Below, piece after piece: positions 1-64,000 of a stretch of 64,000 nucleotides of DNA. Source of the stretch: Amycolatopsis antarctica. Its GTDB lineage: Bacteria; Actinomycetota; Actinomycetes; Mycobacteriales; Pseudonocardiaceae. The notes under the pieces are model-generated. The model searched no databases, was not told the DNA's origin, and was given only the letters and a program-made list of their open reading frames with translations. The DNA is taken from assembly GCF_002262875.1 (NCBI RefSeq), contig NZ_NKYE01000004.1:248001-312000 (forward strand). Reading direction: 5' to 3'. Each line of letters begins with the position of its first letter. Position 1 is the stretch's first letter. The translations under genes were made by a program, and so were the position numbers.

Positions 1-1294
1 CGGGATCGCATCCGACGTGCAGTTCGAGGTCACCGGACGCGACGGTCGCGGCGAACGCCAGGATCGACTCGACCCGCCTGCGCGGACCGCGCAGCACCTC
101 GTGGCCGCGTTCGGCGATCACCGTCGCGCCGGGGAAGACGGTGGTCAGCGCGTCCGGTCCGGTTCCGCCGGGCAGGGGCAGCCGGTCGCCGAGTTCCGTC
201 GCGAGCCGCGCCGCGGCCGTCCTGGCCGCGGCGACCGAGACCTGCTGCCCGAGCATCGCCCTGATCCCCAGCTCGACGCCGTCGACCGCGCCGGGTACGC
301 GGATGCCGGGCGTCGCCGTCACCACCGGGGCGAGTGCCGGATCGGCGCCCAGCGCCCTGCCGACGGCGACCGGGTCGGCGTCGAGGTCGAGCAGCCGCCG
401 CACCCTGGCGACCGCGCTGCCGAGGTCGCGCACGTCGGCGAGCAGCAGCGCGCACCGTACGTGCCCGTCGGCGGGTTCGAGGCGCACCGTGGCCGAGCCG
501 TGCGGCAGGCGCAGCGTCCGCCCGTACGCCGTGATCCCCCCGCCGGTCCTGGTCACCGATTCCACGCCGGGCACCGCGCGGTGCGCGAAGAACGCGAGCG
601 TGCCCTCGGCGTCGAACGGCGGGCGGAACGGCAACCGCAGGGTCAACCGGACGCCGGGGCCGGCCTCGTCACCGGCGGGTCCGGGGCCCCGTTTCGCGCC
701 GCCGCGCAGCGCGGTCGGTGTGCGGTCGAAGACCTCGCGGATGGTGTCGTTGAACTGCCGCACGCTGGCGAACCCGGCGGCGAAGGCGATGTCGGCGAAC
801 GGCATCGCGGACAGTTCGATGAGCAGGCGCGCCGAGTGGGCGCGGTGTGCGCGCGCGAGTGCGAGTGGGCCGGCACCGACTTCGGTGCCCAGTACCCGGC
901 CGAGCTGTCGTTCCGAGTAGCCGAGCCTGCGCGCCAGGCCGGGTACGCCCTCCCGTTCCACCGTCCCGTCGCCGATCAGCCGCATGGCACGGGCGGCGAG
1001 GTCGGCGCGGACGTTCCACTCCGGGGAACCGGGGACGGCATCCGGCAGGCAGCGGCGGCAGGCACGGAAACCACTCGTCTGGGCGGCCGCCGACGTCGGG
1101 TAGAAGCGAACGTTCTCCGACTTCGGGGTGACGGCGGGGCAGGACGGCCTGCAGTAGATGCCGGTGGTGCGCACGGCGACGATGAACTGCCCGTCGAAGC
1201 GCGCGTCCCGGGAAGCGACCGCGCGATAGCAGCGTTCCGGGTCACGCCAGAGGGACCGCGTCCCGCTGCCGGGTGCCGCCGTCGGATTCGCCAT
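1..1294 (-). CDS. alkA: Ada-type DNA-3-methyladenine glycosylase AlkA (3' end beyond window)
   Basis: Reading the minus strand from an ATG at 1294 gives about 431 residues that run off the left edge. The N-terminus is an Ada zinc/methyl-acceptor domain: Cys48 and Cys52 (YCRPSC) plus Cys79 and Cys82 (RACRRC) are the four zinc ligands, one of which normally accepts methyl from DNA phosphotriesters. An AraC-type HTH follows (about residues 90-190, with the typical SVRQFNDTIREVF block). After that comes an AlkA N-terminal fold and the start of the HhH glycosylase core (RAMLGQQVS). The catalytic Asp region would lie beyond the edge. Fusions of Ada regulator and AlkA glycosylase are common in Actinobacteria and repair alkylated bases. 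A GTG two codons upstream is an alternative start. No stop is seen inside the window. Confidence 0.93.
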   Translation of the reverse strand, partial: MANPTAAPGSGTRSLWRDPERCYRAVASRDARFDGQFIVAVRTTGIYCRPSCPAVTPKSENVRFYPTSAAAQTSGFRACRRCLPDAVPGSPEWNVRADLAARAMRLIGDGTVEREGVPGLARRLGYSERQLGRVLGTEVGAGPLALARAHRAHSARLLIELSAMPFADIAFAAGFASVRQFNDTIREVFDRTPTALRGGAKRGPGPAGDEAGPGVRLTLRLPFRPPFDAEGTLAFFAHRAVPGVESVTRTGGGITAYGRTLRLPHGSATVRLEPADGHVRCALLLADVRDLGSAVARVRRLLDLDADPVAVGRALGADPALAPVVTATPGIRVPGAVDGVELGIRAMLGQQVSVAAARTAAARLATELGDRLPLPGGTGPDALTTVFPGATVIAERGHEVLRGPRRRVESILAFAATVASGDLELHVGCDP

Positions 1295-1410
1295 GGGCAC
1301 GATCCTGCCACCGGCAGGACACCGTCACTGGCGGGAATCCGACACGGCCGTGCAGGGGCGGGTGGCGGGCGGGCTGCGCGGAGCCCGAATCCTCCCGTAC
1401 GGTCGGGTTC

Positions 1411-1659
1411 ATGAGCACACGCACGCGTTCCTTCCGTACGTTCGCCGCGATTCTCGGTGCCACCGGTGCCATCTCCTTCGCCGCCTCCTGCGACGAGGCC
1501 GCGCCCCAGGACGACACCCAGCAGGAGGACGGCGGCGGTCAGCAGCAGGACGGCGACCAGCAGGACGACCAGCAGGACGATGACCAGCAGGACGACCAGC
1601 AGGGCGGCCAGGACGACGACCAGAACGAGCAGGACGGCGAGGACGGCGACGACGGCTGA
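1411..1659 (+). CDS. small exported Asp/Gln-rich peptide, function unknown
   Basis: The 82-residue protein has an Arg-containing N-terminus and a hydrophobic stretch (about residues 11-25) ending FAASC. This resembles a signal peptide with a weak lipobox, since the usual Leu is missing. Everything after residue 28 is low-complexity Asp, Gln, Glu and Gly with no hydrophobic core. The DNA behind the tail is a run of near-repeats of cag and gac codons. No family is recognised. The ATG at 1411 was chosen because the hydrophobic segment follows it directly; an in-frame start further upstream would place a non-coding-like stretch in front. It lies 36 bp before ychF. It could act as a surface anion or cation-binding tail, but that is a guess. 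Confidence 0.6.
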   Translation: MSTRTRSFRTFAAILGATGAISFAASCDEAAPQDDTQQEDGGGQQQDGDQQDDQQDDDQQDDQQGGQDDDQNEQDGEDGDDG

Positions 1660-1695
1660 TCGGGGCCCGGGGCGCTACCCGTAGACTGCCCTTCC

Positions 1696-2778
1696 GTGAG
1701 CCTGACCCTCGGCATCGTCGGCCTGCCCAACGTCGGCAAGTCCACTTTGTTCAACGCCCTGACGCGCAACGACGTCCTCGCCGCGAACTACCCGTTCGCC
1801 ACCATCGAGCCGAACGTCGGTGTCGTCCCGCTGCCCGATCCGCGGCTGGATCGCCTGGCCGAGGTGTTCGGCTCGGCGAAACTGGTGCCCGCCGTCGTGT
1901 CCTTCGTGGACATCGCGGGCATCGTCAAGGGCGCGTCCGAGGGCGCCGGGCTGGGCAACAAGTTCCTCGCGAACATCCGCGAGGCCAACGCCATCTGCCA
2001 GGTCATCCGGGTCTTCGACGACGAGGACGTGGTGCACGTCGACGGGCGCATCGACCCCTCGTCGGACATCGAGACGATCAATACCGAGCTGATCCTCGCC
2101 GACCTGCAGACGCTGGAGAAGGCTCTGACGCGACTGGAGAAGGAGGCGCGCACCAAGAAGGAGGCCCGCCCGGCCTTCGAGGAGGCGCGCAAGGCGAAGG
2201 AGATCCTCGACGGGGGTCGCACGCTTTTCGCCGCACAGAAGGAAATCGACGGTGACCTGCTGCGCGAGCTGAGCCTGCTCACCACGAAGCCGTTCCTGTA
2301 CGTGTTCAACGCCGACGAGGGCGTGCTCAGCGACGAGGCCAAGCGTGCCGAGCTGACCGAGCTGGTGGCACCCGGCGACGCCGTGTTCCTCGACGCGAAG
2401 GTCGAGGCGGAACTGCTCGAACTCGACGATGAGGAGTCCGTGCGCGAACTGCTCGAGTCGGTCGGCCAGGACGAGCCCGGCCTGAACGCGCTCGCCCGTG
2501 CCGGTTTCCACACGCTCGGCCTGCAGACCTACCTCACGGCGGGTCCGAAGGAGGCCCGGGCGTGGACGATCCCCAAGGGCGCCACCGCGCCGCAGGCGGC
2601 GGGCGTCATCCACACCGACTTCGAGCGCGGCTTCATCAAGGCCGAGATCGTCTCCTACGACGACCTGATGGACGCGGGCAGCATGGCCGCCGCCCGCGCC
2701 GCTGGCAAGGTCCGTATGGAAGGCAAGGACTACTCGATGGCCGATGGCGACGTGGTCGAGTTCCGCTTCAACGTTTAA
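1696..2778 (+). CDS. ychF: redox-regulated ATPase YchF (Obg-family P-loop NTPase)
   Basis: The protein is 360 residues, the normal length for the family. It has the P-loop GLPNVGKST near residue 8, the switch II DIAG, and NADE in place of the NKxD guanine-specificity motif. That change is the family hallmark and explains the preference for ATP. A coiled-coil insertion (about 130-170) and a C-terminal TGS domain (about 275-360, ending FRFNV) complete the fold. YchF binds ribosomes and affects oxidative-stress responses. The start is GTG at 1696; no clear Shine-Dalgarno precedes it. The last 25 bases resemble the end of the doc gene at 5062-5086 (see findings). Confidence 0.97.
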   Translation: MSLTLGIVGLPNVGKSTLFNALTRNDVLAANYPFATIEPNVGVVPLPDPRLDRLAEVFGSAKLVPAVVSFVDIAGIVKGASEGAGLGNKFLANIREANAICQVIRVFDDEDVVHVDGRIDPSSDIETINTELILADLQTLEKALTRLEKEARTKKEARPAFEEARKAKEILDGGRTLFAAQKEIDGDLLRELSLLTTKPFLYVFNADEGVLSDEAKRAELTELVAPGDAVFLDAKVEAELLELDDEESVRELLESVGQDEPGLNALARAGFHTLGLQTYLTAGPKEARAWTIPKGATAPQAAGVIHTDFERGFIKAEIVSYDDLMDAGSMAAARAAGKVRMEGKDYSMADGDVVEFRFNV

Positions 2779-2829
2779 CGCACCGGGGACTCGCGCCTTC
2801 TCGCTCCCGTACGCAATCTACGACGACTC

Positions 2830-2871
2830 TGCTCGCCATATCGGCTCACTGTGACTGGTATGCTCGTCATA
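2830..2871 (+). promoter_or_regulatory. candidate hipBA operator: two 11-bp direct repeats
   Basis: TGCTCGCCATA at 2830-2840 and TGCTCGTCATA at 2861-2871 differ at one base and start 31 bp apart, close to three helical turns, so a dimeric HTH protein could bind both on one face. They sit 16-57 bp before the hipB start. HipB-type antitoxins autorepress their operons through such repeats. The site is seen in the sequence; binding is inferred. Confidence 0.5.
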
Positions 2872-2886
2872 GGATGAGGAGAAGTC

Positions 2887-3174
2887 ATGGTTGGATACCG
2901 GATCGACCGGCAGATCGTCGCCTTCGGCGAGCACGTGCGCGGGTGGCGCATGGTCCTGGGCCTGACGGCGCAGCAGGTAGCCGAGCGCGCGGACATCACG
3001 AGGGATACTCTCCGCAAAATCGAGACCGGAGATCCGAGTGTGAGCTTCCGCAACGTCGCCCAGGTCCTCCGCGCGCTCGGCGTGCTCGACCAGGTTGTCG
3101 ACGTGATCGACCCGCTCAGCAGCGACATCGGCCGACTGCGCGCTGGCAGTCTCGCGAAGAGGCGCGCGCGATGA
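2887..3174 (+). CDS. hipB: HipB-like XRE-family antitoxin/autorepressor
   Basis: The 95-residue protein contains one Cro/C1-type helix-turn-helix (about residues 20-70: LGLTAQQVAERADI then TLRKIETG) and a basic C-terminus (AKRRAR). Proteins of this kind bind the operon promoter and hold HipA in an inactive complex. A GAGGAG Shine-Dalgarno sits 6 bp before the ATG. The stop overlaps the hipA start (ATGA), so translation is probably coupled and stoichiometry set by the operon. Upstream repeats at 2830-2871 may be its operator. Confidence 0.85.
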   Translation: MVGYRIDRQIVAFGEHVRGWRMVLGLTAQQVAERADITRDTLRKIETGDPSVSFRNVAQVLRALGVLDQVVDVIDPLSSDIGRLRAGSLAKRRAR

Positions 3175-4409
3175 CCAGCGTCGAGGTCTTCGCCGACGAG
3201 GCCGGGCGCATCAGGCCGGTGGCCCAGGCGCACTTCACCCGGACGCGCGGCCAGATATCCACCACGTTCCTCTACGATCCCGGCTACCTCTCGGGTGACG
3301 GCATGGGCATCGACCCCGCGCTGCCCCTCGTGTCCGGCTCGCAGCACCAGAGCGGGCTTGTCCGTGCCTTCGCCGACAGCGCCCCCGACCGATGGGGCCG
3401 CAACCTCATCGAGAAGGCGGAGCGGATACGAGCCCGCGAGGAGGGCAGAGCGCCCCGGCGGCTCGACGATCTCGACTTCCTTCTTGGGGTCAGCGACGAC
3501 ACCCGCCAGGGTGCTCTGCGGTACCGCCTGCCAGGCCACGAGGAGTTCCTCGGGAGGCCATCGAGTGTTCCCCGGCTCATCTCGTTGCCGCAGCTGCTGC
3601 ATGCCTCCGACGAGCTGGCGGCCGATGACGATCCTGCAGTGGCCGTCAAGCAGCTCCTCGACACCGGGACCACGGGACTGGGCGGCGCGCGGCCGAAGGC
3701 CTCCGTGCGCATCGAAGACGGAAGCCTGGCGATCGCGAAGTTCCCGCACTCCAGCGACGGGTGGGACGTCATGGCGTGGGAGGCGACCGCGCTGGACCTG
3801 TTGGAGAGCGCGGGGATCCGTGCGCCGCAGCGCCGACTGACGCGCGTGGGAGAGCGCAGCGTGCTGATCCTGCGCAGGTTCGACCGCACGAGCGGCGGAG
3901 ACCGCATCGGCTACATCAGCGCCATGACCGCGACCGGCTCCAAGGACGGCGAGCACCGGGACTACGCCGACATCGCCGAGGCGATGCGGGACCTGTCGCG
4001 CTCGCCAAGGGCGGACCATCACGAGCTCTATGACCGCGTCGTCGCCAGCGTCGCGCTCGGCAACACCGACGACCACCTCCGCAATCACGGATTCCTGGCC
4101 GATCACGGCTCGTGGACGCTGAGCCCCGTGTTCGACGTGAACCCGACCCCGGATCAGTGGAGGGGCCGCTCGACTTCGATCATGGGAGCCGACGCGCAAC
4201 CCGACGAGGTTGACGGCCTGCTGGCCCTCGCCGAGGACTGCAGCCTGACGGTCGACCAGAGCCGCGAGAGGATGCGGGGCATCGCCTCGGCGCTGATTGG
4301 CTGGCGCGAGCAGGCACGGAAGCACCGGATCGGCGAGCGCGAGATCGCCATGATGGCCGAGTCGATCGACCCACGCTTGGAAGCTGTCGCCAAGGCCGGC
4401 CGAACCTGA
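3171..4409 (+). CDS. hipA: HipA-family serine/threonine kinase toxin
   Basis: The 412-residue protein has an N-terminal HipA domain (about 5-100, containing DRWGRNL) and a C-terminal kinase-like domain. The Gly-rich loop TGLGGARPKA (about 165-175), the catalytic loop GNTDDHLRNHG (about 285-295) and the metal-binding SPVFDVNP (about 308) are all present, so the enzyme looks intact. The family phosphorylates aminoacyl-tRNA synthetases (GltX in E. coli) and causes growth arrest and persistence; the target here is unknown. It overlaps hipB by 4 bp. A perfect 21-bp palindrome (4401-4421) spans its stop codon. Confidence 0.9.
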   Translation: MTSVEVFADEAGRIRPVAQAHFTRTRGQISTTFLYDPGYLSGDGMGIDPALPLVSGSQHQSGLVRAFADSAPDRWGRNLIEKAERIRAREEGRAPRRLDDLDFLLGVSDDTRQGALRYRLPGHEEFLGRPSSVPRLISLPQLLHASDELAADDDPAVAVKQLLDTGTTGLGGARPKASVRIEDGSLAIAKFPHSSDGWDVMAWEATALDLLESAGIRAPQRRLTRVGERSVLILRRFDRTSGGDRIGYISAMTATGSKDGEHRDYADIAEAMRDLSRSPRADHHELYDRVVASVALGNTDDHLRNHGFLADHGSWTLSPVFDVNPTPDQWRGRSTSIMGADAQPDEVDGLLALAEDCSLTVDQSRERMRGIASALIGWREQARKHRIGEREIAMMAESIDPRLEAVAKAGRT

Positions 4410-4421
4410 ACTTCAGGTTCG
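4401..4421. terminator. 21-bp perfect palindrome across the hipA stop codon
   Basis: Two 10-bp arms (CGAACCTGAA and its complement) flank a single C, with the hipA TGA inside the left arm. As RNA the single-base loop would have to open by a few pairs, leaving a short stem; as DNA it is a symmetric protein site. No U tract follows. It could end hipBA transcription or be an operator; I cannot decide which. Confidence 0.45.
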
Positions 4422-4442
4422 ACGTTCGAGCAGCAATCAATC

Positions 4443-4463
4443 ATGATACCGGAGTGGTATCAT
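4443..4463 (+). promoter_or_regulatory. palindromic operator overlapping the -10 box of the first RHH/Doc operon
   Basis: ATGATACC and GGTATCAT are perfect 8-bp arms around GGAGT. The right arm contains TATCAT (4458-4463), a good actinobacterial -10 box, and the GTG at 4470 lies 7 bp downstream, so transcription would start on the start codon (leaderless). A repressor on this palindrome would cover the promoter. RHH antitoxins usually bind such palindromes and autoregulate. Confidence 0.65.
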
Positions 4464-4469
4464 TGTCTT

Positions 4470-4673
4470 GTGGCGATGACGTTGAGGCTGAACGACGAGC
4501 AGGAACGTGCTCTGGCCATGCTCGCCGAGGTCAATGGGGTGAGCAAGCACGAAGCGGTGGTGCGGGCGATCACCGAGGCCGCCGCTCGGTCCGTCCGTGA
4601 CGACCGGGTGCGGGCCCTGTCCCGGGACGGGCGCCCGAGGTACGCCGCATTGCTCGATCGTCTGGCGCAGTGA
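4470..4673 (+). CDS. ribbon-helix-helix antitoxin of Doc-type pair, copy 1
   Basis: The 67-residue protein begins with the short beta-strand pattern MTLRLN typical of RHH/CopG proteins, followed by two helices (ERALAMLAEVNG and KHEAVVRAITEAA) and a basic linker toward RYAALLDRLAQ, which would wrap the toxin. The GTG at 4470 is preferred to an ATG at 4443 because the latter lies inside the operator palindrome and upstream of the likely transcription start. The stop overlaps the toxin start (GTGA). Copy 2 (5124-5327) is about 85% identical over 65 residues. Confidence 0.82.
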   Translation: MAMTLRLNDEQERALAMLAEVNGVSKHEAVVRAITEAAARSVRDDRVRALSRDGRPRYAALLDRLAQ

Positions 4674-5086
4674 AGATCGAATATCTGACGCTGGACGACC
4701 TGCTCGCGCTCGCGGCTGATCTGGGTGTGTCCCGCGTCCGGGACCTGGGGCTACTCGACGCGGCGGCACATCGGCCGCAGTCTTCGCTGATGGGGCAGGA
4801 CGCTTACCCGAGCCTGGACGAGAAGGCAGCGGTTCTCCTGGAGTCGCTCGTCCGCAATTATCCGCTCGCGGATGGCAACAAGCGACTGGGCTGGATGGCC
4901 GTCTTCGTTTTCTACGGCCTCAACGGCGTCGACCTGGAGGCACCCGAGGGCGACGCGTACGACCTCGTGATCGCGACGGCGACCGGTGCGATTGCCTACG
5001 GCGAGGTCGCGCGAAGCCTGGCGAGGTGGACTTGCGCAGTCGTTGCACCACCGCGGAATCCGGTCAAGCTCCGCTTCAACGTCTGA
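4670..5086 (+). CDS. doc: Doc/Fic-family toxin with Tyr in place of the catalytic His
   Basis: The 138-residue protein matches the Doc toxin family in length and in the core NYPLADGNKRLGW (residues 63-75). The family motif is H-P-[LF]-x-[DN]-[GA]-N-K-R, and Doc phosphorylates EF-Tu using that His. Here codon 64 (4859-4861) is TAT, Tyr, one transition from CAT, His. In phage P1 Doc the equivalent change at His66 is the classical non-toxic variant. The remaining motif residues (Asp68, Asn70, Lys71, Arg72) are intact, so the fold and antitoxin binding are probably kept while catalysis is doubtful. Translation is coupled to the antitoxin by a 4-bp overlap. Confidence 0.85.
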   Translation: MKIEYLTLDDLLALAADLGVSRVRDLGLLDAAAHRPQSSLMGQDAYPSLDEKAAVLLESLVRNYPLADGNKRLGWMAVFVFYGLNGVDLEAPEGDAYDLVIATATGAIAYGEVARSLARWTCAVVAPPRNPVKLRFNV

Positions 5087-5123
5087 GTTCTCGCCTCGGA
5101 GTTGATCATGGTGTCAAGCATTC

Positions 5124-5327
5124 ATGGCGATGACCTTGAGGCTGAACGAGGAGCATGAGCGCGCCCTGGCGATGCTCGCTGAAGCCAACGGGGTGAGCAA
5201 GCACGAAGCGGTCGTGCGGACGATCACCGAGGCCGGGGCCAGGTCGGTTCGCGACGATCGGATTCGCGTTCTGTCGCAGGACGGGCGCAATCGGTACGCC
5301 TCGTTGCTTGATCGCCTGGCACAGTGA
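5124..5327 (+). CDS. ribbon-helix-helix antitoxin, copy 2 (orphan)
   Basis: The 67-residue protein is a close paralogue of the 4470-4673 antitoxin: in the 65 shared residues about ten differ, mostly conservatively, and the reading frame is clean. Its own toxin gene directly downstream is broken, so it is now an orphan. The upstream region has lost the perfect operator palindrome of copy 1 (only scattered matches around 5107-5122), so its regulation probably differs. Orphan antitoxins of this sort can neutralise related incoming toxins or cross-regulate the intact copy. ATG at 5124 is used; ATG at 5130 is equally possible. Confidence 0.75.
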   Translation: MAMTLRLNEEHERALAMLAEANGVSKHEAVVRTITEAGARSVRDDRIRVLSQDGRNRYASLLDRLAQ

Positions 5328-5743
5328 CGTTCGAGTACCTGACTTCTGGAGGACCTGCTTGCCGTTGCGGTCCACCCGAATGTCTCTCGGGTTCGGGATC
5401 TGGGGTTACTCTACGCGGCGGCGCATCGGCCGCAGTCCTCGCCGATGGGCAGGACGCCTGTCCGGGCCTGCACGAGAAGGCCGCGGTCCTGCCGGGATCG
5501 GTCGTTCGCAATTGCCCGCTCATCAACGGCGACGAGCGGCTGGGTTGGATGGCGGTCTTCGTTTTCCATGGTCTCAACGGCGTTGATCCGGAAGCGCCCG
5601 ACGATGACGCGTACGACCTCGTAATCGCGACCGCTACCGGTGCGGCCGCCTATGACGAGGTCGCCGCGAGTCTTTCGGAATGGACTCGGGCAGAGTCACC
5701 CCGCCACGGAAACCGCTCCAGTCTCGCTCACCGTGCCGAGTAG
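5324..5743 (+). pseudogene. decayed Doc-family toxin, copy 2
   Basis: Alignment with the intact doc DNA shows one extra base near 5341-5346 and one missing base near 5449-5454. Between them the doc-like peptide (for example DLLAV, VSRVRDLGLL, AAAHRPQSS) is read in another frame, while before and after it lies in this one. The catalytic segment reads NCPLINGDERLGW: the His position is Cys, Asp is Asn, Asn is Asp and Lys is Glu. An open frame of 139 codons survives but cannot make a functional Doc. A GTG overlaps the stop of the preceding antitoxin exactly as in copy 1, which shows this was a duplicated operon. Confidence 0.85.
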
Positions 5744-5835
5744 ATCGGCCACAGACGCCACGCGGCCGAGCGCGCTCGAGGTGGCCTCCGGTAATTCGGT
5801 GGCCCGCCGTGCGTCCGGGCGCTTACGTTCCGGTC

Positions 5836-6564
5836 ATGCCTGATGCCATCTACGCGCAGCGTCGTCTTGCCGAGATCTACGATCCGCTGGACCCCGATCG
5901 CGGTGATCTGGACGCCTACGCGGCGATGGTGGAGGAGTTCGGCGCGCGCAGTGTGCTCGACATCGGTTGCGGGACAGGCACTTTCGCCTGCCTGCTGGCG
6001 TTGCGCGGGATCGGCGTCGTCGGCGTCGATCCCGCGGCGGCCTCACTGGAGGTGGCGCGCACCAAGCCCGGCGCGGACCGGGTGCGCTGGCTGCACGGGG
6101 ACGCGACGGCCCTGCCACCGCTGCGGGTCGACCTCGCCACCATGACCGCGAACGTCGCGCAGGTGTTCGTGACCGACGAGGAGTGGGACGCGACGCTGCG
6201 GGGGACGCATGCCGCCCTGCGGCCGGGCGGGCGACTGGTGTTCGAGGTCCGGGACCCGGCGAAGCGTGCCTGGCTCACCTGGAACCGCGAGCAGCGGCAC
6301 AACCGGGTGGACATCCCCGAGGTGGGCGTCGTGGAGAGCTGGGCGGACCTGACCGACGTCCGGGACGGCCTCGTCTCCTTCCGCCACACCTTCGTGTTCG
6401 AGGCCGACGGTTCCGTGCTGACCTCCGACTCGACCCTGCGGTTCCGGGAACGGGAGGAGGTCGCCGATTCGCTCACGGCGGCCGGCTTCACCGTCGACGA
6501 GGTCCGGGACGCGCCGGACCGGCCCGGCCGCGAGTTCGTCTTCCTCGCCCACCGCCCCGTCTGA
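5836..6564 (+). CDS. class I SAM-dependent methyltransferase
   Basis: The 242-residue protein has motif I VLDIGCGTGTFA (about residues 38-49), an acidic motif II residue (GVDP), and the post-motif segment GDATALP, the usual layout of small Rossmann-fold methyltransferases (methyltransferase_25/31 type). The substrate cannot be read from sequence. The ATG at 5836 gives a normal N-terminus; the longer open frame upstream is non-conserved-looking. A TACGTT nine bases before the ATG suggests a nearly leaderless transcript. It is 232 bp upstream of the MNIO cassette on the same strand, so a tailoring role there is possible but unproven. Confidence 0.85.
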   Translation: MPDAIYAQRRLAEIYDPLDPDRGDLDAYAAMVEEFGARSVLDIGCGTGTFACLLALRGIGVVGVDPAAASLEVARTKPGADRVRWLHGDATALPPLRVDLATMTANVAQVFVTDEEWDATLRGTHAALRPGGRLVFEVRDPAKRAWLTWNREQRHNRVDIPEVGVVESWADLTDVRDGLVSFRHTFVFEADGSVLTSDSTLRFREREEVADSLTAAGFTVDEVRDAPDRPGREFVFLAHRPV

Positions 6565-6796
6565 ACCCGGCTCATACCACTTCGCAGCCGAACGGAGTTG
6601 ACGCCATTTGGCGGCGCGTGGTTGGCGTATCCGGCTCTATCCCGGTCCGATCTTGTCCAGCACAGTAATGCGGTCAGATTCCAACTGGGAGGGTCCGTAG
6701 ACAGCCGGATAGTCGCCACCCCGGTGGCCGTGGCCTCCTTGGCACGCAACGGCATCGGCCGGTCGGACGGACGCCACGGAAGAAAGCGGTACGAGC

Positions 6797-6949
6797 ATGA
6801 ACACTCTCGACGTCAACGAGCCCACCGCCATCGACCGCCTGGAGCAGGTGCAGGCCGTCGTTGCGGACCTGTACCAGACCCCCGGCTGTCTCGCCTGCGG
6901 CAAGCTCAGCTTCACGCTGGACGCCCTTGAGCCGGTGAACGGCAACTAG
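6797..6949 (+). CDS. 50-residue peptide with CxxC motif, candidate RiPP precursor of the MNIO cassette
   Basis: The ORF encodes 50 residues. The first half is polar and helix-prone (IDRLEQVQAVVADLY), like a RiPP leader, and it has no signal peptide. The second half starts TPGCLACGKLSF, carrying the only two cysteines (Cys31 and Cys34), and ends ALEPVNGN. The stop codon is 12 bp before the preferred MNIO start, and its TAG lies in the ribosome binding site of that gene. Members of the MNIO family modify Cys, Asp or Asn residues in short precursor peptides encoded next door. I did not recognise a named precursor family. No strong Shine-Dalgarno is seen before the ATG. Confidence 0.72.
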   Translation: MNTLDVNEPTAIDRLEQVQAVVADLYQTPGCLACGKLSFTLDALEPVNGN

Positions 6950-6961
6950 GAGATGCACGGC

Positions 6962-7882
6962 ATGCCCGCGCCGACCGGTTCGCTCTCGTCCACGGCGACT
7001 TCCGGGCCGTCGTGGCCGGAGCCGGCCGGGGTGGGCATGTCCTTCCTGCCGTCCCGGCCCGACCTGGTCACCGAGCTGCTGCCCTCGGCCGACTATGTGG
7101 AGATGGGTCCCGAGCTGTTCGCCAGGGCCACCGGCGACGAACGGATCGCCTTCGACACCGAGGCCGCGGAGGCGGCGCTGCGGCTGGCCGGTGACCTGCC
7201 CGTGGTCCTGCACGGCCTCGAACTGTCCATCGGATCGGCACACGGGTGGAACGAGGTCGCGCTGCACTGCCTCGACCGTTTCCTGGAACTGCGCGAGGTG
7301 CTCTGGCACAGCGAGCATCTCAACTTCCTGAACACCACGGCCGCCGACGGCTCGGTGATCGAGCTGGGGCTGCCGATGCCGCTGCCGTTCACCGCGGAGT
7401 GCGCCGAGCTCGTCGCTACGCGCGCCGACCTGGTGATGGATCGCTACGGGATGATGTTCCTGCTGGAGAATCCGGCGAACTATCTGCCGGACCTGCCGCG
7501 CGACCCGGGCTGGGACGAACCGGCGTTCCTCACCGCGATCACCGAGCGCAGCCGCGGCGGCCTGCTTCTCGACCTCTACAACCTGTGGACGAACTGCGTG
7601 AACCACCGGCTGGATCCGCAGGAACTGCTCGCGCGCATGCCCCTGGACCGGGTGGTGGAGATCCACGTGGCCGGGGGCGAGGAACGCGACGGCCTGCTGC
7701 TCGACTCGCACAGTGCCGCGGTGCCGGATCCGGTGTGGCGGATGCTGGAGACGGTGGTGCCGAAGGCTTCCCGGCTGGCCGGGGTGACGGTCGAAGTGCT
7801 CGACGTCTACGCGGGCAAGCTGGGCGCGGATGCCATCGGCGAGCAACTGGCGACGGCCCGCTCCATCTGGGACGCCCGGTGA
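6962..7882 (+). CDS. DUF692 multinuclear non-heme iron-dependent oxidase (MNIO)
   Basis: The 306-residue protein shows the conserved DUF692 blocks in order: LHGLELSIGS (His84), WHSEHLNF (His116, Glu118, His119), LLENPANYL (Glu169, Asn170), LLLDLYNLWTN (Asp204, Asn207), EIHVAGGE (His235) and DSHSAAVPDPVW (Asp248, His250). These supply the ligands of the two- or three-iron cluster in a TIM barrel. Characterised members (MbnB, TglH, ChrH) oxidise Cys or neighbouring residues of RiPP precursors. The ATG at 6962 is favoured over 6953 because AGGAG (6948-6952) is then 9 bp away rather than touching. In the last block family members usually have Asp-His where this one has Ser after His250. The stop overlaps the partner gene by 4 bp. 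Confidence 0.92.
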   Translation: MPAPTGSLSSTATSGPSWPEPAGVGMSFLPSRPDLVTELLPSADYVEMGPELFARATGDERIAFDTEAAEAALRLAGDLPVVLHGLELSIGSAHGWNEVALHCLDRFLELREVLWHSEHLNFLNTTAADGSVIELGLPMPLPFTAECAELVATRADLVMDRYGMMFLLENPANYLPDLPRDPGWDEPAFLTAITERSRGGLLLDLYNLWTNCVNHRLDPQELLARMPLDRVVEIHVAGGEERDGLLLDSHSAAVPDPVWRMLETVVPKASRLAGVTVEVLDVYAGKLGADAIGEQLATARSIWDAR

Positions 7883-8562
7883 CCGGCACCCCCGACCTGG
7901 CGACCTGGCAGCGGGACATCAGTGCCGCGCTGCTCGAAGGGGCACCGCGGGACGCGCCCGCGGACGGCACCCCGGCCGAACGTTCAGGCTGGGCGATCAC
8001 GACGGCGCTCTACCGCCAGTGGCGCGTCTTCCGGTTGCGGTCGGTCGCGCCGTTGACGCTCGCCGCCCTCCGCGATCAGGCCGATGTGGTGGTCGCCGCC
8101 TACCTGGCGGCGAATCCGGGATCCACCTCGTACGCGGCGACCGACGCCGAGGGCTTCCTGCGCTTCGCCGTGCGGACGATCCCGGATGACGTGCACCTGG
8201 CGGAGATCGCCGCGCTGGAGCGGGACTTCCTCACCGCGCGCCTGCCGGCCGAGGTGGAGGATCCGCCGCCCCCGGGGACGTTGCGCCGGGCGTGCCGGGC
8301 CGGGATCCGCGAGGCGCGGTTCGATCCGCATCGACTGCTGCTCTGGCTGGCAGGGCGCGGGGAGCAGCCCGAAGCGGAACCGGCCGGGCTGAAGATCCTG
8401 GTCGCCCCGGGGCTGCCCGGCTGGGTCCGGGTGGCCACGGCGGACGAGGTGGAACTGTGGGATTCGCTGGCCGCGGGCCGGGCTGCCGGTTCGCTTCCGG
8501 CCGGGCTGGGCGAGGCGCTCGGCGAACTGGTCCGGGCGGGTGCGGTGACCGCGTCCGGCTGA
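7879..8562 (+). CDS. probable MNIO partner protein (HvfC/DUF2063-like)
   Basis: The 227-residue protein starts with GTG overlapping the oxidase stop (GTGA), so the two are made together. Its N-terminal part (about 5-120) follows the pattern of DUF2063/HvfC-type partners: LATWQRDISAALL, then YRQWRVFRLRSVAPLTL, AYLAANPGS, GFLRFA and LAEIAALERDF. The C-terminal part (about 150-220) is a variable mixed region. In MbnBC and TglHI such partners hold the leader peptide and complete the active complex. The similarity is read by eye and is moderate; a profile search is needed to confirm the family. An 8-bp stem spanning its stop codon ends the operon. Confidence 0.65.
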   Translation: MTGTPDLATWQRDISAALLEGAPRDAPADGTPAERSGWAITTALYRQWRVFRLRSVAPLTLAALRDQADVVVAAYLAANPGSTSYAATDAEGFLRFAVRTIPDDVHLAEIAALERDFLTARLPAEVEDPPPPGTLRRACRAGIREARFDPHRLLLWLAGRGEQPEAEPAGLKILVAPGLPGWVRVATADEVELWDSLAAGRAAGSLPAGLGEALGELVRAGAVTASG

Positions 8563-8580
8563 GTCCGTACGGCTCAGCCG
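8556..8580. terminator. bidirectional stem across converging stop codons
   Basis: CGGCTGAG (8556-8563) and CTCAGCCG (8573-8580) form a perfect 8-bp stem with a 9-base loop. The stop codons of the MNIO partner gene and of the GNAT gene on the other strand both lie inside the arms. There is no U tract, which is common for actinobacterial terminators. Confidence 0.6.
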
Positions 8581-8972
8581 AGCACGGTCCGGTTCCGCAG
8601 TCCCATACCCTGCACGGCCGTCAGGCCGAGCCGTTCGTAGTAGGGCCGGAGTTCGGCGTCGCAGACCAGGTCGACCGAGTACACATCGTCGAGCTGGGTG
8701 AGGATGCGCCGTACGAGCTCGCCGCCGATGCCCTGCCCCTGGTGCTCGGGAAGCACTTCGAGCCATGGGACGAACGCGGTGAGGACGCCGTCGCCGATGG
8801 CGTTGACGAAACCGGCGACGCGACCGGACCCGGCCCGCGCGACGACCACACGGTGACTGCCGCGGAGCGCGGCGAGATGTTGTGCGGGCGTCGGCGGACT
8901 GGGCCAGCCGACGAAGAAACCTCGCAGATCGTCGGCGGTGATCGCCGACAGATCGTCCTGATAAGTGATCAC
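8574..8972 (-). CDS. GNAT-family N-acetyltransferase
   Basis: The 132-residue protein carries the GNAT acetyl-CoA motif A: WLEVLPEHQGQGIGGELVRRIL (quoted in parts: LPEHQGQGIG then GELV), followed by the motif B helix region ending YYERLGL. This is the usual size for a small GNAT enzyme. The substrate is unknown. The start is set at GTG 8972, the first start in frame after the stop of the upstream 36-residue peptide gene 24 bp away, but the ribosome binding site is weak. The frame stays open upstream, with sequence unlike a GNAT. Confidence 0.85.
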   Translation of the reverse strand: MITYQDDLSAITADDLRGFFVGWPSPPTPAQHLAALRGSHRVVVARAGSGRVAGFVNAIGDGVLTAFVPWLEVLPEHQGQGIGGELVRRILTQLDDVYSVDLVCDAELRPYYERLGLTAVQGMGLRNRTVLG

Positions 8973-8995
8973 CGGGGAATCATGCCCCCGGACGA

Positions 8996-9106
8996 TCAGC
9001 CCGCGGCGCCCAGCAGGATCACGCTGAGCAGGGTCACGGTCGTCGCGAGGACGGTGACCCAGGTGCGCTGAGCGGCGGAGAGGGCGGGGGCGGTGGTGCT
9101 GTTCAT
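8996..9106 (-). CDS. 36-residue single-pass membrane peptide
   Basis: The ATG at 9106 opens a 36-codon frame: a polar N-terminus with AQRTW, then one hydrophobic helix (VTVLATTVTLLSVILLG) and a short Ala-Ala-Gly end. It is probably co-transcribed with the GNAT gene 24 bp downstream. No family is recognised. Codon use is typical of the region (third positions almost all G or C). Too short for the usual ORF cut-offs. Confidence 0.5.
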   Translation of the reverse strand: MNSTTAPALSAAQRTWVTVLATTVTLLSVILLGAAG

Positions 9107-9211
9107 GGCGGCTTCCAAACACGCGTAGACGGCGCTTCTCGTGGGTGAGAGCGCGTCGATCTTCTTGGGTGTTACCAGAATTTCGGGACTGTAAGGCGGA
9201 TCACGCCCGGG

Positions 9212-9508
9212 TCAGCGGATCTCGGCGGCACGCGCCTTCGCGGTGAACCACATGACCGCGCCCGCGGCGGCGATCATGATCACGAAGGCGATGCTGCCGA
9301 CGACGATCGCCTGCGTCGCGTCGTCCGTGCCGGTCGCCGCCTGCTCCTGCTCGACCGCGGCCGTGGCCGGGAACGTCCAGCCGAACAGCACGAGCAGCGT
9401 CGCGCTCAGCACTGTCGCGACCGCGGCCACCCGGGGCCGTCCCCAACGGCGTGCGGATTCGCGGATGGTCGAGAAACCCTTACCCTGCAACAAGATTCTT
9501 CCATTCAC
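9212..9508 (-). CDS. hypothetical two-helix membrane protein
   Basis: The 98-residue protein has a basic N-terminus (RESARRWGRPR), a first hydrophobic segment (about 28-50, ending PATAA, which could be a signal peptide cleavage site), an acidic linker and a second transmembrane helix (about 68-90) with a short KARAAEIR tail. It is therefore either a bitopic protein or one with two helices. No family is recognised. The GTG at 9508 is the longest sensible start. Confidence 0.6.
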   Translation of the reverse strand: MNGRILLQGKGFSTIRESARRWGRPRVAAVATVLSATLLVLFGWTFPATAAVEQEQAATGTDDATQAIVVGSIAFVIMIAAAGAVMWFTAKARAAEIR

Positions 9509-9579
9509 ATGGTTGAAGTGTGTTTACTTCCACCGGTGTAACGCACGGGACCGCGGATTCGTTGCCCGGGCCGACGAAG

Positions 9580-9870
9580 TCACACGGAAGAGATCGCCTC
9601 GTCGATCCGCGCGGCGAGTGCGGTGTCCTTCTCGGTGAGCCCGCCCTCGGAGTGGGTGCTGAGGGTGAAGGTCAGGGTGCGCCAGCGGATGTCGATGTCC
9701 GGGTGGTGCTGCGCGGTCTCCGCGCGTTCGGCGACGACGTTCACCACCTGGATCGCCTGCGGGAAATCGGCGAGCTCGGCGGTGCGGGTGATGGAGTCGC
9801 CCTCGCGGCTCCACGCGCCGAGCCCGGCGAGCGCTGTCTCGATCTGGGTGTCGGTGAGCAGGTCTGCCAT
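9580..9870 (-). CDS. phhB: pterin-4a-carbinolamine dehydratase
   Basis: The 96-residue protein has the signature of the family: the helix with AERAETAQHHPDIDIRW contains the active-site H-H-P-[DN] motif, followed by the strand TLTFTLSTH and a helix with KDTALAARID. The enzyme dehydrates 4a-hydroxytetrahydropterin. ATG at 9870 follows AAAGG by 7 bp on the minus strand. It is divergent from the thiamine riboswitch and thiB. Confidence 0.95.
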   Translation of the reverse strand: MADLLTDTQIETALAGLGAWSREGDSITRTAELADFPQAIQVVNVVAERAETAQHHPDIDIRWRTLTFTLSTHSEGGLTEKDTALAARIDEAISSV

Positions 9871-9980
9871 CGGTCTGCCTTTCGTCGTCGCGTTCCGCCC
9901 GCGCCGGGACGGCGGTGTGGGCGGATGTCTCGATCCGCCGTCACCAATGGTGGGCCCCGGAGAGGTAGGCTGCATGTTCG

Positions 9981-10068
9981 CCACGGGAGTCCGGTACGCC
10001 GGGCTGAGAGGCGGGCCTGGCCCGCGACCGTTCGCACCTGATCCGGATCATGCCGGCGCAGGGAGGGC
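9981..10068 (+). ncRNA. TPP riboswitch (THI element) controlling thiBPQ
   Basis: The element shows the standard THI-box cores: ACGGGAGTCCGG at its start, CGGGCTGAGAGG in the pyrimidine-sensing helix, then GCACCTGATCCGGATCATGCCGGCGCAGGGA for the pyrophosphate-sensing helix (quoted in parts: CCTGATCCGG and GCCGGCGCAGGGA). It ends about 39 bp before the thiB ATG. In Actinobacteria these switches mostly block translation when TPP is bound; no terminator hairpin with a U tract follows, which fits that. Confidence 0.95.
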
Positions 10069-10106
10069 ACATCGCCGTCCTTGTCCGCCGGGGCATAGGA
10101 GTGGCT

Positions 10107-11198
10107 ATGACTTCCCCCCGACGTGTTCGTCCCAGCGGCGGCGGTCCGGCGCGGCTGCGTACCGGGCTCGCACTGGGCCTGACCGCGATCGTGGCGAGTG
10201 GCTGCACGCTGTTCGCCGCGGAGGAACCGCAGGGTGGTGGCGGTGGCGCGGTGGTGAAGCTGGTGACGCACGAGTCGTTCTCGGTGCCGCAGGAGATCCT
10301 CGATGCCTTCGCCCAGCAGTCCGGCATCCGGATCGAGGTGCTGAAGGAGGGCGACGCGGGGGCGCTGACGAACAAGCTGGTGCTGACGAAGGCCAACCCG
10401 ATCGCCGACGTGGCCTACGGGGTCGATTCGACGTTCGCCTCCCGCGCGCTCGACGAGGGCGTGTTCGCGCCCTACACCAGCCCGGAGGGTGACCGGGGTG
10501 CGCAGCGCTTCGCGGTGGACGGTTCGCAGGGGCTGTCCGCGGTGGATCTCGGTGACGTGTGCGTGAACGTCGACTCGGCGTGGTTCGCGGAGAAGGGACT
10601 GCCCGAGCCGACCGGGTACGAGGACCTGCTCAAACCGGAGTACAAGGACCTGACGGTGGTGGAGAACCCGGCCACGTCCTCGCCTGGGCTGGCGTTCCTG
10701 CTCGGCACGGTGGCGGAGTACGGCGAGCAGGGCTGGGCGGACTACTGGACGAAACTGAAGGGCAACGGGGTGAAGGCGGTCGCGGGCTGGACGGAGGCGT
10801 ACTCGCAGGAGTTCTCCGGTTCGGCCGGGAAGGGGCCGCGGCCGATCGCCGTCTCCTACGCCTCCTCGCCCGCCGCCGAGGTCGGCGCGGACGGGGTCGC
10901 GCCGACGAAGGCGCTGCTGGACACCTGTTACCGGCAGGTCGAGTACGCCGGGGTGCTGGCGGGCGGCGCGCAGCCGGAGACGGCGGGCAAGGTCGTGGAC
11001 TTCCTGTTGTCCCAGCAGTTCCAGGCGATCCTCGCGGAGAACATGTACGTCTACCCGGCCCGTGAGGGAGTGGAGTTGCCCGCCACCTGGGCGACGGCCG
11101 CACCGCTGCCCGCGGAACCGGCCTCGCTGCCCGGTGAGACGGTGCAGGCCGGGCGGGAGCGGTGGGTCGAGCAGTGGCGCGGGCTGCTGGAGGGCTGA
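10107..11198 (+). CDS. thiB: thiamine ABC transporter substrate-binding lipoprotein
   Basis: The 363-residue protein has a lipoprotein signal peptide (VASGCT, Cys about residue 33) and a periplasmic-binding-protein fold of the ThiB type: LVTHESF, YGVDSTF and the TWPTAPLP-like C-terminal area, here ATWATAAPLP. It captures thiamine outside the membrane. AGGAG lies 5 bp before the ATG. A TPP riboswitch precedes it, confirming the substrate. The following permease overlaps its 3' end. Confidence 0.92.
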   Translation: MTSPRRVRPSGGGPARLRTGLALGLTAIVASGCTLFAAEEPQGGGGGAVVKLVTHESFSVPQEILDAFAQQSGIRIEVLKEGDAGALTNKLVLTKANPIADVAYGVDSTFASRALDEGVFAPYTSPEGDRGAQRFAVDGSQGLSAVDLGDVCVNVDSAWFAEKGLPEPTGYEDLLKPEYKDLTVVENPATSSPGLAFLLGTVAEYGEQGWADYWTKLKGNGVKAVAGWTEAYSQEFSGSAGKGPRPIAVSYASSPAAEVGADGVAPTKALLDTCYRQVEYAGVLAGGAQPETAGKVVDFLLSQQFQAILAENMYVYPAREGVELPATWATAAPLPAEPASLPGETVQAGRERWVEQWRGLLEG

Positions 11199-12805
11199 GG
11201 CCGGGAGCCGGGACGGCGCTGCTGGCGCTGGCGCCGATCGGTTTCCTGGTCGTCTTCTTCGCCTGGCCCGTGGTCGCGATCGTCGGCCTCGGGGTCGGCG
11301 ACGGGGGCGTGGCCGAGGCGCTGGGGCAGGCGCAGACGTGGCGGCTCGCCGGTTTCACCGTGGGGCAGGCGGCGGCGTCGACGGTGGTCGCGGTGCTGGC
11401 GGGGATGCCGGTGGCGTTCCTGCTGGCGCGCACGCGACTGCGCGGGGCCGGCGTGGTGCGGGTGCTGGTGCTGATCCCGTTCGTGCTGCCGACGGTCGTC
11501 GTCGGGCTGGCGTTCAAGGCGCTGTGGCCGGACGGCGGGGTGGGCGCGATCGTGCTGGCGAACTCGTTCTTCAACGTCGCGGTGGTGGCGCGCACGGTCG
11601 CCGGGCTGTGGTCGCATCTCGATCGTCGCGCCGAGGACGCGGCCAGGGCACTGGGAGCCTCGCGCTGGCGGGCGTTCCGCGGGGTCACCCTGCCCGCGCT
11701 GGTGCCCGCGATCGGTTCGGCGGCGGCGGTCGTCTTCCTGTTCTGCGCCACTAGTTTCGGTGTCGTGCTGATGCTGGGCGGGACGCGGTACCGGACGCTG
11801 GAGACCGAGATCTACCTGCGCACGGTCAACCTGCTCGACCTCTCCGGTGCGGCGGCGCTGTCGCTGGTGCAGCTCGCCGCCGTGGTCGCGGCGCTGGCGG
11901 TCGGTGCGCTGGCCCGCGGGCGCCGGGAGTCGGCGGCGCGGCTGCGGTCGGTGGCGGAGACGGCACGGCCACCGGAGCGCGGCGAGTGGTGGGTGGTCGG
12001 TGCGGCGCTGGCCGTGGTGGCCCTGTTGCTGGCGCCGATCGCCGCGCTGTTGCTGCGTTCGGTGTCCGGGCCGGACGGCTGGTCGCTGGCCGGGTACCGC
12101 GCGCTGGCGGGCCGGGGAGCTGACGGCACCTTGCAGGTCTCCGGCTGGGACGCGGCGCTCAACTCGCTGCGCACCGCCTCGGACGCCACGATGCTCGCGC
12201 TCGTGGTGGGCCTGCTGGCGGCCGTGGTGCTGGTGTCGCTGCGGCGAGCGCCCGGCCGGCTGCGCGGCGGGATGGCCGAGACGATGGACGCCGCGCTGAT
12301 GCTGCCGCTGGGCGTGTCGGCGGTGACGGTCGGCTTCGGCTACCTGGTGACGCTCGACGCGCTGCCCGGTGACCTGCGCACCTCGCCGCTGCTGGTGCCG
12401 TTCGCGCAGGCGCTGGTGATCATGCCGCTGATCGTGCGGATGGTGCTGCCCGTGCTGCGTTCGGTGGACGGCCGCTTGCGGCAGGCCGCCGCGACGCTCG
12501 GCGCGGGCCCGGTGCGGGTGTGGCGGGAGGTCGACGTGCCGCTGGTGTTCCGCTCGGTGCTGGCCGCGGCGGGCTTCGGCTACGTCGTGGCGCTCGGCGA
12601 GTTCGGGGCCACCAGTTTCCTGGCGCGGCCGGAGTCGCCGACGCTGCCGGTGGCGATCGCCTCGCTGATCGGCAGGCCGGGGGCGCTGAACGTGCAGATG
12701 GCGTACGCGGCGTGCGTTCTGCTGATGCTCGTCACGGCGGCCGTGGTGACGGTGATCGACCGGCTCGGGAACGCCCCGGGCCGTGGCGCGGTAGGGGAGT
12801 TCTGA
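11162..12805 (+). CDS. thiP: thiamine ABC transporter permease
   Basis: The 547-residue protein is a tandem permease with about twelve membrane helices. Each half has an EAA-type loop contacting the ATPase: AEDAARALGASRWRAF (about 155-170) and LRQAAATLGAGPVRVW (about 440-455). This duplicated form is typical of ThiP and of Fe3+ FbpB permeases; the riboswitch and ThiB decide for thiamine. The start is placed at GTG 11162, which overlaps thiB by 37 bp; GTG 11174 is an alternative. Confidence 0.92.
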   Translation: MGRAVARAAGGLRPGAGTALLALAPIGFLVVFFAWPVVAIVGLGVGDGGVAEALGQAQTWRLAGFTVGQAAASTVVAVLAGMPVAFLLARTRLRGAGVVRVLVLIPFVLPTVVVGLAFKALWPDGGVGAIVLANSFFNVAVVARTVAGLWSHLDRRAEDAARALGASRWRAFRGVTLPALVPAIGSAAAVVFLFCATSFGVVLMLGGTRYRTLETEIYLRTVNLLDLSGAAALSLVQLAAVVAALAVGALARGRRESAARLRSVAETARPPERGEWWVVGAALAVVALLLAPIAALLLRSVSGPDGWSLAGYRALAGRGADGTLQVSGWDAALNSLRTASDATMLALVVGLLAAVVLVSLRRAPGRLRGGMAETMDAALMLPLGVSAVTVGFGYLVTLDALPGDLRTSPLLVPFAQALVIMPLIVRMVLPVLRSVDGRLRQAAATLGAGPVRVWREVDVPLVFRSVLAAAGFGYVVALGEFGATSFLARPESPTLPVAIASLIGRPGALNVQMAYAACVLLMLVTAAVVTVIDRLGNAPGRGAVGEF

Positions 12806-12808
12806 CCC

Positions 12809-13834
12809 ATGGCACTGTCCGTGGACGGCCTGACGGTCCGCTTCGGCGGGCTCACCGCGGTCGCCGGAGCGCACCTGGACATCGCCGACGGCGAGGTGCT
12901 GGCACTGCTCGGCCCATCCGGTTCCGGCAAGTCGACGCTGCTACGGGCGATCACCGGCCTGGAGCAGATGGCCGCGGGCACCGTCCGCTGGGACGGCGCC
13001 GACCTCGCGGCGGTACCGGTGCACCAGCGTGGGTTCGGCCTCGTGTTCCAGGACGGGCAGCTCTTCCCGCACCGGGACGTGGCCGGCAACGTCGCGTTCG
13101 GCCTGCGGATGCACGGCGTCGAGCCACGCCGGCGGGCGGAGCGGGTCGCCGAGCTGCTGGAACTGGTGGGCCTGCGTGGATACGAGCGCAGGCGGGTCAC
13201 GCAGCTTTCCGGCGGCGAGGCGCAGCGGGTGGCACTGGCCCGCGCGCTGGCGCCGGAACCTCGGTTACTGCTGCTCGACGAACCGCTGTCCGGCCTGGAC
13301 GCGGGCCTGCGCGAACAGCTCGCCTTCGACCTCACCGAACTGCTGCGCCGCACCAAGATCACCACCCTGCTGGTGACCCACGACCAGGAGGAGGCGTTCA
13401 CGCTGGCCGACCGGGTGGCCGTGCTCGACGGCGGCGAGATCCGGCAGGTGGGCGATGTGGACGACGTGTGGCGCTGCCCGGCGACCGAGCCCGTCGCCCG
13501 CTTCCTCGGGGTGACGACGACGCTGGACGCGACCGTGTTCGACGGTGTGCTGCACAGTCCGCTGGGCACCGTCGGCTGGCCGGGGCGCGAGGACGGGACC
13601 GTCCGGATCGGCCTGCGCCCCAACGGGGTGCGGGCGTTGCCGGGCGGCGGCGACGGGCTCCCGGCCGAGGTGCTCGGCCGGGCGCACCGCCGCGACCACA
13701 CCCGGCTGCTCGTCCGCCCCACCGACTGGGAGTCCACAGTGGACGCCGTCGCCGCGTCGAGTGACGATGTGCGCCCCGGCGACCGGGTGCGCCTGCTGCT
13801 CGTAGCGGACGGGATGGCCGTGCTGGGCGGCTGA
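12809..13834 (+). CDS. thiQ: thiamine ABC transporter ATPase
   Basis: The 341-residue ATPase has Walker A GPSGSGKST (about 33-41), the Q-loop FQDGQLFPH, signature LSGGEAQRVALARAL (about 133), Walker B LLLLDEPLSG and the H-loop VTHDQEEA. A C-terminal extension (about 240-341) is a TOBE-like regulatory domain as in the FbpC/PotA group; E. coli ThiQ is shorter. Only 3 bp separate it from thiP. Confidence 0.9.
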   Translation: MALSVDGLTVRFGGLTAVAGAHLDIADGEVLALLGPSGSGKSTLLRAITGLEQMAAGTVRWDGADLAAVPVHQRGFGLVFQDGQLFPHRDVAGNVAFGLRMHGVEPRRRAERVAELLELVGLRGYERRRVTQLSGGEAQRVALARALAPEPRLLLLDEPLSGLDAGLREQLAFDLTELLRRTKITTLLVTHDQEEAFTLADRVAVLDGGEIRQVGDVDDVWRCPATEPVARFLGVTTTLDATVFDGVLHSPLGTVGWPGREDGTVRIGLRPNGVRALPGGGDGLPAEVLGRAHRRDHTRLLVRPTDWESTVDAVAASSDDVRPGDRVRLLLVADGMAVLGG

Positions 13835-13859
13835 TCGGGCCGCCGAAGCGACTCAGCCG
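13828..13859. terminator. stem spanning converging stop codons of thiQ and the ABC permease
   Basis: CGGCTGA (13828-13834) and TCAGCCG (13853-13859) form a 7-bp stem with an 18-base loop; each arm contains one of the two converging stop codons, as in the stem at 8556-8580. Confidence 0.45.
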
Positions 13860-14755
13860 TCCTTGGTGGTGAGCCGCGCGTAGGCGATCGAGAGGCCGAT
13901 CACGATGTAGCAGAACGCGCGCACCGCGCCCTCGGCCAGATCGCCCCCGGGCACCGGATCACGCAGCACGTCGGAGATCGCCGGCCACGACTCGGTGAGC
14001 AGGAACGGGTGCAGCCAGCTCAGTGAGTCCAGGATGCCGAGTATCGAGAAGACGATCGTGCCCGCCAGCACCGAGGCCACCACCAGCATCGGATGCTCGG
14101 TGCCGGCCGAGATGGCCAGCGCGATCGCGCCCACCGCGCAGAGTTGCAGCGCCACCCAGCCCGCCGCGAGCGCGACCTTCAGCAGGGCCGCGCCGAACGA
14201 CAGCGTGCTGCCGGACAGGGTGAACAGCGAGCCGGAGCCGTTGATCACCAGCCCGGTGACGATGCCGGTGAGCGACATCAGCAGCACCGAGGCCAGTACG
14301 ACCGCCGCCACGCCCAGTGCCTTCACGGTCAGCAACCTGCCCCGGCTCACCGGGGCGAGCAGCCAGCCGCGCAGGGTGCCGTGCGCGGTCTCCCCGGCCA
14401 GCGCGTCGGCCGAGGCCATCGCCGCGACCAGCGGCAACAACAGGGTGATCGTCAGCATCAGGGCCGCGATCGGCAGCACCAGCGCGTTGCCCGCCGCGGA
14501 CACCAGCAGGTTCGCCCCCGCGCCCCCGCCTTCTCGTCCGTCGCCACCGCCGCCGCTCGCGGTGGTGTCCACCAGGGTCAGCCCGAGCCCGAGCACGATC
14601 GGGATGACGGCCAGCAGCCCCAGCACGACGAGGGTGCGCGGCCGGCGGAAGATCCAGCGCAGTTCGGCCCGCAGCAGCCGGGGGACACCGACCGTGTCGC
14701 GGCCGCGCGTGTTCCCCGTCGCCGGGGCGGACGTTGCCGCCGTCGCCGTGGTCAT
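13853..14755 (-). CDS. ABC-2 type transporter permease
   Basis: The 300-residue protein starts with a cytosolic basic region (RAELRWIFRRPRTL) and has about six membrane helices, with a Gly-rich extracellular loop (about 70-80). The conserved DALAGETAHGTLRGWLLAPVSR block (quoted in parts: AGETAHGTLR, LLAPVSR) marks ABC-2 permeases of the exporter/NatB type. It overlaps the ATPase gene by 4 bp and is the last gene of a three-gene operon with a LolA-like protein. Confidence 0.88.
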   Translation of the reverse strand: MTTATAATSAPATGNTRGRDTVGVPRLLRAELRWIFRRPRTLVVLGLLAVIPIVLGLGLTLVDTTASGGGGDGREGGGAGANLLVSAAGNALVLPIAALMLTITLLLPLVAAMASADALAGETAHGTLRGWLLAPVSRGRLLTVKALGVAAVVLASVLLMSLTGIVTGLVINGSGSLFTLSGSTLSFGAALLKVALAAGWVALQLCAVGAIALAISAGTEHPMLVVASVLAGTIVFSILGILDSLSWLHPFLLTESWPAISDVLRDPVPGGDLAEGAVRAFCYIVIGLSIAYARLTTKDG

Positions 14756-15774
14756 CGGCCCTCCTCCTGGTCGATGCCCGCGGTGTCGGGCTGGGTCAGC
14801 CGGGCGAAGAGATCTTCGAGGCCGGTGCGCGCCCTGGTCGCCTCGTGTACCGGCACGCCGGCCAGCACCAGCGTCTCCAGTACGGCGGGAGCGGTGCTGG
14901 CCGTCAGATCCGCGCGGACACCGTCCGGGATCAGCCGGCTCGGAATACGCTTGTGCCGCAAGGCTTCCATCGCGGCCGCCGAGTCCGGTGTGGACACCAG
15001 AAGGGCCGGGCTGCCCGAGTCGAGCAGTTCACCCAGCTCGCCCTGCGCGACGACGTTGCCGGTGTGCAGCACGGCGACGTGCGTGCAGGTGGCCTCCACC
15101 TCGGAGAGCAGATGCGAGGACACCAGCACGGTCACCCCGGCCGCGTGCAGTTCGGCGATGACCCGGCGGATCTCCCGGGTGCCGGACGGGTCCAGGCCGT
15201 TCGTCGGCTCGTCGAGCACCACCATCCGCCGGGGTACCAGCAGGGCCGCGGCCAGGCCGAGACGCTGCTTCATGCCCAGCGAGTAGCCCCGGTACCTGCG
15301 GTCGGCGGCCCCGGCCAGCCCGACCCGTTCCAGTGCGTCACCGATCGCCGCCGGGGCGTCCGATGTGGACAGTCGTGGTTCGGCGGCGGCCATCCGGCGC
15401 AGGTTGTCCCGGCCGGACAGGAACGGGTGGAAACCGGGGCCCTCGACGAGAGCGCCGACGTCGGGCAGCGCGCGGCCCGCCTCCTCCGGCATCGAGTGGC
15501 CGAGCAGCCAGGCCTCGCCGTCGGTCGGGCGGATCAGGCCGAGCAGCATCCGGATCGTCGTGGTCTTGCCGGAACCGTTGGGGCCCAGCATGCCGAGCAC
15601 CGCGCCCTCCGGCACGTCCAGGTCCACCTGGTCCACCGCGACCGTCCGTCCGTAGACCTTGCGCAACCCCCTGGTCCGCGCGGCCAGCGGCGCGGCGGGC
15701 GTGGACGCCCCTGCCGGAACGTCCACGCCCGATGCCGAGCCCGATGAGCCCGCCGCCGTGATGGCCGAGGTCAC
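14752..15774 (-). CDS. ABC exporter ATPase
   Basis: The 340-residue ATPase has Walker A GPNGSGKTTT, the Q-loop ALVEGPGFHPFLSG, signature YSLGMKQRLGLA, Walker B MVVLDEPTNGLD and the H-loop SSHLLSE. The C-terminal 100 residues form the variable domain of DrrA/CcmA-type exporters. Start GTG at 15774 overlaps the LolA-like stop (GTGA). It energises the permease encoded next; the cargo is unknown but may be a lipid or antimicrobial compound. Confidence 0.92.
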   Translation of the reverse strand: MTSAITAAGSSGSASGVDVPAGASTPAAPLAARTRGLRKVYGRTVAVDQVDLDVPEGAVLGMLGPNGSGKTTTIRMLLGLIRPTDGEAWLLGHSMPEEAGRALPDVGALVEGPGFHPFLSGRDNLRRMAAAEPRLSTSDAPAAIGDALERVGLAGAADRRYRGYSLGMKQRLGLAAALLVPRRMVVLDEPTNGLDPSGTREIRRVIAELHAAGVTVLVSSHLLSEVEATCTHVAVLHTGNVVAQGELGELLDSGSPALLVSTPDSAAAMEALRHKRIPSRLIPDGVRADLTASTAPAVLETLVLAGVPVHEATRARTGLEDLFARLTQPDTAGIDQEEGR

Positions 15775-16898
15775 CGGGATCCCAGCGCCTCGATCAGCAC
15801 CTGCTCCGGAACGGCGCCCACGGCGACCCGGCCGTCCTCGGTGATCAGTGCGGTGGCGACCTTGGTGGTGACGACGTGCCCGGAGCCGAACGCCCCGCTG
15901 ACCGGCTTGCCGAACTGGTCGAGCAGCGCCTTCGGGTCCATCGGCATGCCCTGCTCCCCGGCGTCATCGTCCCGGTCGCCGCGGCCCTGCGCCGGGGCGC
16001 CTGCCATCAGCTCGGCGGGAACGCGAGTGGTGACCACCGTGTCCCAGCCCTCGCCGATGATGCGCGGCGCCTCGATCGGCGCCTGCTCCGGTGCCTTTCC
16101 CGGTGCCTGCGCGCCGGGACGCTCGTCCCCTGGCTGCTTCTCCGTGACGGTGGTGCCCTGCGGCGGGGTGAACGCGAACGTCTCGGCGGGCTGCGGGGTG
16201 AACTCGACCTCGCTGAAGCCGACCTGCAGCGCCGGATCCGCCGAACCGTTGGCCAGCACCGAGAGCTGCAACGGTGTCCTGGTCGCCGAGTCGACGGCCA
16301 CCCGAACTTCCCGCAGCAACGTCCGCTCCTCCGGCTTGGGCGTCAGCACCAGCTCGTACGCGGGCCGGTCGGCGACCGTCGCGGTCCCGTCCACCGCCAC
16401 CGTGCTGGTCGCCCGCACGTGCTCCAGGACCGTCGCGGTGACCTGGGCAGGGTCGGTGATCCGGCCTTCGCCCGCGGCCTGCCCGCGTTTCCCGGCGGAG
16501 CCCTCGCCCTCGGGAACGGTGAGCTTCGTGGCGGTGCGATCGGCCGAGTCGTAGTCCCAGACGGTGGCGCCGTCGTGCACGATCGTCCGTTCCGAACCCT
16601 CGGACTGCAGGGAGAGCTTGGTCTTGCCCGCCCCGTCGTTGTAGACCCGTGCGGTGCCCGCGGTGAGCGCGTCCAGACCGGGCACGGCGGGCAGGCCGAG
16701 CTGGTTGTCCACGGTCACCGTGCCCGCCAGCGCGGACGGTTCCGCCGTCAGCACCGAACTCACCAGTTCCTCGGCGCTCACCGAGGGCAGGGCCGGAGCG
16801 TCCTGCGCTCCCGCCGGCATGGCGATGACGGCCAGCCCGGACACCCCCAGCGCCGTACCGGTGAGTGCGGCTGCCACTGCTTTCGTTTTCGTCTTCAC
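15771..16898 (-). CDS. exported LolA-like lipoprotein-carrier-fold protein
   Basis: The 375-residue protein has a signal peptide ending AGAQD (about residue 32) and a LolA/LppX-like beta-sheet fold: repeated outer strands such as GTARVYNDGAGKTKLSL, YELVLTPKPEERTLLREV and EVEFTPQPAETFAFTPP (each quoted as it stands). LolA-type domains in Actinobacteria bind lipids outside the membrane. Start GTG 16898 follows GGGAGAG by 4-5 bp; the longer frame upstream is a shadow. Translation is coupled to the ABC ATPase. The gene is divergent from a two-component system, and repeated sites at 16982-17028 lie between them. Confidence 0.8.
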   Translation of the reverse strand: MKTKTKAVAAALTGTALGVSGLAVIAMPAGAQDAPALPSVSAEELVSSVLTAEPSALAGTVTVDNQLGLPAVPGLDALTAGTARVYNDGAGKTKLSLQSEGSERTIVHDGATVWDYDSADRTATKLTVPEGEGSAGKRGQAAGEGRITDPAQVTATVLEHVRATSTVAVDGTATVADRPAYELVLTPKPEERTLLREVRVAVDSATRTPLQLSVLANGSADPALQVGFSEVEFTPQPAETFAFTPPQGTTVTEKQPGDERPGAQAPGKAPEQAPIEAPRIIGEGWDTVVTTRVPAELMAGAPAQGRGDRDDDAGEQGMPMDPKALLDQFGKPVSGAFGSGHVVTTKVATALITEDGRVAVGAVPEQVLIEALGSR

Positions 16899-16981
16899 GT
16901 TTCTCTCCCTGTGTCGGCGAGCACGCTCCTCGACCCTGTGCCAGTGTGCTCGTGTCGCACCGCTCACGCTTCCCTCCCGAG

Positions 16982-17028
16982 GCTGAGATCGGGCTGAGAC
17001 CGCCGCCGACGCTGAGAGACCGCTGAGA
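16982..17028. promoter_or_regulatory. paired GCTGAGA direct repeats, candidate response-regulator sites
   Basis: GCTGAGA occurs at 16982, 16993, 17011 and 17022. Within each pair the spacing is exactly 11 bp, the repeat length bound by tandem OmpR-family dimers; the pairs are 18 bp apart. A fifth CTGAGAG is at 17060. They lie in the shared promoter region of the LolA-like/ABC operon and the response-regulator gene, so the regulator probably controls both. Confidence 0.65.
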
Positions 17029-17067
17029 GCGCGCGCGGCGCCCGCCCGGAAAGTGCATCCTGAGAGC

Positions 17068-17784
17068 GTGAAACCCCGAGTACTGGTCGTGGACGACGAA
17101 CCCGGCGTACGCAAGGCACTGCACCGCGGGCTGCGCGCGGAGGGCATGGACGTTGTCACCGCCGCCGACGGGCCGAGTGGGCTGCGCCTCGCCCAGACCG
17201 GCGCGTTCGACGTCCTGCTGCTCGACATCATGCTGCCCGGACTCTCCGGATACCGTGTGCTGCAACGACTTCGCGCCGACGGCGTGATCACGCCGGTGCT
17301 GCTGGTCTCGGCGAAGGACGGGGAGGTGGACCAGGCCGACGGCCTGGATCTCGGCGCCGACGGCTACCTGGTCAAGCCGTTCTCCTTCGTGGTGCTGGTC
17401 GCCCAGCTTCGCGCGGTGCTGCGGCGCGCGGAGTCCGCCGGTTCCCGCGGTTCGCTGCGCATCGGCTCGCTCGAGGTGGACCGGGCGACCCGGGAGGTGC
17501 GCTGGGAGGGTGTGCCCGTCGCCTTCAGCCCACGCGAGTTCGCGCTGCTGGAGGTGCTCGCCGGGCGGGTGGGCACCGTCGTCGGCAAGGACGAACTGCT
17601 GCGCGCGGTGTGGGGTGACGAGCAGGCCGCCACCCGCAACGTGGTGGAGGTCTACGTCGGCTACGTCCGCCGCAAACTCGACGCCGTGGGGGCGGGCGAC
17701 CTGGTGCGTACGGTGCGCGGCCACGGCTACCTGGCGTCCGACCAGCACATCGACGATGTGATCGCCCCGGCCGGCCCTGCGTGA
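17068..17784 (+). CDS. OmpR-family response regulator
   Basis: The 238-residue protein has a receiver domain with the acidic pair DDE (about residues 8-10), phospho-acceptor Asp in LLLDIMLPG, the Ser/Thr SAK switch and Lys in VKPFS, then an OmpR winged-helix (about 125-225, VRRKLDAVG, RTVRGHGYLA). GTG 17068 follows CTGAGAG closely and leaves a normal N-terminus; GTG 17053 is the alternative. The stop overlaps the kinase ATG by 1 bp. Confidence 0.93.
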   Translation: MKPRVLVVDDEPGVRKALHRGLRAEGMDVVTAADGPSGLRLAQTGAFDVLLLDIMLPGLSGYRVLQRLRADGVITPVLLVSAKDGEVDQADGLDLGADGYLVKPFSFVVLVAQLRAVLRRAESAGSRGSLRIGSLEVDRATREVRWEGVPVAFSPREFALLEVLAGRVGTVVGKDELLRAVWGDEQAATRNVVEVYVGYVRRKLDAVGAGDLVRTVRGHGYLASDQHIDDVIAPAGPA

Positions 17785-19103
17785 TGCGCGGCTGGTGGCT
17801 GCGCCGGAGCCTGCGGTTCCGCATCACCTCGATGGCCGCCACGGTCACCCTCGTCGTCCTGCTCGGCTTCGCGTTTCTCGCCGGGCGCGGGCTCGGCCCG
17901 ATGCTCACCGAGTCCACCGACACCGAACTGCGCTCGGCACTGTCCTCGGCGCGCCCGTTCGTCGAGGCGGGCACGGTCGTGCCGGAGTCGCCGACGGTGC
18001 GGATACGGGTACTCGACACCGCGGGCACCCCCGTCGACGGCGGCACGGACACCGGGCTCGGTCCACGGGAGGTACGGGCGCTCAAGGCGGGGGAGCCGGT
18101 GCGCACCGAGCCGGAGGGCCCCGGCCCCGCCGCGCGGTGGCTCGGCGAGGTGGTCACCGCTCCCGACGGTGCGCAGCGGCTCGTCGTCGGGGCCGCCGGG
18201 CTGTTCACCGCGGGCGCGACGACGGAGGGGGCACGATGGCTGCTGCTCGCCGCCTCGGTGGGGGTGTTGCTGGCGGGAGGGGCGACCTGGCTGGTGGTGC
18301 GCTCGGCGTTGCGTCCGGTCGGCCGGATGCGCAGGCTGGTCCGCAGGTTGCCGCCCGGTGCGCTGCTGCCGCTGCCGCAGGCGCACGACGAGGTCCGCGA
18401 TCTGGCGGCCGACTTCAACGCCCTGCTCGCCCGTCAGGAGGAGGTCAACGCCAGGCTGCGCCGGTTCACCGGCGACGCCGCGCACGAACTCCGTTCGCCG
18501 GTCGCCTCGATCCGGGTGCAGGCCGAGGTGGCCGTCGCGAATCCGGATCCTGACCTCGCCCAGGAGACCCTCGCCGACGTGCTGGAGGAGGCCGAGCGAC
18601 TGTCCGTCCTGCTGGACGGGCTGCTGGCGCTGGCCCGTTCGGACGCCGGTGAGGTGACGCCCGGCGAGCCGGTGGAGCTGGTGACCGAGGCGCGGGCGGC
18701 CGTCTACCGGCTGCCCGCGGGCTGCCCGCGGGCCCGTGTCACGGCGGCCGTCCCGCACGCGTGGGCGTTCGCCGCCCCGGCCGAGGTCGAGCTGGTGCTG
18801 AACAACCTGCTGCGCAACGCCGCCCGGTACGCCCAGGCGCAGATCGTGGTCTCGGTGCTGGCATCCCGTTCCCGGGTGCGGGTGGTGGTCGACGACGACG
18901 GTCCCGGGATCGCACCGGAGCACCGGGAACGGGTGCTCGATCGGTTCTACCGGGTTTCCGGCGATCGCGCCCGTACTTCCGGCGGGGCCGGGCTAGGCCT
19001 CGCGCTCGTCGCGGAGGCCGTCCGCCGTCGTGGCGGGGAGGTGCGCGTCGGCGAGTCCCCGGAGGGTGGCGCCCGCGTCCAGGTCCACTGGCGCACCCCC
19101 TGA
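17784..19103 (+). CDS. sensor histidine kinase
   Basis: The 439-residue kinase has two membrane helices (about 12-34 and 150-172) around an extracytoplasmic sensor of about 110 residues, then a HAMP region, the H-box FTGDAAHELRSPV with the phosphorylated His, the N-box NNLLRNAARYA, and G-boxes DDDGPGIAP and GGAGLGLALV. It pairs with the response regulator before it. Its genetic link to a LolA-like/ABC exporter suggests it senses an envelope-active compound or lipid state. Confidence 0.93.
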   Translation: MRGWWLRRSLRFRITSMAATVTLVVLLGFAFLAGRGLGPMLTESTDTELRSALSSARPFVEAGTVVPESPTVRIRVLDTAGTPVDGGTDTGLGPREVRALKAGEPVRTEPEGPGPAARWLGEVVTAPDGAQRLVVGAAGLFTAGATTEGARWLLLAASVGVLLAGGATWLVVRSALRPVGRMRRLVRRLPPGALLPLPQAHDEVRDLAADFNALLARQEEVNARLRRFTGDAAHELRSPVASIRVQAEVAVANPDPDLAQETLADVLEEAERLSVLLDGLLALARSDAGEVTPGEPVELVTEARAAVYRLPAGCPRARVTAAVPHAWAFAAPAEVELVLNNLLRNAARYAQAQIVVSVLASRSRVRVVVDDDGPGIAPEHRERVLDRFYRVSGDRARTSGGAGLGLALVAEAVRRRGGEVRVGESPEGGARVQVHWRTP

Positions 19104-19119
19104 ACCACCCACCCCGTGT

Positions 19120-19398
19120 CGCGCGTCTCGGCACCCCGTGTCGGGCGGTGGGGCATGTCGTGTCGGGCGGTTCGGCACCCTGTGTCGGGCGGTGGGGCAT
19201 GCGCACGGTGTCGGCCGCTGGGTGGGCACCGTTCCGACTGGGCTGCTGAGCATCCGCTGTGCGGCAGGGGTGTCAGGGCGCCCGACACGGGGTGCCGTTG
19301 GGCGTGACACGGGGTGTCAGGGCGCCCGACACGGGGTGCCGTTGGGCGTGACACGGGGTGTCAGGGCGCCCGACACGGGGTGCCGTTGGGCGTGACAC
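19120..19398. repeat. repeat cluster with a 3 x 44-bp tandem array
   Basis: From 19267 to 19398 a 44-bp unit beginning GGGGTGTCAGGGCGCCCGAC is repeated three times without change and a fourth copy breaks off after two bases. From 19120 to 19230 the same words appear reversed (CACCCCGTGTCGGGCGG and variants, at least three times), so the whole block is rich in complementary segments such as GACACGGGGTG and its complement. The units are contiguous, with no unique spacers. It fills the gap between the kinase and the NUDIX gene, and I see no gene in it. Confidence 0.85.
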
Positions 19399-19426
19399 GG
19401 ACGCGGTGGGGGTAGGTTGCCGGGGC

Positions 19427-19825
19427 GTGAGACCTGTGGTGATCGTCGGTGCCGCCATCGTGCGCTCCGGGCTGCTGCTTGCCCAGCAACGCTCTTTCCC
19501 GGAGGACGCCGCCGGGAAGTGGGAACTGCCCGGCGGGCGGGTGGAGCCGGGGGAGTCCGAAGTGGACGCTCTGGCCAGGGAATGCCACGAGGAGCTGGCG
19601 GTACGTATCGAGGTCGCCGATCGCGTCGGTGCCGACGTGGACTTGCCGCGCGCCAAGGTGTTGCGCATCTACGCGGCAACGCTGGCCGACCCCCGCGCCG
19701 AACCGCGTCCCGTCGAGCACGCCGCGGTTCGCTGGGTGCCCGCCGATGGGATCGACGCCCTCGACTGGCTTCCGGCCGACCGCGTACTCCTGCCCGCGCT
19801 GCACGCCCTCCTGCTCGCCGCGTGA
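19427..19825 (+). CDS. NUDIX hydrolase (MutT-like)
   Basis: The 132-residue protein has the Nudix box G-x5-E-x7-R-E-x2-E-E (GGRVEPGESEV then ARECHEELAV) at about 33-56, with Ala at the usual second Gly. WELPGG just before it and a C-terminal PADGIDALDWLPAD block match MutT-like (8-oxo-dGTP) hydrolases of Actinobacteria. Start GTG 19427 was chosen because the sequence before it is the repeat cluster. Specificity is not certain. Confidence 0.9.
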   Translation: MRPVVIVGAAIVRSGLLLAQQRSFPEDAAGKWELPGGRVEPGESEVDALARECHEELAVRIEVADRVGADVDLPRAKVLRIYAATLADPRAEPRPVEHAAVRWVPADGIDALDWLPADRVLLPALHALLLAA

Positions 19826-19856
19826 GCGGTGCCGGGCCCGGAAAGCCCGGCACCGC
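19826..19856 (+). terminator. strong stem-loop after the NUDIX gene
   Basis: Arms of 12 bp (19826-19837 and 19845-19856) are perfectly complementary around a 7-base loop and begin directly after the stop codon. No U run follows. Between it and trpS, a short CACACCCCGG repeat (about 20020-20050) is the only structure seen. Confidence 0.75.
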
Positions 19857-20060
19857 CCCACTTCGCGAGCCGTTACCGCATACCTGGCACCGCGCCGGAC
19901 CAGACCGCGACCGTTACCGCGAGCCGGAGACCGCACCGGGCACCGTATGCCGGGGCGCGGGCAGGCGCCGCGACCGCGGTCACCGCGGACCGTCCGGTAC
20001 ACGCGGGAGACGGCCGAGCACACCCCGGCACACCCCGGCACACCCCGGTCCACGGCCGGG

Positions 20061-21026
20061 TCAGCAGGCGCCGATCAGCCGTAGTGCCGACCGCAGACGG
20101 TGTTCGCCACGTGCGATCGCCCGGTCCGCACCAGCCCGGCGCAGCCGGTCCAGTTCACCGCCGTCGTCCAGCAGCGCGCCCGCACGTTCCCGGATCGGCC
20201 GCAGCGTCTCCACGACGGCCTCGGTCACCGCGTCCTTCAGCGCACCGTACGAGGAGCAGTCCGCCGCGGCCTTCTCCGGAGTGATTTCCTTGCAGGCGGC
20301 CAGAATCTCCAGCAGGTTCGCCGCGCCCGGCCGGGTGTCCGGTGCGTACTCCACTGTGGACTCCCCGTCGGTCACCGCGCGCCGGACCTTGCGTTCGATC
20401 GCGTCCGGCTTGTCGAGGACGAACACGATCCCCGCCGCGTCCCGGGTGGACTTCGACATCTTCCGGCTCGGATCGGACAGGTCCCGTACCCGCGCGCCCG
20501 CCTGGGGCAGCACGGCCCTCGGCACGGTGAACACCTCGCCGTAGGTGGTGTTGAACCGCCGCGCCAGCGCCCTCGCCAGTTCCACGTGCTGACGCTGATC
20601 CTCGCCGACCGGCACCTCGGACGCGCCCTGCAACAGTATGTCGGCGACCATCAGCGAGGGGTAGGTGAGCAGGCTCAGCCGCACACCGGACCGCCCCTTC
20701 GCCTTCTCCTTGAACTGGATCATCCTGGCGGCCTCACCGTAGGTCGCGGTGCACTCCATGACCCAGTTGAGCGCACCGAGTTCGCGGACCAGATCCGACT
20801 GCACGAACACCGATTCCTCCGGCACCCCGGCGGCGACGAGCACGGCGAGCTGTTCCCTGGCAAGGCCCCGCAACCGGGCCGGGTTGTGCGCGGACGTCAT
20901 GGCGTGCAGGTCGGAGACGAAGTAGAGGTCGTCCGCCCGCCCCTCGGCTGCCCACCGGCGGATCGCGCCGAGGTGGTTGCCCAGATGGACGTGCCCGGAC
21001 GGGGTGATGCCGGAGAGCCTGGTCAT
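20061..21026 (-). CDS. trpS: tryptophanyl-tRNA synthetase
   Basis: The 321-residue class I synthetase carries the HIGH-type motif PSGHVHLGNHLG (about 9-20), VGEDQRQHVELAR in the tryptophan site region and the KMSKS motif RKMSKST (about 190). It charges tRNA-Trp. ATG 21026 follows GGGAAGG by 6 bp. The 150 bp upstream hold a short leader ORF with a Trp codon and a terminator-like hairpin, so attenuation is possible. Actinobacteria often have two TrpRS; which one this is cannot be told here. Confidence 0.96.
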   Translation of the reverse strand: MTRLSGITPSGHVHLGNHLGAIRRWAAEGRADDLYFVSDLHAMTSAHNPARLRGLAREQLAVLVAAGVPEESVFVQSDLVRELGALNWVMECTATYGEAARMIQFKEKAKGRSGVRLSLLTYPSLMVADILLQGASEVPVGEDQRQHVELARALARRFNTTYGEVFTVPRAVLPQAGARVRDLSDPSRKMSKSTRDAAGIVFVLDKPDAIERKVRRAVTDGESTVEYAPDTRPGAANLLEILAACKEITPEKAAADCSSYGALKDAVTEAVVETLRPIRERAGALLDDGGELDRLRRAGADRAIARGEHRLRSALRLIGAC

Positions 21027-21081
21027 GAGTGCCTTCCCTGGAGGTCGTGCCACCGGTGGAAAGCCCTCACACACAACGAAG

Positions 21082-21101
21082 GCCGCCCACTCGGGCGGCC
21101 T
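21082..21101 (-). terminator. terminator-like hairpin in the trpS leader
   Basis: GGCCGCCC and GGGCGGCC form a perfect 8-bp stem with a 4-base loop on the minus strand, followed by a T-rich stretch (TTCGTTGTGTG). It stands between the leader peptide stop (21117) and the trpS start (21026), the right place for an attenuator. Confidence 0.6.
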
Positions 21102-21116
21102 GGCTGCTGAACGGGT

Positions 21117-21176
21117 TCAGCGCACGGGTACGGAGCCGCCGAGGGGCGGCTGCCAGCTACCGGAACGCGTGCGCAC
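21117..21176 (-). CDS. candidate 19-codon leader peptide of trpS, one Trp codon
   Basis: A GTG at 21176 opens a 19-residue frame containing SGSWQPPLGG, with the Trp at codon 8. TACGAT (21183-21188) sits 6 bp before the GTG, so the transcript would be leaderless. A second stem-forming run (GCCGCC...GGCGGC) covers its 3' half. The layout of short ORF, alternative stems and terminator is that of ribosome-mediated attenuation, known for one Streptomyces TrpRS gene. One Trp codon is few. Confidence 0.4.
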   Translation of the reverse strand: MRTRSGSWQPPLGGSVPVR

Positions 21177-21225
21177 GGGCCGATCGTACTGGCGAGCGGG
21201 TTCGCGCCGGTAGCGGGAAGGGGCC

Positions 21226-21501
21226 TCAGGCGGCCTTGCCCGTCTCGGCCTTCGCCCTGGCCTTCTTCAGCGCGAGGACGGGACACTTCTTGCAGCGTGG
21301 CTTCGACCGGCAGCACTTCTTCTTGACCTTGCCGGCCTTCATCAGCTTGCGGACGACGGTCCGGGGATCGTCCTTGCCGGCGTCCTTGCGCTTGACAGTG
21401 TCCTTGCGCTTGCCGAGGCCCTTCTCAGCGCCCTTCTTCTTGCCGGCGCCCTTCTTGCCCTTGCTGTCCGGGGCCTTCTTGTCCCGGTCCTTCTTGCCCA
21501 C
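21226..21501 (-). CDS. lysine-rich protein with C-terminal Cys cluster
   Basis: About the first 60 of its 91 residues are lysine-, glycine- and aspartate-rich low complexity. The C-terminal third carries KKCCRSKPRCKKCPVL, four cysteines spaced CCx5CxxC, which could bind zinc or iron. I recall this pattern from small conserved actinobacterial proteins without assigned function. The positive charge suggests nucleic-acid or ribosome contact. GTG 21501 follows GGAG by 6 bp. It is divergent from typA. Confidence 0.7.
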   Translation of the reverse strand: MGKKDRDKKAPDSKGKKGAGKKKGAEKGLGKRKDTVKRKDAGKDDPRTVVRKLMKAGKVKKKCCRSKPRCKKCPVLALKKARAKAETGKAA

Positions 21502-21738
21502 TCCACGCTCCAGCGTCGACGGTCCTGGCGACGGCCCTGCGTCAGCCGAGGCTAACCGTTCCCCGGGCGTGCGCCTAGTCACACCGGGTGGCCAGGTATC
21601 CTGGCCTGAGATCGCGTGTGGCCATCGTGAGATTTCGAGAACGCACCTGAGGCCGCAGCGCGCCAACGACGGCGGACTGGCCGATGTACACGGCGGGCGC
21701 GATCACCTACTCACACTCGAGGTTTCAGGAGTTCATCC

Positions 21739-23685
21739 GTGCCCGCAGCCAGCGTCATCGCCTCGCGAGCCGACCGGCCCATCACCGGGGAGACCCGGCC
21801 CGACCTGCGCAACGTGGCCATTGTCGCGCACGTCGACCACGGTAAGACCACCCTGGTCGACGCCATGCTCCGGCAGTCCGGTGCCTTCGCCGAGCGCGCG
21901 GAGCTCGTCGACCGCGTGATGGACTCCGGCGAGCTGGAACGTGAGAAGGGCATCACGATCCTGGCCAAGAACACGGCCATTCGCAGGCAGACCGAGGACG
22001 GCCCGGTCACCATCAACGTGATCGACACCCCCGGCCACGCGGACTTCGGCGGCGAGGTCGAGCGCGGACTGGCCATGGTCGACGGCGTGGTGCTGCTGGT
22101 GGACGCCAGCGAGGGCCCGCTCCCGCAGACCCGCTTCGTGCTCCGCAAGACCCTGCAGGCAGGCCTGCCCGTCGTGCTCGTCGTCAACAAGGTCGACCGG
22201 CCGGACGCACGGATCGCCGAGGTCGTCGAGGAGACCCACGACCTGCTGCTCGACCTGGCGGGCGACATCGAGGACATGGACGACGCCGCGCTCGACACGA
22301 TGCTGTCGCTGCCGGTCGTCTACGCCTCCGCCCGCGCGGGCAAGGCCAGCCTGACCCAGCCCGCCGACGGTGGCGTGCCGGACAGCGAGAACCTGGACCC
22401 GCTGTTCGAGACGCTGCTGACGCACGTGCCCGCGCCGCACGTCGACTCGACCGGTCCGCTGCGCGCACTGGTCACCAACCTGGACGCCTCCAACTTCCTC
22501 GGCCGTATCGCGCTGATCCGCATCCACGCGGGCAAGCTGCGCAAGGGCCAGACGGTCGCCTGGATGCGCGAGGACGGCACGACGCAGTCCGTCCGCATCT
22601 CCGAGCTGCTGGTCACCGAGGCGCTCACCCGCGTGCCCGCCCAGGAGGCCGGGGCGGGCGAGCTGGTGGCGATCGCGGGCATCCCGGACATCACCATCGG
22701 CGACACGCTGGCCGACCTGGAGAACCCCGAGGCGCTGCCGCGGATCACCGTCGACCAGCCCGCGATCTCGATGACCATCGGCGTGAACACCTCGCCGATG
22801 GCGGGTCGCGGCGGCGGCGACAAGGTCACCGCCCGGCTGGTCAAGGCCCGCCTCGACCAGGAGCTCATCGGTAACGTCAGCATCAAGGTGCTGCCGACCG
22901 AGCGCCCGGACACCTGGGAGGTGCAGGGCCGTGGTGAGCTGGCGCTGGCGATCCTCGTCGAGCAGATGCGCCGCGAGGGCTTCGAGCTGACGGTCGGCAA
23001 GCCGCAGGTGGTCACCCGCACCATCGACGGCAAGCTGCACGAGCCGTTCGAGCGGCTGTCGATCGACTCGCCGGAGGAGCACCTCGGTGCGATCACCCAG
23101 CTTCTCGCCTCCCGCAAGGGCCGGATGGAGCACATGGGCGGGCACGGCACCGGCCGGATCAAGCTGGACTACGTGCTGCCCGCGCGTGGCCTGATCGGTT
23201 TCCGCACCGACTTCCTCACCGAGACGCGCGGCACCGGCATCGCGAACCACGTGTTCGAGGGCTACTTCCCGTGGGCGGGCGAGATCCGCACCCGGCACAG
23301 CGGCTCGCTGGTCGCCGACCGGTCCGGCCCGATCACCGCGTACGCGATGATCCAGCTCGCCGACCGCGGCACGTTCTTCGTCGAGCCGGGTGCCGAGGTG
23401 TACGAGGGCATGGTCGTGGGGGAGAACCCGCGCGCCGAGGACCTCGACATCAACATCACCAAGGAGAAGAAGCTCACCAACATGCGGCAGTCCTCCGCCG
23501 ACGTGATGGAGACGCTGGCCCGGCCGCGCAAGATGGACCTGGAGGAGGCGCTGGAGTTCTGCTCCGTCGACGAGTGCGTCGAGGTCGCCCCGAACGCCGT
23601 CCGTGTCCGCAAGACCATCCTGGACGCCAACGCTCGTGGCAAGGAGCGGTCCAAGATGAAGTCGCGGGACAACGCCGCGGGCTGA
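21739..23685 (+). CDS. typA: translational GTPase TypA/BipA
   Basis: The 648-residue protein is full length. It has G1 AHVDHGKTT (about 31-39), G2 in EKGITI, G3 DTPGHADF, G4 NKVD and G5 SA, followed by EF-G-like domains III and V and the BipA-specific C-terminal domain. It acts on ribosomes during stress and 50S assembly. AGGAG stands 7 bp before GTG 21739. Next to an lpqW homologue, as in mycobacteria. Confidence 0.97.
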   Translation: MPAASVIASRADRPITGETRPDLRNVAIVAHVDHGKTTLVDAMLRQSGAFAERAELVDRVMDSGELEREKGITILAKNTAIRRQTEDGPVTINVIDTPGHADFGGEVERGLAMVDGVVLLVDASEGPLPQTRFVLRKTLQAGLPVVLVVNKVDRPDARIAEVVEETHDLLLDLAGDIEDMDDAALDTMLSLPVVYASARAGKASLTQPADGGVPDSENLDPLFETLLTHVPAPHVDSTGPLRALVTNLDASNFLGRIALIRIHAGKLRKGQTVAWMREDGTTQSVRISELLVTEALTRVPAQEAGAGELVAIAGIPDITIGDTLADLENPEALPRITVDQPAISMTIGVNTSPMAGRGGGDKVTARLVKARLDQELIGNVSIKVLPTERPDTWEVQGRGELALAILVEQMRREGFELTVGKPQVVTRTIDGKLHEPFERLSIDSPEEHLGAITQLLASRKGRMEHMGGHGTGRIKLDYVLPARGLIGFRTDFLTETRGTGIANHVFEGYFPWAGEIRTRHSGSLVADRSGPITAYAMIQLADRGTFFVEPGAEVYEGMVVGENPRAEDLDINITKEKKLTNMRQSSADVMETLARPRKMDLEEALEFCSVDECVEVAPNAVRVRKTILDANARGKERSKMKSRDNAAG

Positions 23686-23705
23686 CCCGCGCACAGCGCA
23701 GCCGA

Positions 23706-23740
23706 GACGGGCCCGTCCCCACTCAAGGGGCGGGCCCGTC
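23706..23740 (+). terminator. terminator after typA
   Basis: GACGGGCCCG and CGGGCCCGTC pair around an inner CCCC...GGGG stem with one bulged base, giving a stem of about 14 pairs. It ends typA transcription. The rest of the 244-bp gap to lpqW holds no evident gene. Confidence 0.7.
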
Positions 23741-23929
23741 CGCGTGTCCTGGCCTCTCGGGAAAGCGCTGCCGAGGGAACCCCGGGGGTCTGTCGTGCGT
23801 CACCCGTACAGCGGTACTTCATCGCCCGTCCGGTGGATGTCCGCGTGCAGGCCCTCGACGGCCACGTGGGAGCATCGCGTGGCATCATGACCGGTTCGGC
23901 GTCGGGGCGAGTGGCACGGAGGTTTCGCT

Positions 23930-25678
23930 GTGGGGGCGAATCGGAGAGCGGCACTGCTGCTGTCGACGCTGTGCGCCGCCGTGCTCGTCGCCTGCACGAA
24001 CACGCCGCCACCACCGGTCGTCACCTCGCCGGTGGTGGAGACCTCCGCCCCGCCGGAGGAGACGCCCTCGCAGGTCGTCATCGGCATCGACGCCATCACC
24101 GGTGGCTACAACCCGCACAACCTGGCCGACTCCTCCACGGTCACCTCCGCGCTCTCCCAGCTCCTGCTGCCCTCGGTGTTCCGGCAGGCCTCGGACGGCG
24201 CGAGGCAGCTCGACAAGACCCTGATGACCTCCGCCGAGGTCGTCTCGCAGGAGCCGTTCACGGTCGCCTACGAGATCCGGCCGGACGCGTCCTGGTCCGA
24301 CGGGGCGCCGATCGCGGTCGAGGACTTCATCTACCTGGCCGACGCGATGCGTGACGAGACCGGCGCCGTCGAGCCCGCCGGGTACCGGCTCATCTCCGGG
24401 ATCCAGCCGGGCGAGGGCGGCAAGCGGGTCGAGGTCAGCTTCAGCGAGCCGTACCCGGGCTGGCAGACCCTGTTCTCCGGACTGCTTCCCGCGCATCTGT
24501 TCAAGGACGCCCCCGGTGGCTGGGAAGGCGCGCTGGAGACCAGTTTCCCCGCGTACGGTGGCCCGTTCTCCATCAAGACGCTGGACCGCGACCGCGGCGA
24601 GATCATCCTCGAACGCAACGAGCGGTACTGGGACAAGCCCGCCGCGGTCGACCAGCTCGTCTTCCGCAGGGCCGACCAGCAGGGGCTCGCCGCGGCCATG
24701 CGCAGTGGCAACGACCAGTTCGCGCTCGCCAGGACCGATGCCACCGGCGTGCAGCTCTTCGACGAGCTGGGCGAAGGGTTCGATCTGCACACGCTGGCCC
24801 GCCCCGAGGTCGCCTCGGTGCTGCTGCGCCCCACCGGCGAGGCGCTGTCCGACGACCGGGTGCGTGCCGGGATCGCCGCCCTGCTGGACCGGAACAAGCT
24901 GATCGACGAGGGCACGGGCGGCGGGCCCTCGGCCGGGCTGCGTGCCGACGCGCAGGTACTGGCGCCCTCGTCGCCTGACTACGCCTCGACGATCCCGCAG
25001 CCGGGCCCGCCCTCCGCGGCCGACGCCGGCCGGGCGGGCGAGCTGCTGACCTCCGCCGGATACACCAAGGAGTCGGGTACCTGGCGCAAGGAGGGTAGGC
25101 CGCTCGCCCTCGTCATCGCCGCCCCCGCGGAACAGGAACCGTACGTGAGCGTGGCGGAGGAGCTGGTCAGCCAGCTCGTCGCCGCCGGGGTGGACGCCCG
25201 CGCGGTGAATCCGCCGCCGCGCGAGCTCTACAGCGAGCAGCTCGCCGTCCCGGTGCAGGACGGCGGTATGCCCGCGCCGCCGGAGGAGGACAACGCCGGC
25301 GCCGTGGGCGTCGACATCGCCGTGGTGCCGCGTCCGGTGGGCACCGACGCGGCGTCCATGCTCGCGTCCACCTTCGGTTGCCGCCCGCAGCGCGGCGACT
25401 CCGTCGCCCAGCCGCCCGCCGAGGTGCCGGCGAACCCGGCGGCGTTCTGCGACGAGGAGCTCCAGCCGCTCGTCGACGAGGCGCTCACCGGCCGTACCCC
25501 GATGCCGGAGGCGCTCGCGGAGCTGGAACCGGCGCTGTGGGAACGCAACGTCGTCATCCCGCTGTTCCAGCTCGCCGACACGATGGTGATCGGTCCCGGC
25601 GTTTCCGGGGTCTCGCCGGGACCGGCATTGGCCGGACCGTTCGGATCAGCGGTCAATTGGACTCGCGGCAGTAAGTAA
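23930..25678 (+). CDS. lpqW: LpqW-like lipoprotein of the family 5 solute-binding fold
   Basis: The 582-residue protein has a lipoprotein signal (AVLVACT, Cys about 22), a Pro-rich linker, and a peptide-binding-protein fold (GIDAITGGYNPHN, RPDASWSDG, AYGGPFSIKTL). The position right after typA matches mycobacterial typA-lpqW. There LpqW does not import peptides but directs phosphatidylinositol mannoside intermediates toward lipomannan. GGAGG lies 7 bp before GTG 23930. A true peptide-binding role is the alternative because importer genes follow. Confidence 0.8.
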   Translation: MGANRRAALLLSTLCAAVLVACTNTPPPPVVTSPVVETSAPPEETPSQVVIGIDAITGGYNPHNLADSSTVTSALSQLLLPSVFRQASDGARQLDKTLMTSAEVVSQEPFTVAYEIRPDASWSDGAPIAVEDFIYLADAMRDETGAVEPAGYRLISGIQPGEGGKRVEVSFSEPYPGWQTLFSGLLPAHLFKDAPGGWEGALETSFPAYGGPFSIKTLDRDRGEIILERNERYWDKPAAVDQLVFRRADQQGLAAAMRSGNDQFALARTDATGVQLFDELGEGFDLHTLARPEVASVLLRPTGEALSDDRVRAGIAALLDRNKLIDEGTGGGPSAGLRADAQVLAPSSPDYASTIPQPGPPSAADAGRAGELLTSAGYTKESGTWRKEGRPLALVIAAPAEQEPYVSVAEELVSQLVAAGVDARAVNPPPRELYSEQLAVPVQDGGMPAPPEEDNAGAVGVDIAVVPRPVGTDAASMLASTFGCRPQRGDSVAQPPAEVPANPAAFCDEELQPLVDEALTGRTPMPEALAELEPALWERNVVIPLFQLADTMVIGPGVSGVSPGPALAGPFGSAVNWTRGSK

Positions 25679-25809
25679 TTCCGGCCATTCCGTGGTGCCG
25701 GCCGGACCATTCCGGGGTATTCCGGAAAACACCGTCCGCGTTGAATAACGTGTCAATTCCCCGTTCGGTAACGGATTGAATCGGCGTTTTGCCCAGCTCG
25801 TCACCCTTT

Positions 25810-25861
25810 GGTCACAATCGCCGCCGAACAGGTGACCAGTGGTGTTCCGGCTTTCTAGCGT
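25810..25861 (+). promoter_or_regulatory. promoter and inverted-repeat operator of the first peptide-binding protein gene
   Basis: GGTCAC (25810) and GTGACC (25832) are inverted repeats with 16 bp between. GTGACC also fits as a -35 box, 18 bp before the -10-like TAGCGT (25856-25861). The same arrangement with the same spacings occurs at 27869-27920. The 250 bp between lpqW and this gene are otherwise AT-richer with several ATTCCGG words. Confidence 0.6.
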
Positions 25862-25929
25862 CTCGCGGCAACGACGACATGCGGATCGCATGGCGCGTTC
25901 GAGGGTCGGGTCCTAGGAGGGCACACGTA

Positions 25930-27720
25930 ATGAGGAGAACCAGAGCGGTCTCTGTCTGGTCGCTGGTGGCCGGTTCCGCGCTGCTGCTGACCGCATGCGG
26001 TGGCGGGGCGGACACCGGGAGCGACCCCAACACCGGGTCGAGCAGCGACATCAAGAGCATGGCGACGGGCAAGGCGGAGAACGGCGACAACTTCAAGCTC
26101 GCCGACGCCGCCCCGAGCGACCAGGTGATCGTGGCCATCGACGAGGGCTACTCGGGCTACAACAACGACAGCCCGGACACGAACACCTCGTACAACACCT
26201 TCGTGCTGACCTCGGTGCTCTCCGGCAGCAACGTGCTCAACGGCAACAACAAGGTGCTGCTCAACAACGACGTGCTGGAGTCATGGACGGTCACCACCAG
26301 CTCGCCGCAGGTGGTCGAGTGGAAGATCAAGCCGAACGTCAAGTGGTCCGATGGTGAGGCCTGGGACTGCGACGACTTCTACCTCGCCTGGCTCTCGCAC
26401 AGCGGCAAGGCCAAGGAGGGCGAGAACCCGCTGTTCCGGTCCGCCTCGACCGCGGGCTACGAGCTCGTCGACCGCGCCACCTGCAAGGACGACCTGACCT
26501 TCGAGGCCGCGTTCTCCGAGCCCTACCTCGACTACAAGGGCATGTTCAACTCGACCGCGCTGCTGCCCGCGCACGTGCTGGAGCGGGAGACCGGCATCGC
26601 CGACGTCATGACCCTGACGCCGGCCAGCGCCCCTGCCGACCTGAAGAAGGCGGGCGACTTCTGGAGCGACGGCTGGAAGGGCTTCACCGCCGGCATCATG
26701 CCCGCCTCCGGCCCGTACATGATCACCGCGTTCGACGAGAACGCGGAGACCGTCACCCTGGAGAAGAACCCGAACTGGCTCGGCGCCAAGGGCGGCCCGG
26801 CGAAGGTGATCGTCCGCGCCATCCCGGACACCAAGGCCATGGCCACCGCGCTGCAGAACGGCGAGATCGACGTCGCCTCCTCGGTGCAGCCGGACGCCAC
26901 CGCCGCCAACACGCTGAAGGGCCTCACCTCGCAGGGCGTGGTCTACGGCTCCGCGCCGCGGCTGTCCTTCGAGCACCTCGACCTGAACTTCAGCCGGATC
27001 TTCGCCGACGAGTCGGCCCGCAAGGCGTTCTTCGAGGTCGTCGACCGTCAGGAGATCACCGACAAGCTGATCAAGGAGGTCCAGGCGGACGCTCAGCCGC
27101 TGAACAGCATCGTGTTCATGCCGGGCGAGGACGGCTTCCAGGACAACTACAGCGACAAGACCAACAAGGGCGCCGAGACGGCGATGAAGACCCTGGAGGC
27201 CGCGGGCTGGGCCAAGGGTGGCGACGGCATCTACGCCAAGGACGGCAAGCGCTTCTCCATCAAGATCAGCCACAACGAGAACGCGCGTCGCAGCCAGACC
27301 GTGGAGATCATCATCGCCCAGGCGGCGAAGGCGGGCATCGAGGTCTTCGACGAGACCGACGCCAACTTCCTGAAGGGCCGCGTCGACAAGGGTGACTTCG
27401 ACATCGCCCTCTTCGGCTGGTCCGCGGCTCCGTTCAAGGCCGAGAAGCCGGACATCTACATCACCGGCGGCGGCCAGAACTACCAGGCTCTCGCCGACCC
27501 GGCGATCGATCAGGCCTTCACCACGGCCGTCTCGGCCACCGACGAGGCCGTGGCCCTGAAGGCCTACCAGGACGCGGACAAGGCGATCGCGGACAACTAC
27601 GCGTCGCTCCCGCTGTTCCAGACGCCCGGCATGTGGGGCTTCCGAGGTATCGATCGGGTGTACAACCAGTCGTACAACGGGCCGCTCTGGAATGTCGGCG
27701 AGTGGGCCAGCACCAAGTAG
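25930..27720 (+). CDS. peptide ABC transporter substrate-binding lipoprotein 1
   Basis: The 596-residue protein has a lipoprotein signal (LLLTACGGG, Cys about 23) and the family 5 (DppA/OppA) fold with the signature region WKIKPNVKWSDGEAWDCDDF and the C-terminal PLFQTPGMWGFRGIDRVY block (each 20 or fewer residues). It captures peptides for the DppBC permease downstream. ATG 25930 is preceded by AGGAGGG. The next gene is a close paralogue, including its promoter. Confidence 0.9.
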   Translation: MRRTRAVSVWSLVAGSALLLTACGGGADTGSDPNTGSSSDIKSMATGKAENGDNFKLADAAPSDQVIVAIDEGYSGYNNDSPDTNTSYNTFVLTSVLSGSNVLNGNNKVLLNNDVLESWTVTTSSPQVVEWKIKPNVKWSDGEAWDCDDFYLAWLSHSGKAKEGENPLFRSASTAGYELVDRATCKDDLTFEAAFSEPYLDYKGMFNSTALLPAHVLERETGIADVMTLTPASAPADLKKAGDFWSDGWKGFTAGIMPASGPYMITAFDENAETVTLEKNPNWLGAKGGPAKVIVRAIPDTKAMATALQNGEIDVASSVQPDATAANTLKGLTSQGVVYGSAPRLSFEHLDLNFSRIFADESARKAFFEVVDRQEITDKLIKEVQADAQPLNSIVFMPGEDGFQDNYSDKTNKGAETAMKTLEAAGWAKGGDGIYAKDGKRFSIKISHNENARRSQTVEIIIAQAAKAGIEVFDETDANFLKGRVDKGDFDIALFGWSAAPFKAEKPDIYITGGGQNYQALADPAIDQAFTTAVSATDEAVALKAYQDADKAIADNYASLPLFQTPGMWGFRGIDRVYNQSYNGPLWNVGEWASTK

Positions 27721-27740
27721 CCGAAAAAACTGATGTTGCA

Positions 27741-27780
27741 ACGAATCGGGGTCGGGCCGCGCGGTTCGGCCCCGATTCGT
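27741..27780 (+). terminator. terminator between the two binding-protein genes
   Basis: ACGAATCGGGG (27741-27751) and CCCCGATTCGT (27770-27780) are perfect 11-bp arms, with further partial pairing inside. The rest of the 317-bp gap holds the second gene's promoter. Confidence 0.75.
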
Positions 27781-27868
27781 ATGCGGTACCTGTTCGCATT
27801 CGCCCGTGCGCTGGTAGTTCCGGCAGGTAACCGTCGTATTTCTGCCGGAGGAGCGGAAGTCACCCTTT

Positions 27869-27920
27869 GGTCACGATCATGCGGGAACAGGTGACCGGGT
27901 GTGCCTGAAGTTCCTAGCGT
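27869..27920 (+). promoter_or_regulatory. promoter and inverted-repeat operator of the second peptide-binding protein gene
   Basis: GGTCAC (27869), 16 bp, GTGACC (27891), 18 bp, TAGCGT (27915-27920): the same elements and spacings as at 25810-25861. The block CACCCTTTGGTCAC is identical in both. The two genes are therefore probably controlled by the same factor. Confidence 0.6.
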
Positions 27921-28037
27921 GCACCGGCAGTGCGCCAATTGAGTGTCGCTTGGCGTGTCATAGGCTCCGGCACATCTAACCGGAGTGGGTGGGTCCGTGG
28001 TTCAGACGCACGGCCCAGTGCTAGGAGGGCACACTTA

Positions 28038-29822
28038 ATGAGGAGATCCAAGGCTGTCTCTGCTTGGGCATTGGTCGCCGGGACCGCGCTGCTGGTGAGC
28101 GCGTGCGGCGGTGGTGACTCGAGCGAGGACCCCAACACGGGCTCGAGCGCCGATGTCAAAAGCATGGCGACGGGCAAGGCCGAGAGCGGCGACAACTACA
28201 AGCTCGCCGAGGCCGAAGCCAGCGACCAGGTCATCGTCGGCATCGATGAGGGTTTCTCGTCGTACAACAACGACGAGGTGTCCGCGAACAGCTCGTACAA
28301 CACCTACGTGCTGACTTCGGTGCTGTCCGGCGCGGACGTGCTCAACGGCAACAACAAGGTGCTGCTGAACAACGACGTGCTGGAGTCCTGGACGGTCACG
28401 TCCAGCGACCCGCAGGTGGTCGAGTGGAAGATCAAGCCGAACGTCAAGTGGTCCGACGGCGAGGCCTGGGACTGCGACGACTTCTACCTCGCCTGGCTCT
28501 CGCACAGCGAGAAGGCCAAGGGTCCCGACGGTGAAGCGGTCTTCAAGAACGCCTCCCCGGCCGGTTACCAGCTCGTCGACGCACCCACCTGCAAGGACGA
28601 TCTGACCTTCGAGGCGAAGTTCTCCGAGCCGTACCTCGACTACAAGGGCATGTTCTCCTCCACCGCGATGCTGCCCGCCCACGTCCTGGAGAAGAACACC
28701 GGCGTCGCCGACATCACCAAGGTGACGCCGACCAGCCCCGAGGTCGCCCAGATCTCGGAGTTCTGGAACAACAAGTGGAAGGGCTTCAACGCCGAGTTGA
28801 TGCCGTCCTCCGGCCCGTACAAGATCACCGCCTTCGACGAGAACTCGCAGACGGTGACGCTGGAGAAGAACCCGAACTGGGTCGGCGCCAAGGGTGGTCC
28901 GAACAAGATCATCGTCCGGCCGATCCCGGACACCAAGGCCATGGCCACCGCGCTGCAGAACGGTGAGATCGACGTCGCGGCGTCGACCCAGCCGGACGCC
29001 ACCGCGGCCAACACCATCAAGGGCCTGTCCTCGCAGGGCGTGACCTACGGTTCCGCCTCGCAGCTCACCTTCGAGCACCTCGACCTGAACTTCAACCGCA
29101 TGTTCGCCGACAAGGACCTGCGCAAGGCGTTCTTCGAGACGGTCGACCGGCAGGAGGTCGTGGACAAGCTGCTGAAGGAGGTCCAGGCCGACGCTCAGCC
29201 GCTGAACAGCATCGTCTTCTTCCCGGGTGAGGAAGGCTTCGAGGACCAGTACAGCCAGAAGGCGGGCCTCGGCCCGGAGGCCGCGGCCAAGACCCTCGAG
29301 GCCGCGGGCTGGGTCAAGGGTGGCGACGGCATCTTCGCCAAGGACGGCAAGCGCGCCTCGGCGACGATCACGCACAACGAGAACGCGCGTCGCAGCCAGA
29401 CCGTCGAGATCATCATCGCCCAGGCGGCGAAGGCCGGCATCGAGATCAAGGACGAGACGGACGCCAACTTCCTGAAGGGCCGTCTCGACAAGGGTGACTA
29501 CGACATCGCCCTCTTCGGCTGGTCCGCGGCTCCGTTCAAGGCCGAGCAGCCGTCGATCTACATCACCGGCGGTGGCCAGAACTACCAGGGCCTCACCGAC
29601 CCGAGGATCGACCAGGCCTTCAAGGCAGCCACGTCCGCCACGGACGAGGCCGCCGCGACGAAGTCCTACGCCGAGGCGGACAAGGCGATCGCGGAGAACT
29701 ACGCGACGCTGCCGCTGTTCCAGACCCCGTCCATGTGGGGCTTCCGCGGTATCGACCGGGTGTACATGCAGTCGTACAACGGTGCGCTGTGGAACGCCGG
29801 CGAGTGGAAGAAGACCGAGTAG
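28038..29822 (+). CDS. peptide ABC transporter substrate-binding lipoprotein 2
   Basis: The 594-residue protein is a paralogue of the 25930 gene with long identical blocks (LLNNDVLESWTV, NARRSQTVEIII, NFLKGR). It has the lipoprotein signal LLVSACGGG and the same Shine-Dalgarno context (AGGAGGGCACAC). The main differences are in the loop after HSEKAK and around 230-260, where ligand specificity may have changed. A strong hairpin at 29865-29893 separates it from dppB. Confidence 0.9.
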   Translation: MRRSKAVSAWALVAGTALLVSACGGGDSSEDPNTGSSADVKSMATGKAESGDNYKLAEAEASDQVIVGIDEGFSSYNNDEVSANSSYNTYVLTSVLSGADVLNGNNKVLLNNDVLESWTVTSSDPQVVEWKIKPNVKWSDGEAWDCDDFYLAWLSHSEKAKGPDGEAVFKNASPAGYQLVDAPTCKDDLTFEAKFSEPYLDYKGMFSSTAMLPAHVLEKNTGVADITKVTPTSPEVAQISEFWNNKWKGFNAELMPSSGPYKITAFDENSQTVTLEKNPNWVGAKGGPNKIIVRPIPDTKAMATALQNGEIDVAASTQPDATAANTIKGLSSQGVTYGSASQLTFEHLDLNFNRMFADKDLRKAFFETVDRQEVVDKLLKEVQADAQPLNSIVFFPGEEGFEDQYSQKAGLGPEAAAKTLEAAGWVKGGDGIFAKDGKRASATITHNENARRSQTVEIIIAQAAKAGIEIKDETDANFLKGRLDKGDYDIALFGWSAAPFKAEQPSIYITGGGQNYQGLTDPRIDQAFKAATSATDEAAATKSYAEADKAIAENYATLPLFQTPSMWGFRGIDRVYMQSYNGALWNAGEWKKTE

Positions 29823-29864
29823 TTCCACCGCTGACGTGCCGCGGCACTGATTGATCTGGTGGAG

Positions 29865-29893
29865 TCGGGGCCGGGCCACAAGCCCGGCCCCGA
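29865..29893 (+). terminator. hairpin between binding protein 2 and dppB
   Basis: TCGGGGCCGGGC and GCCCGGCCCCGA are perfect 12-bp arms with a CACAA loop. It should reduce read-through, so binding protein is made in excess over permease, as is usual for such importers. Confidence 0.75.
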
Positions 29894-29998
29894 TCCCCTC
29901 CGGAAGTAGCTGTTGACCCCTGCCCGACCGGCATTACGGTGACCCCCGGGCGATGGCTTAATCTTGGCGAGCCAGTCCCGGACGAGGAGCAAGTCGTT

Positions 29999-31015
29999 GT
30001 GAACCTGGTTTTGTACGTACTACGCCGCGTGGCGATCTCCATACCGATTCTGTTGATCGCCACGTTCCTGTGCTTCCTGATGGTCGCCGGTGCCGGTGAC
30101 CCGCTCGGCGAACTGCGCAGCCAGCCCAACATCAGCCAAGAGGCCATCAACGCCACCGCGGCGCAGCTCGGCCTCGACAAGCCGCTGATCCCGCGCTACT
30201 TCGAATGGCTGGGCAGTTTCCTGCAGGGCGACTGGGGTGTCTCGATCGCGCAGGGACAGGCACTGCAAGAGGTCTATCCGAAGGTCACGACCGCCTTCGG
30301 CGTCACCTTCAAGCTGGTGCTGGGTGCCGAGATCCTGGCGATCGTCATCGGTGTCGCCGTCGGCGTCCTGGCCGCGGTCAAGCAGTACTCGGTGATCGAC
30401 TACCTGGCCACCACGATCGCGTTCTTCATGTTCTCGCTGCCGATCTTCTGTGTCGCCATCGTGCTGAAGCAGTACGCGATCGAACTGAACGTGGTCGTCA
30501 AGGATCTCGGGCTGACCGATCTGCTCGGCAATCCGTGGCTGAGAACGACGAGTCCGGAGAATCTGAGCGCCGACGGGTTCGGTGACTTCATCATCTCGTA
30601 CGTCGGTGCCTACCTGCTGCCGACACTGGCCATCATGGCGATCAGCTTCGCCGCGTACAGCCGGTTCCAGCGGGCCTCGATGCTCGAGACGATGAACTCC
30701 GACTACGTGCGCACCGCGCGGGCCAAGGGCCTCTCCGGTGGCCGGGTGATGTTCCGGCACGCCTTCCGCAACGCGCTCATCCCGGTCACCACCCTGTTCT
30801 CGGTGAACTTCGCAGCGGTGCTCACCGGCGCGATCATCACCGAGCAGGTGTTCAACTGGAACGGAATGGGCTCGGTGCTCGTAGAGGCCGTCAACAAGAA
30901 CGACCCGAACGTGATGATGGGCTGGCTGGTGATCATCGCGGCGACGGTGATCGTCTTCAACCTCATCGCTGACCTGATGTACGGCATTCTGGACCCGAGG
31001 ATTCGCGTTGGCTGA
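29999..31015 (+). CDS. dppB: peptide ABC transporter permease DppB
   Basis: The 338-residue protein has six membrane helices and the binding-protein-dependent transport loop DYVRTARAKGLSGGRVMFRH (about 235-254) that docks the ATPase. The N-terminal LRRVAISIPILL is typical of DppB/OppB. GTG 29999 is preferred because GAGGAG lies 9 bp upstream. It is followed after 1 bp by dppC. Confidence 0.93.
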   Translation: MNLVLYVLRRVAISIPILLIATFLCFLMVAGAGDPLGELRSQPNISQEAINATAAQLGLDKPLIPRYFEWLGSFLQGDWGVSIAQGQALQEVYPKVTTAFGVTFKLVLGAEILAIVIGVAVGVLAAVKQYSVIDYLATTIAFFMFSLPIFCVAIVLKQYAIELNVVVKDLGLTDLLGNPWLRTTSPENLSADGFGDFIISYVGAYLLPTLAIMAISFAAYSRFQRASMLETMNSDYVRTARAKGLSGGRVMFRHAFRNALIPVTTLFSVNFAAVLTGAIITEQVFNWNGMGSVLVEAVNKNDPNVMMGWLVIIAATVIVFNLIADLMYGILDPRIRVG

Positions 31016-31016
31016 C

Positions 31017-31946
31017 ATGAACTCCGTGCTAGCGAGCGAGACTGCCAAGTCCGCTGGCGAAAGCGCCCCCGCCGATCCGGACAAGCAGCTTCCGGAACCG
31101 CGCAGTCAGGGCAAGCTGGTCCTGCGGAAGTTCCTGCGGCACAAGCTGGCGATGACCAGTACCGCCCTGTTGCTGCTGATCGTGCTGCTGACCTTCATCG
31201 GGCCGCTGTTCTACTCACACGGTTACGAGGAGACCTTCGAAGGCTTCGCCGCGCCGTCCGCCGAATACCCGCTGGGCACCACCCAGGTCGGCAAGGACAT
31301 GCTCGCCCAGGTTCTGCGCGGTACGCAGTACTCACTGCTGATCGCGTTCACCGTGACGATCCTGTCCACGCTGATCGGCGTCATCTTCGGTGCACTGGCC
31401 GGTTACCTGCGGGGCTTCTCCGACTCGGCGATCTCCCGGCTGACCGACCTGTTCCTGATCATCCCGCAGATCGCCGCCGCGGCCATCCTGGCGCAGGTCC
31501 TCGGTGGCGGTACCTGGTACGTGGTGGCACTGGTGCTCTCCGCGTTCGGCTGGATGTCCATCGCCCGGGTCACCCGGGCCGAGTCGATGTCCCTCTCCCA
31601 GCGGGAGTTCGTGGAGTCGGCCCGGGCATCCGGCGCCGGCACCGGGCGGATCATCTTCAAGCACCTGGTGCCGAACATGGTCGGCAGCATCACGGTCAAC
31701 GCCACGCTCACCGTGGCGCAGGCCGTGCTCGCCGAGGCGGCGCTGTCGTTCATCGGTCTCGGTGTGGCGCTCCCTGACACCTCGCTCGGGCGCGTCATCT
31801 CGGAGAACTACGCGGAACTGCAGGGGCGTCCGGCGCTGTTCTTCGGCCCGTTCATCGTGCTCGTCCTGATCTCGCTGACGATCAACTTCATCGGTGACGG
31901 CCTGCGGGACGCGTTCGACCCGAGGCAGAAGCGCGTCAAGGCGTAA
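31017..31946 (+). CDS. dppC: peptide ABC transporter permease DppC
   Basis: The 309-residue protein has an extended cytosolic N-terminus, the OppC-N segment (LRKFLRHKLAMTS), six helices and the ATPase-docking loop EFVESARASGAGTGRIIFKH (about 195-214). ATG 31017 lies 1 bp after dppB; a TTG at 31008 would overlap. It pairs with DppB to form the channel. Confidence 0.93.
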   Translation: MNSVLASETAKSAGESAPADPDKQLPEPRSQGKLVLRKFLRHKLAMTSTALLLLIVLLTFIGPLFYSHGYEETFEGFAAPSAEYPLGTTQVGKDMLAQVLRGTQYSLLIAFTVTILSTLIGVIFGALAGYLRGFSDSAISRLTDLFLIIPQIAAAAILAQVLGGGTWYVVALVLSAFGWMSIARVTRAESMSLSQREFVESARASGAGTGRIIFKHLVPNMVGSITVNATLTVAQAVLAEAALSFIGLGVALPDTSLGRVISENYAELQGRPALFFGPFIVLVLISLTINFIGDGLRDAFDPRQKRVKA

Positions 31947-31964
31947 CCCGCCCTTCGGTACCAC

Positions 31965-32001
31965 CGAACGCCCTCCACCCGCCCAGGGTGGAGGGCGTTC
32001 G
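31965..32001 (+). terminator. terminator after dppC
   Basis: Perfect 16-bp arms (31965-31980 and 31986-32001) with a 5-base loop. It ends the plus-strand importer operon. A second stem at 32090-32130 serves the facing gene. Confidence 0.85.
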
Positions 32002-32089
32002 TGCGTGCGAAGGGAAGTCCCGTCGCCGTACTGTGCCGTACCGGTCCGGCAGGGGCGTGCGGGTGTCTGGCGGGGTGCCAGACGTACGA

Positions 32090-32130
32090 CGAAGCCCCGG
32101 TGGGAACCAGGGGCTCCCACCGGGGCTTCG
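32090..32130 (-). terminator. terminator after the fused DppDF gene
   Basis: Perfect 16-bp arms (32090-32105 and 32115-32130) with a 9-base loop lie 31 bp beyond the stop of the minus-strand ATPase gene. Confidence 0.82.
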
Positions 32131-32161
32131 TGGTGTGCGGGGGCCGCAGGGCCCAGGTGTG

Positions 32162-33943
32162 CTAGTCCGCGACGGGCGCGATCTTGCCTGCCAGCCACGC
32201 CTTGCGGCGCTCGGCCTGCATGACCGGGTCGGCGACCGGGGCGGCCGAGAGCAGCCTGCGCGTGTAGTCCTGCTGCGGGGTGTGCAGCACCTGGTCGCGC
32301 TCGCCGACCTCGACCAGCTTGCCGTGCTGCATCACCGCGACGCGGTCGGCGAGCAGGTCGACGACCGCGAGGTCGTGGCTGATGAACAGACAGGCGAACT
32401 TGAGCGACTGCTGCAGGTCCAGGAACAGGTCGAGCACCCTGGCCTGCACCGAGACGTCCAGTGCCGAGGTCGGCTCGTCGGCGATCAGCAACTGCGGGTC
32501 CAGCGCGAGCGCCCTGGCGATCGACACGCGCTGACGCTGACCGCCGGAGAGCTCGTGCGGGTAGCGGTTGCGGTAGTGACCGGACAGCTCGACCTTGTCC
32601 AGCAGCGAGCTGACCCGGTCGGTCAACTCCTGGCCCTGCAGAACCTTGTGCAGCACAAGGGGTTCCGCCACCGACTCGCCGATCGTCATCTTCGGGTCCA
32701 GAGTGGACGCCGGGTCCTGGAAGACGATGGAGAAGTACCGGCGCAGCGGCCGCAGTTCCTTGGCCGAGAGCGTGGTGATGTCCTGCCCGGCGATGTGCAC
32801 GGTGCCCTCGGTGGGGTCGAGCAGGCGGATCGCGCAGCGGCCCACCGTCGACTTACCGGAACCGGACTCGCCCACCAGGCCGACGATCTCGCCGCGCTGG
32901 ATGGTCAGCGAGACGTCGTCCACCGCGCGGTTCTTGGCCTGGCCGCGACGCCCCGGGTACTCCAGCACCAGGTTCTTGATCTCCAGGGCGGGTGCGTCGG
33001 CCTTGATCTTCGCGGCGAGTTCGGCGTCGTCGAGACGCACGTCGTCGGCGATCTTCGCGGCCGCCGTCGAGTCCGTGACCACGGCGGCGTCCTCGAGCAG
33101 GCGGTGCCCCTCGGGCCGCTGACCCAGCACCGGGACCGCGGCGAGCAGATTGCGGGTGTACTCCTCGCGCGGGTTCGCGAACAGCTCCTGGACCGGCGCG
33201 GTCTCCACGATGTTGCCCTGGTACATCACCACGACGCGGTCGGCCAGGTCGGCGACGACGCCCATGTCGTGGGTGATCAGCACGATCGCCGTGTTCAGCG
33301 TGTCGCGCAGCTTGCGCAGCAGACCGAGGATCTCCGCCTGCACGGTGACGTCGAGAGCGGTGGTGGGCTCGTCGGCGATGATCACCTTCGGGTCGCAGGA
33401 GATCGCCATGGCGATGACGACGCGCTGGCGCAGACCGCCGGAGAGCTGGTGCGGGTACTGCTTGAACCGCTCGGCCGGGTTGGGGATGCCCACCATGTCC
33501 AGCAGTTCGATGGCGCGCTCGTCGGCGGCGGCCTTCGAGAGATCCTGGTGCGTGCGCAGCGACTCGCGGATCTGCCAGCCGATCGTGTAGACGGGGTTCA
33601 ACGCCGTCATCGGCTCCTGGAAGATCATCGCGATCTCGTTGCCGCGAATCCTGCGGAGTTCCTTGTCCTTCATCCCCGCGAGGTTGGTGTCCTCCAGGCG
33701 AAGGCCGCCCTTGATCCGGCTGGTCTTGGGCAGCAGGCCGAGCACCGACATCGAGGTGACGGACTTGCCCGAGCCGGACTCGCCGACGACCGCGACGATC
33801 TCACCGGGGGCCACATCGAAACCGATGCCCTTGACCGCGTCGACGACGCCGTCGTCCGTCTGGAACGAGATGTGCAGGTCCTCGATGGAGAGGACGGAAC
33901 TCGAAGTGCCGGCGGGAATCGCCGTAGTGGCTTCAGTGCTCAC
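32162..33943 (-). CDS. fused peptide ABC transporter ATPase (DppD-DppF)
   Basis: The 593-residue protein joins two ATPase domains. The first has Walker A GESGSGKSV, signature LSGGLRQRVVIA and Walker B VIIADEPTTALD. The second (from about 320) has GESGSGKST, LSGGQRQRVSIARAL and LLIADEPTSALD. Each is followed by the oligopeptide/dipeptide C-terminal segment with YTRNLL or YTRRLL. Fusion saves the need for two subunits and is common in Actinobacteria. It is convergent with dppBC, so the importer is encoded on both strands. Start is GTG 33943. Confidence 0.95.
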   Translation of the reverse strand: MSTEATTAIPAGTSSSVLSIEDLHISFQTDDGVVDAVKGIGFDVAPGEIVAVVGESGSGKSVTSMSVLGLLPKTSRIKGGLRLEDTNLAGMKDKELRRIRGNEIAMIFQEPMTALNPVYTIGWQIRESLRTHQDLSKAAADERAIELLDMVGIPNPAERFKQYPHQLSGGLRQRVVIAMAISCDPKVIIADEPTTALDVTVQAEILGLLRKLRDTLNTAIVLITHDMGVVADLADRVVVMYQGNIVETAPVQELFANPREEYTRNLLAAVPVLGQRPEGHRLLEDAAVVTDSTAAAKIADDVRLDDAELAAKIKADAPALEIKNLVLEYPGRRGQAKNRAVDDVSLTIQRGEIVGLVGESGSGKSTVGRCAIRLLDPTEGTVHIAGQDITTLSAKELRPLRRYFSIVFQDPASTLDPKMTIGESVAEPLVLHKVLQGQELTDRVSSLLDKVELSGHYRNRYPHELSGGQRQRVSIARALALDPQLLIADEPTSALDVSVQARVLDLFLDLQQSLKFACLFISHDLAVVDLLADRVAVMQHGKLVEVGERDQVLHTPQQDYTRRLLSAAPVADPVMQAERRKAWLAGKIAPVAD

Positions 33944-34034
33944 CAGGAGGTGCCCTTCATGGGGGTACGGGTATTACGTCCTGTAGTCGTAACCCGGCGA
34001 GAATAACGGAGGTAGGGCCGAAGGTGGGAAGACC

Positions 34035-34928
34035 ATGGCAATTAGTCTTTGGGCTGTGACCTCGCCGATCTCGTCGACCTCTTCGGCCTCAGCGATCTCG
34101 CCCGAGTCGAAACGGCTGCTTCTCGTGCACGCCCATCCCGACGACGAGACGCTGACGACCGGCGGGACCATCGCACGCTACGCCGCCGAGGGGGCCGAGG
34201 TGACCGTGGTGACGTGCACGCTCGGCGAGGAGGGCGAGATCATCCCGCCCGCGCTGGCCGGCCTCGGGGCCTGGGCCGCCGACCAGCTCGGCGGTTACCG
34301 TTCCGGCGAGCTGGCCGCCGCCTGCGCGGCACTGGGCCAGGTCCGGCACCGTTACCTCGGCGGGATCGGCCGCTGGCGCGACTCCGGCATGGCCGGGACG
34401 CCGTCCGCCGAGCATCCGCGCGCGTTCACCCGGGGCACCCTGGACGAGCAGGCCGCACAGCTCGCCGCGCTGCTCGACGAGTTCCGCCCGCAGGTCGTCG
34501 TCTCCTACGACGCCTTCGGCGGTTACGGCCACCCCGACCACATCCGGGCGCACCAGGTGACGACGGCCGCCACCGAGGGCCGCGCGGACGTGGCGCGCGT
34601 GTTCCACACCGTCGCCTCCGAGGAGCAGACGCGACGAGGGCTGGCCGGCCTGCGCGGGATGGGCGATCTTGGCGCGCGGGTGGCCGCCGACGGTGAGCTG
34701 CCCACCGTTGCCGACGCCGGGATCAGCACGGTCGTCGACGTCGAGCCGTACCGGCGGGCGAAGATCGCCGCGCTGACCGCGCACGCCACCCAGGTGAGCG
34801 TCGGTGAGCACCACTTCGCACTGTCCAACGGCATCGCCCAGCCACTCGGCGACGCCGAGCACTACGTGCTCGCCCGTGGTTCTGCCGAGGGCTGCGCGGC
34901 CGAGCTGTTCGGTGGTCTGACCCCGTGA
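34035..34928 (+). CDS. mshB: MshB-type N-acetylglucosaminyl deacetylase
   Basis: The 297-residue zinc hydrolase has AHPDDE (about residues 33-38) and the downstream GGYGHPDHIRAH block, together giving the zinc ligands and catalytic Asp of the PIG-L/LmbE fold. MshB removes acetate from GlcNAc-inositol in mycothiol synthesis; the Mca amidase is a close relative, but the following small membrane gene matches the mshB context of mycobacteria. ATG 34035 is used; GTG 34056 would drop a Ser-rich extension. Confidence 0.9.
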   Translation: MAISLWAVTSPISSTSSASAISPESKRLLLVHAHPDDETLTTGGTIARYAAEGAEVTVVTCTLGEEGEIIPPALAGLGAWAADQLGGYRSGELAAACAALGQVRHRYLGGIGRWRDSGMAGTPSAEHPRAFTRGTLDEQAAQLAALLDEFRPQVVVSYDAFGGYGHPDHIRAHQVTTAATEGRADVARVFHTVASEEQTRRGLAGLRGMGDLGARVAADGELPTVADAGISTVVDVEPYRRAKIAALTAHATQVSVGEHHFALSNGIAQPLGDAEHYVLARGSAEGCAAELFGGLTP

Positions 34929-35347
34929 CGGCGCCCGCTCGCCAGGGTGGCCTGCTGGCGCTGCTCGTCCTCGACGCGGTGCTGCTGGCCGCGCTGGAAC
35001 TGTTCTTCCTGCCGTTGCGGCTGGACGGTCTGGTGCTGCCGAAGCTGGGTGACGTGCCCGCGCCGGTGACCGTGCTGGTGGCCGCGCTGACCACTCCGCT
35101 GCTGGTTCGGGTGGCGGCCCGGTTCGCCCCGCCGAGGTACGCGGCGCTGCCACTGGTGGCGTGGGTGCTGACACTGTTGATACTGGGACTGTTCGGGCCG
35201 GGGCGTGACGTGGTCCTGCTGGAGGACTGGCGCACACTCGTGCTGCTGGCTGCCGGTGTGCTGCCCGCCGCGCTCGTGCTCGGCGGGGCGCTCGGCCGGG
35301 CGGCACGCGCGGCGGACGCGGAACGGAAGGCGGGAAGTCGTGGCTGA
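34925..35347 (+). CDS. conserved integral membrane protein downstream of mshB
   Basis: The 140-residue protein has four likely membrane helices and an Arg/Ala-rich cytosolic end. A gene of this kind follows mshB in mycobacteria (Rv1171 position). GTG 34925 overlaps the mshB stop by 4 bp, so they are translated together. Function is unknown. Confidence 0.75.
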   Translation: MTAPARQGGLLALLVLDAVLLAALELFFLPLRLDGLVLPKLGDVPAPVTVLVAALTTPLLVRVAARFAPPRYAALPLVAWVLTLLILGLFGPGRDVVLLEDWRTLVLLAAGVLPAALVLGGALGRAARAADAERKAGSRG

Positions 35348-36215
35348 GGCGATCTCCGACAAGGCCGTGGTGAACGTACTGCGGCCGTTCGTGCGCGCGA
35401 CCGGGCCGATGCTCGACGCGCTGCGCGATTCCGATCCGGTGGGCCTGCTCGCCAGGGCCGAGCGGCGGGACCGTGCGGGCGGGGCCACGACCGGGACCAC
35501 GGCCGAGGCGAGTTCCGGCACCGCGGCGGGGGGCGAGAGCGCCGACGCGCTGGACCGGGCCGAGCTGGAGGCCGTGGAGCCGGGCCTGCGGGACAAGCTG
35601 CTGGACGGGCTGACCTCGGTCAAGGTGCCGGGCACCGAGGCGTGGGCGGCGATGAGCGTCGAGCAGCGCACCGACTGGTGGGTCAACCGGGTCGGCAGGT
35701 TCACCGCGCTGATCACCGCGATCCCCGGCCTCGGCGGGGCGCTGGCCGACCGGCTGCCGGTCCAGGACGCGCTCGGTGCTTCCGCGCAGGGCCTGCTGCT
35801 GTGCGCCATCGCGGGGGAGCACGGAGTCACCGACCTGGGCGAGCGGGTGCGGCTGGTGGCGTGGGTGCTGTTCGAGCGGGACGTCGATCCGGACATCGCC
35901 GCGGGCAGGCACGCCGAGCACGACGCCGCCGCGGAGGACACCGAGACCGAGGAACTCACCGAGGAACTGTCCGAATCCTCGCGCAAGCACGGCAAGGCGA
36001 CGCTGAAGGCCTGCGCGAAGACACTGTGGCGGCTCGGCCGTTCCCTGCTGTCGATCACCGACGAACTGGAGAAGCGCCCCAGCGGCCGCTTCTACCACCA
36101 CGCGATCGGCATGCTGCCCGTCGTCGGCATGGTGGGCGACTACTTCGGCGAGCGCTCGGGGCTCAAGCGGGTGGCGAAGCGGGCCCGCAAGTGGCTCGCC
36201 GCGCACCCCGCCTGA
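35340..36215 (+). CDS. conserved hypothetical protein with internal hydrophobic segments
   Basis: The 291-residue protein overlaps the previous gene by 8 bp. It has a disordered Ala/Gly/Thr/Ser/Glu stretch (about 40-70), a conserved-looking core (WWVNRVGRFTALITAIPGLG) with amphipathic or membrane-associated helices, an acidic Glu/Asp run (about 195-215) and a C-terminal block FYHHAIGMLPVVGMVGDYFG. I do not recognise the family. It may be a membrane-bound partner of unknown role. Confidence 0.65.
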   Translation: MAEAISDKAVVNVLRPFVRATGPMLDALRDSDPVGLLARAERRDRAGGATTGTTAEASSGTAAGGESADALDRAELEAVEPGLRDKLLDGLTSVKVPGTEAWAAMSVEQRTDWWVNRVGRFTALITAIPGLGGALADRLPVQDALGASAQGLLLCAIAGEHGVTDLGERVRLVAWVLFERDVDPDIAAGRHAEHDAAAEDTETEELTEELSESSRKHGKATLKACAKTLWRLGRSLLSITDELEKRPSGRFYHHAIGMLPVVGMVGDYFGERSGLKRVAKRARKWLAAHPA

Positions 36216-36242
36216 GCTCCGGTCGCCGGAACCGGCGGCGGG

Positions 36243-37046
36243 TCAGCGCCAGAACATGAACGCCGTCTGCCCGACGCTCGACTGGTACTCGTCACCGCCG
36301 AGCAGCCCGAAGACGCTGTCGGCCAGGCCGAAGAACAGGTCGCCGACGAACGGGACACCGATCAGCAGGGCGAAGAGCACCAGCGGTGCCCATGGCCGGG
36401 CCTTCATGCCGAACTCGCGCACCTGCGGCGAGAGGTACGGCTCGATCGCGCCGAACCCGTCCAGACCAGGTACCGGCAGGATGTTCAGCACGAACGCCAG
36501 GATCTGCAGCAGCGCCAGATAGGACAGCCCCGCCATCAGCCCGGGTGCCATCGGGATGAACGCCACCGACATCGTCAGCGCGACGCCCAGCACCAGGTTG
36601 CTCAGCGGGCCGGCCAGCGAGACCCAGGACGCGGTGGAGCGGGAACGCAGCGCCCAGCGGTTGATCCAGACCGCGCCACCGGGCAGTGGGATCCCGCCGA
36701 ACGCGAGCAGCAGCAGGGGGAGCACCAGCGAGAGCACCGGGTCGGTGTAGCGGCGGATGTCCATCGTCAGGTAGCCCTTGGCGGCCACCTCGTGGTCTCC
36801 GCCCTTGTAGGCGACGACGGCGTGACCGAACTCGTGCAGGGTCAGCGACGCCGCCCAGCCGCCGATCACGAGCAGGACGATGCCGAGGGTGCCCAGCGGC
36901 TGGTGTTCGATGGCGGTGACCATGAACTCGCCGCCGAACTCCTCGACGGGCAGGGGGGCTTGCAGGACTGTCAGTACGCCGCCCGCGATCGTCACGGCGA
37001 GAATGCCGAAGAACAGCGGGCTCGGGCGGATGGCTGAACGTTGCAC
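36243..37046 (-). CDS. site-2 protease family (M50) zinc metalloprotease
   Basis: The 267-residue membrane protein has the zinc-binding HEFGH (about 74-78) within a membrane helix and the second motif NILPVPGLDG (about 205-214) that supplies the third ligand. Six or so helices make a minimal S2P fold without PDZ or CBS domains. Such proteases cut membrane-bound regulators. GTG 37046 is preferred because upstream codons look non-coding. Confidence 0.88.
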   Translation of the reverse strand: MQRSAIRPSPLFFGILAVTIAGGVLTVLQAPLPVEEFGGEFMVTAIEHQPLGTLGIVLLVIGGWAASLTLHEFGHAVVAYKGGDHEVAAKGYLTMDIRRYTDPVLSLVLPLLLLAFGGIPLPGGAVWINRWALRSRSTASWVSLAGPLSNLVLGVALTMSVAFIPMAPGLMAGLSYLALLQILAFVLNILPVPGLDGFGAIEPYLSPQVREFGMKARPWAPLVLFALLIGVPFVGDLFFGLADSVFGLLGGDEYQSSVGQTAFMFWR

Positions 37047-37251
37047 GACCCCAGTCTTCCGTATAGACGCCGGGTCACGCTCGGCGTGTCCGCTTGCGTG
37101 TCGCCCGTTGGGCATCCCCCAACCTTGGTACTCGGCTTGACCTGACCGCACTACACGGGTGTAATCACATTGATGTCATTCGCCGCAGCAAAGGGGTGCG
37201 GGGGGTGGCGTCCGCCAGCCTGGGGAGTGCGTGAGAAGCGAGGAGGCGGAC

Positions 37252-37575
37252 GTGCGGTTAGGCGCAGAAGGTAGTGAGTGGGGGCAGGTCATGGGTTGGG
37301 GAGAGCGCCCGGCACACGAGCCGGGTGTCTTCGGGGACCTTTTCGACATGGCCGAGGAACCGGACTGGCAGGAGCGCGCTCTGTGCGCCCAGACGGATCC
37401 GGAAGCGTTCTTTCCCGAGAAGGGGGGTTCGACCCGGGAAGCGAAACGTATCTGCCAGGGCTGTGAGGTCAAGGACGACTGCCTCGAGTACGCACTGGCA
37501 CACGATGAGCGTTTCGGTATCTGGGGCGGACTTTCGGAGCGGGAGCGCCGGAAGCTGAAGAAGCGCGCGGTCTGA
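37252..37575 (+). CDS. whiB2: WhiB-family iron-sulfur regulator (WhiB2/WhmD type)
   Basis: The 107-residue protein has four cysteine ligands, Cys45, Cys68, Cys71 and Cys77 (C-x22-C-x2-C-x5-C), the GIWGG turn and a basic RRKLKK tail for DNA contact. GTG 37252 follows AGGAGG by 6 bp, a better start than 37231. WhmD/WhiB2 controls septation and binds sigma factor in mycobacteria. Its place before the mannose genes matches mycobacterial whiB2. Confidence 0.93.
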   Translation: MRLGAEGSEWGQVMGWGERPAHEPGVFGDLFDMAEEPDWQERALCAQTDPEAFFPEKGGSTREAKRICQGCEVKDDCLEYALAHDERFGIWGGLSERERRKLKKRAV

Positions 37576-37770
37576 GCGCTCGAGCGTGCGGGCGCCGTGC
37601 CCGGAAGGGCCGGCGGGCCACTGGGGTCCACTGTGGACGGTTCGGTGGCGGTGGCCGGTCCCCCCGGCCGTGTCGTCCCGGCGAGAGGTCACACTGTCGT
37701 CCAAGGGTGACATGCCCGGGGCCCGGGTGCCCGGGCCTGTCCGGCCGGACCGTTTCTCCTGGAGGGGTCG

Positions 37771-40700
37771 TTGCCCCGTACGTCCACGCGCTCGTCCTCG
37801 GGTAGCTCCGCGGGCACCGCGCCGCTGCTCGCCGTCCTGGTCTGCCACAACGGCGAGACCTGGCTGCCCCGCGCGCTCGAGGCGGTGGAGGCGAGCACGA
37901 TCCGTCCCCGGCACATCCTCGCCGTGGACACCGGATCCACCGACGGCACCGCCGGACTGCTCGAGGCGGCCGCCGCGGAGGACATCGTCGACGGCGTGCT
38001 GACCCTCGCCGCCGACACCGGTTTCGCCGCGGCCGTGCACCATGCCGTCGAGCACGCCGGGCAGCGCTGGGGCGACGCGGGGCCGTGGATCTGGCTGTTG
38101 CACGACGACAGCGCACCCGAACCCGAGTGCCTCGACATCCTGCTGCGCGCGGCCGAGGCGGCACCGTCCGCGGGCGTGCTCGGCCCGCTGGCCCTCGACT
38201 GGACCGACGAACGCCTCATCGTCGAGGCCGGGCTGTCCATCGACGCCTCAGGGCACCGGCAGCCGGGCGCGCTCGCCGGTGGCGGGTACGAGCAGAGCAC
38301 CGAGGTGCTCGCCGTGCCCAGCGCGGGCGTACTGATCAGCAGCGAACTGTGGACCGAAATCGGCGGCTTCGACCGTGCGCTGCCGATGCTGCGCGAGGAC
38401 ACCGACTTCGGCTGGCGCGCCAACGCGGCGGACAGCCTGGTGCTCTGCGTTCCGGCCGCACGCATCCGGCACGCCTGCGCGGTGTCCGGCGGGAAACGCC
38501 GGGCCGACGCGCTGAGCACCTCCGTCGAGGCCGCCGACCGCGCCCACGGCCTGCGTACCTTCCTGGTGAACTGCGCGCCGTTGTCCTTCGTGTTCGGCAT
38601 TCCCCGGCTGGTGCTGTTGTGCCTGCTGCGCGGGCTCGCGTTCGCCCTGGTGCGCAACGGCCCGAGGGCACACGCCGAGTTCGCCGCGATCGGGTACCTG
38701 CTGGGCGGGCGGGGCGGGCTGCGCGCCGCCAGGTCCGGGCGGAGCACCGCGGGCGGATCGGTACGCGGCCTGTTCACCGGCAGGCTGACCCGCCTGCGCG
38801 GGGCCGTCGGCGGGACCGTGCTGCGGCTGGTGCGCAGCCGGGTCGCCAGCGAGGCGGCACTGGGCAGGCTGCCGGAGAGCACGGACGGGGCCACCGCCTG
38901 GAAACCGCCGCCCGCAGGCGAATCCGATGCCGCGGCCGGACGTCCCATCGGACCCGCCGCGCTGCCCGCCGGCTCCCTGCGTCCGCGCGGCGCCCGGGCG
39001 CAGGGCCTGCGCAAGCCGGCGACCGTGCTGGCGGTCGAACTGCCGGAGCGGCCAGCCGGTCGCCCGGGGCCCAGGCCCTCGCCGGGGCGGGCGCGCGAGG
39101 AGTTCGTGTTCGTCGAGGTGGACCGCAGGCGCGTGCTCGCGGCGACGCTGTTCGCCCCGCCGGTGGTGCTGTTCGTCGTGCTCTCGCTGCTCGCGGTGAT
39201 CGTGCACGCGGGCAGGCTGGGCCTCGATCTCTCCGGCGGCGCGTTGCGCCCGGTGGGCTCGCTCGGCGAGCTGTGGTCGGCGTACCTGTCGACCTGGCAC
39301 CCGGGCTCCGGCGGCACGGCGACGGCGGCACCGGTGACCTTCGCGGTACTCGGGCTGCTGGGCGCGCCGCTCGCCCCGCTCGGCGGGGCCGCCGCGCTGG
39401 TCGCCCTGCTGCTGCTCGGCAACGCACCGATCGCGGCGCTGACCGCGTACGCCGCGGCCCGCCGGATCCGGGTACGCCGCTGGGTGAAGGCGGGTGCCGC
39501 GGCGGCGTACGCCCTGCTGCCCGCCGCCACCGCCGGGGTGGCCCAGGGCCGGCTCGACCTCGTGGTCGCGCACATCCTGCTGCCGCCCGTCGTGGCGGGC
39601 ATCGTCGCGGTGCTCACCAGGGCGGAGCGTCGCTGGCTGAGCGTGGCCGTGCTGACCTCGCTCGCGGTCGCCGTGCTCGGCGCGTTCGCCCCGGTCGCGC
39701 ACGCTCTCGCGCTCGCCGGGCTGCTGCTGGGTTACCTGGTGCTGCCCTCCGCCGGGCGGCAGGCCCGCCGAGTCGCCGCCGTCGCGCTCGTCGCGCTGCT
39801 GCCGCTGCTGCTCCTGCTGCCCTGGTTGCCCGCCCTGCTGACCCACCGGACGCTGTTCTTCGGCCCCGCCGCGCCGTCCGCCTCGGCGGCCGAGCTGCTC
39901 GGCCTCGCGCCCGGCGGACCGGGTGCCTGGCCGATCGGGATCGCCCTCGTCGCCGCTGCCGTCGTCGCCTTCGTGTTCCGGCCGACGGCGCGGGTGCTGC
40001 CGGGGGTGGCGCTGGCCGTGCTGGGACTGGCCGGGTTGGGGCTGGTGCGCCTGGCTGGGCAGGGGGCGAGCGCGGGGGTGCCGCTGTTGCTGGTCGGCGC
40101 CGGACTGCTGTGGGCGTTCGCCGGGGTCTGGACGGCCGTGCGCGACGATCGGGGGCGCACCGGTGCCGCCGTGCCGCGACTGGCCGTCGCCGGTGGCGCC
40201 GCGGTATTGCTCGCGCTGGTCGCCGGTGCGGCCGTCGAGGGGCGGGAGGGCCCGCTGCGGGACGGGACGTGGACGCTGGCGTCCTCGCTCACCGCCGAGC
40301 TCGCCGGCACCGGACGTTCCGTGCTGGTGCTCGGCGACCAGCCGGAGCAGTCGAGCGCCCGGCCGCCGCACTACGGCGACGCCGCGCTCGTGCCGCCTCC
40401 GGCCACCCCCGTCAGGCTCGCCGGCTGGCAGCGTTCGCTGCTCACCGGAACCGCCGAGGAGGTGCGTGCCGCCGCGGGTTACGCCGCCGCGGGCGGGGTG
40501 TTGTTCGTGGTCCTGCCGGAGGGTTCCGGCGGTTCCGCCGGTGAGGCCGTACGGGGCCTCGCCGGGGACCTGATCGCGGCCGCGCCGCCGACCTCGGACG
40601 GCAGGCCGGTCCTGCGGCTCACCCCGACCGGCGGGCAGGTGGCGCTGGTGTCACCGGAACAGGCCCGCCGGTCGGTCACCGGGATGCCGCCCGTCGACGC

Positions 40701-41013
40701 GACCGCGGTCTCCCCGGTCGACGCCCGGCCGCCGGACGTCCGAGTCCGCGTCTCCGACGGGCCGGAGGGCAGGCTGCTGGTGCTGGCCGCCGAGGAGGAG
40801 GCGGGCTGGCGGGCGAGCGTCGACGGCGAAGCGGTGCCCATCGTGCGTTCCTGGGGGCACCAGGTCGCGGTGGCCGTGCCGCCACGGCAGTCCGCGGTCG
40901 TCGTGGAGCACGTCCAGCCCGCCCGCGGCATCCTGCTGCTCGGGCAGGTGGCGGCGGTGCTGTTCACCGCGCTCACCGCGATCCCGGGACGCAGGCGCAC
41001 GGAACGGGCGTAG
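37771..41013 (+). CDS. large family 2 glycosyltransferase with polytopic membrane region
   Basis: The 1080-residue protein begins with a GT2 domain (about 10-280): VCHNGETWLPRAL, AVDTGSTDGT, and DDSAPEP as the DxD-type metal site, with EDTDFGWR as the ED base motif. From about 450 it has ten or more membrane helices and ends in an exposed C-terminal domain of about 220 residues plus a last helix. The context (WhiB2 and mannose activation) suggests an envelope polysaccharide or glycolipid transferase using a polyprenyl-linked or nucleotide sugar. TTG 37771 is 5 bp after GGAGG. Confidence 0.85.
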   Translation: MPRTSTRSSSGSSAGTAPLLAVLVCHNGETWLPRALEAVEASTIRPRHILAVDTGSTDGTAGLLEAAAAEDIVDGVLTLAADTGFAAAVHHAVEHAGQRWGDAGPWIWLLHDDSAPEPECLDILLRAAEAAPSAGVLGPLALDWTDERLIVEAGLSIDASGHRQPGALAGGGYEQSTEVLAVPSAGVLISSELWTEIGGFDRALPMLREDTDFGWRANAADSLVLCVPAARIRHACAVSGGKRRADALSTSVEAADRAHGLRTFLVNCAPLSFVFGIPRLVLLCLLRGLAFALVRNGPRAHAEFAAIGYLLGGRGGLRAARSGRSTAGGSVRGLFTGRLTRLRGAVGGTVLRLVRSRVASEAALGRLPESTDGATAWKPPPAGESDAAAGRPIGPAALPAGSLRPRGARAQGLRKPATVLAVELPERPAGRPGPRPSPGRAREEFVFVEVDRRRVLAATLFAPPVVLFVVLSLLAVIVHAGRLGLDLSGGALRPVGSLGELWSAYLSTWHPGSGGTATAAPVTFAVLGLLGAPLAPLGGAAALVALLLLGNAPIAALTAYAAARRIRVRRWVKAGAAAAYALLPAATAGVAQGRLDLVVAHILLPPVVAGIVAVLTRAERRWLSVAVLTSLAVAVLGAFAPVAHALALAGLLLGYLVLPSAGRQARRVAAVALVALLPLLLLLPWLPALLTHRTLFFGPAAPSASAAELLGLAPGGPGAWPIGIALVAAAVVAFVFRPTARVLPGVALAVLGLAGLGLVRLAGQGASAGVPLLLVGAGLLWAFAGVWTAVRDDRGRTGAAVPRLAVAGGAAVLLALVAGAAVEGREGPLRDGTWTLASSLTAELAGTGRSVLVLGDQPEQSSARPPHYGDAALVPPPATPVRLAGWQRSLLTGTAEEVRAAAGYAAAGGVLFVVLPEGSGGSAGEAVRGLAGDLIAAAPPTSDGRPVLRLTPTGGQVALVSPEQARRSVTGMPPVDATAVSPVDARPPDVRVRVSDGPEGRLLVLAAEEEAGWRASVDGEAVPIVRSWGHQVAVAVPPRQSAVVVEHVQPARGILLLGQVAAVLFTALTAIPGRRRTERA

Positions 41014-41042
41014 CCGGGCCGCAGGGTCGGTGCGCTTCGGTG

Positions 41043-41501
41043 TCAGTCGCCGTCGATGACGTCCGGCTCGAGACCGAGATAGCCGGCGACCTGCTCCACC
41101 AGCACCTCGTGTACCAGTTCCGCCAGCTCGGACGGGTCCTTCGCGCGCGCCTCCAACGGCCGCCGGTACAGCACGATCCGCGCTCTGGTGGGCAGCCCGG
41201 CCCGGTCGACGCCCGCTGGCACCAGCCGGGACAGCGGCACCGTGCCGTCGTGCAGTACGCCCTCGGTGTCCGCCGGATCGGCGACCTCCGGGACGTCGTC
41301 CACGGCCACGTCCAGCTTGGTCAGTTCGTGCCGCCAGCGGGCCTCGATCGGCTCCAGCGCGTCGAGTACCAGCGCGTCGAACTTCTCCGCCCGGCTCGCG
41401 GCGGCGGGCAGCGTGGCGGGGAAGAGCTGTCCACGCAGGCCACGGCCGTGCCGGTCCCTACGCTTGAGCTGCCGTTGCCGGGATCCACGAGCCGTCGCCA
41501 C
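41043..41501 (-). CDS. zincin-like metallopeptidase family protein
   Basis: The 152-residue protein belongs to the small actinobacterial family found here between whiB2 and DUF3499 (Rv3259 position). IVLYRRPLEARAKDPSELAE precedes LVHEVLVEQVAGYLG, where the usual HExxH zinc motif appears only as HEVLVEQ, with Gln or Val where the second His would be. It may be a proteolytically dead relative. It is convergent with the glycosyltransferase. Confidence 0.75.
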   Translation of the reverse strand: MATARGSRQRQLKRRDRHGRGLRGQLFPATLPAAASRAEKFDALVLDALEPIEARWRHELTKLDVAVDDVPEVADPADTEGVLHDGTVPLSRLVPAGVDRAGLPTRARIVLYRRPLEARAKDPSELAELVHEVLVEQVAGYLGLEPDVIDGD

Positions 41502-41603
41502 GAACGAAAGGGTACGCGGTGACGGCGAGCCCCACGCCGCGCGTTCACCGGCCTCTCGCGTGTCGCCCGTGCCCCGGGCGGGTGAGGCGCTATCGTCGTT
41601 TCC

Positions 41604-41981
41604 GTGCGAAGCGTGCGGGTGTGTTCACGGACGGGCTGCCTCGAGCCCGCCGTCGCCACGCTCACCTACGCCTACAGCGACTCCACCGCTGTCGTCGGAC
41701 CGCTGGCGACCGCGTCCGAACCGCACTCGTACGACCTGTGCGAGGAGCACGCGCTGCGCCTCACCGCCCCGAAGGGCTGGGAGGTCGTCCGGCACGAGGG
41801 GGAGTTCGCCGCCCCGGAACCCTCCAGTGACGAGCTGACCGCGCTGGCCGAGGCCGTCCGTGAGGCGGGCAGGCACGACCGGCAGGCGCCGCCGATGCCG
41901 GAGCCGGACGCCGCCGCGGGAGGGGCCGGATCCTCCGGCGGCCGCCGTGGCCACCTGCGCGTGCTGCCCGGACGATCCTGA
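41604..41981 (+). CDS. DUF3499 family protein
   Basis: The 125-residue protein starts with VCSRTGC and contains ATLTYAYSDSTAVVGPL and YDLCEEHA, typical of the DUF3499 family (Rv3258c position). The CxxxxC and CxxH pairs look like a zinc ribbon. A TATCGT about 7 bp before GTG 41604 indicates a leaderless transcript. The C-terminal third is Pro/Ala/Gly-rich. Function is unknown. Confidence 0.85.
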   Translation: MRSVRVCSRTGCLEPAVATLTYAYSDSTAVVGPLATASEPHSYDLCEEHALRLTAPKGWEVVRHEGEFAAPEPSSDELTALAEAVREAGRHDRQAPPMPEPDAAAGGAGSSGGRRGHLRVLPGRS

Positions 41982-42091
41982 CCGAGCCCCTCCCCTCGCA
42001 CACCGCGGGCCGTCTCGTTGCGGGCACGGCCACGCGCCCTGTCCCCGCCCGCCGGTAGGCTGCGCACGGAGCGCGCCGCACGACTCACTGC

Positions 42092-42154
42092 GCTTCAACA
42101 GCTTCAACAGCTTCAACAGCTTCAACAGCTTCAACAGCTTCAACAGCTTCAACA
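42092..42154. repeat. seven identical tandem copies of a 9-bp unit in the manB leader
   Basis: GCTTCAACA is repeated seven times without a mismatch, ending 21 bp before the manB GTG. A repeat of 9-bp period of this purity is expected to change in copy number by slippage. Confidence 0.95.
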
Positions 42155-42175
42155 CGACGAATCGGGGAGAGGTAC

Positions 42176-43567
42176 GTGTCTGACCTGTCGGGCATCGTGA
42201 AGGCCTACGACATCCGCGGTGTGGTGGGTGAGCAGATCGACGCGGAGCTGGTGCGCGCGTTCGGCTCCGCGTTCGCGCTGCTGATCAAGCCGGACTCGCC
42301 CTCGGTCGTGATCGGCCACGACATGCGGGACTCCTCACCGGAGCTGGCCGCCGCGTTCGCCGAGGGCGTCACCTCCCAGGGGCTCGACGTGGTGTCCATC
42401 GGACTGGCCAGCACCGACCAGCTCTACTTCGCCTCGGGGTCGCTCGGCATGCCCGGCGCGATGTTCACCGCGAGCCACAACCCCGCCAAGTACAACGGGA
42501 TCAAGCTCTGCCGCGCAGGCGCCGCCCCGGTCGGGCAGGACTCCGGGCTCTCCGAGATCCGCGAGTCGGTGGAGCAGGGCGTGCCCGCGTTCGAGGGCGC
42601 ACCGGGACGGATCACCGAGCGCGATGTGCTCACCGACTACGCCGCCCACCTGCGCGGTCTGGTGGACCTCTCCGGCAGCCGTCCGCTGAAGGTCGTGGTG
42701 GACGCGGGAAACGGCATGGGCGGGCACACGGTGCCCACCGTCTTCGGCGAGCTGCCCGCCTCGGTCGAGGGCGGGCCGCGGAAGGCACTGCCGATCGAGA
42801 TCGTGCCGATGTACTTCGAGCTCGACGGCAACTTCCCCAACCACGAGGCGAACCCGCTCGACCCGGCGAACATCGTCGACCTGCAGGCGAAGGTGCGCGA
42901 GTCCGGCGCCGACTGCGGCCTGGCCTTCGACGGTGACGCCGATCGCTGCTTCGTCGTCGACGAGCGCGGCGAGCCGGTCTCGCCCAGCGCCGTCACCGCG
43001 CTGGTGGCGGTACGAGAGCTGGCGAAGTCGCCCGGCTCCACCGTCATCCACAACCTGATCACCTCGCACGCCGTCCCGGAGATCATCGCCGAGAACGGCG
43101 GCAAGGCGGTCCGCACCCGCGTCGGCCACTCCTTCATCAAGGAGAAGATGGCGGAGACGGACGCGATCTTCGGCGGCGAGCACTCGGCGCACTACTACTT
43201 CCGCGACTTCTGGCGGGCGGACACCGGGATGCTGGCCGCGCTGCACGTGCTGGCCGCGCTCGGCGAGCAGGACGGCACGCTGTCCGAGTTGACGGCGCGG
43301 TACCAGCGTTACGCGGCGTCCGGCGAGATCAACTCCACCGTGGACGACCAGGTCGCCCGCCAGCTCGCCGTGAAGGACGCCTACGCCGCGCGGCAGGGGG
43401 TGCGGATCGACGAGCTCGACGGCCTGACCGTCGAGCTGCCCTCCGGTGGCTGGTTCAATCTGCGCCCGTCCAACACCGAACCGCTGCTGCGCCTCAACGT
43501 GGAGGCCGCCGACGCCGACGCCGTACGGGCCCTCGCGGACGAGGTACTGGCCATCGTCCGCCACTGA
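42176..43567 (+). CDS. manB: phosphomannomutase/phosphoglucomutase ManB
   Basis: The 463-residue enzyme has the phosphoserine loop TASHNP (Ser100), the metal site FDGDADR (about 258), the sugar-binding GEHSAHYYF and the phosphate-binding RPSNTEPLLR near the end. It turns mannose-6-phosphate into mannose-1-phosphate for GDP-mannose. GTG 42176 has a GGGGAGAGG Shine-Dalgarno, just after the 9-bp repeat array. Confidence 0.95.
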   Translation: MSDLSGIVKAYDIRGVVGEQIDAELVRAFGSAFALLIKPDSPSVVIGHDMRDSSPELAAAFAEGVTSQGLDVVSIGLASTDQLYFASGSLGMPGAMFTASHNPAKYNGIKLCRAGAAPVGQDSGLSEIRESVEQGVPAFEGAPGRITERDVLTDYAAHLRGLVDLSGSRPLKVVVDAGNGMGGHTVPTVFGELPASVEGGPRKALPIEIVPMYFELDGNFPNHEANPLDPANIVDLQAKVRESGADCGLAFDGDADRCFVVDERGEPVSPSAVTALVAVRELAKSPGSTVIHNLITSHAVPEIIAENGGKAVRTRVGHSFIKEKMAETDAIFGGEHSAHYYFRDFWRADTGMLAALHVLAALGEQDGTLSELTARYQRYAASGEINSTVDDQVARQLAVKDAYAARQGVRIDELDGLTVELPSGGWFNLRPSNTEPLLRLNVEAADADAVRALADEVLAIVRH

Positions 43568-43607
43568 CACCGTTCTCGCCGGCATCGCCGGCCGACCTGG
43601 AGGAACC

Positions 43608-43832
43608 ATGGCCGTCACCCTCGACGAGCAGCTACTGGAGATTCTGGCCTGCCCCTGTCCCGAGCACGCCCCGCTGCGGGTGGGATCGCCCGGCGATCCC
43701 GAGGCGGACGCGCTGACCTGTACCTCGTGCGGCCGGGTGTTCCCGGTGCGCGACGGCATCCCGGTGCTGCTCCTCGACGAGGCGACCGGTGGGCCGGGGA
43801 ACTCCGAGGCGTCCGGCACCGATGACGCTTGA
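43608..43832 (+). CDS. Trm112-like zinc-ribbon protein
   Basis: The 74-residue protein has LLEILACPCPEH, then LTCTSCGRVFPVRDGIPVLL, the Trm112/YcaR signature with CxxC zinc knuckles. Trm112-type proteins stabilise methyltransferase partners. AGGAA precedes the ATG by 3 bp. The stop overlaps the next gene by 11 bp. Located between manB and an isomerase-like gene as in other Actinobacteria. Confidence 0.88.
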   Translation: MAVTLDEQLLEILACPCPEHAPLRVGSPGDPEADALTCTSCGRVFPVRDGIPVLLLDEATGGPGNSEASGTDDA

Positions 43833-44913
43833 CGACACTCTGCTGGACGATCCGGTCCGGCTGGCCGAGGCGGACAGCGCCGGCCTGCTGCGTGCCGTCG
43901 CGATGGCGGGCGCCCAGGTACGGGCGACCGTCGAGTCGGCGGCGGAGCTGGGGCTCGCGGACCGACTCGACGTCGGCAGGCCACGCGCCGTCGTCCTGAT
44001 CTCGCGGCCCGGCGTCAGCCGCACGGCCACCCGGATGCTCGCCTCGCTGCTCACCGCCTCCTGCCCGGTGCCGGTGGTGGTGGCCGACGTGGTCCCGGCG
44101 TGGATCGGGGCGCTCGACGTCGTCATCGCGCACACCGACGACCCGGGCGACCGGGAACTGGCCGCCACCCTGGAGCGGGCGGCGCGCTACGGGGCGACCG
44201 TGGTGCTCTCCGCGCCGCCGGAGGGGCCGGTGGCCTCCTCGGTCGCCGGGCGTGGCCTGGTGCTGGTGCCCCGGGTGCCGGTGCCGCCGGAGCTGGCGTT
44301 CCCGCGGGCGCTCGCCGCTGGGCTGCTGGCCGTGAACGCGCTGGGCCTGTTCACGGCGGATGTGGCCGCGCTGGCCGACCAGCTCGACGCCGAGGCCGAA
44401 CGCGATCACCTCGGGCACGACCCGTTCGTCAACCCGGCGAAGTCCCTCGCGCTGCGGCTGGTCGACCGCACCCCGCTGCTGTGGGGGCTCGACCACCTCG
44501 CGGTGGCCGCCGCCGCCCACGGGGCGCACGCCTTCGCCGCGCACGCCGCGACCGTCTGCGACGTCGCCGACTACCGGCAGGCCCGGGCCCAGCACGCGCT
44601 GCACCGCGCTGCCGTGATGGGCACCAGCGAACGGGACATCTTCGCCGATCCGGACGACATCCCCGCAGGCAGCGCACCGCCGAGGATCGTGCTGCTGGCG
44701 GTGCGCACGGGGCCGACGGCCGACGCCGCCCGGCACCGGGCGGACGATGCGCTGCCGGGCGTGGACGTGGTCGCGCCCGCGGAGGAGTTCGACGCCGACG
44801 AGACCGCCCGCGCCGCCGTGCTCGCGATGCGGTTCGAGCTGGCCGCCGTCTACCTCGGGCTCGCCACTGGGACCATTGGCGGGGCAGGCCGGTACACGCC
44901 CGCCGCTGTGTGA
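43822..44913 (+). CDS. SIS-fold isomerase-like protein (Rv3256c type)
   Basis: The 363-residue protein resembles the bifunctional phosphoglucose/phosphomannose isomerase group by layout: a divergent SIS domain (about 40-190, with LISRPGVSR and VVIAHTDDPGD in place of standard motifs) and a C-terminal PGI-like part ending YLGLATGTIGGAGRY. In mycobacteria this gene lies between manB and manA. The SIS sugar-phosphate residues are not clearly kept, so catalysis is uncertain. ATG 43822 overlaps the Trm112-like gene. Confidence 0.72.
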   Translation: MTLDDTLLDDPVRLAEADSAGLLRAVAMAGAQVRATVESAAELGLADRLDVGRPRAVVLISRPGVSRTATRMLASLLTASCPVPVVVADVVPAWIGALDVVIAHTDDPGDRELAATLERAARYGATVVLSAPPEGPVASSVAGRGLVLVPRVPVPPELAFPRALAAGLLAVNALGLFTADVAALADQLDAEAERDHLGHDPFVNPAKSLALRLVDRTPLLWGLDHLAVAAAAHGAHAFAAHAATVCDVADYRQARAQHALHRAAVMGTSERDIFADPDDIPAGSAPPRIVLLAVRTGPTADAARHRADDALPGVDVVAPAEEFDADETARAAVLAMRFELAAVYLGLATGTIGGAGRYTPAAV

Positions 44914-44968
44914 CCCGGCCCGGCGCATATTCTGACCGGCCGGTACCGGTTTCGAGTTGAGGTGAGAA

Positions 44969-46201
44969 GTGGAGCTGCTGCGCAACGCCGTGCGCCCGTA
45001 CGCCTGGGGATCGAGGACGATCATCCCGGAGCTGCTGGGCCGCCCGGTTCCCGCACCGCACCCCGAGGCGGAGCTGTGGATGGGTGCTCATCCCGGCGAT
45101 CCCTCGCGGATCACCCGCGCGGACGGCACCGAGCGGACGCTGCTGGAGATCGTCGACGCCGATCCGGTCGGCCAGCTCGGCGCCCGGTGTGCCGAGCAGT
45201 GGGGTAACAGGCTGCCGTTCCTGCTGAAGATCCTGGCCATCGAGGAGCCGCTGTCCATGCAGGCCCACCCGTCGGCGGCGCAGGCCGCGGAGGGGTTCCG
45301 CCGCGAGGAGGCCGCCGGGATCGCCCGTGGCGCCGCGAACCGCAACTACCCGGACCCGACGGCCAAGCCCGAGCTGGTTTGCGCGCTGACCGAGTTCCAC
45401 GCGCTGGCCGGGTTCCGTGACCCGGCGCGCACGGTGGAGTTCCTGCGGGAGATCGACACCCCCGGCCTGACCCGCTACACCGAACTGCTGGCCGCCCAGC
45501 CGGACGCGGACGGTCTGCGCGCGCTGTTCACCACGTGGATCACGTTGCCGCAGCGCACGCTCGACGCGCTGCTGCCCGAGGTGCTCGACGCCTGCGTCCT
45601 GCACCTGAAGAACCACGGACGGTTCGACGTCGAGTGCCGCACCGTGCTGGAGCTGGGCGAGGCGCATCCGCACGACGCCGCGGTGCTGGCGGCCCTGCTG
45701 CTGAACCGGATGACGCTGCACGCGGGCGACGCGCTCTTCCTGCCCGCCGGGAACCTGCATCTGTACCTGCACGGCGCCGCCGTCGAGATCCTGGCCAACT
45801 CGGACAACATCCTGCGCGGTGGCCTCACCCCGAAGCACGTGGACGTCCCGGAACTGTTGCGGGTACTGGATTTCGGCTGCCCGGACATGCCGGTTCTGCG
45901 CGGCGGGCCGATCGCACCCGGCGAGCGGCTGGTGGTCTACCGCACGGAGGCGGCCGAGTTCGAGCTGTCCTCGGCGTACTGGGCGGCGGGGGAGGACGAG
46001 GAGCTGGAACTCGGCTGCTCGGGTCCGCAGATCCTGCTGTGCGTCGAGGGGGCGCTCGACGTCGTGTGCCCGGACGGCGGGCCCGCACGGTTGCGCCGGG
46101 GGGAGTCGGCCTGGCTGGCGGCGGACGATCCCGCGGTGACCGTCCGTCCCGCGGACGGCGCGCCCGCCCGCCTGTACCGCGCGACCGCGGGCGGCTGCTG
46201 A
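44969..46201 (+). CDS. manA: mannose-6-phosphate isomerase, class I
   Basis: The 410-residue type I enzyme has QAHPSAAQA (zinc ligands Gln and His), PELVCALTEFHALAGFR with the Glu ligand, and GDALFLPAGNLHLYLHG with the last His. It converts fructose-6-phosphate to mannose-6-phosphate, feeding ManB. GTG 44969 follows GAGGTGAGA. It closes the mannose block. Confidence 0.95.
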   Translation: MELLRNAVRPYAWGSRTIIPELLGRPVPAPHPEAELWMGAHPGDPSRITRADGTERTLLEIVDADPVGQLGARCAEQWGNRLPFLLKILAIEEPLSMQAHPSAAQAAEGFRREEAAGIARGAANRNYPDPTAKPELVCALTEFHALAGFRDPARTVEFLREIDTPGLTRYTELLAAQPDADGLRALFTTWITLPQRTLDALLPEVLDACVLHLKNHGRFDVECRTVLELGEAHPHDAAVLAALLLNRMTLHAGDALFLPAGNLHLYLHGAAVEILANSDNILRGGLTPKHVDVPELLRVLDFGCPDMPVLRGGPIAPGERLVVYRTEAAEFELSSAYWAAGEDEELELGCSGPQILLCVEGALDVVCPDGGPARLRRGESAWLAADDPAVTVRPADGAPARLYRATAGGC

Positions 46202-46322
46202 CCGTCCCGCCCGTTCGCGGGCCGCCGGTCGAGTCGTGCGCGGTCCCCGGACGTGCTCGCGGCCGTCGTGGCGGCCTCCCCTAGGCTGCATCCCTGCTGA
46301 TCGACGAGCGACGGGGGTTCAG

Positions 46323-47237
46323 GTGGCGGCAAACGGCGGGACGAAGGCGATTCTCGCGGCTCTGTTCGCGAACGCGGGTATCGCGATCGCGAAATTCGTG
46401 GGATTCCTGATCACCGGATCGTCCTCGATGCTGGCCGAGTCGGTGCACTCGGTGGCCGACACGTCCAACCAGGGCCTGCTGCTGCTGGGGCAGAAGACCG
46501 CCCAGCGCAAGGCGACCAAGGCGCACCCCTTCGGCTTCGGCCGCGACCGCTACTTCTACTCCTTCATCGTCGCGCTGATGCTGTTCACCCTCGGCTCGGC
46601 GTTCGCGCTCTACGAGGGCGTGCACAAGCTCCAGGAGCCGGAGGCGCTGACCTCGCCGATGGTCGCCGTGGTGATCCTGGTGCTGGCCATCGCGCTGGAG
46701 ACCTTCAGCTTCTGGACGGCCATCAAGGAGTCCAAGCTGGTCAAGGGCGACGCGACGTGGTGGCAGTTCATCCGCCAGTCGAAGACGCCGGAACTGCCGG
46801 TGGTGCTGCTGGAGGACGCCGGCGCGCTGTTCGGCCTGGTCTTCGCGCTGTTCGGGGTCGGCCTCTCGGTGGCCACCGGCGACCCGGTGTGGGACGCGGT
46901 CGGCACGATCATGATCGGTGTGCTGCTCGGGGTGATCGCCGTGGTGCTGATCATCGAGATGAAGAGCCTGCTGATCGGCGAGGGCTCCGGCGACCGTGAA
47001 CTGGACGCGATCACCGCCGAGCTGGCCGAGGGCGAGGTGGAGCGCGTCATCCACATCCGCACCCAGTACATCGGCCCGGACGAGCTGCTGGTCGCCGCGA
47101 AGCTGGCCTTCACGCCGGGGCTGGCGGTGGCCGATGTCGCGCGGGCGATCGACGAGGCCGAGTCGCGGGTCCGCGCGAAGGTCCCCGCAGCACGGCTGAT
47201 CTACCTCGAGCCGGACCTGGATCGCTCCGTCCGGTAG
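46323..47237 (+). CDS. cation diffusion facilitator family transporter
   Basis: The 304-residue protein has six helices and a C-terminal cytosolic domain. AESVHSVADTSNQ in helix 2 supplies the usual His/Asp metal ligands; helix 5 carries LLEDAGALFGL instead of HxxxD, so the metal site is Glu/Asp at that face. CDF proteins export Zn, Fe or Mn. GTG 46323 follows a GGGGG run; the frame upstream looks non-coding. Confidence 0.87.
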   Translation: MAANGGTKAILAALFANAGIAIAKFVGFLITGSSSMLAESVHSVADTSNQGLLLLGQKTAQRKATKAHPFGFGRDRYFYSFIVALMLFTLGSAFALYEGVHKLQEPEALTSPMVAVVILVLAIALETFSFWTAIKESKLVKGDATWWQFIRQSKTPELPVVLLEDAGALFGLVFALFGVGLSVATGDPVWDAVGTIMIGVLLGVIAVVLIIEMKSLLIGEGSGDRELDAITAELAEGEVERVIHIRTQYIGPDELLVAAKLAFTPGLAVADVARAIDEAESRVRAKVPAARLIYLEPDLDRSVR

Positions 47238-47322
47238 CTCAGCGCAGACCCGGACTGACGGGCTGCGATGGACCTATTAGGGTGACCGGCGACCTGAGGC
47301 CCAGCGAGTCAGGAGATTCACC

Positions 47323-48990
47323 ATGCCGGGGACCGGCTTGTGGCGGACGAAGTCGGTGGAGCAATCCATCGCCGACACCGACGATCCAGATACGAAACTT
47401 CGCCGGAACCTGAGCACCTGGGACCTCACGGTCTTCGGTGTCGCGGTCGTCATCGGCGCTGGCATCTTCACGCTCACCGCCCGGACGGCGGGTGACGTCG
47501 CCGGGCCTTCGGTGTCGGTCGCCTTCGTCCTGGCCGCGATCGCCTGCGGTTTGGCGGCGCTGTGCTACGCCGAGTTCGCGTCCACCGTCCCGGTCGCGGG
47601 CAGTGCGTACACGTTCTCCTACGCCACCTTCGGCGAGTTCATCGCGTGGATCATCGGCTGGGACCTGGTGCTGGAGTTCGCGGTGGGTGCCGCCTCCGTG
47701 GCCAAGGGCTGGTCGACGTACCTGCAGGAGGTGGTCGCGAACTTCCTCGGTGACGGTTTCACCACCATCGCCGAGGTCGGCGGCGTCTCGGTGGACTGGG
47801 GCGCGCTGCTGCTGGTGGTCGTGCTGACGGTGCTGCTGGCGATGGGCACGAAGCTGTCCTCCCGGTTCAGCCTGGTGATCACCACGATCAAGGTCGCGGT
47901 GGTGCTGTTCGTCGTGGTGCTGGGCATCGGCTACATCAACGTCGACAACTACTCGCCGTTCATCCCGCCCGCCGCCGAGGGCGGCGCCGGTGACGGCGGC
48001 ATCGAGCAGTCGCTGCTGTCGTTCCTGTCCGGCAGCGGTGGCAGCACCTTCGGTGTGTTCGGCCTGCTGGCCGGTGCCTCCCTGGTCTTCTTCGCGTTCA
48101 TCGGTTTCGACATCATCGCCACCACGGCCGAGGAGACGAAGAACCCGCAGAAGTCGGTGCCCCGCGGCATCTTCGGCTCGCTGGCGATCGTCACGGTGCT
48201 CTACGTCGCGGTCTCGCTGGTGGTCTCCGGTATGCGCCCGTACACCGACATGGCGACCGACGCGGGTGACGGGCAGCGCAAGACGCTCGCCACCGCGTTC
48301 TCGCTGAACGGCAACGACTGGGCCGCGAACATCATCTCCTTCGGTGCGCTGGCCGGTCTGACGACCGTGGTCATGGTGCTGATGCTGGGTCAGATCCGGG
48401 TCATGTACGCGATGTCGCGGGACGCGCTGCTGCCGCGCTCGATCGCGAAGTCGGGCAAGCGGGGCACCCCGGCCCGCGCGACGGTGATCGTCGGCAGCCT
48501 GGTGGCCGTGGCGGCGACCTTCTTCGAGGCGGACAAGCTCGAGGAGATGGTGAACGTCGGCACGCTGTTCGCGTTCATCCTGGTCTCGGCGGGCGTGATC
48601 GTGCTGCGGCGGACGCGGCCGGACCTGCCGCGCGCGTTCAAGGCGCCCTGGGTGCCGTTCATCCCGATCGTCGCGATCATCGCCTGCCTGTGGCTGATGC
48701 TGAACCTGACGGTGCTGACCTGGGTCCGCTTCCTGGCCTGGATGGTGCTCGGCGTCGTCGTGTACTTCGCCTACAGCAAGCGGCATTCCCTGTTGGGCAA
48801 GCGGATCCGGGAAGGAGGGGAACCGGTCGCGGCCGGTTCCGCGGGCCCCCCGGCCGCTGCCGGTGGCGCTTCCGACGCCGCTTCGGACGCGACTGCCGGT
48901 GGTGCGTCCGCCTCCGGTGAGACCCCGGGCGAGGCGCCCGGCGAGACCCCGGGCAAGACGCGGGGGGACAGTCCCGGCGACAGGGACTGA
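47323..48990 (+). CDS. APC-family amino acid permease
   Basis: The 555-residue transporter has about twelve helices. VIGAGIFTLTA in helix 1 is the substrate-binding unwound segment of APC cationic amino-acid transporters, and FAFIGFDIIATTAEE in the middle fits the CAT subgroup. The position corresponds to Rv3253c of M. tuberculosis. The last 60 residues are a disordered Ala/Gly/Glu/Pro tail with repeated PGE(T/A)PG units. AGGAG precedes ATG 47323. Confidence 0.92.
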   Translation: MPGTGLWRTKSVEQSIADTDDPDTKLRRNLSTWDLTVFGVAVVIGAGIFTLTARTAGDVAGPSVSVAFVLAAIACGLAALCYAEFASTVPVAGSAYTFSYATFGEFIAWIIGWDLVLEFAVGAASVAKGWSTYLQEVVANFLGDGFTTIAEVGGVSVDWGALLLVVVLTVLLAMGTKLSSRFSLVITTIKVAVVLFVVVLGIGYINVDNYSPFIPPAAEGGAGDGGIEQSLLSFLSGSGGSTFGVFGLLAGASLVFFAFIGFDIIATTAEETKNPQKSVPRGIFGSLAIVTVLYVAVSLVVSGMRPYTDMATDAGDGQRKTLATAFSLNGNDWAANIISFGALAGLTTVVMVLMLGQIRVMYAMSRDALLPRSIAKSGKRGTPARATVIVGSLVAVAATFFEADKLEEMVNVGTLFAFILVSAGVIVLRRTRPDLPRAFKAPWVPFIPIVAIIACLWLMLNLTVLTWVRFLAWMVLGVVVYFAYSKRHSLLGKRIREGGEPVAAGSAGPPAAAGGASDAASDATAGGASASGETPGEAPGETPGKTRGDSPGDRD

Positions 48991-49004
48991 CCGAGCTCTT
49001 CCGA

Positions 49005-49047
49005 CGGCCGGCGCGCACCTTCGGGTGCGCGCCGGCCGTTTTTTTTT
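49005..49047 (+). terminator. textbook intrinsic terminator after the permease
   Basis: Perfect 15-bp arms (49005-49019, 49024-49038) with a TTCG tetraloop and nine T residues following. It is the only terminator in the window with such a long U tract. Confidence 0.97.
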
Positions 49048-49081
49048 GTGCCGATCGGTTGACAGTCGCCCGATCCTGCAT

Positions 49082-49113
49082 CACCCTTTTACTATTCTAA
49101 TAGTGAAAGGGTG
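49082..49113 (+). promoter_or_regulatory. near-perfect palindromic operator of the GntR/ABC operon
   Basis: Fifteen-bp arms (CACCCTTTTACTATT and AATAGTGAAAGGGTG) with one mismatch around CT, touching the GntR start codon. It contains -10-like AT-rich hexamers (TAATAG, 49098-49103), so a bound repressor would block transcription. YtrA-type regulators bind such sites before their own operon. A TTGACA at 49059-49064 is too far to pair with TAATAG. Confidence 0.75.
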
Positions 49114-49512
49114 ATGGGCGTGCTCGACTTCCACTTGGACCGCGGGTCCGGGGTGGCGACGTACCTCCAGCTCGTCCATCAGGTCAAACACGCGCTCCGG
49201 CTCGGGCTGCTCGAGCCGGGCGACCGGCTGCCCACGGCCAAGGAGGTCGTGGACCGGCTGGCGATCAATCCGAACACCGTGTCGAAGGCCTACCGCGAAC
49301 TGGAACGCGAGGGCCTTGCTACCGGAAAGCCGGGGCAGGGGACTTTCGTGACCGGCACGCTCGGCGGCGCCGGACTCGCCGACCACGCACGACTGCGGGC
49401 CGAGCTGCAGAGCTGGGTTCGCGCCGGACGGGAGGCGGGGCTCGACATCGAGGACCTCGAGGCGCTTTTCGCCCTGGTAGTCGGAGACTCGTTTCGGGAG
49501 GAAATCGCATGA
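49114..49512 (+). CDS. YtrA-subfamily GntR transcriptional regulator
   Basis: The 132-residue protein has a winged HTH of GntR type (YLQLVHQVKHALRLG, RLPTAKEVVDRLAINPNTVS, LEREGLATGKPGQGTFV), followed by a short C-terminal dimer helix, the hallmark of the YtrA group. These control ABC transporter genes and often respond to cell-wall antibiotics. It overlaps the next ATPase gene by 4 bp. A GTG at 49111 is an alternative start. Confidence 0.92.
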   Translation: MGVLDFHLDRGSGVATYLQLVHQVKHALRLGLLEPGDRLPTAKEVVDRLAINPNTVSKAYRELEREGLATGKPGQGTFVTGTLGGAGLADHARLRAELQSWVRAGREAGLDIEDLEALFALVVGDSFREEIA

Positions 49513-50426
49513 CGACTGAGAAGCCCGCCGAACGGCCCGCATTCGAGACCACCGGGCTCGGCGTGCGCTACCGCCGCAACTGGGCGCTGCGGGACTGCAC
49601 CGTCTCGGTGCCCGCCGGGCGCGTGGTCGCACTGGTGGGCCCGAACGGCGCGGGCAAGACCACCTTGCTGCACACCCTCGTCGGCCTGCTGCGTCCGGAC
49701 GCGGGAGTGGCCAGGCTCTTCGGTGGCGACGTCGCATCCGACGAGAACATGTTGGCGCGCATGGCTTTCGTCGCCCAGGACAAGCCGCTCTACGACTATT
49801 TCACCGTCGCCGAGATGCTTCGCTTCGGCCGCGAGCTCAATCCGCGCTGGGACGGCGACTTCGCCCGCGCGCGCGTCAACGGGCTCGGCATTCCCTTGTC
49901 CCGCAAGGTGGGCAAGCTCTCCGGCGGACAGCGTGCCCAGGTCGCGATCACCATGGCGCTGGCCAAGCGGCCCGACCTGCTGGTGCTGGACGAGCCGCTG
50001 GCCAGCCTCGATCCGCTCGCCAGGGACGACGTGATGCGCGCGCTGATGGGAACCGTGGCGGAGACGGGCACCACTGTGCTGATGTCCTCGCACGTCGTGT
50101 CCGACCTGGTGGACACCTGCGACTGGCTGGTCGTCCTCAACGGGGGGCAGGTCCAGGTCAGCGGTGACATCGACGAACTGCTCGCCTGCCACCGGGTGCT
50201 CTCCGGGCCGGCCGGACTTGCCGAGGGCGTCGCCGGGCGGCTGTCCGTCGTGACCGGCACCAGGGGGGAACGGCAGGCAACCCTGTTGATACGCAACGGA
50301 ACCGAACCGCCGGTACTCGATCCACAGTGGACACAGCGGCCGGCGGGGCTGGAGGAGATGGTGCTCGCCTACCTGCGCAGCCCCGAGTCCGCATCGTTGC
50401 CGCGGCCGGCCGTCGTACCCGCCTGA
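49509..50426 (+). CDS. ABC transporter ATPase of the YtrA-type operon
   Basis: The 305-residue ATPase has Walker A GPNGAGKTT (about 47-55), the Q-loop AQDKPLYDY, signature KLSGGQRAQVAI, Walker B LLVLDEPLASLDP and the H-loop SSHVVSD. A C-terminal region of about 90 residues follows. It should drive the permease encoded 81 bp downstream. Confidence 0.92.
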   Translation: MTTEKPAERPAFETTGLGVRYRRNWALRDCTVSVPAGRVVALVGPNGAGKTTLLHTLVGLLRPDAGVARLFGGDVASDENMLARMAFVAQDKPLYDYFTVAEMLRFGRELNPRWDGDFARARVNGLGIPLSRKVGKLSGGQRAQVAITMALAKRPDLLVLDEPLASLDPLARDDVMRALMGTVAETGTTVLMSSHVVSDLVDTCDWLVVLNGGQVQVSGDIDELLACHRVLSGPAGLAEGVAGRLSVVTGTRGERQATLLIRNGTEPPVLDPQWTQRPAGLEEMVLAYLRSPESASLPRPAVVPA

Positions 50427-50507
50427 GCGCGGCATCACTTCCCGCGGGCACCGGCGTTCGCGCTCCCGTCGCCACGCCTGTCCGCGCACCGATCCGAAGG
50501 GACTGTC

Positions 50508-51455
50508 ATGTTGTGGTCGACCTGGCGGCAGTACCGGGCACAGTTCCTGGTCACCGCCGTCCTCCTGGTGGCACTGGGTACCGTTCTGCTCGTCAACGGC
50601 CTGCTCGCCGCGGGTGCCGTCGAGCGGGCGGCGGGCGCACCGGCCGGTTCGCAGGCGTTCGTCGACGCCCGGTCCGAGGCGCGGTCACTGTTCGCGCCGG
50701 TATCGGTTGTCGTGAGCTACCTGATCGCCGTTCCGGTGCTCGTCGGCGCGTTCTGGGGAGTGCCGCTGCTGGCGCGGGAGTTCGAGCGCGGAACGCACCG
50801 CCTCGCGTGGACCCAGAGCATGCCCGGGCATCGCTGGCTGGGCACCCGGCTCGGGATGCTGGGCGTGGCCGTCACCGCGGGCGGCCTGATCGCCGGAGTG
50901 ATGCTGTCCGCCTGGTACGGCGCGTACGACGGTCTCGGCGACGGCGACCCGTTTCGCGGCACCTCCGTGTTCCCGCTCGCCGGAATCGCCTCCGCGGGCT
51001 GGTGGCTGTTCGCGTTCGCGGCCGGAGTGGCGGCCGGGGCACTCGTGCGGCGGGTGCTTCCGGCGATGGCGATCACCCTCGTCGTCGTCGCGGCCGCTCT
51101 CGTCCTCGTCGGCGGTGTGGTGCGGCCCCACTACGCCACCCCCGAGCGCACGGTCGCCACGAGTTCGGAGAGAGTGGCGCCGGACGCGAAACTCGTCGAC
51201 ATCGTCGCCCTCTCGCCGGACGGAACCGAACGCCCCGCGCAGGGCGTCAGTGGCCTGAACGGCCGGACGTGCCCGCTGGTCAGCGGTACCTCGATCGGTG
51301 AGGAGTGCGCAGCGGGCAGCGGGCACCGGCTCGTCTACTACTCGCATCCCGCCGAGCGCTACTGGCGCTTCCAGTGGACCGAGTTCGGACTGCTGGCCGC
51401 GGGAGCGCTGGTGCTGGGCGGAATCGCCCTCTACCGAACCACCCGCCGCCGCTGA
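50508..51455 (+). CDS. ABC transporter permease of the YtrA-type operon
   Basis: The 315-residue protein starts with WSTWRQYRAQF and has about six helices; LLAREFERGTHRLAWTQSMP is the conserved cytosolic loop of this permease group. A large extracellular loop (about 210-285) holds two Cys in NGRTCP and GEECAAG, which could form a disulfide. It ends with a helix and TTRRR. Confidence 0.88.
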   Translation: MLWSTWRQYRAQFLVTAVLLVALGTVLLVNGLLAAGAVERAAGAPAGSQAFVDARSEARSLFAPVSVVVSYLIAVPVLVGAFWGVPLLAREFERGTHRLAWTQSMPGHRWLGTRLGMLGVAVTAGGLIAGVMLSAWYGAYDGLGDGDPFRGTSVFPLAGIASAGWWLFAFAAGVAAGALVRRVLPAMAITLVVVAAALVLVGGVVRPHYATPERTVATSSERVAPDAKLVDIVALSPDGTERPAQGVSGLNGRTCPLVSGTSIGEECAAGSGHRLVYYSHPAERYWRFQWTEFGLLAAGALVLGGIALYRTTRRR

Positions 51456-51483
51456 GGCGCGCCGAACGCGGGCCGGTTGCGCC

Positions 51484-53865
51484 CTAGTTGTGCGGTTCGG
51501 GGTGCTGCACGGCGGGTGACCGGCTCAGGGCCGACAGGTCGGGAAACAGGGGGACCTGCTCGGCCGAAGGGGTGGCGGGCCGTCCGGGGCGGAGGAGCCC
51601 GGCGGCCATCGCCACCGCGCGGTCCCACTCCGGGTCGGCGAGGTAGTCGGCGTGCTTGAGCACACCGGCCGCCCACCGGTGACCCGGAGTGGGGCCGCGG
51701 ATCGGGTCCGGGAGCCAGTGGTCGCCGCCCAGCACGAGCGCGCCGGCGGGACCCTCCGCCGCGGGCCGCACCGGACCGACGGTGCCGTCCGGCAGGTAGC
51801 CGACGCCGTGCAGCCTGCCGTCGACGACCTCGTGCCGCCAGGTGGTGGCCCCGCCGCCGAAGGTGTCCGTGCCGCGGCACAGCCCGCGCCAGCGTCCACC
51901 GAGCAGTCCGTGCAGTTCGGCGAGCGAGCGGTGGCCGAGTACCGAGGGGAACGCGCGTTCGTACCCCCACTGCAGGGGGGAACCGGCCGTCAGCACGCCG
52001 ACCCGTTCCCGGTCGCGCTCCGGCAGGGTGGCCATCAGCCGGGCCGCCGTGACCACCGCGAGCAGGCCGCCGATGTGATAGCCGGCGAGGACGACGCGGG
52101 TGTTCGGCTCGGCGAGGTGCTCCTTGGTCCTGGCCGCCAGTTCCGGCACGACCTTCAGCGCATAACAGGGCGGGACGGTCGGGTGCGCCGCTCGCGGCCA
52201 GAAGCACACCAGATCGGCCAGCGCGCCGAGGTGCCTGCTGCGTTCCGGGCCGGTCGCCGCCGTGTAGATGACGCGCACCAGACCCGCCGCCAGCGCGCCG
52301 AGTGCCAGCACGCCCACCGTGGAGAGCTGGTCGAGCCAGGACGGCAGCTCGCCGAGGCCGAGCCGGACCACGACGAGCGCGAGCGCCCCCGCCGACATCG
52401 CCATCGCCTGCGTGATGGCGAAGCGGTGCAGGTTCCGGCGTTCCCAGCTCGACCGGGCCCAGGCCGCGGCCGCTTCGCGTCGGTCGCCCGCGCCGGGCTG
52501 CATCAGCTTCACCACGTCCGGCACGCCACGGCGCAACCGGCGCAGCGGCACCGCCACCCCGAACATGTACAGGGCCTGCAGCACGGCGAAGAGCAGTCCC
52601 GCGCCCCACAGGATGGCCATCAGCTCGTAGCTCGCGGGCAGCCGCAGCTCGTCGGTACCGATCAGCTTCCTGGCCGCGATCCCCAGCCCGGCACCGAACC
52701 CGCCGCCGAGCAGCCCGGCCAGTGCCAGCGCGGGGGCCGCCGCCCAGCCACCCGCCCACGGTCGCAGCCTGCGCGGCAGCGCACGCCAGGAGGGCCTGGC
52801 CAGCAGCGCCGCCGGGACGAGCAGCACGGCGAAGAGCACGCACACCACCAGCAGCGTCGCCCCGATGCCCTCGACGGTGCCGTCCGCCCCGGCCAGCGGG
52901 CGGGTGGCCGGGCGGGCCACCGGCAACGGCGTCCGGTCCACGGCCACGGCAACGACCAGCGCGACCGAGAGCGTCAGCAGGATCCGCCGGGGCCACGCCC
53001 CGAGCACGGCAGGCCCGCCCGCGTCGTTGGCAAGCGCGGCCACCAGCGACACGGCCAGCAAGCCCAGCGCCACCGACCAGGCGACCACGCCGAACGCCCC
53101 GTCCGGCACCTGGAACGGGCCGCCGAGCGGGAGCAGCGCCACGCACGCCAGCGCGACGACGGCGTGCAGGCAGCGCAGGGCGGGGACGTCTGCGCGGGCT
53201 CGCAGGCCGTCGCCGGGAAGCCGCGCCGAATGGTCGCCGGGCGGGTCTTCGGCATGCACCGGCCAGTCCGCCCCGGACACCCGGTACAGCACCGAGATCA
53301 CCAGCAGTAGCGGCAGTATCCCGATCGTCGTGCGCACCCAGTCTGTTTCGCGCAGCCAGGAGGGCGCGTCCGGCAGGCAGGCCGCGCCGGGGGCCAGGCA
53401 CTGCGCGGCGAGCAGGTCGAGGCTGATCACCGCGAGTTGGCTGATCAGCAGCATCGTCAGCAACAGGGCCGCGACGCGCAGCAGGCCCCGGCAGGCGGCG
53501 CCGAGCACCCGCGCCGTCCGGCTCGCGTCCGGCACCGGCGGCAGCATCCAGAACGCGACGTTCGCCAGGGAGAAGGGGAAGAGCAGCGCCCAGGTCGCCT
53601 TCGCCGCCCCGCCGGAGGTCATCCCGTTCCACAGGTAGCCCTCCAGCGTGCGCGGCATCGAACGGCCGAGCGCCTGCAGCACCGGGCCGGGAGCGGGCCT
53701 GCGCAGCCGGTCGGCGGGGCGCACCACCCTGCCCACGCCGTCACCCGCCACGTCGACGGTGGTGACCGAGTCGAGCAGTGACCCACCACCGGACTCGCCA
53801 CCCGAGCCGATCAGTCCGGGCACGCGCAACTCGACCACGCGGGTGTCGGGACCGGGAAATGGCAC
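51484..53865 (-). CDS. large membrane protein with degenerate alpha/beta-hydrolase domain
   Basis: The 793-residue protein has an N-terminal cytosolic stretch naming a possible hydrolase-like segment ([13 protein letters not shown]), then roughly eight to ten membrane helices (about 90-540), and a C-terminal soluble domain. In the latter [14 protein letters not shown] stands where lipase-like folds have GxSxG; the nucleophile position is His, so it is probably not catalytic by the usual route. Lipase-like context HEVV and GDHWLPDPI is also present. Similar proteins occur in Streptomyces and Pseudonocardiaceae with unknown function. Start ATG 53865. Confidence 0.7.
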
Positions 53866-54022
53866 GGAAGAATTCTCCCTCGCTGGGACATCCGCGGGGC
53901 CGCCCCCGCCGGACGACGCGGCCCGCGAACTGCGGAAACCTGTGTCCTCACCCGATCGTGCTCACGTGACGACCGATCGACGGTACTGTTCAGCTCTCGA
54001 CAAGCCATGGAGGAAACACCGT

Positions 54023-55495
54023 ATGCCCCCCGAAAGCGTTGCCGCGCGCCTGCAGACCGTGGGCGGGCTCGATTTCGCCGTCGCCGACCTCGCAGAGGCG
54101 GAGTTCGGCCGCAAGGAGATTCGCCTGGCCGAGCACGAGATGCCCGGCCTGATGGCGCTGCGCCGAGAGTACGCGGACGTCTATCCGCTGCGCGGTGCGC
54201 GCGTCGCCGGTTCGCTGCACATGACCGTGCAGACGGCAGTGCTGATCGAGACCCTGGTGGCGCTGGGCGCCGAGGTGCGCTGGGCGTCGTGCAACATCTT
54301 CTCGACCCAGGACCACGCGGCCGCGGCCGTCGTGGTGGGCCCGTACGGAACGCCGGAGGAGCCGAAGGGCGTCCCGGTGTTCGCGTGGAAGGGCGAGTCG
54401 CTCGAGGAGTACTGGTGGTGCACCGAGCGGATGCTCACCTGGGACGGCGAGGGTCCCAACATGATCCTCGACGACGGTGGCGACGCGACGATGCTGGTGC
54501 ACAAGGGCACCGAGTTCGAGAAGGCCGGCGTGGTGCCGTCCGCGGACGAGAACGACCCCGAGGAGTACCAGGTCTTCCTCGGCCTGCTGGCCGAGTCGCT
54601 GGCCGCCGACGCGGGCAAGTGGACGAAGATCGGCGAGGGCGTACTCGGCGTCACCGAGGAGACCACCACCGGCGTGCTGCGGCTCTACCAGCTCGCCGCC
54701 GCCGGTGAGCTGCTGTTCCCGGCGATCAACGTCAACGACGCCGTGACCAAGTCCAAGTTCGACAACCGTTACGGCATCCGGCACTCGCTGATCGACGGCA
54801 TCAACCGCGGTACCGACGTGCTGATCGGCGGCAAGGTCGCCGTCGTCTGCGGTTACGGCGACGTCGGCAAGGGCGCGGCGGAGTCGCTGCGCGGCCAGGG
54901 CGCCCGCGTGGTGGTCACCGAGATCGACCCGATCTGCGCGCTGCAGGCGGCGATGGACGGCTACCAGGTGCGGACGCTGGAGAACGCGCTGCCCGAGGCC
55001 GACATCGTGATCACCACGACCGGCAACAAGGACGTGGTGACCGTCGAGCACATGGCCTCGATGAAGCACCAGGCGATCCTGGGCAACATCGGTCACTTCG
55101 ACAACGAGCTCGACATGGCCGGTCTTGCCCGCTACCCCGGCATCAAGCGGATCGTCATCAAGCCGCAGGTCGACGAGTGGATCTTCCCGTCCGGCCGGAC
55201 GATCCTGGTGCTCTCCGAGGGCCGCCTGCTCAACCTGGGCAACGCCACCGGCCACCCGTCCTTCGTGATGTCGAACAGCTTCTCCAACCAGGTGATCGCC
55301 CAGGTCGAGCTGTTCACCAAGCACGAGGAGTACGACAACGAGGTGTTCCGGCTGCCGAAGAAGCTCGACGAGAAGGTCGCCAAGATCCACCTCGACGCGC
55401 TCGGCGGCGAGCTGACCAAGCTCACCAAGGACCAGGCCGAGTACATCGACGTCGACGTCGAGGGCCCCTACAAGTCCGACCACTACCGCTACTGA
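54023..55495 (+). CDS. ahcY: S-adenosylhomocysteine hydrolase
   Basis: The 490-residue enzyme has [37 protein letters not shown], the NAD-binding [10 protein letters not shown] (about 275) and the C-terminal DHYRY with the NAD-contacting Lys/Tyr. It splits SAH to adenosine and homocysteine, tetrameric in the cytosol. GGAGGAAA precedes ATG 54023 by 6 bp. The 157-bp leader shows no SAH riboswitch that I can recognise. Confidence 0.97.
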
Positions 55496-55501
55496 CGCGC
55501 T

Positions 55502-55539
55502 CGGCGGTGACGGGCGGCTTCACCCGCCCGTCACCGCCG
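55502..55539. terminator. bidirectional terminator between ahcY and the HTH gene
   Basis: Perfect 16-bp arms (55502-55517, 55524-55539) with a CTTCAC loop, between converging stop codons. Confidence 0.88.
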
Positions 55540-55546
55540 GCGAAGG

Positions 55547-56509
55547 TCAGGTCCACTCCACGGCGACCCCGGCCAGGCCGGGAGCGCTGTCGTGGAAGAA
55601 GGCGCTGGTCACCCCGCGCACGTCGCAGGGAAGGTCCTCGGATTCCGAGGGCTGCGCTCCGCCGTGCGGACGGAACTGCCGGGTGCACCGGGCGGGCAGG
55701 GCCAGCGCGTCGAACTGCAACTGCAGCAGGAACGTCGAGCAGCCGTAGCGGAAGATCCGGTGGTAGCCGGGGGAGACCCCGCCGGAGGAGTCGAACACCT
55801 CGTAGCTGAACACGTGCACGTCGCCCTCGGCGAGCTTCCGGTCGAACAGCAGCTCCACGGCCAGCGTCTGCTCCCCGGCCCGGCGGCGGATCCGGCCGGT
55901 GCGGCAACCCTCGCCGGTGTTGAAGGTGACGTCCTCGATCCGGCAGCCGTCGTCGCCGTTGTAGACCATCACGTACCGGTCCGGGCCGTTCTTGCGCGCC
56001 CTGGTGACCAGCCTGGTGACCAGCTTCTCCTCACGCTGCTGCGCGTCGAAGGTGCACGTGTCGTGCACGAACATGATCTCCAGGTCGGCGTTGCCCGCCA
56101 TCGTTCCCGGGTCGCCCAGTTCGGTGAGCAGGCGCTCGGCCGCGGGCCCCGTCTGGTCCGGGTGCAGGTAGGTGAACGAGGGGGCGACCCGGTTGTCCCT
56201 GGTCCGCTCCCCGCGCTGGCCGATCAGCACGACCAGGCTGTCCTCCGGCAGGTCCAGCACCGATTCCAGCGCCCGGACGGCCGGCACCGCCTTCGGCACC
56301 TCGGGGTGCCGGATCCCGCGCTGCCAGTAGCTCAGCGTGGACAGGCCGATGTGCACCCCGCGGTGTTCCAGGTGCGCGCGGATCCGGGCGAGCGAAAGCC
56401 CCCGCCGGGCGATCGCGAGGCGCAGCACCTCGTGGAAGTCGCCCGTGAGGGCGGGTTCACCCTGGCCGGGTTCGTCGTTCACTCGCTGTGCCACCGGTTG
56501 TCCTTCCAC
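55547..56509 (-). CDS. XRE/HTH-type transcriptional regulator with beta-rich C-terminal domain
   Basis: The 320-residue protein has an N-terminal HTH (about 25-85: RRGLSLARIRAHLEHRGV, LSTLSYWQRGIRHPEV) and a C-terminal region from about 120 with many beta strands (TCTFDAQQREEK, RYVMVYNGDDG, TFLLQLQFDAL). The family occurs widely in Streptomyces and relatives without known ligand. GTG 56494 has a better Shine-Dalgarno (GGAAGGA) than GTG 56509. It is divergent from the 56771 gene; palindromes lie between. Confidence 0.78.
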   Translation of the reverse strand: MEGQPVAQRVNDEPGQGEPALTGDFHEVLRLAIARRGLSLARIRAHLEHRGVHIGLSTLSYWQRGIRHPEVPKAVPAVRALESVLDLPEDSLVVLIGQRGERTRDNRVAPSFTYLHPDQTGPAAERLLTELGDPGTMAGNADLEIMFVHDTCTFDAQQREEKLVTRLVTRARKNGPDRYVMVYNGDDGCRIEDVTFNTGEGCRTGRIRRRAGEQTLAVELLFDRKLAEGDVHVFSYEVFDSSGGVSPGYHRIFRYGCSTFLLQLQFDALALPARCTRQFRPHGGAQPSESEDLPCDVRGVTSAFFHDSAPGLAGVAVEWT

Positions 56510-56631
56510 CTCGAGCCACCTTGAGCGGGGGCGCCGGCCCCGGTGAACGGCGCGGAACGTTCACGTCAGCGGGATGCGAAGCGTATCCGAGGATCGCCTG
56601 GTACACGGCCGTCACCTCCGGATCAGGCTGT

Positions 56632-56661
56632 CGTTCCGCGTTCCGCTGTGAACGCGGAACG
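56632..56661. promoter_or_regulatory. 10-bp inverted repeat in the divergent intergenic region
   Basis: CGTTCCGCGT and ACGCGGAACG flank 10 bp. A related GCGGAACGTT is at 56551. Separately, CACCTTGAG (56518), CTCAAGGTG (56705) and CACCTTG (56728) form a second family. One of these is probably the site of the adjacent HTH regulator. Confidence 0.5.
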
Positions 56662-56770
56662 CTCCGGACCTCTCGGACACCACCTTGCCGTTCGTTCGCC
56701 GACTGCTCAAGGTGACTTGCGCAGGGCACCTTGCGTGCGGGCCGGTGGCCCCGAGAAGAGGAGGGCCGAC

Positions 56771-56953
56771 ATGCGGTTGATCTCGACCGTGCTGACCGTC
56801 CCCGGCGACGCGGAGCCGATGGTCCAGACCCCCGTATGGACCACGGTCGTCATGCTGGCCGCACTCTTCGTCATGGTCGCCCTGCTGCTGCGGTTCGCAG
56901 TACGTTTCGGCTCGCGCTCCCTGGTCCCCGAACCGACGGACACGCGCGACTGA
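56771..56953 (+). CDS. 60-residue single-pass membrane protein
   Basis: The protein has an N-terminal polar region, one transmembrane helix (about 23-44, VVMLAALFVMVALLL) and a short tail LVPEPTDTRD. GGAGG lies 6 bp before the ATG. No family is recognised. It precedes tmk by 81 bp and may be expressed with the divergent HTH regulator. Confidence 0.65.
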   Translation: MRLISTVLTVPGDAEPMVQTPVWTTVVMLAALFVMVALLLRFAVRFGSRSLVPEPTDTRD

Positions 56954-57034
56954 ACGGCGCGGGCGGCGGGCTCCGGGCCGGGCGGCGCGGGCCCGCCGTT
57001 CCCGCACGGCGGACGGCTTCGTATCGTTGCCCCC

Positions 57035-57691
57035 ATGGGGCGGCTGGTGGTCATCGAAGGGCTCGACGGCGCGGGCAAGCGCACGCTCGCCGAGGCGCTG
57101 ACCCGGGCGCTGCACGAGGCGGGCGCCTCCGTCGCCGCGCACGCTTTTCCCCGCTACGGGCGCAGCGTGCACGCCGACCTGGTCCGCGAGGCACTGCACT
57201 CGGGACACGGCGACCTCGGTGGTTCCGTCTACGGCATGGGCCTGCTCTACGCGCTCGACCGCCGTGATGCCGCCGGGGACATCCGCGCCGACCTGGCGAG
57301 CCACGACGTCGTGCTGCTGGACCGCTACGTCGCCTCGAACGCCGCCTACCAGGCCGCCCGCCTGCACCAGGACGCCGAGGGCGAGGTCGTCGGCTGGGTG
57401 CGTGAGCTGGAGATCGAGCGTTTCGGCCTTCCGGTCCCGGACACGCAGCTCCTGCTTCGCGTGCCCTTCGAGGTGGCGGCGGACCGGGCACTGAGCCGGG
57501 CGGGCAGCGAGGCCGGGCGGGAACGGGACGTGTTCGAGTCTGACGACGCCCTCCAGCGCCGCTGCGCGGCGGTGTACGACCAGCTCGCGGCCGCGTCCTG
57601 GCTCTCCCCGTGGCACCCCGTGGACGGTGTGTCCACTGTAGACACCACCGCGCTGGCCGGTGCCCTGCTGGCCACACCCGCGGTGCACTGA
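57035..57691 (+). CDS. tmk: dTMP kinase
   Basis: The 218-residue kinase has the P-loop GLDGAGKRT (Arg after Lys is typical of the mycobacterial group), DRYVASNAAYQ as the DRY motif and a short lid region with RGS-like RAGSEAGRERD. It phosphorylates dTMP. The order tmk-mtrA-mtrB-lpqB equals that of mycobacteria. ATG 57035 has no clear Shine-Dalgarno. Confidence 0.92.
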   Translation: MGRLVVIEGLDGAGKRTLAEALTRALHEAGASVAAHAFPRYGRSVHADLVREALHSGHGDLGGSVYGMGLLYALDRRDAAGDIRADLASHDVVLLDRYVASNAAYQAARLHQDAEGEVVGWVRELEIERFGLPVPDTQLLLRVPFEVAADRALSRAGSEAGRERDVFESDDALQRRCAAVYDQLAAASWLSPWHPVDGVSTVDTTALAGALLATPAVH

Positions 57692-57848
57692 CCCCCCGCG
57701 GCGCCCCGGAGAGCCCTGCCGGGTCTCGTGCGGCCTGGCCGCCCGGTCCGGGGAGGTGATCGTCCGACCGGGGGAAGCGGGGCGTCCGGCCGCACCTGAT
57801 CGCCGGGTCGTGCGCATGCGCGCGGTCCGGCAGTGCGAACATGTGTAC

Positions 57849-58526
57849 ATGAAGGCACGTGTTCTGGTGGTCGACGACGACCCTGCGCTCGCGGAGATGC
57901 TCACCATCGTGCTGCGTGGGGAGGGCTTCGACACCGCTGTGGTCGCCGACGGTTCCCGCGCGCTCCCCGCGCTGCGGGAGCTCAAACCCGATCTCGTGCT
58001 GCTCGACCTGATGCTGCCCGGGATGAACGGCATCGACGTCTGCAAGGCCATCCGCGCCGAGTCCGGCGTGCCGATCGTCATGCTCACCGCCAAGAGCGAC
58101 ACCGTCGACATCGTGCTGGGCCTCGAGTCCGGCGCGGACGACTACGTGGTGAAGCCGTTCAAGCCGAAGGAGCTGGTCGCCCGGGTGCGCGCCCGGATGC
58201 GCCGCACCGAGGCCGAGCCCGCCGAGTCGCTGGCGATCGGCGACCTCACCATCGACGTGCCCGGCCACGAGGTCACCAGGGAGGGCAAGGCCATCCCGCT
58301 GACCCCGCTCGAGTTCGACCTGCTGGTCGCGCTGGCCCGCAAGCCGCGCCAGGTCTTCACCCGCGAGGTACTGCTCGAGCAGGTCTGGGGTTACCGGCAC
58401 GCCGCCGACACCCGGCTGGTCAACGTGCACGTCCAGCGCCTGCGCTCCAAGGTCGAGAAGGACCCGGAACACCCCGAGGTGGTGTTGACGGTGCGCGGCG
58501 TCGGGTACAAGGCCGGCCCGCCGTGA
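57849..58526 (+). CDS. mtrA: response regulator MtrA
   Basis: The 225-residue OmpR-family regulator starts MKARVLVVDDDPALAEML as MtrA proteins do, with phospho-acceptor Asp in LLDLMLPGMNG, Lys in VKPFKPKE and a winged helix ending TVRGVGYKAGPP. MtrA controls cell division, wall turnover and replication genes. ATG 57849 is chosen over an in-frame ATG at 57816. mtrB follows after 7 bp. Confidence 0.96.
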   Translation: MKARVLVVDDDPALAEMLTIVLRGEGFDTAVVADGSRALPALRELKPDLVLLDLMLPGMNGIDVCKAIRAESGVPIVMLTAKSDTVDIVLGLESGADDYVVKPFKPKELVARVRARMRRTEAEPAESLAIGDLTIDVPGHEVTREGKAIPLTPLEFDLLVALARKPRQVFTREVLLEQVWGYRHAADTRLVNVHVQRLRSKVEKDPEHPEVVLTVRGVGYKAGPP

Positions 58527-58533
58527 TCCGGCG

Positions 58534-60246
58534 ATGAGACCGAGGCTGGCCCGGCTCGTCCGGCGTGTGCTGGCCGTGGCCCGCCGGGTCGCCGCCGCGT
58601 TCCGGCGCAGGGCCACGACGATCGGCCTGCTCTGGCGCCAGTCGCTGCAGTTCCGCGTCACCATGTCCACGCTGGCGCTCTCCTCGGCCGTCGTGTTCGT
58701 GCTCGGCATGGTCCTGCAGAACCAGATCACCGAGCGCCTGATCGACACGAAGGTCCGCGCCGCCGTCGCGCAGACCCAGGCCGTGGTGCAGACGGCGGAG
58801 AAGGAACTCATCGGCATCGACGCCGAGCCGGAGGCGTTGCGCGAGCGCCTGGAGAACGCCCTCACGAAGATCACCAGCAGTTCGCCCGCGGCCCAGGGCG
58901 CGCAGAGTTCCGCGGCGGGCGCGTTCGAGCCGGTGCTGGCCAGCGGCGTCCCGGACCGTCTCGCCGACACGGTCGCGGCCGGCGACTACTGGAAGGTGCC
59001 GCCGCGCCTGCGCCAGTTCGTCGAGGCGGGCGAGGTCTCCGAGCAGATTCACACCATCTCCACCGATGCCGGGCGCACCACGTACCAGATCGTCGGCGCC
59101 CCGGTGACCAGCACGGCCCGGCAGATGCAGCTCTACCTGCTGTTCCCGCTGACGGCCGAGCAGACGACCGTCTCGACGGTGCAGAACACGCTGATGGTGG
59201 GCGGCTTCGTGCTGCTCCTGCTCCTCGCCGGCATCACCAACCTGGTCACCCGGCAGGTGGTGAACCCGGTGCGGCGGGCCGCCTCGGCCGCGGGCGGGTT
59301 CGCCGACGGCGACCTCGATCGCAGGCTCGCCGTGATCGGCGAGGACGACCTGGCCAAGCTCGCCGTCTCGTACAACGAGATGGCCGCCAGCATCCAGCGG
59401 CAGATCCGCCAGCTCGAGGAGTTCGGCCAGCTCCAGCGCCGGTTCACCTCCGACGTCTCGCACGAGCTGCGGACGCCGCTGACCACGGTCCGGATGGCCG
59501 CCGACGTGCTGCACGCCTCCCGGGAACAGTTCCCCGCCGGGCTGGCCCGTTCCACCGAGCTGCTCGTCGACGAGCTGGACCGGTTCGAGGCGCTGCTCGG
59601 CGACCTGCTGGAGATCAGCAGGCTGGACGCGGGTGTGGAGGAACTGGCGGCGGAGACGATGGACCTGCGCCCGATCGCGGAACGCGCCGCCGAGCAGGTA
59701 CGGGTCATCGCCGGCACCGCGGGCAGTGGGATCGAACTGGACCTGCCGGACGAGGAGGTGACCGCGGACGTCGACTTCCGCCGGGTGGAGCGCATCCTGC
59801 GCAACCTGCTCGCGAACGCGGTCGACCACAGCGAGGGCAGGCCGGTGACGCTGCGGCTGGCCATGAACGAGACGACGATCGCGGTGACCGTCCGCGACTA
59901 CGGGGTCGGCCTGCGCGCCGGCGAGGCCGAGCTGGTGTTCAACCGCTTCTGGCGTGCCGATCCGTCCCGCAACCGCAGGACCGGCGGGACCGGGCTCGGC
60001 CTCGCGATCAGTCACGAGGACGCCCGCCTGCACGGTGGCATCCTGGAGGCGTGGGGTGAGCCGGAACAGGGCGCCTGCTTCCGGCTGACGCTGCCACGCA
60101 CCCAGGACGTGCCGATGGGCGAGAGTCCGCTGGATCTCTCGCCGTTCCGGCCGCCCGCGATCGAGGGCCGCGTCGCGGACGCCGATCCGGACGAAGAGAC
60201 GCAGCGGACCGAGGCGTTCCTGGCCGAACGGGAGGAGGTCTGGTGA
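58534..60246 (+). CDS. mtrB: sensor histidine kinase MtrB
   Basis: The 570-residue kinase has two helices (about 45-65 and 225-245) around an extracellular domain of about 160 residues, a HAMP domain, the H-box FTSDVSHELRTPL, the N-box RNLLANAVDHS and GGTGLGLAIS. The C-terminal tail (about 525-570) is acidic. LpqB, encoded next with a 4-bp overlap, modulates MtrB in mycobacteria. Confidence 0.96.
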   Translation: MRPRLARLVRRVLAVARRVAAAFRRRATTIGLLWRQSLQFRVTMSTLALSSAVVFVLGMVLQNQITERLIDTKVRAAVAQTQAVVQTAEKELIGIDAEPEALRERLENALTKITSSSPAAQGAQSSAAGAFEPVLASGVPDRLADTVAAGDYWKVPPRLRQFVEAGEVSEQIHTISTDAGRTTYQIVGAPVTSTARQMQLYLLFPLTAEQTTVSTVQNTLMVGGFVLLLLLAGITNLVTRQVVNPVRRAASAAGGFADGDLDRRLAVIGEDDLAKLAVSYNEMAASIQRQIRQLEEFGQLQRRFTSDVSHELRTPLTTVRMAADVLHASREQFPAGLARSTELLVDELDRFEALLGDLLEISRLDAGVEELAAETMDLRPIAERAAEQVRVIAGTAGSGIELDLPDEEVTADVDFRRVERILRNLLANAVDHSEGRPVTLRLAMNETTIAVTVRDYGVGLRAGEAELVFNRFWRADPSRNRRTGGTGLGLAISHEDARLHGGILEAWGEPEQGACFRLTLPRTQDVPMGESPLDLSPFRPPAIEGRVADADPDEETQRTEAFLAEREEVW

Positions 60247-62024
60247 GCCGGACACGTATCGCGCACAGGCCGTACACCGTGCACCGGCCGCGGCGCGGGG
60301 GACTGCTCGCCGCGCTGGCGGCGCTGGTGCTGCTGGCCGGCTGCGCGACCGTCCCGGCTGAATCCGCGCCCACGGCGATCGACGACAACCGCCTCGGGCA
60401 GGTCTCGCCGGACGTCCCGCAACCCGCCAAGGACCTCGACCCGCTCAGCGTCGTACGCGACTTCGTGCACGCCAGCGCCCAGTCCGTGGCGCAGAACGAG
60501 GCCGCCCGGCTCTACCTCGACGACGCCGCCCGCGCCTCGTGGAACCCGACCCGGACGATCACGATCATCGAGGACATCTTCGGCACCAACCAGGCCACCG
60601 GTCCCGAGCAGTCCGCCGACCCGAACGAACGGGTGGTCTACCTGCGTGGTTTCCACGTCGGCAGGCTGGATCCGGACGGGGCGTTCATCGCCAGCAAGGA
60701 CCCGTACGAGATGCCGATGCGGGTACGCAAGCAGGCCGACGGGCAGTGGCGCATCGTCGACCCGCCGAACAACATCGTGGTCGCCGAGAGCGACTTCAAC
60801 GCCAACTTCGTCCGGGTGCCGCTGTACTTCTTCGTGCCGGAGTCGAACGCGCTGGTGCCCGATCTGCGCTACGTGCAGGCGAAACCGCAGGCCGGGCTGC
60901 CGGGCCGGGTGGTGGCGCTGCTGCTGCGCGGACCCTCGGACGGCCTGAACGGTGCCGTGCGCAATCCGCTCGGCGGCTCGGCCGCACTGGACACCAACGT
61001 GGCACCCGCCGCGGACGGCGCCGTCGAGGTACCGCTGACCGGCGTCGGCGGGCTGAGCGAGAACGACCGCAGACTGATCGCCGCGCAGGTGGTGAAGTCG
61101 CTGCAACCGGTGGTGAGCAGCCGGATTCGCCTGCGTTCCGATGGCAGCCCGCTGGTGCCCGCCCAGCTCGACTGGCGGCCGAGCGACCTGCCCTCCTACG
61201 ACGCGCCGTCCGCGCCGAGTTCCGAGCTGCCGGGGCTGGTCACCGTCGACGGCCGGATCCGTTCGCTGGGCAACGGGGCGCCCGTTCCCGGGCCCGCGGG
61301 CACCGGTGCGTACGACGTCGTCAGCGCCGCCCAGTCGATCGACGGCAAACGGCTCGCCGTGGTGGAGCGCACCGAGGGCGGTATGCGCCTGCGGGTCGGC
61401 GACTACGGCCGGGACGCGCCGGTGGTCGACCCCTCCGCGGGCACGTTCACCCGGCCGTCCTGGCGTCCGGCACTGTCCACCACCGGCACCTCCGGTGAGC
61501 TGTGGACCGTCGCCGACGGCACGAAGGTCGTCCGGGTGCAGCCGAACCCGGAGGGCCGGTGGCTGCCGCAGGCGGTCAACGCCAACGAGATCGTCGCGCT
61601 CGGCCCGATCACCGCGTTGCGGCTCTCCCGCGACGGCGCCCGCGTCGCCCTGATCGCCGGCGAGCAGCTCGTGGTCGCCTCGGTGGTCCGCGAGGCGGAC
61701 TCGGTGACGCTGCGTTTCCCGCGGATCCTGCAGGGCGGCGACCTGAGCGGGGTGCTGGACGTCGACTGGGCAAGTCAGGACACGCTCGTCGCGGCGACCA
61801 ACTCGGCGACCCCGGTCGTGCGGGTGCCGATCGACGGCCTGCGGATGGACAAGTTCAACAGCTCCAACCTGACCCCGCCGGTGCGGGCCATCACGGCGGC
61901 GCCGAGCCGTTCGATCGTCGTCGCCGATGCCGGCGGCATGTGGACCGCCAGCGATGTCGGCGAGGTCTGGCGTCCGCACCAGCACACCCAGGGACCGGGC
62001 GCGGAACCCTTCTACCCGGGCTGA
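60243..62024 (+). CDS. lpqB: lipoprotein LpqB, MtrAB partner
   Basis: The 593-residue lipoprotein has the lipobox LLAGCAT (Cys about 36), LpqB N-terminal region, a GerMN domain (about 195-320, with VVALLLRGPSDGLNGAV) and a beta-propeller-like C-terminal half (repeating WRPAL, LRLSRDG, VDWASQD). It acts outside the membrane on MtrB. GTG 60243 overlaps mtrB. Confidence 0.95.
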   Translation: MSRTRIAHRPYTVHRPRRGGLLAALAALVLLAGCATVPAESAPTAIDDNRLGQVSPDVPQPAKDLDPLSVVRDFVHASAQSVAQNEAARLYLDDAARASWNPTRTITIIEDIFGTNQATGPEQSADPNERVVYLRGFHVGRLDPDGAFIASKDPYEMPMRVRKQADGQWRIVDPPNNIVVAESDFNANFVRVPLYFFVPESNALVPDLRYVQAKPQAGLPGRVVALLLRGPSDGLNGAVRNPLGGSAALDTNVAPAADGAVEVPLTGVGGLSENDRRLIAAQVVKSLQPVVSSRIRLRSDGSPLVPAQLDWRPSDLPSYDAPSAPSSELPGLVTVDGRIRSLGNGAPVPGPAGTGAYDVVSAAQSIDGKRLAVVERTEGGMRLRVGDYGRDAPVVDPSAGTFTRPSWRPALSTTGTSGELWTVADGTKVVRVQPNPEGRWLPQAVNANEIVALGPITALRLSRDGARVALIAGEQLVVASVVREADSVTLRFPRILQGGDLSGVLDVDWASQDTLVAATNSATPVVRVPIDGLRMDKFNSSNLTPPVRAITAAPSRSIVVADAGGMWTASDVGEVWRPHQHTQGPGAEPFYPG

Positions 62025-62148
62025 CCCCTTCGCCCGGGACCCGCGGTATGTCGACGTAGCGCGGTGGCGGGGGTGCGGCGGGCATGGGCGACGTCGGTGC
62101 GCGGGCGATCCTCGCCGGACTGTCGGTGCGCGTCGGCATACTCGGCGC

Positions 62149-62856
62149 ATGATGGCTGGGGGAGTCCGGACGGCGGACCGGTTGCGGTGCGTGCGCCGGG
62201 TCGTACTCGACACGGTGCTGCCGCCGTGCTGCGCGGGCTGCGGGCTGGCCGGGGCGGTGTGCTGTGCGGGCTGCGCCTCGGTCTGGGACGCTCCACGCCG
62301 GGTGACCCGCGGTGCGACCGAGGGGCACGCCCCCGTCTACGCCCTTGCGCCGTATCGGGGCGTGGCGCGCCGGATCGTGCTGGCGCACAAGGAACGCGGC
62401 AGGCGCGACCTCACGGGGCCGCTGGGCGCGGCACTCGCCCGCGCCCTGCCGAACCTGCCCGGAGCGCTGCCGTCGGACGGGCAGTGGTGGCTGGTGCCGG
62501 TTCCGTCCCGCCGCTCCGCTGCCCGGGCGCGCGGCGGACCGCACGTGCACGCCCTCGCCCGCCGGTGCGCGGCGGTACTCGCCTCCGGTCCGGCGGCCGC
62601 CCCCGCGGCCGTCGCCCCCGCCCTGCGGCTCACGGCCGGGGCGCGGGACGCGGTGGGGCTGGCCCGCGAGCAGCGGGCGGCGAACCTGGCGGGAAGGCTG
62701 CGGCTGGTCCCGGCCGGGGCCCCGCCGGGCGGCACCTCGGTGGTGCTGCTGGACGACGTGGTCACCACCGGCGTCACCGCCGCCGCGTGTACGTCCGCGC
62801 TGGCGGCGGCGGGCATCACCGTCGGCGCGGTACTGGCGCTCACCGCCGCGGGCTGA
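62149..62856 (+). CDS. comF: ComF-family phosphoribosyltransferase-like protein
   Basis: The 235-residue protein has an N-terminal zinc ribbon (PPCCAGCGLAG, CCAGCAS) and a PRTase fold with VVLLDDVVTTGVTAA (about 200). ComF proteins support DNA uptake or phosphoribosyl metabolism. CATACT is 6 bp before ATG 62149, so the transcript is probably leaderless. It occupies the Rv3242c position. Confidence 0.9.
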   Translation: MMAGGVRTADRLRCVRRVVLDTVLPPCCAGCGLAGAVCCAGCASVWDAPRRVTRGATEGHAPVYALAPYRGVARRIVLAHKERGRRDLTGPLGAALARALPNLPGALPSDGQWWLVPVPSRRSAARARGGPHVHALARRCAAVLASGPAAAPAAVAPALRLTAGARDAVGLAREQRAANLAGRLRLVPAGAPPGGTSVVLLDDVVTTGVTAAACTSALAAAGITVGAVLALTAAG

Positions 62857-63423
62857 CCGACGGCGATGCTCCTCGGACGGGTCGTGGATTCAGGAACCTT
62901 CACCGGGTTCCCGGCCGTTGGAGGTGCATGAGGTCGTACGCCGGCACCGCGCCCGTTCACCCGGCAGGGGTGGGCCCGGCGACCGCCGGCCGCGCACGCT
63001 GTGGGACACCGGCGGCACGGCAATGCGCCGTCTGTGTGAAATCCACCTTGGCGTCATCCTCGGCCGGGTGGGCCGATTACCGCAGCGGACCACGGTTCGC
63101 GCCCCTCCGTAGCGATCTTGGGGCCGTCCACATCCCCCGGCCCGGGGGCTGTTGCAACCGCCGATTCGGGGCTAGCGTGCTGCGCTATCAGCAGATCCGC
63201 CCGCGCAAGGGAGGTGACAAGGCAATGTCCCTGGCGTCGCAGGAGGGCTGAGTTCGTAACCGGCGAGATGCACGGGTATCCCGTGATCGGGCAGCCGGAA
63301 TCCCACTCCTCACCCGCGGGGCGAATCCGTTCCCTGACGGCAATGGATTCCCGCGTCTCCTACGGCAATCGCGACGCCACAACGAATATCTAGCTCGCCG
63401 TCACTACAGCGAGGAGGTCGTGT
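62857..63423. other. 567-bp intergenic region before hpf: promoter and mini-ORF leader
   Basis: The first 290 bp show nothing convincing. TTGCAA (63152-63157) with TAGCGT (63173-63178) is a candidate promoter with a short 15-bp spacer. Downstream lie a strong Shine-Dalgarno with an 8-codon ORF (63208-63251) and, out of that frame, a possible 41-codon ORF (63268-63393) of unclear status. The hpf leader is therefore about 240 bases long. Confidence 0.5.
63225..63251 (+). CDS. 8-codon mini-ORF with strong ribosome binding site in the hpf leader
   Basis: AGGGAGGTGA (63208-63217) is 7 bp before ATG 63225, the best Shine-Dalgarno in the window, yet the frame reads only MSLASQEG before TGA. It may regulate hpf by ribosome occupancy. 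It could also be chance. Confidence 0.35.
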   Translation: MSLASQEG

Positions 63424-64000
63424 ATGGACATCGTCGTAAAGGGCCGCAACGTGGAGGTTCCCGAGCACTACCGGGAGCACGTCGACGAGAAGCTGGCTCG
63501 GTTGGAGCGCTACGACAAGAAGGTCATCCGCTACGACGTTGAGCTCTTCCACGAGCCCAACCGCAGGCAGTCGAAGAACTGCCAGCGCGTCGAGATCACC
63601 GGCAAGGGCAAGGGCCCGGCCGTGCGTGCGGAGGCCTGTGCCGGAGATTTCTACGCAGCGCTCGACGCCGCGGTGAGCAAGCTGGAGAACCGCTTGCGCC
63701 GCATGCACGACCGCAGGCGGGTCCACTACGGACGCCGCGTGCCCGAGTCCGTCGCCGAAGCCACCTCGGTCGCCGCCGTGAACGGCAACGGCCCGGTGAG
63801 CAACGGCAGGCGTCCGGCTGCCGCCACCGCGGTGCTGGAGGCGCCCGAGGCGACCGGCACGAACGCCGAGGAGATCGACCTCCCCGAGCAGCGATGGGAC
63901 GATGGCGTCGCCGAGCACCGCCCCGGCAGCATCGTGCGGGAGAAACAGCACTCCGGCGATCCCATGAGCGTCGACCAGGCCCTCTACGAGATGGAACTGG
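63424..64000 (+). CDS. hpf: long-form ribosome hibernation promoting factor (3' end beyond window)
   Basis: The 192 visible codons start MDIVVKGRNVEVPEHYREHV, the HPF/RaiA N-terminal fold, with basic helix residues KLENRLRRMHDRRRVHYG. A variable linker (about 115-165) follows, and the C-terminal dimer domain (VREKQH...MSVDQALYEMEL) is just beginning at the edge. Long HPF makes 100S ribosome dimers at rest. The position equals Rv3241c next to secA1. GAGGAGG precedes the ATG. Confidence 0.95.
   Translation, partial: MDIVVKGRNVEVPEHYREHVDEKLARLERYDKKVIRYDVELFHEPNRRQSKNCQRVEITGKGKGPAVRAEACAGDFYAALDAAVSKLENRLRRMHDRRRVHYGRRVPESVAEATSVAAVNGNGPVSNGRRPAAATAVLEAPEATGTNAEEIDLPEQRWDDGVAEHRPGSIVREKQHSGDPMSVDQALYEMEL

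What the first reader, a model, noticed from the sequence alone, without database searches (positions are those of the whole stretch)
6797..8562. Three-gene MNIO cassette, likely an undescribed RiPP pathway
A 50-residue Cys-containing peptide, a DUF692 iron oxidase and a partner protein sit head to tail with coupled translation and a shared terminator. Known MNIO pathways (methanobactin, 3-thiaglutamate, chryseobasin-type, bufferins) have this logic, but neither the precursor nor the partner matches those by eye. A methyltransferase stands just upstream.
Basis: partly seen in the sequence, partly recalled or inferred. Interest (0 to 1): 0.85.

Follow-up and report, generated by a model that had tools for sequence, protein, structure and literature searches.

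The report
Minimal three-gene peptide-modifying iron-enzyme cassette
A bacterium carries a compact set of three genes - a tiny two-cysteine peptide, an iron enzyme of a family that rewrites cysteines, and a helper protein - found as the same trio in two other bacteria and probably making a chemically altered peptide not described before.

The parts
6797..6949 (+). Putative precursor peptide, 50 aa, MNTLDVNEPTAIDRLEQVQAVVADLYQTPGCLACGKLSFTLDALEPVNGN; motif GCxxCG[KR]LS shared with the two close relatives; no hydrophobic signal peptide by eye
   Evidence: coding composition; no significant Pfam or NCBIfam match
6962..7882 (+). MNIO (PF05114) oxidative enzyme, 306 aa from ATG 6962 (ATG 6953 also possible)
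   Evidence: Pfam 1.1e-48; invariant polar residues; PDB relatives 3bww, 8hci (TglH) and MbnB
7879..8562 (+). MNIO partner protein, 227 aa, GTG start in GTGA overlap; DUF2063-like helical N-terminal half, low-confidence C-terminal half
   Evidence: no significant family match; profile match to MNIO-fused domain; fold match to TglI and NGO1945
6948..6952 (+). AGGAG ribosome-binding-like site overlapping the end of the peptide gene, 9 nt before ATG 6962
   Evidence: sequence
8556..8580 (.). 10-bp hairpin between the cassette and the convergent GNAT gene, overlapping the ends of both; likely a bidirectional terminator without T-run

Best explanation
This is a minimal A-B-C RiPP-type cassette. A is a cytosolic precursor peptide, B an MNIO and C its partner. 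C most likely binds A and presents it to B. B, with its iron cluster and O2, oxidises the CxxCG cysteines, most likely a four-electron change (about -4 Da) that turns one or both Cys into a heterocycle or joins them in a ring. I saw no protease, transporter or signal peptide in the cassette, so the product either stays as an intracellular modified mini-protein (metal or redox role) or is processed by host functions. Shown by sequence: the three genes, their conservation as a unit in three loci, the enzyme family with its conserved polar residues, and the likeness of C to MNIO partners. Inferred: that A is the substrate, that the Cys are the site, the mass change, and the biological role.
Confidence: 0.8

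Rival explanations
1. The chemistry is chryseobasin-like: the two Cys of CxxCG are joined in a macrocycle with a backbone heterocycle (ChrH/DybH reaction).
For: CxxCG in 3 of 3 precursors; DybH gives -4 Da on CPACGMG and still acted on CPPCGMG and CPAACGMG (PMC12636315 sections 6 and 10).
Against: ChrH model score 51 against a cut-off of 600. The published motif CPxCGxG is C-terminal and recognised as such; here it is internal, lacks Pro after the first Cys in all three, and is followed by 15 residues or more. The window MNIO is 306 aa against a ChrH model of 363. DybH was active without a partner and ChrH uses the membrane protein ChrI, unlike this cassette.
Confidence: 0.3
2. The chemistry is captophorin/bufferin-like: a 5-thiooxazole (or oxazolone-thioamide) forms at the Cys-Gly, giving a copper-binding peptide.
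For: Cys-Gly follows the pattern of EGKCG substrates (PMC12668002 passages); the best-scoring NCBIfam models are BufB (135 bits) and HvfB (134 bits), although below cut-off.
Against: No Sec signal peptide by eye, no DoxX or sigma factor in the cassette, no Lys before Cys, partner not DUF2063 by Pfam; cut-offs 310 and 360 not reached.
Confidence: 0.3
3. The small protein is not a substrate but a structural or metal-binding (CxxC) subunit or regulator of the MNIO.
For: The peptide is short, by eye could form a strand-helix-strand mini-fold, and has no obvious cleaved core; CxxC is a common metal site (recalled). No model of the peptide was made.
Against: The gene order A-B-C is that of known MNIO cassettes, whose precursor genes precede the MNIO (PMC12452194); sister loci with C-terminal CxxC peptides (L058, L059) look like ordinary precursors.
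Confidence: 0.12
4. The upstream methyltransferase (5836-6564) is a fourth tailoring enzyme of the pathway.
For: Same strand, just upstream; weak likeness to the daptide methyltransferase model (49.9 bits, cut-off 175).
Against: 232 bp gap; tblastn of it found nothing better than E 4 in L003 or L037; a very common enzyme fold.
Confidence: 0.08

Closest known systems
MNIO cassettes with PME-type 2 partners (pearlin TglHI, aminopyruvatide, biphenomycin-like; Antoine et al. 2025, PMC12452194)
   Same: Signal-peptide-less precursor, MNIO and a partner without a Pfam DUF2063 match but with DUF2063-like fold; best fold match is the partner chain of the TglHI structure.
   Different: Precursor sequence and motif differ; enzyme far below the ApyH cut-off (101 against 400 bits); no further conserved enzymes in the cassette.
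adjamnio-7 putative precursors (MNIO cluster 7, PMC12452194)
   Same: No signal peptide and a CxxC motif, next to an MNIO.
   Different: Sequences are in a supplementary figure that could not be read; the example named is from Novilysobacter. Relation unknown.
Chryseobasin / DybH group (ChrH-like MNIOs)
   Same: Two Cys in CxxCG spacing.
   Different: Motif CPxCGxG at the C-terminus in that group; internal GCxxCG[KR]LS here; DybH acts without a partner, ChrH with a membrane protein; model score 51 of 600.
Bufferins / captophorins
   Same: A-B-C gene order, MNIO with partner, Cys-Gly.
   Different: Bufferin precursors have Sec signal peptides and DUF2063 partners, often with DoxX and sigma factors.
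Sister group found here: small LGCxxC[CT]SG-x-DI protein followed by an MNIO-partner fusion (L006, L048, L049/L051)
   Same: Small protein with (by eye) a helix then GCxxC directly before the MNIO; partner domain matching by profile; MNIO clade.
   Different: Partner fused to the enzyme; motif after CxxC differs; precursor homology only weakly supported.

Membership tests
MNIO (DUF692) superfamily | PF05114 domain above gathering score with conserved His/Asp/Glu/Asn positions | tested here: met
   166 bits against 25; 10 polar positions invariant in 29 of 29 rows, window included
RiPP cassette | Conserved small precursor gene beside the modifying enzyme | tested here: met
   3 of 3 loci, GCxxCGxLS
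RiPP cassette | The peptide is post-translationally modified | not testable with these tools
   needs co-expression and mass spectrometry
MNIO partner, PME-type 2 | Follows the MNIO, no DUF2063 Pfam match, structure related to NGO1945 or TglI | tested here: met
MNIO partner, PME-type 2 | RRE domain | tested here: inconclusive
   C-terminal half of the model has pLDDT mostly below 60
Bufferin / BufB | BufB equivalog score of 310 or more | tested here: not met
   135 bits
Bufferin / BufB | Sec signal peptide on the precursor | tested here: not met
   by eye only, no hydrophobic stretch in the N-terminus; no signal-peptide program was on hand
Chryseobasin / ChrH | ChrH equivalog score of 600 or more | tested here: not met
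   51 bits
Chryseobasin / ChrH | C-terminal CPxCGxG in the precursor | tested here: not met
   internal CxxCG without Pro after the first Cys in 3 of 3
Methanobactin | MbnB equivalog score of 325 or more and MbnC partner | tested here: not met
   MbnB 14.4 bits, partner no MbnC match
Aminopyruvatide / ApyH | ApyH equivalog score of 400 or more | tested here: not met
   101 bits
TIGR04222-associated MNIO | Membrane protein with Gly/Cys-rich tail before the MNIO | tested here: not met
   window has the 50-aa peptide instead; 25 of 31 comparison loci show such a tail by eye (not scanned with the TIGR04222 model)
adjamnio-7 | Sequence family of the published supplementary alignment | not testable with these tools

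The most novel reading that the evidence does not exclude
The cassette modifies an internal CxxCG loop of a folded strand-helix-strand mini-protein that is never cleaved or exported. It would be an MNIO-installed cofactor-like group (a metal or redox site) in a stand-alone cytosolic protein rather than a secreted natural product. The internal motif, the likely helix before it and strand after it (by eye), and the lack of protease or transporter fit this, and it may reach across the sister groups with LGCxxC proteins.
Probability: 0.2. Interest if true: 0.75.

Novelty: new variant of a known kind. Interest (0 to 1): 0.52.

Why it matters
MNIOs do some of the strangest peptide chemistry known, and most subfamilies have no assigned substrate. 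This cassette gives a complete, tiny, testable set (peptide, enzyme, partner) with a defined two-Cys motif at an internal position, outside the named MNIO families tested. Co-expressing three small genes would show whether CxxCG can be modified away from a C-terminus, and whether a cytosolic mini-protein can carry an MNIO-made group. The sister MNIO-partner fusions also support the partner role of DUF2063-like proteins that sequence searches miss.

Tried and rejected
Methyltransferase as a pathway gene: tblastn of it against nine fetched loci gave nothing better than E 4 in L003 or L037; one generic hit (E 3.5e-6) lies in L045. Set aside.

Precursor in Pfam and NCBIfam: no significant match (the best were E 0.04 to 0.25 to unrelated names). 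Plasmid searches with the L003 precursor and with P0004: none. Viral contigs with the MNIO profile: 42 pattern matches, none a relative. Plasmid search with the MNIO gave 300 records, all under 60% identity.

Partner by sequence against PDB: nothing of note (best E 0.54); against bufferin partners and against the L058/L059 partners: no convincing profile match. Fold comparison, not sequence, linked it to known partners. A Foldseek-only search could not be started.

Precursor homology between window type and LGCxxC type: weak; kept as a possibility, supported only by gene position and the enzyme tree. In the alignments A7 and A8 the L049 row is a 73-aa segment of a longer ORF that I cut out, and the L048 start is my choice of ATG. 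Two further weak hits of the window-type precursor profile (E 0.005 with two stops inside; E 0.008 inside a 481-aa frame) I judged chance without checking their neighbours.

One search translated the methyltransferase in a wrong frame and was not used; searches used the right one. In one search one of three fused rows (L051) was read in a wrong frame and was nearly empty, so that comparison rests on two rows; one search repeated it with three.

The terminator scan found none; the hairpin was found by folding.

Full report
What is there. A 50-aa ORF (6797-6949) with GCLACGKLSFTLDA is followed by an MNIO (start most likely ATG 6962, AGGAG at 6948-6952; stop 7880-7882) and a 227-aa protein starting at GTG 7879 at the MNIO stop (GTGA). 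The small ORF has the codon-position GC of a gene (0.68/0.38/0.92). The cassette meets a convergent GNAT gene at a 10-bp hairpin, fold -30.4 kcal/mol with z -3.4, but no T-run.

The enzyme. Pfam gives MbnB_TglH_ChrH, E 1.1e-48. NCBIfam equivalogs are all below cut-off: BufB 135 of 310 bits, HvfB 134 of 360, ApyH 101 of 400, ChrH 51 of 600, MbnB 14 of 325. PDB relatives are 3bww, TglH (8hci) and, with the three-row profile, MbnB. Ten polar positions (H83, S116, H118, E168, D203, N206, N213, H234, D247, H249 in P0002 numbering) are invariant in 29 of 29 aligned MNIOs, the window included. That they include the iron ligands is recalled, not tested.

Relatives. A genome-contig scan, which used exact peptide stretches of the window enzyme and so finds close relatives only, returned two loci: L003, a Frankiales MAG with a 63-64% MNIO, and a distant one, L004. 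A two-row profile search of 394 class genomes gave 2 hits at E 1e-45, own and G168. Of 396 phylum genomes only own passed E 1e-50; G168 was not reported there and was probably not drawn. Of 3 genomes in the order of G168 only G168 passed. Of 145 family genomes, 3 passed E 1e-36: own, G1174 and G1179, the latter two at 165 and 181 bits against 544-585 for the trio. A plain protein search of 150 relatives found some MNIO in 99, own at 100% and the listed others at 30-40% identity. So the close family found is three loci. In 3 of 3 the order is peptide, MNIO, partner, with a readable 4-bp MNIO-partner overlap. The peptides are 50, 84 and 84 aa and share GCxxCG[KR]LS. No other neighbour recurs that I could see by eye. 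A precursor-profile search in 296 class genomes gave strong hits only in own and G168, plus two weak ones judged chance.

The other MNIO contexts. Of 31 comparison MNIO loci (29 of the best, plus L001 and L004), 25 have, by eye, an upstream protein ending in a Gly/Cys-rich tail, which I take for the published TIGR04222 association; I did not scan them with that model. The genome's own second MNIO (L001) is of this type. The six others are L004, L006, L011, L020, L027 and L028. L058 and L059 (G1179, G1174) carry small ORFs ending in CGGCG and CSGCR before the MNIO. L006, L048 and L049/L051 carry small proteins (in L049 a part of a longer ORF) with LGCxxC[CT]SG-x-DI before an MNIO fused to a partner-like domain. 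P0004, the L006 small protein, hit 2 of 346 phylum genomes; the six-row precursor profile hit 1 of 66 and 1 of 199 in their classes, the seeds themselves.

Trees. In 40 rows the window trio and the fused trio form a clade with support 99/97. With 29 rows, L058 and L059 included, the same clade has 88/91 and the bootstrap had not settled; L058 and L059 do not join it. I take the relation as moderately supported. Precursor profiles of the two groups match only weakly (14%, E 0.002).

How it most likely works. By analogy with studied MNIOs, the partner binds the peptide and the MNIO oxidises cysteines with iron and O2. The only Cys conserved in the three precursors are the two of GCxxCG. ChrH and DybH act on CPACGMG, with +10 and -4 Da outcomes (PMC10214503 section 7; PMC12636315 sections 5, 6 and 10). 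Captophorin enzymes make 5-thiooxazoles at Lys-Cys with loss of four H per repeat (PMC12668002, passages only). Such four-electron chemistry makes about -4 Da my prediction; which product is open. Nothing here shows that the peptide is modified.

Known or new. PMC12452194 (abstract, sections 13, 17, 18, 19 and passages) maps the MNIO landscape and names adjamnio-7 precursors with CxxC and no signal peptide. Their sequences are in a supplement I could not read, so a relation is possible. In searches I saw no title or abstract start that describes GCxxCG[KR]LS precursors; I read parts of five papers. PMC13174530 (abstract, sections 3 and 5) shows a Streptomyces MNIO cassette with a different motif. 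I file this as a new variant of a known kind: same logic, new precursor and enzyme subgroup.

Limits.

Noticed in passing
window 4443-5086 and 5124-5743: Tandem duplicate of a small gene (weakly ribbon-helix-helix-like, below Pfam cut-offs) plus a Fic/Doc-like gene; the two Fic-like proteins are 75% identical over 80 aa, and the second copy has a changed DGNKR motif (NGDER) and lower third-position GC, 0.67 against 0.80.
   Followed up: partly
window 9973-10081: TPP riboswitch (64.3 bits) before genes at 10050-13834 that look by eye like a substrate-binding protein and ABC transporter for thiamine.
   Followed up: partly
G041 C1, locus L020 and L052: Another small ORF with CLACRAC before an MNIO in a same-genus genome, on a long branch of the tree; a possible further precursor type.
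   Followed up: partly
L058 (G1179) and L059 (G1174): MNIO cassettes with short peptides ending in CGGCG or CSGCR and partner-like proteins without Pfam match; possibly C-terminal CxxC precursors.
   Followed up: partly
L049 / L051 (G584): The upstream protein holds two CxxC-type units joined by an NPQPLPP linker (HPACATG and GCAACCSG), directly before an MNIO-partner fusion.
   Followed up: no
L037 2304-3647 (+): A long protein with two Cys-rich segments (RCHLVCRWLCSKHC...) divergent from the G168 cassette.
   Followed up: no
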